Assembly: GCA_028718445.1 (NCBI GenBank)
Contig: JAQULY010000004.1
Span: forward strand, 1-35,079
DNA from: Kiritimatiellia bacterium
GTDB lineage: Bacteria; Verrucomicrobiota; Kiritimatiellia; RFP12; JAAYLN01
Length of the DNA: 35,079 nt
Direction of reading: 5' to 3'
The position numbers were made by a program, and so were the translations under genes. The notes beneath the pieces were generated by a model. It searched no databases and was not told where the DNA came from. It saw nothing but the letters and a program-made list of their open reading frames with translations. Each line of letters starts with the position of its first letter. Position 1 is the stretch's first letter. Shown one piece after another: positions 1 through 35,079 of this stretch.

Positions 1-2214
1 GTGTCGGCGTTGGCGTTAGGGGTTCTTGTTTCCGGATGCTGGGCGAAAGCCGCGTCGGAAGAAAGTCGTTATTGGGAGTGGGGATGGGGGGCCTACGGAA
101 CGGGCGCCTACGCGATGTCGCCGCTGGATGTGGCGCGTTTCGACTGGACCTATATCCTGTTCGGCAACGAACCGGACAACGACGTGACGATCGGCCGATG
201 CAACGAGATTCTGCGCCTGAACCCCAGGCACAAATTCGTGTTGCGCACCTGGGCGGCCAGCGGCAGGACCGGGTTTATGGACTACTTCTATAAGCCCGGT
301 TTTCGGGAAACGCTCCTGAAGACGATCCGGGAACAGGTCGAACATGTGCGCGGCGGCCTCACCAAGCCGGAGAGTCTCGTGGCCGCCACCTTCCAGGAGG
401 AGCTGCCCGATCACGTTTCCGCGGGCATCGCGAAAGACGCGGCGCTGTATCCCAAGGAAATCGCGGCCGAGTTGGGCGGAGCGTTCGACGCGACCAATCC
501 GGTCCACCGCGCCTGGTATGGACGAAAATGGGTCCAGTTCATGAACGAGATCAACCGGACCCTGAAGACCGCGCTGAACGGCGGCCTCGTGATCTACTAC
601 CAGGGGACCATGTTCAGCAATCTCGACGAGTACGACATATGGAAGGAAAAGGGAACGGGCGCTTACGGCTCGACCAATGCGCTGGTCGAAACTCATTATC
701 TGCCGTTCCATTACGCCGACATCGTGAAGCCGGGCTATTGCGACGGCATCTTCGGCTATGTGCGGGTGGCATGGGATGTGCGCACCGAGGAAATGGTGAA
801 GAAACTGAACTGCCTCATGTTCAGCCAGGTGTCGTTGCATCCGGGCATGCGCTCGGGCAGTCTGGCGGGGGCGGTGGGCATGGCCCGTTGGGAGGATCCC
901 CGCAACCAGGGAACCTTCCTGTTTCCCACGCAGGGTCGCAAGACGCCATGGCCCAGGAATCCGCTATTGGAACTGCCGTATCAGGACAGCGAAACCTTCT
1001 GGACGCGCGCCGATCACATGCGCCGCTTCGGGTGGGACCACCAGATCGGCATGGACATCGTGGCGCGCAACATGATTCCCCAGGTCAAGTTGGACTACCT
1101 CATGGATGCGAAGAAACGCGGAGACCTCTTTCGCGTGCATGCGCTGGTTCATAATCCTCGGCATTCTTCCTGGTATGGGGGATCCATCTCCAACACGATC
1201 ATGAAAAAGGTCCGAGCAACCCTCGACGCGCCGAAAGGATTTTCGATCGTGAACGCGAAGAAACGCGGAAAATCGATCGAGATCGGCGACATGGCCGCCG
1301 GCGACTACCGCCTGGTTAGCTGGGAGGTGCAGGCGGATCGAAGGCGGCCCGCGATGCCGAAGAAAGGGATTTTCCGCGTGGCGGTGACGGCGGAGACGAT
1401 GGATGCGACGGGGTTGTCTACCGGCGAGGCGGCATCGTCGCTGGCGGACCAGCGGATCCCGGCCCCGGTCATGCGCGAGGTAGGACGCTCGGGCGATCGA
1501 TGGGCGGAAACCGCCATCCGGAATGCGAAAGCGCCGGCGGCGATGGAGATTCGCGCCTTGCACGCGAACATCGATTTTCCGGAGTTGATCCGCGACGATG
1601 GCGCGCGAATTGCCTACAAGGACACACTCAGGCCCGACACGCTGCTGCGGATTGGGCCTGGGGCGAAAGCGACGCTGACGGTTCCCTACCTGGATGAGCA
1701 GGTTAAGCATTTCGGGTCGACGGACACGAACGCCCTGATGACGGTCGACAACGGGTATATGGTTTATGCCATCGGGATGGCCGCTCGTTCCGGAGACAAG
1801 TATCGGATCCGCCTGACCGGTCGGGCCGAGGGAGGCGATGTCATGGTGATCGCGCGTTTCGCGGGGCAGCGCGGCGGCGCGCCGGCCAAGGAGGAACTGG
1901 GAAAAGTGCTGACGGGCGGGTTCGGTGGAACGATCAAGACGGTGGAATCGGCGGAGTTCATCGTGCCTTCATTTGACGGGGGCGCCGCCCAGCTCAACCT
2001 CTATTTCTACCGGATTGCGTCCAAGGGAACGCTTCAGCTCCAGTCATTTGACGTGCGGCAGGTCGGTGTCCCCGATTCCGGCATCGACGTCAGCGACAAG
2101 ATCGAGGGCGCGCTTCCCGAAACGACCGTTGCTTGCGCGGTCTGGACGTACCGGGACAAATCGGATCCGCTTCCCAATTATCGATACAAAGCCGGCATTC
2201 GGTTTGTTGAGTAG
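1..2214 (+). CDS. Secreted/lipoprotein GH-like protein of unassigned family (5' end may lie upstream of the window)
   Basis: 737-aa ORF open from base 1. N-terminus ALALGVLVSGCWAKAA looks like a signal peptide with a lipobox-like VSGC. Core RYWEWGWGAYGTGAYAMSPLDVARFDWTYILFGNEP... is closely matched by residues of the downstream 1319-aa ORF. Confidence 0.75.
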   Translation: MSALALGVLVSGCWAKAASEESRYWEWGWGAYGTGAYAMSPLDVARFDWTYILFGNEPDNDVTIGRCNEILRLNPRHKFVLRTWAASGRTGFMDYFYKPGFRETLLKTIREQVEHVRGGLTKPESLVAATFQEELPDHVSAGIAKDAALYPKEIAAELGGAFDATNPVHRAWYGRKWVQFMNEINRTLKTALNGGLVIYYQGTMFSNLDEYDIWKEKGTGAYGSTNALVETHYLPFHYADIVKPGYCDGIFGYVRVAWDVRTEEMVKKLNCLMFSQVSLHPGMRSGSLAGAVGMARWEDPRNQGTFLFPTQGRKTPWPRNPLLELPYQDSETFWTRADHMRRFGWDHQIGMDIVARNMIPQVKLDYLMDAKKRGDLFRVHALVHNPRHSSWYGGSISNTIMKKVRATLDAPKGFSIVNAKKRGKSIEIGDMAAGDYRLVSWEVQADRRRPAMPKKGIFRVAVTAETMDATGLSTGEAASSLADQRIPAPVMREVGRSGDRWAETAIRNAKAPAAMEIRALHANIDFPELIRDDGARIAYKDTLRPDTLLRIGPGAKATLTVPYLDEQVKHFGSTDTNALMTVDNGYMVYAIGMAARSGDKYRIRLTGRAEGGDVMVIARFAGQRGGAPAKEELGKVLTGGFGGTIKTVESAEFIVPSFDGGAAQLNLYFYRIASKGTLQLQSFDVRQVGVPDSGIDVSDKIEGALPETTVACAVWTYRDKSDPLPNYRYKAGIRFVE

Positions 2215-2300
2215 AGAAACATAAACAAATGACGGAATCATGAAAGGAGGCGACGGCGGAAGTTATCGGTATTGATCGTTTGTTTCAAGGGTGTCGCAAC

Positions 2301-2378
2301 ACAAGGAGATGAGCATGAACGAAACAGCATATCGGCGAAACAAGGAGACAAGCATGAAAGAAATAGCATATCGACGAC
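2301..2378 (+). repeat. 39-bp tandem direct repeat carrying Shine-Dalgarno, ATG and first codons, two copies (2301-2339, 2340-2378)
   Basis: acaaggagatgagcATGaacgaaacagcatatcggcgaa / acaaggagacaagcATGaaagaaatagcatatcgacgac; 33/39 identical; both ATGs in frame. Confidence 0.9.
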
Positions 2379-5300
2379 TGGGGCGTTGGGTTGGATTAAC
2401 GGCGGCGGTTGCCATGGCCGCTACGGGAGTCCTGGCGGGAACTCTCTCAATAACGTACTCGTCGGCGCATGGAACGTACCGGGCCGATGATGGCTATGGG
2501 CTTGCCGTGAAGGATAACAGGTTGGCATGGACGGGGTTTCAACGCCCCCCATACGCGGGCGGGCAACCGGACAACCATGCGGTGTTCCTGTTCGGTCCAG
2601 GCCTGACAACAACCGATTACGCCTTCACGTTCGATCCGAACAACAGCGCCCAAGGGTGGCGGATCGCGTTCGATAAAGACACCAATCTTTGGGTCGCCGG
2701 CAGGAGTTATGCCACGGATTCGCCCGTGACGGCCGGCGCCTATCAGTCCGCCAAAAGCAGCGGGTGGGACGGCCATCTGATGAAGCTCGATCCGACACAG
2801 TCCGGCACGGCGAGCATTCTGTACGCGACCTACCTGGGCGGGAGCGGAAGCGACGACACCCTGTGCGGGGTTGCCGTCGATAAAAACGGGAACGTCTATG
2901 TGGCGGGCTACGCGAATTCCACGGATCTGCCCACGACGGCCAACGCGTATCGACGGACGAAAGCCGGCGGTTACGACGGCTTTTTCGCCAAGTTCGACGC
3001 GAATGGTGTCGCGCAGTTCGTGTCGTATCTTGGCGGCGCCAATGACGATCTGATCCGCGGCATCGACGTTGACGCGGACGGCAACATCTACATGGTCATG
3101 ACCACGCGCTCTCCCGGGCTGCCCGCCGTGAACGCCTATGACGGCACATACGCCGCGCTGACGGATCTGTATCTGGTGAAGTTCGATCCGACCGGCACGA
3201 ACATCCTGTATTCATCCTATCTCGGCGGCACGGGATATGAGGCCTGGTTCAACGGCGGCATCGCGGTGCGCAACGCGCATAACGTCTATATCTGCGGAAA
3301 CAGCAGCGGCGGATCGCCGACCAAAAACGCCTGGGATTCCACGCTGAACGGCAACCACGACGCGTATTTCGCGCGGTTCGACACCACGCTAAGCGGCGAA
3401 GCATCGCTGCTGGCGGCCTCCTACTACGGCGGCAGCGCGGGTGATTTCCTGAGCAACATAGGAATCAAGCTCGACCGGTTCGGCAACGTCTATCTGGTGG
3501 GCAGCACCACGTCGGACAATCTTCCCCTCAAAGGCGCCTGCCAGACCGCACGCGGCGGAGGCAGCGACGCCTTTGTGGCGGTGTTTTCGCCGGATTGCTC
3601 GAAGCTGCTCACGGCAACCTATCTGGGCGGCTCCGGCGAGGACCTGGGCCAGGCCGTGGCGGTGGACGATGACGGCAACATCTATCTCACCGGCCGCACC
3701 GCTTCCTGGAATTTCCCCATGACGCCGGATGCGGCCAAGCCAAGCGTCGATGTCACGTTCAAAGATTCGTTCATTACGAAGTTGAGCGTGGATCCGGACG
3801 GCGATCCGGCGGTGGCGGCGGATCGGTATTGGGAATGGGGTTGGGGGAACTACGGATCGGGCATTTTCCATGCTTCTCCTCTCGACTCCGCGCGCTACGA
3901 CTGGACCTATCTTCTGTTCGGCAACGAGCCGTGCGATCAGCGGATCGTCAACCGATGCAACGAGATTCTGCGCCTGAATCCCAGACACAAGTTTGTGGTT
4001 CGTACCTGGGCCGCGAGCGGCGGAACGGGTTTCATGCAATACCTCTATCAGCCGGGCTACTGGGACACGTTGCTGCAAACGATCTGGGAACAGATCGAGA
4101 CGGTCGCCAATGGTCTCTCCAGGCCGGAGAACCTCGTGGGGGCCACCTTCCAGGAGGAACTGCCCGACCATTTCTCCTCCGGCATGGCGCAGGACGTGGC
4201 GCAGTATCCGCAAGAGATCGCGGCCGAATTGGGTGCGCCGTTCGACGCGGACAATCCTGCCCATAGAGCCTGGTACGGGCAGAAATGGGCACAGGTTCAG
4301 AACGAGATCAACCTGACCATGAGGTCTGCGCTGAACACGCTGAACGGCGCCGCCGTGATTTACTACCAGGGAACCATGTTCTGCAATCTGGACGATTACG
4401 ACGCCTGGCTGGCCTTGGGAACGGGCCCGTACTGGAACCCCGATCCCAGCACCTTGATCGAAACCAATTTTCTGCCGTTCCATTATGGCGACATCGTGAT
4501 GCCGGGCTATTGCGACGGCATCTTCGGCTATCCGCGGGTGGCATGGGACGTGCGCACCACGGAAATGGTCGAGAAGCTGGACTGCCTGATGTTCAGTCAG
4601 ACGTCGCTGCCTCCGGGCATGCGGTCATTCAGTCTGGCGAATACCCTGAGCCTGGCGTGTTGGGAGGATTCGCGCAACCTTGGAACCTTCCTGTATCCCA
4701 GCCAGGGCTATAAGGTTACGGGATATGGCGTTCGGGATTTGGACTATCAGGACGCCGAGACCTATTGGACGATAACCGACCACATGCGTCAGTTGGGATG
4801 GGACTACGAGATCGGCATGGACATCGTGAACAGCAACATGATTCCCAACGTCGAGCTGGATTACCGGCTTGAAAACCTTGTTCAGGGGCAAATCTTCGCT
4901 CTGCATGCGCTGGTCCACAATCCGCGGCATCCCTCCTGGTACGGCGGCGAGATTCCGCCCACGCAGATGAAGCAGGTCAACGCGACGCTGACCGTGCCGA
5001 GCGGATTTTCAATTCCTCCCGAACTGAATCCGGGAAGCACGATCGCGCTGGGCGACATGGAGGCGGGCGAATACCGCTCGACGAACTGGGTGGTGCGGCT
5101 GGATGCATGCACCCCCGTCATTCCAAACGATCAGGCCTTTCGCGTGGCGGTGACGACGAAGAACGCTGACGGCACGACCGCCGCGAGCGGCGAAGAGGCA
5201 TCCGCATCCATGAATCAACGGATTCCTTCGCTGGTCACGCATCCGGTGGAACGCTCTGGCGTGTTCTGGGCGGAATCCTCCTTCCGTTCGCCCACGCAGC

Positions 5301-6250
5301 CCGTGATCGTGGAAGTCCAGGCCCTTTATGAAAACATCGTCCACCCCCAGTTGACTCTGAATACCGGAGGAAGCGTTCTTTACAACGATACGCTCCGCCC
5401 CAGCACGCTGCTGCGGTTCGGGCCGGGATCGACAGCGACGCTGAAGGTTCCGTATATCGATGAGAAAACCCGTCATTTCGGATCCGACGATCCATACAGT
5501 CTGACGGCGTTCGCCGGCGGGTATCCGTCTTATTCCGTTCGCATATCGGCGCTGTCCGGCGACAGTTACAAGGTCAGCCTGACCGGTCGGGCTGAGGGCG
5601 GCAACGTCATGGTGTGTGTGTTGTTTTCGGGGTATCGAAACGGCGTATGGGCTACGGACGACTTCGGGTCCCGGATTTATGGCGGGCTCACCACGGACCC
5701 GAACACGGTGAACACGGTGCAATCGGGAGATTTCACGGCTCCTCAGTTTGACGGTGGCGTCGCGTACCTCACCATTAGGTTCTATCGTATAGGTGCCGTG
5801 GGAACGCTGTATCTCCAGTCATTCAACTGCATTCAGGTGGGAGTCCCCGAAACGGGCATCGATGTGAGCGATAAGATCGTCGGCTCGCTTCCCGCGCTGA
5901 CGTCTCCGTTCACGGTCTGGACCTATCAGGACGAATCGGATCCCGTCGCGAACCAACTCTACAAGGCGGCGGTGACCTTTGTCGGCATTCCACCGGTGAC
6001 GCAGATCTCCTCGCCGGCGAACAATGCCGTGGTGACGGGTCCCATCGCCGTGCAGGCGACGGTTACCAGCGACGCCGCGATCGAAAAGGTCGCTTTCTTT
6101 GACGGCGAAACCCCGATCGGCGTCGATTACACCGCGCCGTATTGCGTCTCGTGGAATCCGTCCCTCGGCGCGCATGCGCTGACGGCCGTGGCCACGGATG
6201 GGGCGGGGCAGGAAGGCGTCTCCGAGACGGTCAACGTCACTCGGCAATAA
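2354..6250 (+). CDS. Secreted multidomain protein: SBBP-type beta-propeller repeats + GH-like core paralogous to ORF 1 + C-terminal Ig-like domain
   Basis: ORF open from 2291 (GTG); ATG starts with good SD at 2315 and 2354. Repeats such as LYATYLGGSGSDDTLCGVAVDKNGNVYVAGY; core from about 3821 (RYWEWGWGNYGSG...); C-terminus PPVTQISSPANNAVVTGPIAVQATVTSDAAIEKVAFFDG is Ig-like. Confidence 0.85.
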   Translation: MKEIAYRRLGRWVGLTAAVAMAATGVLAGTLSITYSSAHGTYRADDGYGLAVKDNRLAWTGFQRPPYAGGQPDNHAVFLFGPGLTTTDYAFTFDPNNSAQGWRIAFDKDTNLWVAGRSYATDSPVTAGAYQSAKSSGWDGHLMKLDPTQSGTASILYATYLGGSGSDDTLCGVAVDKNGNVYVAGYANSTDLPTTANAYRRTKAGGYDGFFAKFDANGVAQFVSYLGGANDDLIRGIDVDADGNIYMVMTTRSPGLPAVNAYDGTYAALTDLYLVKFDPTGTNILYSSYLGGTGYEAWFNGGIAVRNAHNVYICGNSSGGSPTKNAWDSTLNGNHDAYFARFDTTLSGEASLLAASYYGGSAGDFLSNIGIKLDRFGNVYLVGSTTSDNLPLKGACQTARGGGSDAFVAVFSPDCSKLLTATYLGGSGEDLGQAVAVDDDGNIYLTGRTASWNFPMTPDAAKPSVDVTFKDSFITKLSVDPDGDPAVAADRYWEWGWGNYGSGIFHASPLDSARYDWTYLLFGNEPCDQRIVNRCNEILRLNPRHKFVVRTWAASGGTGFMQYLYQPGYWDTLLQTIWEQIETVANGLSRPENLVGATFQEELPDHFSSGMAQDVAQYPQEIAAELGAPFDADNPAHRAWYGQKWAQVQNEINLTMRSALNTLNGAAVIYYQGTMFCNLDDYDAWLALGTGPYWNPDPSTLIETNFLPFHYGDIVMPGYCDGIFGYPRVAWDVRTTEMVEKLDCLMFSQTSLPPGMRSFSLANTLSLACWEDSRNLGTFLYPSQGYKVTGYGVRDLDYQDAETYWTITDHMRQLGWDYEIGMDIVNSNMIPNVELDYRLENLVQGQIFALHALVHNPRHPSWYGGEIPPTQMKQVNATLTVPSGFSIPPELNPGSTIALGDMEAGEYRSTNWVVRLDACTPVIPNDQAFRVAVTTKNADGTTAASGEEASASMNQRIPSLVTHPVERSGVFWAESSFRSPTQPVIVEVQALYENIVHPQLTLNTGGSVLYNDTLRPSTLLRFGPGSTATLKVPYIDEKTRHFGSDDPYSLTAFAGGYPSYSVRISALSGDSYKVSLTGRAEGGNVMVCVLFSGYRNGVWATDDFGSRIYGGLTTDPNTVNTVQSGDFTAPQFDGGVAYLTIRFYRIGAVGTLYLQSFNCIQVGVPETGIDVSDKIVGSLPALTSPFTVWTYQDESDPVANQLYKAAVTFVGIPPVTQISSPANNAVVTGPIAVQATVTSDAAIEKVAFFDGETPIGVDYTAPYCVSWNPSLGAHALTAVATDGAGQEGVSETVNVTRQ

Positions 6251-6262
6251 AGCGTTTGTAAA

Positions 6263-6286
6263 GTAGGGGGAGCTTCCAACTCCCCC
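6263..6286. repeat. Intergenic hairpin GGGGGAG-cttccaa-CTCCCCC
   Basis: 7-bp perfect stem (6266-6272/6280-6286) preceded by gta. Confidence 0.7.
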
Positions 6287-6292
6287 ATTTCC

Positions 6293-6319
6293 GTAGCGGG
6301 AGCAAGATGCTCCCGCTAC
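6293..6319. repeat. Intergenic hairpin GTAGCGGGAGCA-aga-TGCTCCCGCTAC
   Basis: Perfect 12-bp inverted repeat with a 3-nt loop. Could be a terminator for the upstream gene and/or a dispersed palindromic element. Confidence 0.85.
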
Positions 6320-6406
6320 AATGAGGCGCTCATATGCTTGATTTTAACAATGTATGTGTTAAAGTCATGGTTTTGAAAGTCGATTGAATTGAGGAGAAGG
6401 ACGTCC

Positions 6407-7291
6407 ATGAAAATAATGACGGGGATGTTGAGCGCGTTGCTGATGGGTGGCGGATTGACACTGGCTGGACTGGCTGCCGACGAGTGTCCGACGAATAGGA
6501 TTCAGGAGACCGCGAAAATGGAAACGAAAAAGCAGATGAAGATCATCGACGGACACGTGCATTCCGGAAATTCGCTTCTGCCGGGCGTAAAGAAGTACCC
6601 CAAGGACCTGATGTGGAAGGAACTGCGCGAGGTCAACGCCTCCGGCGCCGTGATCATGGCTTTTCCCGAAGACATTTATCGCCGGAACAACTCCGCGGAG
6701 GAGAGGAACGACGCGAACGCCTACATGTTGGAAGTGGCCAAGGGCGAACCGGACATCTATCCGCTGTACACGGTCTGGACCGATTACATCATCCCCACGA
6801 ATCTCGACCAGTACGCCGGCATCAAGTGGCATCGGCACGACAACGAACCGAAGTACGACTATGACACTCCGGCCTGCAAGGCTTTCCAGCGCGAGATCGC
6901 GAGGCTCGACCTCCCGGTTCTGCTGGAGGAGGAGTTCGAACCCACGGTCCGTTTCATCAAGGACAATCCGACGCTGAAGGTGATCATTCCCCACGTGGGC
7001 GAATCCAACGGCGGCACGGACAAGATGCATGTCTTTTTCGATAATCCAAATATCTATTTCGACACCGCCAATATCGATTCCAAGGCGATCCGCTATGTCT
7101 ATGACGCCGTCGGCGCAAAGCGGATGATCTTTGGGACGGATCATTCCGCCACGCCGAAATGGGACAAGATCTCGCTGCCCGTGTCGATCAAGCGCATCGC
7201 CGACCTAGGGCTCCCGGAAGAGGATCTGGCGTTGATCTACAGCGGCAACGTCGAACGCCTGTTCGGCGCCCGGCGAGCAGCGAAGAAATAA
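6407..7291 (+). CDS. Amidohydrolase-superfamily (Amidohydro_2-like) TIM-barrel hydrolase with N-terminal signal peptide
   Basis: IIDGHVHSG metal-binding start, IIPHVGES, MIFGTDHSA; N-terminus MKIMTGMLSALLMGGGLTLAGLAA; SD gaggagaagg; strong similarity to ORF 31409-32185. Confidence 0.8.
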   Translation: MKIMTGMLSALLMGGGLTLAGLAADECPTNRIQETAKMETKKQMKIIDGHVHSGNSLLPGVKKYPKDLMWKELREVNASGAVIMAFPEDIYRRNNSAEERNDANAYMLEVAKGEPDIYPLYTVWTDYIIPTNLDQYAGIKWHRHDNEPKYDYDTPACKAFQREIARLDLPVLLEEEFEPTVRFIKDNPTLKVIIPHVGESNGGTDKMHVFFDNPNIYFDTANIDSKAIRYVYDAVGAKRMIFGTDHSATPKWDKISLPVSIKRIADLGLPEEDLALIYSGNVERLFGARRAAKK

Positions 7292-7328
7292 ATCGGCGAG
7301 GGTTTCCGTGGGCTAGGGGGACCGTTCC

Positions 7329-8197
7329 ATGTTCGTGAATACAAATGGAGCCCGACTGTTTTTCGATGTGGCGGGTAAAGGCGTTATCACCAGAGCCGAC
7401 GGAACAAGCAACCTGAAGCCGCCATGTTTCGCCCTGCACGGTGGTCCGGGCGGAAGTCACTTGGATATCCGGGACTCGCTGGACGGGATCTCCGATTTGG
7501 TTCAACTGGTCTTCCATGACCAGCGGGGCTGCGGCTTTTCCGACAAAATTCCCGTGGAACAACTGTCCATGGCCGCCATGTCCGAGGACATTGAGCGCTC
7601 AGGCTTCATCTTGGGCTGGACGGAGCCGGCATCATTCTCATCGGCTTCTCGTATGGCGGGATGCAGGCGCTGGACTATGTCCTTCGATATCCGGACGCCG
7701 TTTCCATGCTGATTCTCGTTGTGACCGCGCCGAGCGGCGCATTTATCGACGACGCGCGCGAGCGGTTAAGCTCGGTGAAAGATGAGAATCTGAGGAGGCA
7801 TGCCGGAAAAGTACTGTCTGGGTCGTTGAAGGATGAAGATGACATGCGGGAAACGCTTGCCGAGCTGAATCTTCTCTATTCGGCGAAACCGAATGTGAAA
7901 CGCGTCAAGGAGATCGTCAAGAAAGCCGAGGTCAGGCCGAAAATCCTCAACTGGTTTTTTGGAGGCGCCGCAAGGAGTTTCAACACCGTTGAGCGACTCT
8001 CAAGCATCGGAATTCCGACTTTGATCGTCGCGGGGGATCGGGACTGGATATGCCCGCTTTCCCAGGCGAAAATCATGCATGAAGGGATCCCGGGCTCCAA
8101 ATTGGCTGTCTTTCAAGGTGGCCATCATCTTCTGTTTGCGGATGAAAACGAAACGTTCACGAAAGTTGTCAGAGACTTTATCATTGAGCTTACCTAA
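7329..8197 (+). pseudogene. Alpha/beta hydrolase (proline-iminopeptidase-like), interrupted by an apparent 1-nt deletion near 7596-7600
   Basis: ORF 7329-7712 carries HGGPGGSH; ORF 7661-8197 in another frame, read upstream of its ATG, gives LRLHLGLDGAGIILIGFSYGGMQALDYVLRYPDAV with the G-x-S-x-G elbow, then GDRDWICP and GGHHLLF. Confidence 0.8.
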
Positions 8198-8261
8198 GGG
8201 ACGGCGTCGCCGGACTGCGCGGGAATTAGTAGTTGCCATGAATAATGGGCGGGGATCATCA

Positions 8262-9728
8262 ATGCGAACGAGAATCGGAGTCCGCATGTCGGCAATCCTG
8301 GCGGTCTGCGCGCTTCAAGCGCTGGGCGGCGAGATGGGAACGAATGCGGATGTCAGCGTTCGCGATTTCGCGGCTCGGGTAGTGGACGGCGACTGGTCGC
8401 CCGCCGTGCAGGCGGCGTTCGATTATGTCAGCGTCAGCAACGGGTACAACTACGGCGCGACGATTCGCTTCCCCCCCGGTGTCTACCGGATCGACAAGAC
8501 CGTCAAGCTCGGGCTGAACGCCGGCAACTACGGTGTGCGGCTGAGCGGCTACGGCGCCGTGTTGATGGGCAGCAAAACGCTGGATCGTCAGCCGCTGGAT
8601 TATGAGGCGCGCAAAGCGGCTTTCGGGGAAAAGAAAGCCGAGTTTAACCTCCTGGCCTTGCCGGGCGAACTGGACTTCGACGGCACGAATGTCGGTCCGG
8701 CCATCCTGGAACTGTGGAAACCGGAAGGCGGGCCGGAGGGAGCCTCCTATGTTATCGAGGGCGTGACGTTCGACCGCGAGACGGCCGGACGGGGGGTAGG
8801 CATCAAGATACCGGCCGAGACCGTTCCCAAAAACGTTACCTTCCGCGACATCAAGGTTCACAAACAGAACGTCGGCGTGCACATCAACCACAGTTACCAG
8901 ATTCGTTTCGAGAGCTGCATCATCCGAGGCAACCGGATCGGCATCTGGGGGCGCAACCACTTCAACTCGATCAGCATCCTCAACAGCTCGATCCGGCGGC
9001 AGCATCTGCACGGCATTGTCATTGGGCCGAACGCCGGCACCTGGGGCAGCAGCGCCGTCTACATCGCGGGCAGCATCTTCGAGGAAATTAAAGGCTATGG
9101 CATCCTGAATGCCGGCGGCGTGCAGGTGGCGATCGTCAACAATTACTTCGAACAGGTCGGCAATTGCATCGGCGTCTTTTCGCCCTTCGGCAACACCATG
9201 ATTGAATGCAACCACTTCTGGGGGGACGGTTACGGCTACGGCTGGAAGATCAACAAGCATCGCGGCGAGGACGTGCAGGACCGCGGTCACGTGGTGATAG
9301 ATTCGACCGGCGTGCAGCTTCGTAACAACCGCTATGCCGGGATGCCGCCAATCCTGGTGTTCGGACTCGGCGGCAAGAACAGTTTCGACGCCCAGCCGAT
9401 CGTGGCCGCGAAGGCCGCCCTCGCGGACAAGACCATGGCAGCCGATTCGGCCGGTTACGGGGCCTACGTTTACGACGCGAAAACGACGCAGTTCGTGTTC
9501 CGCGCCTGGCAACTGGCGGGGGACCACACCGAGTCGGCGAAGCCGGCGCCAGTAGTGACGAATGCTCCGACTGGCCCGACTTGCACGATTTGCGGACAGG
9601 TTTATGGGGCCGTCAAAGGCGACCCGAAGCGCAAGATCCCGGTGGGCACGGCCTTCGAGGCGCTGCCGGCCGATTGGGTCTGTCCCTCTTGCGGCGCGGC
9701 GAAGAACACGTTTCTTGTTCCGGAGTAG
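8262..9728 (+). CDS. Secreted right-handed beta-helix (pectate-lyase-like) protein with C-terminal rubredoxin domain
   Basis: ORF open from 8079; candidate starts 8238/8262/8286. Signal-like MSAILAVCALQALGG, then VSVRDFAARVVDGDWSPAVQAAFDY...IRFPPGVYRI typical of pectate-lyase superfamily; C-terminus TCTICGQVYGAVKGDPKRKIPVGTAFEALPADWVCPSCGAAKNTF. Confidence 0.8.
   Translation: MRTRIGVRMSAILAVCALQALGGEMGTNADVSVRDFAARVVDGDWSPAVQAAFDYVSVSNGYNYGATIRFPPGVYRIDKTVKLGLNAGNYGVRLSGYGAVLMGSKTLDRQPLDYEARKAAFGEKKAEFNLLALPGELDFDGTNVGPAILELWKPEGGPEGASYVIEGVTFDRETAGRGVGIKIPAETVPKNVTFRDIKVHKQNVGVHINHSYQIRFESCIIRGNRIGIWGRNHFNSISILNSSIRRQHLHGIVIGPNAGTWGSSAVYIAGSIFEEIKGYGILNAGGVQVAIVNNYFEQVGNCIGVFSPFGNTMIECNHFWGDGYGYGWKINKHRGEDVQDRGHVVIDSTGVQLRNNRYAGMPPILVFGLGGKNSFDAQPIVAAKAALADKTMAADSAGYGAYVYDAKTTQFVFRAWQLAGDHTESAKPAPVVTNAPTGPTCTICGQVYGAVKGDPKRKIPVGTAFEALPADWVCPSCGAAKNTFLVPE
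9579..9725 (+). other. Rubredoxin domain (part of CDS 8262-9728)
   Basis: Two CxxC knuckles with the 30-residue Cys-to-Cys spacing of classical rubredoxin, plus GDP, GT.F..LP.DWVCP.CG..K..F. Confidence 0.9.
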
Positions 9729-9911
9729 ATCAGGCCTTGTTGAAGGCCAGGTGCCCGAGCGCAACCACATTTGGGAACATGTGAACGTACAATGGGGACA
9801 TGTAGGCGCAGCACGGAAGCGCGGCGCCGACAGCTTCATACGATCCCAGGGCCGCGACTGTAAGGTGCACCGTCCCATAGGTCCGGCGCTACCGTTCCGG
9901 TCCATCGTCAA

Positions 9912-9940
9912 GTAGGGCGGGACCTACGGGACCGCCCCCC
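9912..9940. repeat. Weak GTAG-type intergenic hairpin (GGGCGG...CCGCCC)
   Basis: gtagggcgggacctacgggaccgcccc; 6-bp stem 9915-9920/9932-9937; similar start to the 6263 and 6293 hairpins. Confidence 0.35.
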
Positions 9941-10178
9941 GTCGGCGGCGCGACTTTGATGCAGACAGCGGCGCCGGCCGGTGGACGTCCACGGCGACCA
10001 GAACGGCTGACGAGTGAGTGACCGGACAATCGTGCACCGTTCGCGTCGGCGCTCTCGTGCCGCTGTGAGCATGGCCGCGATTCGTCTTTGATGGTCACGT
10101 TCCTGCTCGAACCGCGAAAGGTCTGTCCGCAACACTGGTCTTCGTCGCACGCTTCGTCGCACCATTTGTCGGTTACGG

Positions 10179-10270
10179 CTTCTGGAATGAGCGAGAATTC
10201 AGTATGCTGCCATGGTTTCGCGTGGACAAAGGAGGAAGGGAGTCTGAGCAGTGACGGCGAGCGAGGACAC
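10179..10270 (+). promoter_or_regulatory. Leader cassette copy A (promoter-like/leader/RBS/GTG start)
   Basis: aattcagtatgctgccatggtttcgcgtggacaaaggaggaagggagtctgagcaGTGacggcgag is closely matched at 30256-30342. Confidence 0.75.
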
Positions 10271-11273
10271 AGGTGCGACGATCTGGTACGACGGCGCGTT
10301 GTTGACGGTGGAAGGTAAAGGTTGGCAGGCAACCGAGTCCTTTTACGATCGCCTGCCGGCCAAGGCCAAGGGCATGGTGCCTGATGGTGTGTGGGGTTTG
10401 AGCCGGGCGTCGGCCGGAATCTGCATTCGGTTTGCGACGGACGCATCATCCTTGCAGGTACGCTGGAGTCTGACGGAAAGCGAACTGAGCATGCACCACA
10501 TGCCGGCCACGGGCAAGAGCGGCGTGGACTTGTACGGCAGGGATCCGGCAGGCAACTGGACCTTTCTGGGCAATGGCCGTGCGCTTCAGATGTCCAACAC
10601 CGCCAGCTTCGAGACCAGGTCGGCAAGCGAGTGCCTGCTATATCTGCCTTTGTACAACGGCGTCACCGCCGTGGCCATCGGAATTTCCAAGGACAATCGG
10701 CTGGCGCCGCCGCCGGCGTCGGTCCGCGATCGGCGCAAACCCATCGTCTTCTACGGCACCTCGATCACGCAGGGCGGGTGCGCATCACGCCCCGGATTGG
10801 CCTACACGGCCATTGTCGGGAGGAAACTCGATGTGCCGGTGATCAATCTGGGCTTTTCGGGAAGCGCGCGGATGGAGCCGGAACTCGCGGACTTGCTGGC
10901 CGAACTCGATCCGTCCGTCTATGTCATAGACAGCCTCTGGAACATGTCCCCGGCCCAGGTGGCGGAACGCATCGAGCCCTGTGTGCGGAAACTGCGCCGA
11001 GCACATCCCGAGACCCCGATTCTCTTGGCCGAGGACTCGAACGTCTGGGGCACGACGCCGACCGAAAAGGGGCGCGTGTTGCGGTCCGTCCACGAGAAAT
11101 TGACCTCGGAGGGCATCAAACGACTCGCGTTCCTATCGAACGAGGAGATGTTGGAAACCGATGGCGAGGGGACCGTGGACGGTTGTCACCCGAACGATCT
11201 GGGCATGATGAGGCATGCCGCCGCCTTTGTGAAGGCTCTGAGCGGCTTCAAGGCGGAACTGGGATTGCGGTAG
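10251..11273 (+). CDS. SGNH/GDSL-family hydrolase (esterase-like)
   Basis: Block I FYGTSITQGG, NLGFSGSARMEPE, C-terminal DGCHPNDLGM (D-x-x-H). Confidence 0.8.
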   Translation: MTASEDTGATIWYDGALLTVEGKGWQATESFYDRLPAKAKGMVPDGVWGLSRASAGICIRFATDASSLQVRWSLTESELSMHHMPATGKSGVDLYGRDPAGNWTFLGNGRALQMSNTASFETRSASECLLYLPLYNGVTAVAIGISKDNRLAPPPASVRDRRKPIVFYGTSITQGGCASRPGLAYTAIVGRKLDVPVINLGFSGSARMEPELADLLAELDPSVYVIDSLWNMSPAQVAERIEPCVRKLRRAHPETPILLAEDSNVWGTTPTEKGRVLRSVHEKLTSEGIKRLAFLSNEEMLETDGEGTVDGCHPNDLGMMRHAAAFVKALSGFKAELGLR

Positions 11274-14200
11274 CAGTTCTGGCAATGCTTGCGCCCATGA
11301 TGCCGAAGATGACTGCGTTGGCAACGGCCTCGATCGCGACGGACGTCAGTTCGACGCCGGGACGCAGGGCGAAGGGAATCAGCTTGGCCTCCGTGTCTAC
11401 CGTCACCCACTTGTGCTTGTCCGCCACATCCAAAGATCCGGCCGGCCCCACGCGGCCGCCAATGTTCTCGAACCCGCACCGCTCCAGCGGTTTACGCGGG
11501 ATGTAGCGAACGTCCCGATGGAATGTGTGGGTCGCGCCTAAGTCGTCGAAGTACTTGCACCAGCAGTCGCCGATGTCGAACGGCGGCACAAGATCCACGG
11601 CAGTCGCATGTCCGTCCTCATAACGCAGATGGACCCGCACGTTCGGTATGTGGCTCTGTGTGGGGAACGTAACACCGCTGAGCATCAGATACAGCGTTCG
11701 GCCCGGGGCGCGCACGGGGAATTCCAGCCGCACGGGGAATCCGCCCATTAACGTCACGACACCGATGTTCGCGCCTCCCCCAACCGTGCGGAAGGGAATC
11801 CCGTCGGTTGTCCACGCGACGTCGTCGCTCCCGACTTTCGCGCGCCACGCCGCGTCGCTCGGTTTGTCACGAGCCGGCGTGTACGCCCAGAAATCCTTGA
11901 GGTGCGTCTGCCAGTAATCGAAGCCGATGTCGCTGGCCGGCGGCCGGGGCCAGTGGGCCACGGAGGCCTCAACAACACGGTCGCACGCATCCATCACGGT
12001 GGCGTTGAAGACCGACCGTAAGTCAACTGTTGTCCACAAATCCAGGCGCCGCGCCGACACCTCCGGCGGCGCCCACCGTCGGACCGGTGGCGGCGTGGCC
12101 GGCTCGATGCGCACACGCAGGGGCCGCCAGGCCGGGCACGCCTTGTTCGCCGATTCCAGGAACAGTAGACCGGGACCCGCTGCGCCGTCCACGATCGCAC
12201 GTAACCGTCCGTCGGAGGTGCGGCGCGCGTCTCTGAGCAGACCCTGCGGATCGACACAGTCGCACGCTCCATACTTCGTCAGAGGCAACTCACACGCCGC
12301 CCCTTCCTTCAGATTCACTTCCGGCAGCGTCGCCAGGCGGGACGGTCGGTAGGTAACAGCGAGCCGTCCCCGGTGCGCCGGCTTCATGGTCGTACTCAGC
12401 CAACTGCCGCCGCTGCGCGCTTCGAGGTCGTACGCCAGCGTCCTGCCGTTGCCGCGTACGGATGTGACGGCTCTGGCGCAGACCGGCAGACGGAACCGCA
12501 CGGCCGTCTTCACCGGCGAGGTCCAGGCGATCTCGATCCGGCCCGGTTTCCCGCGCCACTCGTACCCGACGTGCGGCGTCCGGATAGACGCACGGCGCCA
12601 CGTCGCGGGAAACTGCGGGCACAGCGTCACCTCGCCATCCTGCCGCCGCGGCCGGATGCCGAACAGTCCTTCCGTCACCGCCCGCGTCCACATGCCGACC
12701 ACATCGCCGAACCCTGAGTTCGTGCCAGGGGAGTCCGTGCCCACACACCCCGCGTGCGGCCCCTCGAACATGAGCATCGTCACAGCCAGTAACACCTCGT
12801 AGGCGTCCGCCGCCTGGCCGCCCAGATAATTGGTCAACGCGTAGTTCAGATTGTCGGCGGTGTTCGGCTGGAAGTGACTGTAGGGCGGGTGCCAGTTCGA
12901 TGGCCACCAGAGCCGTCCACCGTTCCGGGCCGACACCTGCTGCAGGTGCATCTCGACCCAGTGCAGCATCTGTGAGATCTGCAGCGGGGCCGCCGCCCCG
13001 AATTCGGCCGCATGGTTGACCGCCGGCAGAGCGGGCTCCGGGTGCACCCAGGGGTGATTCCACGTGTCGACGAACTCGGCAAACACGCCCACGCGCGTCT
13101 GCCACAACTTACGCTGCATGGCGGCCCGAATCCGCCGTGCCCGCTCGCGAAACGGCTCCGGGTCTTCTCCGATGCGCGCGGCCACATCGGCCAGCAGATG
13201 GTGCGCCTGCAGGAGATAGGCGGACGTGTGAGTCGCTTGGCCGCCCATGTAGAAGTGCTGGTCGCTCACGCAGACGTCGAGGGCGCTTTCGTAAAGGTCC
13301 TCGTTTCCCGGCTGCAACCGCCGGTTGTGCCACTCCACGATGCTGACAAGCACCGGATAGATTTCCCGCATGAGTTCCCGATCGTCCGTATGGTCGAAGT
13401 AATGGCGCACGTGGTCCAGGAAGACCGGATTCATGTTGTAACAGACGGCGCGGTCGCGTCCGAAGATCCGGTGATCGAAGAGTGATCCGAGAGCGCCGTG
13501 GTCTGGATCGGTCGCGTTTCGCACCAAGCCCAGACGGATGTGGTTACGGATCGCCGTGCGCACGCGGTCAGTCCACCCCAGGCAGGTGGGCGCGTACCAC
13601 ACACGCCAGCCGAGATAGGGCTGGCGCCAGGTCCAGTTGCCGTGCGCGAAGGCAATATCACCCCACAACCCTTCGGTCGCAAACGCCTGCATGGTGTTGG
13701 CCGCGTCCAGCCAGGGATCGGGCGTGCACGTGACCAACCGCGCCGCGATCGTGCGGTTGCGCTTGAGCGCGGCGCGGAACGCCCGACCCGGATCGCGTAT
13801 CGCGTTCAGGATGTCGCCGCCCATGCCGACCACCACGTGCCCGATGGACCGCCCGCGCTTGAGCGGAATACGTTGCACGACCACCCGGTTGCCGCAAAAG
13901 GACGTGTCGCCCGACGAACACCACTCCGTTGCCGCCAACAAACGGTCCGGCGATGCCAGGAACGCCGACGGCTCAGCGAGCCCTGCCCGCGCCCACGATG
14001 GTCCCGCCCCTTGCACCGTGGTCTGCCACGACGGCAACACGCGGGTCACAGCGTCATATTGCCGGGTGAAAGAATCGCCCTCGTCAAACGCCCGCACCAA
14101 CTGGAACCGGCCGTGCTTCCACCGCACGCGGTCCTTGGCGCACCGTTCAGGCGCGAAGTCGAGTTCCGCCGCGTCGAGCTTGTTGGCACACGCCGCCGAG

Positions 14201-14766
14201 GCGCCACCGTAGCTCCAGACCAGGGCGGCCGGCTTGGTCAGCCCGCGCACCGCGTAGTGCACGATCAAGCCCACGGCGCCGGAGAGCGCCAACGCGGCGA
14301 CGTCGACGGTGACACCCGGAAAGGCTGCGTCACGCAGCCGGTACTCCATGCGACCCTCTATGTAGGACACGTCCACGCGGTCCCAGTCCTGGAGCCACTT
14401 GCCCGGTCCGTTCTCCACGGCCATCCCGAGGACCAGATGTCCCTGCAACCCGCCAGCCGTATGGGCATCCAGCAGAAAGCGCGGCACGTTCCACGCTGTG
14501 ACTACCGGACGGAAGGCGAACGCGCCCACGTGCGGCCCTGGCGTGGGCGGCTGGGGCGGACCGTGGTAGCCGACGACCTCGGCGGGCAGTGCCACGCAAT
14601 CCAGCTTCTTCCGTTGCGCCTTGGTAAAGAGCAGAGCGCGATCGGCGGGCGGAAACAGCGGACGGCAGTGCCGGCGCGCGCCTTCTCCGTCCCCCACGAT
14701 ACGCTGGCGCCAACCGCCGGTAACAGGTCCATAGCCTTCGTTTTTCGAAATCGTCACGGTTTGCAC
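11248..14766 (-). CDS. Large cytosolic-looking glycoside-hydrolase-like protein with central (alpha/alpha)6 toroid, possibly DUF4450-like
   Basis: 1172-aa ORF, 9 bp downstream of the preceding gene; toroid-type region (SLFDHRIFGRDRAVCYNMNPVFLDHVRHYFDHTDDRELMREIYPVLVSIVEWHNRRL...), bacterial GH-like C-terminus; no obvious signal peptide. Confidence 0.65.
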   Translation of the reverse strand: MQTVTISKNEGYGPVTGGWRQRIVGDGEGARRHCRPLFPPADRALLFTKAQRKKLDCVALPAEVVGYHGPPQPPTPGPHVGAFAFRPVVTAWNVPRFLLDAHTAGGLQGHLVLGMAVENGPGKWLQDWDRVDVSYIEGRMEYRLRDAAFPGVTVDVAALALSGAVGLIVHYAVRGLTKPAALVWSYGGASAACANKLDAAELDFAPERCAKDRVRWKHGRFQLVRAFDEGDSFTRQYDAVTRVLPSWQTTVQGAGPSWARAGLAEPSAFLASPDRLLAATEWCSSGDTSFCGNRVVVQRIPLKRGRSIGHVVVGMGGDILNAIRDPGRAFRAALKRNRTIAARLVTCTPDPWLDAANTMQAFATEGLWGDIAFAHGNWTWRQPYLGWRVWYAPTCLGWTDRVRTAIRNHIRLGLVRNATDPDHGALGSLFDHRIFGRDRAVCYNMNPVFLDHVRHYFDHTDDRELMREIYPVLVSIVEWHNRRLQPGNEDLYESALDVCVSDQHFYMGGQATHTSAYLLQAHHLLADVAARIGEDPEPFRERARRIRAAMQRKLWQTRVGVFAEFVDTWNHPWVHPEPALPAVNHAAEFGAAAPLQISQMLHWVEMHLQQVSARNGGRLWWPSNWHPPYSHFQPNTADNLNYALTNYLGGQAADAYEVLLAVTMLMFEGPHAGCVGTDSPGTNSGFGDVVGMWTRAVTEGLFGIRPRRQDGEVTLCPQFPATWRRASIRTPHVGYEWRGKPGRIEIAWTSPVKTAVRFRLPVCARAVTSVRGNGRTLAYDLEARSGGSWLSTTMKPAHRGRLAVTYRPSRLATLPEVNLKEGAACELPLTKYGACDCVDPQGLLRDARRTSDGRLRAIVDGAAGPGLLFLESANKACPAWRPLRVRIEPATPPPVRRWAPPEVSARRLDLWTTVDLRSVFNATVMDACDRVVEASVAHWPRPPASDIGFDYWQTHLKDFWAYTPARDKPSDAAWRAKVGSDDVAWTTDGIPFRTVGGGANIGVVTLMGGFPVRLEFPVRAPGRTLYLMLSGVTFPTQSHIPNVRVHLRYEDGHATAVDLVPPFDIGDCWCKYFDDLGATHTFHRDVRYIPRKPLERCGFENIGGRVGPAGSLDVADKHKWVTVDTEAKLIPFALRPGVELTSVAIEAVANAVIFGIMGASIARTATAIPVPP

Positions 14767-14775
14767 CCCAGTCGA

Positions 14776-17700
14776 TCACCGAGCCACGATTACACGGAAA
14801 TTGCGGGCGGAGACGGCAAAGCGGGCACAGCCGTCGGCAAGAGGAACCGTGGTCTGGGCTGGTGGAACGGCCTGTTCGGCGTACGCATCCACGAGCGCTG
14901 CCGGCGCCGGCATTCCCAGCGCACTCCAATTTGGGGTCAACTCGACCTCGCTGTCGGCGTCGGAATTGTTCATTGTCACGAACAAGGCCTTGCCATTCCG
15001 GGTAAAGACGGAGGTGACGACCGGGGATTGCGTGGTCTTGGTTTGCACGAGCGAGTTGTTCTCCCAGTACCCATGGAAAACCGTATTCGAATCCCAGCCG
15101 AATGCCATTTGCACCCGGTACGCTTGCAGGACGGGGTCGCCGTTAATGCAGTCCCGCGTGCAGGGAATGTCGCTCACCCATAGCATACCCAGCAGGTGTT
15201 CGACGGCGGGAATCCCCTCAGGCCCCAGCACGCGTCGCTTTTTCTCGGCATCGCCCGCGACCGCGCGGGCAAGCTCCGGCAGGAACATCATAGGAATGCC
15301 ATAATTGCGGCCCATATATTCGGCGCGCAGGGCCTCCAGGCTCAGCACGCGATAGTAATTGAGATCGGCGACGAGGTTGGCATTGAGGGTCAGATTCTCG
15401 CCGGTCAACATCAGATCGGCGAAGGCGAGTTGCGACATGATGGGCGCGCCGGACTGATGATTGTAGAACTTCAGGCGGGGCCACCGCGCTTTGACCGACA
15501 GATACGCGCGCCGCTGAAAGTCCCGTGTTCCCAATAAGGAAAATATCCCGTCCTTGCCCCACACGGCCTGAGCGCAATCCAGATAGTAACCGCTGATCTT
15601 GTCCGGCAACATTGGATTGTCCGCGAACAGCTTGTTGCAGCGCCATACCATGTAGTCGCGCATGTCCGGATTCGTGCGCCACCTCCGCACGGATGTGTAG
15701 GCCGCGGCGTTGTCCTGATACTCGCCCCATCCCGCGAAAGTCTTCAAGACGTCGTCGCCGCACCAGATCGCCGAGGTGTTCCAGTAAAGATACGGGAAGA
15801 GATTCCTGGCATTCAGCCGGGCGCACAGCGCGTACGTGTTCGAGTTCGCCACCAGGTAGCCATAGGGGCCGTCCTTCTGGTTGGTTTCGATGTTCCATTG
15901 CGAATAGGTCTGAGCGGATCGTTCGTTGTCGGGCAATTTGCTCAGATCCCACGTGCAACCCCGGATCGCCTCCAGCGCCCAGGCGCGCCAATCCGTCGGA
16001 ATCGGTTTTACCGGCGTTGCCTGTAAGCCGAACGCATAACGGCGCGGCGCGCCGTCCAGCCGGGTCGGCTGGTCAACAAGTGTGAATCGGAGCACCGTTT
16101 CCTTCTCGCCTGGTTCGACAGCCAGCATCCGGGTCTTGTCTAGCAGGTTCCAATCTGTGTAATCCTGCGTCGACCACTGCAAACCGCCTTTATCGTTGCC
16201 CAGCCAGACGACGGGATCGATGGCCAGCAGGCTATTGAACTTGCTGACGGCGCCGGACGGGTGGATGTAGCCGGCGTTGACCAGAGGTGCGGCGGCGCGG
16301 TCAAAGGGAATTTCCAGTATCAGATGATCCAGCGTATGGGTGGACGACTTCCCGCCTAACGCGATCTCCTGCCACAGGAAACCGTCGTATTCGAGGTAGC
16401 CCTTGACCGTGAGCGGAACGACGCCGAGTTTCCCCTTGAACGTGAAATCGGCGCGTAGATCGGTCACCTTGTTCCACTTGAAGGCGGGCTTGCGAATGGA
16501 CACCGGCTGGCCGTCGATCTTTGCGCTCAACGTGATTGGGCGCGATAGCAGTTCCTGTCCCTGGCTTTTGATCTGCGTCGGGAAAGCGCCGGCATCCCAA
16601 GCGTACTCCCGACCCCAGCAGGTCAACGTCGTATCGTTACACCGCACCGGTTCCCAAGGCGCCGGGACCGACTGAACCTCGCCGATGCGATTACCGAGCC
16701 ATTCCGGCATGTCGGCGACCCGCAGGGAGGTGTCGCTGGTTGCGATCACGCGACCCGTCCGCACGAGTTGGACATGGACCGCATAGGCTCCAGCATTCAA
16801 CGACGGAGAGTCCAAAAGAATGCGTTGATGCAGATTCGTCGCCGCGGCAACGCCCGCCAGCCGAACTTTCGCCGTACGTGGATCCTGGATCACATATTGA
16901 TACCAAGCGTCCCGCAACTCGTTGGTCGCCCAGCCAACCGTTTCGGTCATGAGCTCCACCCGTCCCTGCCGTAATTCATAGTTCGCCAGCGCGCTGAAAT
17001 AGGGCGCTTCATCCTGGCGCGGCGATAAGAGGCCCGCCAACCCCTTTTCGTAGATGGCCCTGGCCTCCGCCGGTTTGACCGGACGATCCAGAATGAGCAC
17101 CTCGTCAATCGCCGTGTCCGGCACGCCGTTATCCCGCAGATTCTTCCCGCCGATAATGAAATCCTTGGCCGGATGTCCGATCAGATGAGGCGTTGGCACA
17201 TAGTTGGCGCCGACAAACTGCCCATTCACATACATCGCCATCTGGTTGCCGGACCAGGTTGCGATCAGGTGGCCCCACTGGCCATCGGGCAACTCAAGCG
17301 ACACCTTGCCGCCGGCATCCCCGGACGCCGGCATCACTGTGTAAAATTCTCGATGATAGGTGTCCTGCTGCACGAGCCAGAGGGCCGGGTAAATGAAGGA
17401 TTTGTACAGCCAGACGAAGTCGCCACTATCGCCCGGCCCCGAGGGGACTACGTCGTGGAGGCGAAAGTAGAAGCGCATATAGGTGTCGGTCTTATCCCAG
17501 CCGACGGGTTTGATCCACATCGCCACTGAGCCGGCGTTGATGTCGAGGTTGCCGGCTGTGGCGTATCGCAGTTCGCTTCCCGGACCTCCAACAAGCACGG
17601 CCTTCCCCGCGCGTCCCTCCACAAACGTGGCCGTCGTGGTCGCCGTCAGCGCTTTGCTCCCTTGCGCAATGCGGCCGTCGGTGGTCCCATCGAAAGGCGC

Positions 17701-17868
17701 ATAGAAGAGAACATGCGTGGCCGTGATTCCCCATGCGGCGCTTGTCCACAGACTTGCGACCAGCAGCAGGCACCCGAGCATGCTTTTCGAAAGTCCCCTT
17801 TGCGCCACGGGTTTGCCATCCGTCGTCGAGCGTTGGCACGGGTTGCGTTTATGCTGATATCGGCTCAT
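14776..17868 (-). CDS. Secreted LamG-domain + DUF6067/GH123-like protein
   Basis: Signal SMLGCLLLVASLWTSAAWG; LamG-like FYAPFDGTTDGRIAQGSKALT...IDEVLILDRPVKPAEARAIYEKG; then VVWLGNDKGGLQWSTQDYTDW and FGLQATPVKPIPTDWR typical of GH123-like/DUF6067 proteins. Confidence 0.7.
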   Translation of the reverse strand: MSRYQHKRNPCQRSTTDGKPVAQRGLSKSMLGCLLLVASLWTSAAWGITATHVLFYAPFDGTTDGRIAQGSKALTATTTATFVEGRAGKAVLVGGPGSELRYATAGNLDINAGSVAMWIKPVGWDKTDTYMRFYFRLHDVVPSGPGDSGDFVWLYKSFIYPALWLVQQDTYHREFYTVMPASGDAGGKVSLELPDGQWGHLIATWSGNQMAMYVNGQFVGANYVPTPHLIGHPAKDFIIGGKNLRDNGVPDTAIDEVLILDRPVKPAEARAIYEKGLAGLLSPRQDEAPYFSALANYELRQGRVELMTETVGWATNELRDAWYQYVIQDPRTAKVRLAGVAAATNLHQRILLDSPSLNAGAYAVHVQLVRTGRVIATSDTSLRVADMPEWLGNRIGEVQSVPAPWEPVRCNDTTLTCWGREYAWDAGAFPTQIKSQGQELLSRPITLSAKIDGQPVSIRKPAFKWNKVTDLRADFTFKGKLGVVPLTVKGYLEYDGFLWQEIALGGKSSTHTLDHLILEIPFDRAAAPLVNAGYIHPSGAVSKFNSLLAIDPVVWLGNDKGGLQWSTQDYTDWNLLDKTRMLAVEPGEKETVLRFTLVDQPTRLDGAPRRYAFGLQATPVKPIPTDWRAWALEAIRGCTWDLSKLPDNERSAQTYSQWNIETNQKDGPYGYLVANSNTYALCARLNARNLFPYLYWNTSAIWCGDDVLKTFAGWGEYQDNAAAYTSVRRWRTNPDMRDYMVWRCNKLFADNPMLPDKISGYYLDCAQAVWGKDGIFSLLGTRDFQRRAYLSVKARWPRLKFYNHQSGAPIMSQLAFADLMLTGENLTLNANLVADLNYYRVLSLEALRAEYMGRNYGIPMMFLPELARAVAGDAEKKRRVLGPEGIPAVEHLLGMLWVSDIPCTRDCINGDPVLQAYRVQMAFGWDSNTVFHGYWENNSLVQTKTTQSPVVTSVFTRNGKALFVTMNNSDADSEVELTPNWSALGMPAPAALVDAYAEQAVPPAQTTVPLADGCARFAVSARNFRVIVAR

Positions 17869-17903
17869 CGGACACCCTTGACCTTCAGGTTGCCATCACC
17901 TTT

Positions 17904-19805
17904 TCAACGAAGAACAATAACTGTGCCCGCGGGCAGTATCTGCTCGGTCGTTACGCCAAACAGAGTCCAAGGAGTCCCGGACACATACGACATCTTGATG
18001 GCCAGTGACGTATTGAAGGCGGTAAAATCGTACTGAAGATAGTGCGCGGTTGCGCCGGCGTCAGCGTTGAGAGTCACGGTGCAGCCTGAATCCCCGTCAA
18101 AGAAGCTGATCGTGCCGTCGCGCGTGCCGTCATCGGTCCACGGCCTGTAGTAGAGGCGCGTGCTGTATTTCGTGTCCGGCGTCAATCCTCGCAGCAACAA
18201 CGTTGACGGTCCGTGGTTGTAGTACATGATGTTATTCAGCATCGCGCTGATGTTGCCGTCGGCATGCGTATTGCCGTTGCCGCCATTCGTGTAGAACGTG
18301 GCCGTTCCTGAACTCGTGTAGTATCGATACCCGGTCCCTGAAGGCGAATTCACCTTCGTAAAAGTGACGCCATTGATGAGCAGCGTCCCGGTCGTATCGC
18401 CAAAATCCAAGGCATGCGCGTAGACCTTGTGCGGGTTCAAGCCGACTGAGACGTCGGCATTGACCGCCGGAATATCCACAATCGAGAGCGCGGCCGGCTG
18501 TCCCGCGTAGATTTCCTCCGTGGTAACGCCGCAAAAGTGCCAAACGAGAGTGGACGCTTGCGCGACCACCGAAATCGTGACGGCATTTCCGGTTGCGGTG
18601 AATCGGTACTCCAAGAAGTGGGCGCCGGCGTCGGCCGACTGATTCACGGCGATGACTGTATTGGAGCCGTCGCCATTGAAGGTGAATGTCGAGGTGCGCT
18701 CGGCGGTGTCCCAACGCCGGTAGTAAATGCGCGTGCTGTATCGCTTGCCTGGCGTCAGTCCCGTAAGCGCGAGCACGGCCGGTGTCGTGGTGGAGGACGT
18801 ATTGTTGAAGAACATGCCCGTCAGCATGTTGCTCACGTTCCCGTCCGTGTACGTTGTCGAGTTGCCGGGATGAGCGTTGAATGTACCCGGACCCGTGAAT
18901 GAATATCCCGTGCCCGAAGCTGCGTTCACCCTGGTAAACGTCACGCCATTGATGTTCAGCGTTCCGGTGGCGTCGCCGAAGTCCAGCGCGTGCGTGTAGC
19001 TCTTGACCGGACTCAGGCCCGCCGAGGAGTCGGAATCGACCGGCGGAAGATCCACAATCGCAACCGTGGCCGGGGGAATATCGAGCGCTTCCTCCGTGGT
19101 GACGCCGAAAAAGAGCCAAACGTAGTTCGGCACGTGAGCGACGGCGGAGATCGTCACCTCACTTCCGCTGGCGGTGAACTTGTACGCCAGATAATGCGCG
19201 GCTGCATCGGCGCATTCATCCACATCGATAGTGGCGTCGGCGCCGTCGCCGTTGAAGGTGAACGTCGAAACACGGGGGTTGGCGTCCCACCGCCGATAGT
19301 AGATGCGCGTGCTGTATGGCTTGCCGGGAGTCAGCCCCGTCAGCGTGAGCACGGCCGGTGTCGTGGTGGACGGCGTATTGTTAAAGAACATGCCCGTCAG
19401 CATGTTGCTCACGTTTCCGTCCGTGTACGTCGTCGAGCTGCCGGCATGAGCGTTGAATGATCCCGGTCCCGTGAAGGAATACCCCGTGCCCGAAGCCGCG
19501 TTCACCCTGGTAAACGTCACGCCATTGATGTTCAGCGTTCCGGTGGCGTCGCCGAAATCCAACGCGTGCGTGTAGGTCTTGAAGGAGGTCAGACCGGATG
19601 CGGCATCCGACCCTGTCGCCGGGATATTCCCTACCGAGACGGTTCCGGCTGTGGCGGCACCGCTCAACGCGAATGCGACCATGAGAACGGCGACGTCTCG
19701 GCGACGCCTGGAATGCCGATCATGGTTCAAGCGGAGACCTCCCGCGTTTGAGAAGTCGTTGTTGCGCTGGTCCAGCTCGTTGTCAACCTCGCTCCGGTTG
19801 CTCAT
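17904..19805 (-). CDS. Secreted surface protein with three ~192-aa tandem repeats and C-terminal GTVIVLR
   Basis: Start at MSNRSE with SD gaggag; repeats ALDFGDATGTLNINGVTFTRVN...TGLTPGK.YSTRIYYRRWD...FFGVTTEE; ends QILPAGTVIVLR. Confidence 0.8.
   Translation of the reverse strand: MSNRSEVDNELDQRNNDFSNAGGLRLNHDRHSRRRRDVAVLMVAFALSGAATAGTVSVGNIPATGSDAASGLTSFKTYTHALDFGDATGTLNINGVTFTRVNAASGTGYSFTGPGSFNAHAGSSTTYTDGNVSNMLTGMFFNNTPSTTTPAVLTLTGLTPGKPYSTRIYYRRWDANPRVSTFTFNGDGADATIDVDECADAAAHYLAYKFTASGSEVTISAVAHVPNYVWLFFGVTTEEALDIPPATVAIVDLPPVDSDSSAGLSPVKSYTHALDFGDATGTLNINGVTFTRVNAASGTGYSFTGPGTFNAHPGNSTTYTDGNVSNMLTGMFFNNTSSTTTPAVLALTGLTPGKRYSTRIYYRRWDTAERTSTFTFNGDGSNTVIAVNQSADAGAHFLEYRFTATGNAVTISVVAQASTLVWHFCGVTTEEIYAGQPAALSIVDIPAVNADVSVGLNPHKVYAHALDFGDTTGTLLINGVTFTKVNSPSGTGYRYYTSSGTATFYTNGGNGNTHADGNISAMLNNIMYYNHGPSTLLLRGLTPDTKYSTRLYYRPWTDDGTRDGTISFFDGDSGCTVTLNADAGATAHYLQYDFTAFNTSLAIKMSYVSGTPWTLFGVTTEQILPAGTVIVLR
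18364..19600 (-). repeat. ~576-bp coding tandem repeat, three copies; two copies highly similar at DNA level
   Basis: ttcaccctggtaaacgtcacgccattgatgttcagcgttccggtggcgtcgcc occurs at about 18925 and 19501, spacing 576 bp; a more diverged copy lies near 18364. Confidence 0.8.
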
Positions 19806-19869
19806 AGTTCGCTCCTCTCGTTTTCCCTTGTCCTCGACCCACCCGTTGTACGGCAGGCAATATGCATCC

Positions 19870-21018
19870 TCATACCACACTCGTTTCCACCGCCACGCCC
19901 GGTGGCGCCGGCACCCCCGGTGCTCCGTCGTGAAGCACCAGGGGGCAGGTCAGCACGGCGCTGGCGATTTCCCGGCTCCGCGACTGAATCCGCTCCAGCA
20001 ACATCTCCGTCGCCAGTTCGCCGACGCGGACAAAGTCCGGCCGCGTGGACGGCAACGGCTCCGTCAGCACGGCGTTCTGGAGATCGTCGAAACCCGCCAC
20101 TGCGATCTGCTCCGGCACGCGGACCCCGCGCGAACGCAGGTACGCCACGCTGAGTTGCGCGTAGCGATCATGAAAGACAATCAAGGCGTCCGGTGGCAAC
20201 GGCTGCGCCAGCATACGGTCCAGGGCCGACCGGCAGCTCAAGTCGCCTTGCCGTCCTTCCAGTAGGCGCATCCGCTCGATCTGCGGGGCCAGGCCGGCTT
20301 CTTCCATGGCCTGACGATAGCCGATCACACGGTCATCCACGGAGCGGTGCAGAAGCTCATCCTCAGTCTTGAGGAACACAATCCTCGGGCGTTGGCGGGC
20401 CAGCAGGTGGCGAGTCATCTCCCGTCCGGCCGAGACGTTGTCCACGACTACGTGCGGACGCTGCATGGTGGGTTGGTAGAGGTCGGTCACCACAATCGGG
20501 TAGTCGTGTAATTCCGTGCACAGATACTCGGTCGCGTCCCGGCGTCGCGGGCCGGGGTACAGCACGACGCCCTGAACGCCACGGTCGCGCATGGCTTCCA
20601 GATGCGCTCGCTCCTTCGCCATGTCCCAGTGGGTGCTCGCCACTTCGACTACGCAACCGACGCGGTTCGCCGCCTGTTCGACGCCCTCGAAGACCCGATG
20701 GCAGATCGTGTGCGCCAGACTGTGAACCACGAAACCGATTCGGCCCTGCGACCGCCTGCGGCGCGGCCGCGGCGTGTTGGAGAGCGCCGCAACATAAATG
20801 CCGCTGCCCTGGCGCTTGGTCACCCATCCGTCGGCGGCCAGCAACGACACAGCGCGCACGACAGTGTTACAGCTGACCTGATATCGCTGCGCCAGTTTCA
20901 TGACTACCGGCAACTTGGCGCCAACCGCCGTCGGTCGACGGACCCAGAAGTCGTCGAACATACGCTCACAGAGCAGCTGATAGGGCGCCTTGGCGCCAGA
21001 TAAAGTATTTGAGTGCAT
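19870..21018 (-). CDS. GntR-type winged-helix + LacI-type periplasmic-binding-fold transcriptional regulator
   Basis: LAQRYQVSCNTVVRAVSLLAADGWVTKRQGSGIYV HTH; RIGFVVHSLAH...GVQGVVLYP...VAGFDDLQNA sensor domain. ORF open to 21063 but a promoter occupies 21035-21063, so ATG at 21018 is preferred. Confidence 0.85.
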   Translation of the reverse strand: MHSNTLSGAKAPYQLLCERMFDDFWVRRPTAVGAKLPVVMKLAQRYQVSCNTVVRAVSLLAADGWVTKRQGSGIYVAALSNTPRPRRRRSQGRIGFVVHSLAHTICHRVFEGVEQAANRVGCVVEVASTHWDMAKERAHLEAMRDRGVQGVVLYPGPRRRDATEYLCTELHDYPIVVTDLYQPTMQRPHVVVDNVSAGREMTRHLLARQRPRIVFLKTEDELLHRSVDDRVIGYRQAMEEAGLAPQIERMRLLEGRQGDLSCRSALDRMLAQPLPPDALIVFHDRYAQLSVAYLRSRGVRVPEQIAVAGFDDLQNAVLTEPLPSTRPDFVRVGELATEMLLERIQSRSREIASAVLTCPLVLHDGAPGVPAPPGVAVETSVV

Positions 21019-21033
21019 TTGAAGTATTTGAGT
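21003..21033. promoter_or_regulatory. 12-bp direct repeat aagtatttgagt at 21003-21014 and 21022-21033
   Basis: Exact 12-nt repeat, start-to-start 19 bp, flanking the predicted ATG of the minus-strand regulator. Confidence 0.6.
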
Positions 21034-21034
21034 T

Positions 21035-21063
21035 ACTATAGCAGGGAGTTGCCTCCCTGTCAA
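21035..21063 (-). promoter_or_regulatory. Sigma70-like promoter TTGACA-N17-TATAGT
   Basis: Minus strand: TTGACA 21063-21058, 17-nt spacer, TATAGT 21040-21035. Confidence 0.75.
21042..21059. promoter_or_regulatory. Inverted repeat CAGGGAG-ttgc-CTCCCTG within promoter spacer (candidate operator)
   Basis: Perfect 7-bp arms between the -35 and -10 hexamers, overlapping the last two bases of the -35. Confidence 0.6.
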
Positions 21064-21071
21064 GTGCCCAA

Positions 21072-21119
21072 CCTAGAAAGAACAGTTCGGGCGCTCTTCG
21101 CGTGCCCGAACTGTTCTTG
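21072..21119. repeat. Intergenic hairpin AAGAACAGTTCGGGC-N11-GCCCGAACTGTTCTT
   Basis: Perfect 15-bp inverted repeat 21078-21092/21104-21118; head cctagaaagaacagttc shared with element at 34497. Confidence 0.85.
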
Positions 21120-21283
21120 TGTTTGGCTGCCGCCCACCTACGGGGTGAGATGCAGCAACGTCTGATGCCCCTGCACGACCGGACGCAGTGGCTTTTCTCC
21201 AATCTGATGCCAGCGCTTCCCGAAAGCGTCGCGTATACGCAACCGCCCGCAACCGCCTGTCCTGCAGGTTCCAGTTCCGGCCC

Positions 21284-21312
21284 TTGACAACTCGATTATA
21301 ATGTATTATTCT
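21284..21312 (+). promoter_or_regulatory. Candidate promoter TTGACA-N17-TATTCT
   Basis: TTGACA 21284-21289, TATTCT 21307-21312, just upstream of the 365-aa regulator. Confidence 0.5.
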
Positions 21313-21336
21313 GCTTTCCGTACGAAGCAGAATAAT
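21305..21336. promoter_or_regulatory. Palindrome ATTATTCTGCTT-N8-AAGCAGAATAAT overlapping promoter and start codon (candidate operator)
   Basis: Perfect 12-bp arms; second arm runs into the ATG at 21335. Confidence 0.75.
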
Positions 21337-22432
21337 GACTCTTGAACTGAAAATCGAGACAGCGGAACCGGTTCATCGGCAGATCGAGCTCTTTCTTCGG
21401 CAGAAGCTGGCGAAGGGAGAGTTGCCGCCCGGGACACGCCTGCCGCCGACGGGGGAGCTGGCTCGCCTGTGGCGGGTGGATCGCAGCGCGATTCAGCGGG
21501 CGGTCGCCCCTCTGGTCGCACAGGGCTACATCGAGCGCCGGCCCCGTCGCGGCACCTTCGTCAGCCACGGCGCGCACAACGCGCACATCGCCTTGCTTTT
21601 CGGACCGTCCCTGGCGGATGAGTCGGCCCATTTCTACCGCGCCGTAAAGAAGGCTATGTGCGAGGAGGCGCGCGACTACAAGTGGGTCTGTCGGGTGTAC
21701 GATGGCATCAATCCGACAACGGCGGCCGATGGAACCGGCAAAGAGGAGATGCTGGACCATCTGAAGCGAGACATTCAGAACTACGGTTTCAAAGGATTGG
21801 CTTACGTTGGCCTGCGGACGGACCTGGTTCCCATGTTGGAACGCGAGTGCAGACTGCCGATCGTCGGGGACAACGAGGCCGGGCACTACGACATCAAGCG
21901 TTTTGTTGAGGACAGCGTGGCATGCCTGGCCCAGCACGGGTGCCGGAGGCTGGTTTTCATTCCTGGCATCAGGATGACAGACCAACCTTCGTGGACGCCC
22001 ACGTCGGTTGTGCTGCAAGACGAAGCCGGTGCGCTTGGGTTGCCGCCAATCGAGGCGGTTACCTTTCCGGCCCTCGCAAGCGTGACGGGAAACGAAGCTG
22101 AAATTCAGCGCCAAATGATGAGGCGGATCGGGGATTGGCGGGCGCGTTCGGACGGAATGCCGGACGGCGCGATTGTGGTCGACGATATCATGATGCGGGC
22201 CGTGGCCCTGGCGCTGCTGGCCACGGGCGTGAAAGTCCCGGAGGATCTCAGGGTTGTTACTCTCGCCACGGATGGGGTGCGTCTGCACTATGGCGTGCCC
22301 GTAACGCGGTACGAATTCCATGTTGGCGATCGCGTGAAGGCGCAGATCAGGCTGTTGTGGAAGCGAATCCTGAACGACTCCCTTCCTCCCGAACCTCTGA
22401 TGTGGCCGGGACATCTTCTGGAGAGTGAATGA
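21335..22432 (+). CDS. GntR-type winged-helix + LacI-type sensor transcriptional regulator
   Basis: PVHRQIELFLRQKLAKGELPPGTRLPPTGELARLWRVDRSAIQRAVAPLVAQGYIERRPRRGTFV; periplasmic-binding-like C-terminus. Confidence 0.85.
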   Translation: MTLELKIETAEPVHRQIELFLRQKLAKGELPPGTRLPPTGELARLWRVDRSAIQRAVAPLVAQGYIERRPRRGTFVSHGAHNAHIALLFGPSLADESAHFYRAVKKAMCEEARDYKWVCRVYDGINPTTAADGTGKEEMLDHLKRDIQNYGFKGLAYVGLRTDLVPMLERECRLPIVGDNEAGHYDIKRFVEDSVACLAQHGCRRLVFIPGIRMTDQPSWTPTSVVLQDEAGALGLPPIEAVTFPALASVTGNEAEIQRQMMRRIGDWRARSDGMPDGAIVVDDIMMRAVALALLATGVKVPEDLRVVTLATDGVRLHYGVPVTRYEFHVGDRVKAQIRLLWKRILNDSLPPEPLMWPGHLLESE

Positions 22433-22513
22433 CGGGTATTGGCGTGAAGAGCACTTCCATGGATGTTCGTTGGCCGGACAATGAATCCACCAAACAGGAG
22501 AAGGAGGCAGCAT

Positions 22514-23980
22514 ATGAAAACGCCAACCGTTCCCCGAAGGTTGTTCGCCCTTGCTGGGCAGGACGGCGTGTCGCGCCGGCTCGGTCTGGCGGCCGTGGCG
22601 GCATGGGCGTTGGCAGGTCCGACTCGGGCCGCCGAACGGACATTCACAGCCAACAACGCCGACTTCCACACGCCGGCCAATTGGAGTGACAGCGCCGTGC
22701 CCGGCGTGGGAGACACCGGCATCATTGCCGGGGTCGAAGGAACCACACGGACAGCCCGGTTCCGCTCCAATCTGCCTGCCACGCCGGATGCCATCCGGAT
22801 ACAACCCTACGGTGTGCTGCAGCTCTATGACGCCCATATGGCCAACGAACACAATCTCGTTGTGGAGGGCGGTCGCTTCAGCACCAGGTACAACTACAAT
22901 TCGTTCAGCACGGTTTCGTTGTGTTCGACTTCTTATTTTTCGTCTGCGTCCGGTTACACCCTAGGTCTCTACGGGGTCGTTAAGGATGCCGTCGGAAGCA
23001 AAGGGACGATGATCGTTGATGCCGGGAATGTCGCGGTGGGTGGTACCAGCGTCACGAATGCCTACAGCGGCGGCACGCAGATCGGGAGTGGTGCGAAACT
23101 CAATGTCTACAAGGGAGCTAACGGATCCAGCGTGCTGGGCTCGGGGCCGATCGAGCTGTTGCCGGGCGGGACACTTTCCTTTGGCTACAACGGGGACGTC
23201 TTCATCACCAACGAGATCGTGATCAGCGGCGCCAGACTACAAGGCGCGAATAACGACCTTTACGGTCCGAATATACGAGTCAATGGCTATGCGGACTTGA
23301 ATACCGACAAAGCGATGGCGGAGTGTGACGCCGTCTTCCGGGATTACGATGCGACACACCCCGGTCGTTTGATCAAAACGGGAAGCGGCACATGGCGGGT
23401 GAAGTCCGTGAGCAGCACCTACAGCGGCGGCACGCGTGTCCAGAGCGGAACGCTGGTGTTGGCGTCCTCCGCTACCGGGAGCATGCCCGACACGGGCATG
23501 ATTCAGACGGACACCGGCGCCACCATGGACTTCAACGGCCAAAGCGACACCATCGGAGGCCTATCCGGCGACGGAACGAATTCTCTGGGCAGCGGCGCCG
23601 CGATCGTCATATGCGCAGAGGGTGTTGCGCCGGGAACCAACGGGACGAACGCGGCCACGCTGACGCTGACCGGTTCCGGACGACTGACCCTGGGGGCCGC
23701 GGCCGAAAGCGTCTTTCGCGTGCGCTCGACGTCGGATCATGACCAGGTGCGGTTCACCGACGCCGCCAATCTCACGCTGGATGGCGAAGTCCGGATCGAG
23801 ACGCTGGGCGCCAGACCGGAAGCCGGCGAGTACGTGCTTTTCGATCTGGCGAGCGGTGCAGCCGACGGCGCATTCCTCGGGATCACGACGCCGAACGGAT
23901 GGAACGGCAGCGTTATCATACGAGATGGCGACGTCATTCTGCGCTTGTTGCCGAACGGCACGGTAATCATGTTGCGCTAA
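22514..23980 (+). CDS. Secreted autotransporter-associated beta-strand (PATR-like) surface protein, C-terminal GTVIMLR
   Basis: SD aaggagg before ATG 22514; signal LAAVAAWALAGPTRAA; STYSGGTRVQSGTLVLASSATGSMPDTGMIQ; ends RLLPNGTVIMLR. Confidence 0.8.
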   Translation: MKTPTVPRRLFALAGQDGVSRRLGLAAVAAWALAGPTRAAERTFTANNADFHTPANWSDSAVPGVGDTGIIAGVEGTTRTARFRSNLPATPDAIRIQPYGVLQLYDAHMANEHNLVVEGGRFSTRYNYNSFSTVSLCSTSYFSSASGYTLGLYGVVKDAVGSKGTMIVDAGNVAVGGTSVTNAYSGGTQIGSGAKLNVYKGANGSSVLGSGPIELLPGGTLSFGYNGDVFITNEIVISGARLQGANNDLYGPNIRVNGYADLNTDKAMAECDAVFRDYDATHPGRLIKTGSGTWRVKSVSSTYSGGTRVQSGTLVLASSATGSMPDTGMIQTDTGATMDFNGQSDTIGGLSGDGTNSLGSGAAIVICAEGVAPGTNGTNAATLTLTGSGRLTLGAAAESVFRVRSTSDHDQVRFTDAANLTLDGEVRIETLGARPEAGEYVLFDLASGAADGAFLGITTPNGWNGSVIIRDGDVILRLLPNGTVIMLR

Positions 23981-24057
23981 TTGGAGACAACCGCTTGGGG
24001 CGAAGCCCCTGCAGTGGGATTCTGGCCTGACCACAAGACGACCTAAGGGAGACGTCC

Positions 24058-25911
24058 ATGTCCCTGGAAATATCGAAAGACCCGAACGCCCGCGCGACAA
24101 TGTGCCGGCACTTTCCCTACGAATTAGTTTGGCGGCCTGAAAGGCGATATGTCGCCGGCGCGCAGATCGAATTGCGCAGCCACAAATTGAGGGCTTTCCT
24201 GGAGTGGAAATACGTCGGGATGGAAATCGAGGGTGCTGACATCACTTTTCGCTGGCGAACATGGCAAACGCCGGGCGAATTACGCCTGAATCCGAACCGC
24301 GTGCTCTGTCGGGCCAAACTGCACTATGGCATACCGCAAGGCCGGCCGCTTCGGATTCGCCTGACCGCCATTCCTCCAATGTGGTCCGGCGTCGACAACG
24401 TCATTTCCATCTGGACGATTGACGTGAACACGGATCCGGACCCCAATGCCCCGCAATTGGACGCTGTAAAAGAATCTGGGAGCGAGTGTTTGCTGAGGGT
24501 GAAAGCCGCCGCGGTCGAACGGCTGTCGATCTATTCCAGGCCGATGGCCGGTGCGGACGGCAAGGTCCGCACTCTGCTGGTGCCTGAAGACCGCTTCGGC
24601 AACCCTTCCTCTTTCACAAGACCAGTAAATGCAACACTGACCTGGATGAATAGACGTTGGTCCCAATCCCTTGAGAGCACAACGGTTGTCAGTTTGCCCG
24701 AACCCGCCGATATCGGCCGTTTGCAGGTAACAATTCCCGTCGAACAACTGAGCAGGGAGGACAATGTGACCAATGGCAATCGTGTTGGCGACAACATTGT
24801 CCTTCGCGGCAATCCCGTTTGGCGAAATGGACCTGACGGTTTACGACCGGCCTTTGGCGAATTTCATTGGCATACCGATTTTTCCGGCGATGGCCAGCGA
24901 TCCATTCATGAAGCCCTTCGCTGCGCACGGGATGAACTGAATATGGACTTTGCGGCGCCGAGCGACCATAACACGCGGGGCCAAAACTGGAACGACACGG
25001 TAACGGCAGTGGAGACGTTCGCAAAAGAGGGCGAGTTTGCCACGTTCTTCGGCTGGGAAAATTCCAGCGACCGCGGCCATGAGAATTACTACTTCACCGA
25101 TCCCGGCCATGCCCTGATTTGCGGTGGTGCGGCGGGGATTGTTGGCGCTCGCGTTGAGGATTGTGAGGGAAAGTTGAAAGCGCTCTATCAGACGCATGAC
25201 TTTCTGGTCATACCGCATCACACGAATACCGAGGCGGAAACGCGCCGCATCAAGGACGATGCTCCAGTGTGGCATCCCTATCCATGGCACGCCCCCGTCG
25301 AACATGTCCGCATGGCGGAAATCATGCAGATTCGCGGCAATCAGGAGCAGAACCTTTACGATGACGTGTGGCGCGGGTGGCATCAGAACAATCAGGCTTC
25401 CCTGCAGGACGCACTGGCCCGCGGCTACAAGGTCGGATTCACAGGCGGAACCGACAACCATTGCGGCTGGCCGGGACGGGCCTATGCAATCCAGGAAGGC
25501 ACGGGCACTCTTAACCCGAAAAGCGTGATTCTGACCGGATTGTGGACCGAGCAGATCGAGCGTCATTCAATTTATGACAGTCTGAAAGCGCGCCGAAGCT
25601 GGGCGGTGTGGGACACGCGGGCTTTGGTCGTTTTCAGGATCAATGGCGCAATCTCCGGTAGCGAAATAGCGGTAGGTCGCACAACGCAAATCGCGGCATA
25701 TCTGAAAGTGAGCGCGGAAGATTCTCTGCAGGTCGTTGAAATTGTATCGGATGGCAACGTTGTCTGGTCTGCCCAATCCGTTTCCTTGGATATGGAGACA
25801 ACCATAGAGTTGCCGCCCGCGGAGAAGAACACCTATTTCTATCTGCGGGCGTTGCAGCGCGATGGCGGAATCATATATGCCAGTCCGGTGTTTGTGAATG
25901 TGACCACTTAG
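24058..25911 (+). CDS. PHP-domain/DUF3604-like metal-dependent hydrolase-type protein
   Basis: SD gggaga; FGEFHWHTDFSGDGQRSIHEALRCARDELNMDFAAPSDHN, FLVIPHHTNTEA, GFTGGTDNHCGWPG. No evident signal peptide. Confidence 0.7.
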   Translation: MSLEISKDPNARATMCRHFPYELVWRPERRYVAGAQIELRSHKLRAFLEWKYVGMEIEGADITFRWRTWQTPGELRLNPNRVLCRAKLHYGIPQGRPLRIRLTAIPPMWSGVDNVISIWTIDVNTDPDPNAPQLDAVKESGSECLLRVKAAAVERLSIYSRPMAGADGKVRTLLVPEDRFGNPSSFTRPVNATLTWMNRRWSQSLESTTVVSLPEPADIGRLQVTIPVEQLSREDNVTNGNRVGDNIVLRGNPVWRNGPDGLRPAFGEFHWHTDFSGDGQRSIHEALRCARDELNMDFAAPSDHNTRGQNWNDTVTAVETFAKEGEFATFFGWENSSDRGHENYYFTDPGHALICGGAAGIVGARVEDCEGKLKALYQTHDFLVIPHHTNTEAETRRIKDDAPVWHPYPWHAPVEHVRMAEIMQIRGNQEQNLYDDVWRGWHQNNQASLQDALARGYKVGFTGGTDNHCGWPGRAYAIQEGTGTLNPKSVILTGLWTEQIERHSIYDSLKARRSWAVWDTRALVVFRINGAISGSEIAVGRTTQIAAYLKVSAEDSLQVVEIVSDGNVVWSAQSVSLDMETTIELPPAEKNTYFYLRALQRDGGIIYASPVFVNVTT

Positions 25912-25931
25912 CTGACTTGAGATCGGGTACC

Positions 25932-28900
25932 ATGCGAAACACGAACATGAAGCATCCGCTGCGGACCGTTGACTGCTTCCTGTTGATGACGACCCTTGCA
26001 TGCACGCAGTGCATCGCGGTGGCGGCGCAGGGCGCCGGTTCGATCGGGACAAACCTGACCGGCCGTCCGCGGTTACCCTTGGCGGGCGAGTGGAAGGCCC
26101 AGTATGTGCGGGAACCAGGGGAACAGCCCGGCGATCAGTGGGAGCCCAAAACCGTGGTTCTGCCAAGACAGGTTCCGCTGCCTTTCACGCAGGAGCCCGA
26201 GCAGGAAAAGGTCTACAAGAATGCCGCCTGGTTCGAGCGGGAGATCGCCGTTCCGGTCGATTGGCAAGGATACCGCATTGTCCTCAAGATTGGCCGTTGC
26301 CTGTTCGGGGTTGCCGTATACGCCAACGGCCGCAAGGCCGGCGAGATTCCTGGCTACGGCGGGGAGGTTGACGTAACCGCGCTGGTTGTGCCGGGCCAGC
26401 CGGCACGCTTGCGGCTCTACTGCGGTCGTCTCGGGCTGGGGATGCAATCACGGGATCAGATCACGGTGTCCGCGGCGGAGAATACGGCGTGCAACCGGGC
26501 GCGGGCCCACTTTGCCGGGATTGTCGGAGTCTTCGGTTTGCCCGAGGAGTTCCGACTGGAGATGCGCTCATCGGAAGCGTACGTGGAAGATGTGTGGTAT
26601 CAGACCGTTGTCCGTGGCGGAACCAGGATTGATCCGCTGGTGACAATCCGGTCGGCGGCCCCCATCGAGGATCTGCTATGCCATGTCGGCATCTACGAGC
26701 TTGACGGCCGGCAGCCCGTGTTGGAGAACACATTCCCATTGGGCATGCTGCCGGCTGGAGAGAGCCAGCACCACCTGGTTCTGCCTGCCGGGATGCTCAA
26801 GCTGTGGTCCATTCGCGAGCCCAATCTCTATGTCGGCCAGGTGGTTCTGAAACATGCCGCGGGCAAGGAACTGGACCGTTCAGAGATCGTCCGCTTCGGC
26901 ATCCGCGAATTCTGGGCCCAGGGCCGGCGTCTGTATCTTAACGGGCAGCCCTTCTACCCGGTGCCGGCAACGTGGGGTTATCGTGCCCCTAACACACTAG
27001 AGCAACTCGACAGCGTCATGGCGATGGGCAACACCATGGTTCAGCCCATCTACTTCAACAGTTTCCGTTTCTATGACGCGGATTGGGTGCCGGGCGCCGT
27101 TGCTTGCGACGAACGTGGGGTGCTGTACATACCTCAGGGGATGGTATGCCATGACCTCAACTTGTCCGATCCGGCAGTCCTGCGGGACTACATCGTTTGG
27201 GCTGAACATTACTACCGCCGGTACCAGAACCACCCCTCCATCGTCATTTACGGGTTGGGCATTAACTCGCCCGGCAACTCCAGCGATTTCTCGCCGGCAA
27301 AAATCGGCCGCGCCGATAACATGAGCTGGTCCAGCCCCCAAAACACTCGCAGCTACCTCATCAGCCGCCAGAGCGATCCCACCCGGCTATACTATTTCCA
27401 TGGCGGCACGCGGGGCGGGGATATCTGTTCGGCCAATTTCTATCCTAACCATACCCCGGCGCAGGAGGTCGAGGACTGGCCGCTGGAGTACTCGGAAAAA
27501 GGCGACCGTCCGTTCATGACGATGGAAGGACTCCTGGCGCCACTCAACGTGGATTACCAGAAAGGAGGCGTCCTGTACCTGACGGAATTTCTGGCCCGGC
27601 GAGTGGGCGACGAGGCTTATGGCGGGGAAGCCGATTCCTATCGGATGTACAGTGCCTATCAATGGCCGCGGGAAAGTGCCTCCATCTGGTCTCTCCGGCT
27701 CGACACGAATTTCAACCCCACCCTGGCGCCCCAGCGGATATCGGACTTTGTGCGTGCCGGCCGTTCCTGGCGCTTCTGCGGCGTAGCTTTCGACAACGGC
27801 ACCGGCGTTGGCGGAGTCGGCCCGATTCTGCAAGCTGCAGATGCCGGCTTGCGCCAGCCGGACATGGCCTGGATCGGCGGGCCTGAAAAGGATTGGACGC
27901 TGAAGGATCACAATTTCTACGGCGGTCAGACTGTTGAGAAGACGTTCATGGGCGTCCACGATCGCAACGACAACGCGACATGGGACGCCAACTGGGAACT
28001 CAAGGAGCGACGGACCACGGCGGTGTCCTCCAACGGTCAATTCGTGTGCAAGATGGAACCTTATTCCCGCCTTCGTACACCCTTTCGTTTCTGCCTGCCC
28101 GATGTCACGGTCCCAACCGACTATGATCTGGCTCTGACCGTACGAAATAGGACCGACGGTCAGCCGATAGGCCGCGATGGGTTCGCCATAACCGTCTATC
28201 CGCGGCCGGTTGCCGAACAAACTCGCAAAGCGGCGCCTTTCTTCATTCTCGATCCGGAAGGCGAGACAACGGCATGGCTGAAGTCGCTGGGCGTGCCGAC
28301 CGAGCCGTGGAAAGCCGGCGCATCCATGGACGGCCGCGTACTGGTGGTCGGACGGCGCGCGTTGCAGGGGATGGAGGGACTCCCCTTTTCAGCCAAGGAT
28401 GTCGAGGAGGGGTTACGCGTGGCGGTCTTCGAACAACACTGCGTGGACTTGGAGAAGATCGGGTTTCGCCATGAGGATCGTTGTCCCCGGCAGATATTCA
28501 TCCGCCAGGCGGGGCATCCGTTGACGACCGGTCTGACGGCGGAAGTGCTCCGCGATTGGCAGGGGCACGCGACGCTGATCTCTGACGGTCCTGCGGGCGA
28601 CCGGCTCGCCGTCTCCCCGCGCTCGTTCCACACCAGTAACCGGGGCAACGTGGCGTCGGATGTCATTGAAACGCCGCATTTCGGACCATTCGTTCCAGTC
28701 CTGGACTGTGAGTTCGACCTTTCGTACACGCCGCTGATGACTTGGCGGCACGGCAAAGGCGAGGTGATCTTCTGTCAACTCGATCTGGTCGGGCGTGTCG
28801 GTCGCGAACCCGGCGCTGACACCGTCGCGGCCAACCTGGTCCGGTATCTGAAGAAGCCGTTGGAAAAACGGATCGAAAAGACGGCCGTCTGCCTGGATGA

Positions 28901-30221
28901 GACGACGGCCAACAGCGTGGAGGCCCTGGGGTTTTCCGCCACCGTCGCTTCGAAGCGTCTGGCGCCGAAGAAGCATGTGCTGGTGATCGCCGGTGGGCAG
29001 GAGCGGCTTTTGGCGGCCAGGCGCGACCAGGTGGCGGCCTTCCTGGCTGGCGGCGGCGAAGTTTTGGTTTTGTATGCGAACGAGTCACTACTGGCCGATG
29101 CGCTCTTTGCCAGGCGGGTGAAGGCGGAGGCAACTCGCGTCAGAGCTGGCGTGCTCGATGGCGGGCGCCATCCACTGCTCAAAGGAGTTGGGCCGCAGAA
29201 CCTGCATTGGCGCGCGACCGTGGACTTGCTGAAGTTGAGGTCGTCCGACAAAGCCTTCGTGTCGCTTCTGGACGGGCTTATGGGTGTATGGCCGTGCGGC
29301 AAGGGACGCATGGTCTTCTTCCAGGTCGATCCCAAGTGGATGGCCGATCTGACGGCAACCCGCGAGATCGACCCAATGGTGAAAGAACTGAATACCACGA
29401 CGAAACAACCAGAGGCCAAGCCGCTGGCGGACGAGAAGTTCCGTAACGACCGAACCCGCACGCAGTGGCAGGTCAACCGGTTACATAGCCTGTTGCTGGC
29501 CAATCTCAATATCCGTGGTTCCGTGGCGCTGACGAAACGCTTGTTCGAAGTCAAACGAACCGTGACGAGCGTGCCTGTGAACGAATGGGTCGTGCTGGGC
29601 CCAGTTCCGCCGACAGGGGAGAAGGACGCCGACTATATGGACAACCCAGTGCTCGCGGAACTGCTTTCGCATCGGGATGCTTCTTTCGAGACCCGGAACT
29701 CGCGAAACGAGAAGGTCCGTTGGGCGACGCCCACCGATTCCCTCAATGGTTTGGGGCTGGAAGGGAAGAACGATCTGGGCAAGATCTACGGCGTGCATAT
29801 GGGTGACACAGCCATTGCCGTGACGCACGTCTGGAGCTCGCGGCCACGCGAGGCGGTGCTCGGCGTTGGCGCCGACTGGTGGCTGCGGGTGGCGGTCAAC
29901 GGCCGCGAAGTGTTTCGCTCGACCTCCAGAACGGGCGGTTTCGGCCTCGATTTCTACCAGAAGGTCAAGGCGCCGCTCAAGGCAGGCTGGAATGAGGTCG
30001 TGGTTTATGTGACGGCAGGCAAGAACGGGCACGTCTTCTGGTTCGAGATCACCAATCCAGGGGACTTGGTGGTAGCACAGCGACTTCAGGCGCCAGCCGA
30101 TCGCCCAGCCGCACTGCCCGCCGTCGAGGACCTTGTGCCCGACGACGTTCCCCCGTGCTTCGTGCTCTACACAGAGCCTATGACTGCCACACTCGACCCG
30201 TACGGCTACAGACCTTGGTGA
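25932..30221 (+). CDS. Secreted GH2-superfamily-like large protein (beta-galactosidase-like architecture with additional C-terminal domains)
   Basis: Signal CFLLMTTLACTQCIAVAAQ; LAGEWKAQYV...AAWFEREIAVPVDWQGYRIVLKIGRCLFGVAVYANGRKAGEIPGYGG; LYLNGQPFYPVPATWGYRAPNTLEQLDSVMAMGNTMVQP; YRRYQNHPSIVIYGLG. Confidence 0.7.
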   Translation: MRNTNMKHPLRTVDCFLLMTTLACTQCIAVAAQGAGSIGTNLTGRPRLPLAGEWKAQYVREPGEQPGDQWEPKTVVLPRQVPLPFTQEPEQEKVYKNAAWFEREIAVPVDWQGYRIVLKIGRCLFGVAVYANGRKAGEIPGYGGEVDVTALVVPGQPARLRLYCGRLGLGMQSRDQITVSAAENTACNRARAHFAGIVGVFGLPEEFRLEMRSSEAYVEDVWYQTVVRGGTRIDPLVTIRSAAPIEDLLCHVGIYELDGRQPVLENTFPLGMLPAGESQHHLVLPAGMLKLWSIREPNLYVGQVVLKHAAGKELDRSEIVRFGIREFWAQGRRLYLNGQPFYPVPATWGYRAPNTLEQLDSVMAMGNTMVQPIYFNSFRFYDADWVPGAVACDERGVLYIPQGMVCHDLNLSDPAVLRDYIVWAEHYYRRYQNHPSIVIYGLGINSPGNSSDFSPAKIGRADNMSWSSPQNTRSYLISRQSDPTRLYYFHGGTRGGDICSANFYPNHTPAQEVEDWPLEYSEKGDRPFMTMEGLLAPLNVDYQKGGVLYLTEFLARRVGDEAYGGEADSYRMYSAYQWPRESASIWSLRLDTNFNPTLAPQRISDFVRAGRSWRFCGVAFDNGTGVGGVGPILQAADAGLRQPDMAWIGGPEKDWTLKDHNFYGGQTVEKTFMGVHDRNDNATWDANWELKERRTTAVSSNGQFVCKMEPYSRLRTPFRFCLPDVTVPTDYDLALTVRNRTDGQPIGRDGFAITVYPRPVAEQTRKAAPFFILDPEGETTAWLKSLGVPTEPWKAGASMDGRVLVVGRRALQGMEGLPFSAKDVEEGLRVAVFEQHCVDLEKIGFRHEDRCPRQIFIRQAGHPLTTGLTAEVLRDWQGHATLISDGPAGDRLAVSPRSFHTSNRGNVASDVIETPHFGPFVPVLDCEFDLSYTPLMTWRHGKGEVIFCQLDLVGRVGREPGADTVAANLVRYLKKPLEKRIEKTAVCLDETTANSVEALGFSATVASKRLAPKKHVLVIAGGQERLLAARRDQVAAFLAGGGEVLVLYANESLLADALFARRVKAEATRVRAGVLDGGRHPLLKGVGPQNLHWRATVDLLKLRSSDKAFVSLLDGLMGVWPCGKGRMVFFQVDPKWMADLTATREIDPMVKELNTTTKQPEAKPLADEKFRNDRTRTQWQVNRLHSLLLANLNIRGSVALTKRLFEVKRTVTSVPVNEWVVLGPVPPTGEKDADYMDNPVLAELLSHRDASFETRNSRNEKVRWATPTDSLNGLGLEGKNDLGKIYGVHMGDTAIAVTHVWSSRPREAVLGVGADWWLRVAVNGREVFRSTSRTGGFGLDFYQKVKAPLKAGWNEVVVYVTAGKNGHVFWFEITNPGDLVVAQRLQAPADRPAALPAVEDLVPDDVPPCFVLYTEPMTATLDPYGYRPW

Positions 30222-30255
30222 CATGTCTGACGGCCCGCACTTCGCCCGTCTGCGA

Positions 30256-30342
30256 CTTCTAGTGTGAGAGGAAATTCAGTATGCTGTCATCGTTTCGCGT
30301 GGACAGAGGGGAAGTCTGAACAGTGACGGCGAGCCATGACAC
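30256..30342 (+). promoter_or_regulatory. Leader cassette copy B
   Basis: aattcagtatgctgtcatcgtttcgcgtggacagaggggaagtctgaacaGTGacggcgagc; matches 10179-10270. Confidence 0.75.
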
Positions 30343-31339
30343 AACCGAAGGTCCCACACATCCACACACCCACACACCCACACCTCCGGTGGGGAAGGCC
30401 CCTGCCGCGATTGCCTTTGTCGCGCTCTTCGCCGGCGTGGCTTTGTTCAGCACGATCGAGGTGGCCAGTAAGCTGATCGGCGCGCGGGTACACCCGTTCC
30501 AGATGGTGTTCATCCGTTTCTTCCTGACCGGGTTGACACTGCTGGCCCTGGCTCGACCAGCCTTGCGCCAACGGGCGGTCCGGCTGGGCCCGCGTGACTA
30601 TGGCGTCCTCGCGCTCAACGGCGGCATCGGGTTCGCGCTGGCGCTGGTGCTCTTTCACGCCGCTATCCTGGTCTTCGAGAAGGCCGCGTCGTGCGCCGTG
30701 GTTTTCAGCGCCAACCCCATCTTTGTCCTGCTGCTGGCGCGTTTCGTCAATCGCGAGCCCTGGAGCGCGCCGAAATGGGCGGCCATGGCGGCCGGCCTGG
30801 CGGGCGTGGCCTGCTTCGCCTGGGAATCAGGCGCCTTCACGCGTCAATCTCTGACGGCGATCGGGCTGATGCTGGCGGCGGCCCTGTTGTTCGCGCTGAG
30901 CGTCTGCATCGTGCGCCGCGTCATCAAGAACTATGGCGTGTTCGTGCTGACGGGTTACTCCGCGCTCTTCGGCAGCCTGATGGTGCTGCCCTTCGCCCTG
31001 CTGGTGACGGCGCGGCAGGGCGTTGACGGCCTGGCGAGTGCCTGGGCGCCGACGTTGTATGTGGCTCTCCCCGGCACCGCGCTGGCGTACGGCCTCTACT
31101 ATTTCGGACTCGGCCGCGGCACGGCCTTCCAGGCAGGCATGATGTTCTTTCTCAAGCCCGTGATGGCCTCCGCGCTGGCGGTGCTGGTGCTGCGCGAGCA
31201 CATCAACGGATTCATGCTGCTGGGTAGCGCGCTCATCGTGGGCGGATTGGCGATCACGGTGGGCGGACACTTGCTTGCGCCACGCGCGCAGGGGGAATGT
31301 CGAGAGTGCTGCGAAAAACATGAAAAGATGATCCGGTAG
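30323..31339 (+). CDS. EamA/DMT-family transporter
   Basis: About ten hydrophobic segments in two halves; FSTIEVASKLIGARVHPFQMVFIRFFLTGLTLLALA, AVVFSANPIFVLLLA, VLVLREHINGFMLLGSALIVGG. True start may be downstream of the GTG at 30323. Confidence 0.85.
   Translation: MTASHDTTEGPTHPHTHTPTPPVGKAPAAIAFVALFAGVALFSTIEVASKLIGARVHPFQMVFIRFFLTGLTLLALARPALRQRAVRLGPRDYGVLALNGGIGFALALVLFHAAILVFEKAASCAVVFSANPIFVLLLARFVNREPWSAPKWAAMAAGLAGVACFAWESGAFTRQSLTAIGLMLAAALLFALSVCIVRRVIKNYGVFVLTGYSALFGSLMVLPFALLVTARQGVDGLASAWAPTLYVALPGTALAYGLYYFGLGRGTAFQAGMMFFLKPVMASALAVLVLREHINGFMLLGSALIVGGLAITVGGHLLAPRAQGECRECCEKHEKMIR
30354..30385 (+). repeat. Octanucleotide repeat (ccacacac) about 4 units
   Basis: ccacacat ccacacac ccacacac ccacacct, inside the 5' end of the transporter ORF. 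Confidence 0.85.
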
Positions 31340-31389
31340 ACGATTACGGAAGACGAGGGGACACTTCCGAATCGTCCCCTGTGATCGTC
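31339..31389 (+). promoter_or_regulatory. Leader with two mutually exclusive RNA folds upstream of amidohydrolase
   Basis: Fold 1: CGATTaCGGAAG (31341-31352) / CTTCCGAATCG (31364-31374). Fold 2: AGGGGAC (31356-31362)/GTCCCCT (31374-31380) nested in GACGAT (31339-31344)/ATCGTC (31384-31389). Confidence 0.5.
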
Positions 31390-31408
31390 ACCAGAACTGG
31401 ACAGGAAA

Positions 31409-32185
31409 ATGAAGATCATAGACGCACACGTACACTTGGGAGACACGCCGAAGGACACGGCGCCCGGTATCAAACGCTATCCCGCCAGTCAGATGCGGGA
31501 GGAACTCGACGCGGTGGGCGCGTCCGGCGCCGTGGTCATGGCCTTTCCCGAAGACATGTACCGAATCCTGGACACGCCGGAGTGGCGCAATCGCTCAAAT
31601 GCCTACTGCCTGGAGACAGCGAAACGGGAGCACGATGTCTACCCCTTCTATTTCGTGTGGACGGATTACCTGATCCCGGATGATCTTGGGCAATACGCCG
31701 GCATCAAGTGGCACCGTCACGACAACGAGCCGCGCTACGACTACGCATCGCCAAAGTGCCGGGAGTTCCTGAAGCAGATCAGGCGCTTCAACCTCCCGGT
31801 TCAGATCGAAGAGGAGTACGATCCTACTCACGATTTCGTGAAGAACAACCCGGACTTGACGATCATTATTCCGCATATCGGCGAGTCCACCGGTCCCCAG
31901 GGCACGGAACGAATGGGTGAATTCTTCAAGTTGCCGAATGTCTATTTCGACACGGCGATCACCAACTTCGAGGTGCTGAAACGCGCCTATGAGACGGTCG
32001 GTCCCGAGCGGCTCATCTTCGGAACGGATTCCTCCGCCTGCCGGCCCGTGGTGGACAACTACCTCCCTACCGCGATCGCGCGCCACCGGCGGCTGAATCT
32101 CCCCGACCGGGAGCTGGAATTGATCTTCAGCGGCAACATCGAACGTCTGCTGGCCGGCTGGCGGAAACGCGTGGCGCGTCACTGA
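31409..32185 (+). CDS. Amidohydrolase-superfamily hydrolase (cytosolic paralog of 6407-7291)
   Basis: MKIIDAHVHLGD, SGAVVMAFPEDMYR, GIKWHRHDNEPRYDY, IIPHIGES, LIFGTDSSA. Confidence 0.8.
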   Translation: MKIIDAHVHLGDTPKDTAPGIKRYPASQMREELDAVGASGAVVMAFPEDMYRILDTPEWRNRSNAYCLETAKREHDVYPFYFVWTDYLIPDDLGQYAGIKWHRHDNEPRYDYASPKCREFLKQIRRFNLPVQIEEEYDPTHDFVKNNPDLTIIIPHIGESTGPQGTERMGEFFKLPNVYFDTAITNFEVLKRAYETVGPERLIFGTDSSACRPVVDNYLPTAIARHRRLNLPDRELELIFSGNIERLLAGWRKRVARH

Positions 32186-32229
32186 CGCCGCGGTGTCCGC
32201 ACTGGTTCTACACTTCGGGAGTCGTTCTT

Positions 32230-33354
32230 ATGAGTTCATCTCAGACAATCGCTCAACATCACGGTTCGCGCATCGTTCTGGAGGATGGGCGGGCATTCGA
32301 CTACTACTGCGGATGCGATTACCTGAGCCTGCAGACACATCCGGAGGTGCGCGAGGCGGCGGCGGCAGCCGTGCGCGCGTTCGGGATGACCGGTACGGTC
32401 TCGGGAGGGATCAAGCACCCGGTTCAGGCGAGCTTCGAAGCGGCGCTCACGCGCTTTACGGGGAAAGAAGCCATTCTGTCCTACCCTTCGAACTACATGG
32501 GCATGCAGATTCTGCTCTCCGCGCTGGCGCGTCTCAGTGACGCGGTCTTTGTGGACGCCGAGACGCATTACTCGTCGCGTGACGCCCTCCGCACGGTTGA
32601 GGCGCCGGTGATCTCGTTCAAGCACCGAGATGTCGCCGATCTGGGCGACAAGCTTCAAAGCCTTCGGCCGGGACAACGCCCTTTGCTGCTTACGGATGGC
32701 GTGTTCCCGGTCACCGGCGCAATCGCACCGCTTGATCGTTACATGGAGCTGTTGGCCGGGTATCCCGGCCACATTCTGTGCGTGGACGACGCGCATGCCG
32801 TTGGCATACTCGGAGTCAACGGTCGCGGGGCCCTGGAACACTTCGGTCTGGAACGGCTGGCGTCGTGCCACGCGACCGGGACGATGAGCAAGGCCCTGGG
32901 CGGCAGGGGCGGGTTCATCGGGGATGAGGCGGACTTCATTTCGAGACTGAGGGCGAGTTCCATGATTCCGCGCGGCGCCACCGCCGCGTCGGTGCCAGAC
33001 ATGGCTGCCGGCGCGCGGGCGTTGCAGTTGCTCCACGAGGATCCGCAAATCAGACGGGACAGTTTGCGCAACACGGCCCATGCCCGGGATCGATTGCGGG
33101 AGCTCGGGTTCGATATTGCCGACACGCCCGTTCCCATCATCAGCCTCCGCCTTGACGCGACAGGCGATATCCGTCGGCTTGGGGCCTACCTGCTTGAGCA
33201 GGGCATCATGGTGCGGGTGTTCGAGCCTCGCGAATACACAAGCGCACCAGATGTTCCCTCCATCCGGATCGCCATCTTCGCGAGTCATACCGCCGACCAG
33301 ATTGACCGGCTGATCCGCACGATCCGAAGCTACATGGCTGGAAACGGTCACTGA
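32230..33354 (+). CDS. PLP-dependent alpha-oxoamine-synthase-family protein (KBL/AONS-like)
   Basis: CDYLSLQTHPEV, GTVSGGIKHPVQASFEAALTRFTGKEAILSYPSNYMG, DDAHAVGILGVNGRG, TGTMSKALGGRGGFI (PLP lysine). Confidence 0.85.
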   Translation: MSSSQTIAQHHGSRIVLEDGRAFDYYCGCDYLSLQTHPEVREAAAAAVRAFGMTGTVSGGIKHPVQASFEAALTRFTGKEAILSYPSNYMGMQILLSALARLSDAVFVDAETHYSSRDALRTVEAPVISFKHRDVADLGDKLQSLRPGQRPLLLTDGVFPVTGAIAPLDRYMELLAGYPGHILCVDDAHAVGILGVNGRGALEHFGLERLASCHATGTMSKALGGRGGFIGDEADFISRLRASSMIPRGATAASVPDMAAGARALQLLHEDPQIRRDSLRNTAHARDRLRELGFDIADTPVPIISLRLDATGDIRRLGAYLLEQGIMVRVFEPREYTSAPDVPSIRIAIFASHTADQIDRLIRTIRSYMAGNGH

Positions 33355-33376
33355 GACGGAAACGCATGGAGCACGC

Positions 33377-34495
33377 ATGAACTCTGTACCCACACGGAAG
33401 AGCGATCTCGACACGCCGTGCCTGGTGTTGGATCTCGATATCCTCAACACGAACATCGCGCAGATGCAGACCGTGGCCGCCGGAGCCGGCAAACGTCTGC
33501 GTCCGCACGCCAAGACTCATAAGTGCTCGGCGCTGGCGCGCCGGCAGATCGAGGCCGGCGCGCTTGGTGTTTGCGCCGCCAAGGTGTCGGAGGCCGAAGC
33601 TTTGACGAAGGCCGGCATTAGCGGCATCCTCGTCACCGGGCCGGTGGCCACGCCTGAGAAAGTCCGGCGGCTGGTTGAACTCCGGGCGGCCGTGCCCGCG
33701 CTCATGACCGTCGTTGACCACCGCGCCGGCGTGGAGCTGCTCGATCAGGCGCTACGCGCCCGCGGACTGACCATGGACGTGCTCCTGGATGTGGACGCCG
33801 GTCTGCATCGTACCGGCGTCAAACCATCCGATGCGCTAGAACTTGCCGGACAGATTCTCGCGCGGCCCTCGCTACGTCTGAAGGGCATGCAAGCCTACGC
33901 CGGACAGGTTCAGCACATCCAGACGTATGAAGAACGCCAGGCTGCATCCCTGGCGTGTCTGCGGGAGGCGGCCGAGTTGTTCCGCAAACTGCGGCGCCTG
34001 ACGGCGGACTGCGTCATCTTCAGCGCCTCCGGCACGGGAACATTCGACATAGATATTCGGATTCCGGAGATAACGGAGATGCAGGTTGGCTCCTATGTCT
34101 GCATGGACGCCGAATACCGCGCCATCGGATCGGCCGGCGACGCCGCGCGGTTTACCTCCTTTGCGCCGGCCCTGCGGCTGCTAACCACGGTCATCAGTGC
34201 CAACCAGAATGGTTTCGTCACTGTAGATGCCGGGCTGAAAGCGCTCTACCGGCACGGAGGCGTCCCTGAGATCATGGGGGCGGAGCATGCCGGTATGGCA
34301 TACGACTGGTTCGGCGACGAATACGGGAAGGTCTCCTTCCCCGACACGGTCGCTCCCCCGCCCCTGGGCTCCGTTCTGGAACTGGTGACGTCCCACTGCG
34401 ATCCCACCATCAACCTGTTCGATCGCTACTACCTGACCAGAGGGGCTGACGTCGTTGGCGTCTGGCCGATTGACCTCCGGGGTTGCAGCCAATGA
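33377..34495 (+). CDS. D-threonine aldolase / D-serine dehydratase-like fold-type III PLP enzyme
   Basis: LDTPCLVLDLDILNTNIAQM...RLRPHAKTHKCSALARRQIEAGALGVCAAKVSEAEALTKAGISGILVTGPV; C-terminal SHCDPTINLFDRYYL typical of the DSD1-like metal-binding domain. Confidence 0.85.
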   Translation: MNSVPTRKSDLDTPCLVLDLDILNTNIAQMQTVAAGAGKRLRPHAKTHKCSALARRQIEAGALGVCAAKVSEAEALTKAGISGILVTGPVATPEKVRRLVELRAAVPALMTVVDHRAGVELLDQALRARGLTMDVLLDVDAGLHRTGVKPSDALELAGQILARPSLRLKGMQAYAGQVQHIQTYEERQAASLACLREAAELFRKLRRLTADCVIFSASGTGTFDIDIRIPEITEMQVGSYVCMDAEYRAIGSAGDAARFTSFAPALRLLTTVISANQNGFVTVDAGLKALYRHGGVPEIMGAEHAGMAYDWFGDEYGKVSFPDTVAPPPLGSVLELVTSHCDPTINLFDRYYLTRGADVVGVWPIDLRGCSQ

Positions 34496-34496
34496 G

Positions 34497-34541
34497 CCTA
34501 GAAAGAGCAGTTCAACTGCGCAGCAGTTGAACTGCTCTCTA
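34497..34541. repeat. Hairpin AGAGCAGTTCAACTGC-gca-GCAGTTGAACTGCTCT between convergent genes
   Basis: Perfect 16-bp inverted repeat 34504-34519/34523-34538; overlaps the stop codon of the minus-strand gene. Could work as bidirectional terminator. Confidence 0.85.
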
Positions 34542-35079
34542 CAAGGTGGTGATGACCTTGACGTCGTTGGTATGCGTGGCCGTGGCAATCGTTCGCGGCG
34601 CGCTGCGCGGGGCCTGTTGCGTGAACATGTAGCGGTAGTAGACCATCAGTTGCAGCGCGGTCAGGCACGTGTCCATGACGGGGCGGTCGGAGTGTGTGTC
34701 GGTATTCTCCCACCAGCCGACGGCCTGCAGCACGCCGTTGGTGTCCGCGATGGCTTGCTCCTTGACGAACTGGGCGCGCACGTACTCCGGCCACATGACG
34801 GCGTTCCACTTGTCCCAGCGCGAGCCGGCGGACTGACACATCGCTTGCGTGGCGTAGTAGAGGTAGTACTGCGTGCTGCCGCCTGGAACGCCTGGAATCA
34901 CGGGTTGCAGTGCCCTGCCCTCCTTGCTCGCGAGCTTCTCGCCCGGACGCGTGCCGTTCCATAGCGGTTTCCAGCCGGACATCAACTCCAGTGACTTGGC
35001 GACCTCCGGGCGGTCGGCGGCGCCATGGAACTGCATGCAGAGCGTGCCTACGCTGGTCAGGCCGCCCCGTCCGGGACCG
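34539..35079 (-). CDS. Prenyltransferase/squalene-cyclase-repeat-like protein, C-terminal fragment (runs off window)
   Basis: Frame stays open to the window end (GPGRGGLTSVGTLCMQFHG...); YYLYYATQAMCQSAGSRWDKWNAVMWPEYVRAQ resembles alpha/alpha-toroid terpenoid-cyclase-like repeats. Confidence 0.55.
   Translation of the reverse strand, partial: GPGRGGLTSVGTLCMQFHGAADRPEVAKSLELMSGWKPLWNGTRPGEKLASKEGRALQPVIPGVPGGSTQYYLYYATQAMCQSAGSRWDKWNAVMWPEYVRAQFVKEQAIADTNGVLQAVGWWENTDTHSDRPVMDTCLTALQLMVYYRYMFTQQAPRSAPRTIATATHTNDVKVITTL

Follow-up and report, generated by a model that had tools for sequence, protein, structure and literature searches.

Rubredoxins are usually regarded as cytosolic electron carriers, and those which are naturally fused to another domain donate electrons to it, as is established for rubrerythrin and flavorubredoxin. 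These two proteins, like the metallo-β-lactamase/rubredoxin and flavin-reductase-like/rubredoxin fusions, are cytosolic redox enzymes in which a C-terminal rubredoxin is carried on a larger partner. Pectate-lyase-like β-helix proteins (Pfam PF13229 and PF12708; for example RbmB, AlgE4 and DFA-IIIase) are found in a secreted setting, and none of the three named has a rubredoxin. A non-carrier precedent is the mycobacterial protein PknG (kinase + rubredoxin + TPR), whose rubredoxin is a regulatory metal knuckle that limits entry to the active site of the kinase; the metal-binding domain modulates activity and a response to oxidation has been reported (PMC6069109). The literature searched gave no report of an exported rubredoxin or of a rubredoxin on a β-helix. 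This paper describes a probable combination of this kind in the window, that is, the whole stretch of 35,079 nucleotides from a Kiritimatiellia bacterium that was analysed, and discusses what the rubredoxin may do there.

A signal-like N-terminus, a β-helix and a rubredoxin follow one another in a single plus-strand frame with no stop codon between them (Table 1). The original prediction of an in-frame fusion of a rubredoxin to a pectate-lyase-like β-helix thus looks genuine: the rubredoxin peptide lies in the frame of the β-helix, its four cysteines have the classical CX2C-X29-CX2C spacing, and Pfam recognizes both Rubredoxin (PF00301, E=2.9e-17, 62.9 bits, cut-off 23) and Beta_helix (PF13229, 35.4 bits, cut-off 25.9). 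The Pfam matches and the cysteine spacing are far beyond what chance could explain. The first ATG of the open frame (8079) overlaps the upstream gene, and an alternative ATG at 8238 would give a protein of 496 amino acids; ATG 8262 is the most plausible start and is preferred over ATG 8079.

Table 1. Features of the fusion gene and its 3' neighbour (window coordinates).
Feature	Position	Strand	Basis
β-Helix/rubredoxin fusion CDS	8262..9728	+	488 aa; open frame, GGGCGGGGA-like sequence 5' of ATG 8262
Signal-peptide-like N-terminus	8262..8327	+	About 22 residues, Sec-type, without twin Arg; hydropathy and charge
Right-handed parallel β-helix	8349..9524	+	PF13229 35.4 bits; 61-64% identity to five homologues; AF2; Foldseek
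Ala/Pro/Thr-rich linker, DHTESAKPAPVVTNAPTGP region	9525..9578	+	Homology to relatives stops here; low pLDDT at residues 383-436 of 488
Rubredoxin domain	9579..9725	+	PF00301 62.9 bits, profile 3-47 of 47; Cys codons 9582, 9591, 9681, 9690
Convergent ATPase-like gene remnant, last 12 codons	9736..9771	-	Just 3' of the fusion stop; 94% match to C69

The rubredoxin resembles the classical protein in its full-length domain and cysteine spacing; its best PDB match is the Desulfovibrio vulgaris rubredoxin (1rdv, E=2e-12), and it is about 47-64% identical to the rubredoxins with which it was compared. Unlike the classical protein, it ends a probably exported polypeptide, it is not strongly acidic, and it scores 60.1 bits against the NCBIfam rubredoxin equivalog NF045768, below the cut-off of 90. 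When set beside 91 domains from the order and phylum samples, taken from among the best matches listed, it has the highest net charge of the 92 (+2; the other 91 have a mean of -5.9 and a maximum of +1). In addition, several conserved residues are replaced: the near-universal core Tyr4 by Pro (the residue two before the first Cys is Tyr, Trp or Phe in 90 of the 91 related domains), the Asp-Pro after the first knuckle (Asp in 74/75 and Pro in 75/75 relatives) by Gly-Ala, and Tyr11 by Gln. All four cysteines, Gly10, Tyr13, Phe30, Trp37 and Phe49 are kept. In a rubredoxin tree, built on 44 columns from which the donor of the domain is not placeable, its end branch is by far the longest (0.81 versus a median of 0.062).

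Among the matches listed from the order and phylum samples, rubredoxins are either standalone or fused to other domains, which sequence motifs suggest to be metallo-β-lactamase and flavin-reductase-like domains. Many long open frames around the relatives' rubredoxins were rejected as fusions, being chance frames in GC-rich DNA. Several metallo-β-lactamase/rubredoxin fusions in the same phylum have, like the window domain, a near-neutral rubredoxin (0 or +1) and lack Tyr11; the loss of acidity may therefore be, at least in part, a general mark of fused rubredoxins and not special to the domain described here. A metallo-β-lactamase-like/rubredoxin fusion with a short-loop rubredoxin is conserved across the order (L064, L067, L068, L070, L071, L079 and L083). 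Within the same genome, the one other rubredoxin passing the PF00301 search is a standalone 58-amino-acid frame on contig C10, which speaks against a repeated use of rubredoxin here as a sorting tag, an idea that was therefore dropped.

At the other end of the protein, the N-terminus MRTRIGVRMSAILAVCALQALGG was judged from charge and hydropathy: the n-region carries +3 and the h-region has a Kyte-Doolittle value of 2.5, in agreement with the signal-like character claimed for it earlier. Signal-like N-termini are also present in all five β-helix relatives, and the fusion protein is probably exported. As for the β-helix itself, the window protein stays below the cut-off of PF12708 (Pect-lyase_RHGA_epim; 20.2, cut-off 27), which its relatives pass (30.6-35.9). 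An AF2 model from the single sequence was uninformative (pLDDT 38.5), and the model based on an alignment of homologues was used instead; this has a mean pLDDT of 69.9, with β-helix strands, a low-confidence stretch in the linker region and a compact C-terminal rubredoxin domain of about 80 pLDDT. The top Foldseek matches are the RbmB polysaccharide lyase, the AlgE4 epimerase, DFA-IIIase and other carbohydrate-active β-helices. Since their TM-scores are below or near 0.5, and at most about 0.5, no specific enzyme family can be assigned to the β-helix.

A contig scan with the whole fusion protein as query gave no relatives, and a later scan with helix-core peptides gave five (L145-L149) in planctomycete and verrucomicrobial MAGs. 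They share 61-64% identity with the window protein across the helix, and nearly 200 columns are invariant among the six. Their C-termini differ: L145, L147 and L149 end in a TPR-type extension, L148 stops without a tail where the linker of the window protein starts, and L146 runs off its contig, by which its C-terminus is cut off. A rubredoxin tail is found in none of the five (with the C-terminus of L146 cut off as stated). The original prediction had proposed a search for the same fusion in relatives and had counted its general absence against it. The fusion is indeed absent from every relative found; this is read as a rare module exchange and not as proof of an artefact, because the β-helix family has swapped its C-termini at exactly this boundary. 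The rubredoxin fusion is thus a singleton, for which C-terminal module exchange is the best reading.

Wider searches point to a rare β-helix family. Apart from the gene of the window itself, a β-helix query of 388 genomes of the phylum and 145 relatives from the order gave nothing but weak, incomplete matches, and a β-helix profile gave no further full-length members in 193 genomes of the class, 343 genomes of the phylum of L148, 120 genomes of the family of L147 or 116 genomes of the order of L149. No β-helix relatives were found in the viral contigs, phages and plasmids searched, where plasmid matches to the fusion protein concerned the rubredoxin part only. The six members, from Planctomycetota and Verrucomicrobiota, are patchily distributed and have interchangeable C-termini; the patchiness suggests horizontal transfer. 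Genes flanking the homologues encode a sulfatase, an SGNH/GDSL esterase, a ceramidase-like protein and DUF1501 proteins.

Around the fusion gene itself lie carbohydrate genes (GH123, GH2-like and Bac_rhamnosid6H-like), with an SGNH esterase adjoining. From these surroundings and those of the homologues one may reasonably infer that the protein has to do with polysaccharides. The stretch 11248-25911 has the look of a locus for polysaccharide use: two GntR-type regulators with periplasmic-binding-protein domains stand there near the GH123 and Bac_rhamnosid6H-like genes and a gene for a PATR-repeat protein. Dispersed intergenic repeats occupy 9778-9987, as pieces of about 30-120 bases that are 81-97% identical and recur at over 30 sites across the genome. 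An α/β-hydrolase gene at 7329-8197, proline-iminopeptidase-like, is broken across two frames around 7610-7660 and is either a pseudogene or the product of a sequencing indel.

Another reading of the tail is that of an exported redox module, an iron rubredoxin which would exchange electrons with a partner at the surface or in the periplasm and might be tied to polysaccharide chemistry of the β-helix. The exact cysteine spacing, the full-length profile match and the presence of metallo-β-lactamase and flavin-reductase-like fusions in relatives agree with such a function. Nevertheless we think it unlikely, as the window ORFs scanned showed no recognizable family of reductases, cytochromes or flavoproteins, the acidic docking surface has been lost, and the helices of the relatives work without a rubredoxin; moreover, the β-helix is not known to carry a redox cofactor. 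The earlier suggestion of electron delivery to a surface redox partner is disfavoured by the same missing partner family and by the loss of the acidic surface together with several conserved residues. A further form of it, an extracytoplasmic rubredoxin enzyme in which a redox-active domain tethered to a polysaccharide-active β-helix would deliver or accept electrons outside the cytoplasm, is very improbable.

The tail might also be a vestige, or a neutral gain of a domain on which constraint has been relaxed. This would be consistent with the very long branch, the loss of several conserved residues, the singleton state of the fusion and the decayed ATPase-like gene directly downstream; the counterpart of that remnant on contig C69 of this genome forms the 3' end of a complete 432-amino-acid frame, the rest of which is missing from the window. 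The four ligands and the aromatic core (Tyr13, Phe30, Trp37 and Phe49) are nonetheless intact, the frame is open and the coding signal is retained, and we regard this explanation as quite unlikely.

The fusion could also be an artefact: there may be two genes, one for the β-helix and one for a rubredoxin with GTG 9555 as its start, which sequencing or assembly has run together through a small indel in the linker of 54 nt. Similarity to the other β-helices stops at the linker, another frame holds TAG TGA at 9553-9558 just 5' of the rubredoxin, and GTG 9555 is in the rubredoxin frame, so that in principle one indel there would be enough to fuse them. Per-codon log-likelihoods, based on codon statistics trained on neighbouring genes, are highest for the frame of the protein itself both in the β-helix (0.389) and in the rubredoxin (0.284), but the linker is too short for discrimination (0.168 versus 0.166 and 0.221 in two other frames). 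In addition, the split α/β-hydrolase gene indicates that indels occur nearby, and the assembly is a MAG of 725 contigs with 5.6% contamination. On the other side, the β-helix and the rubredoxin already share one frame, no Shine-Dalgarno-like sequence precedes GTG 9555, and the domain has a Pro/Thr linker before it in place of the Met and aromatic start of related rubredoxins. Furthermore, it is strongly diverged, unlike a fresh copy of a standard rubredoxin, no second copy of its DNA was found in the genome, and no adjoining rubredoxin gene stands beside those relatives whose flanks were checked. An artefact is accordingly judged highly improbable.

The reading that we prefer, with about an even chance of being correct, is that of an exported β-helix protein which gained its rubredoxin by module exchange and in which the rubredoxin is a metal-stabilized accessory or attachment tail, not an electron carrier. 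The protein would be a Sec-exported, periplasmic or surface member of the rare planctomycete/verrucomicrobial family and probably acts on or binds polysaccharide; the acquired rubredoxin would take the place of the TPR tail or the plain end of the relatives, hang on a flexible linker, fold about a single Fe or Zn ion bound by the four cysteines, and most likely serve as a compact accessory or attachment domain. An accessory module is favoured over a carrier because the helix family exists without rubredoxin and no redox partner was recognized among the scanned window ORFs. Some points weigh against this reading. The retained cysteines, Trp37, Phe30, Phe49 and Gly10 make iron binding and redox activity possible, the near-neutral charge of the metallo-β-lactamase/rubredoxin fusions may deprive the surface change of special meaning, and the fusion, being a singleton, has no orthologue on which selection could be tested.

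The closest likeness for such a non-carrier role is PknG, in which, as in the β-helix family, TPR is also a module, although PknG is a cytosolic kinase with an unrelated catalytic domain. By analogy with it, the exported rubredoxin might instead sense or scavenge metal, or act as a redox-labile switch, loading Fe or Zn in the extracytoplasmic space or unfolding on oxidation and so gating the cleft of the β-helix. In the model, the long low-confidence linker disfavours a fixed gating position, and this alternative seems very doubtful.

Returning to the accessory tail, both of its parts are known, and their combination looks like a one-off so far, with no second case among the matches listed from about 1,000 sampled genomes. 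If real, the fusion would mean that, beyond the cytoplasm, a rubredoxin has been put to new use as a metal-stabilized building block. It would also reveal a rare, highly conserved β-helix family which spans Planctomycetota and Verrucomicrobiota and whose C-terminal modules are interchangeable.
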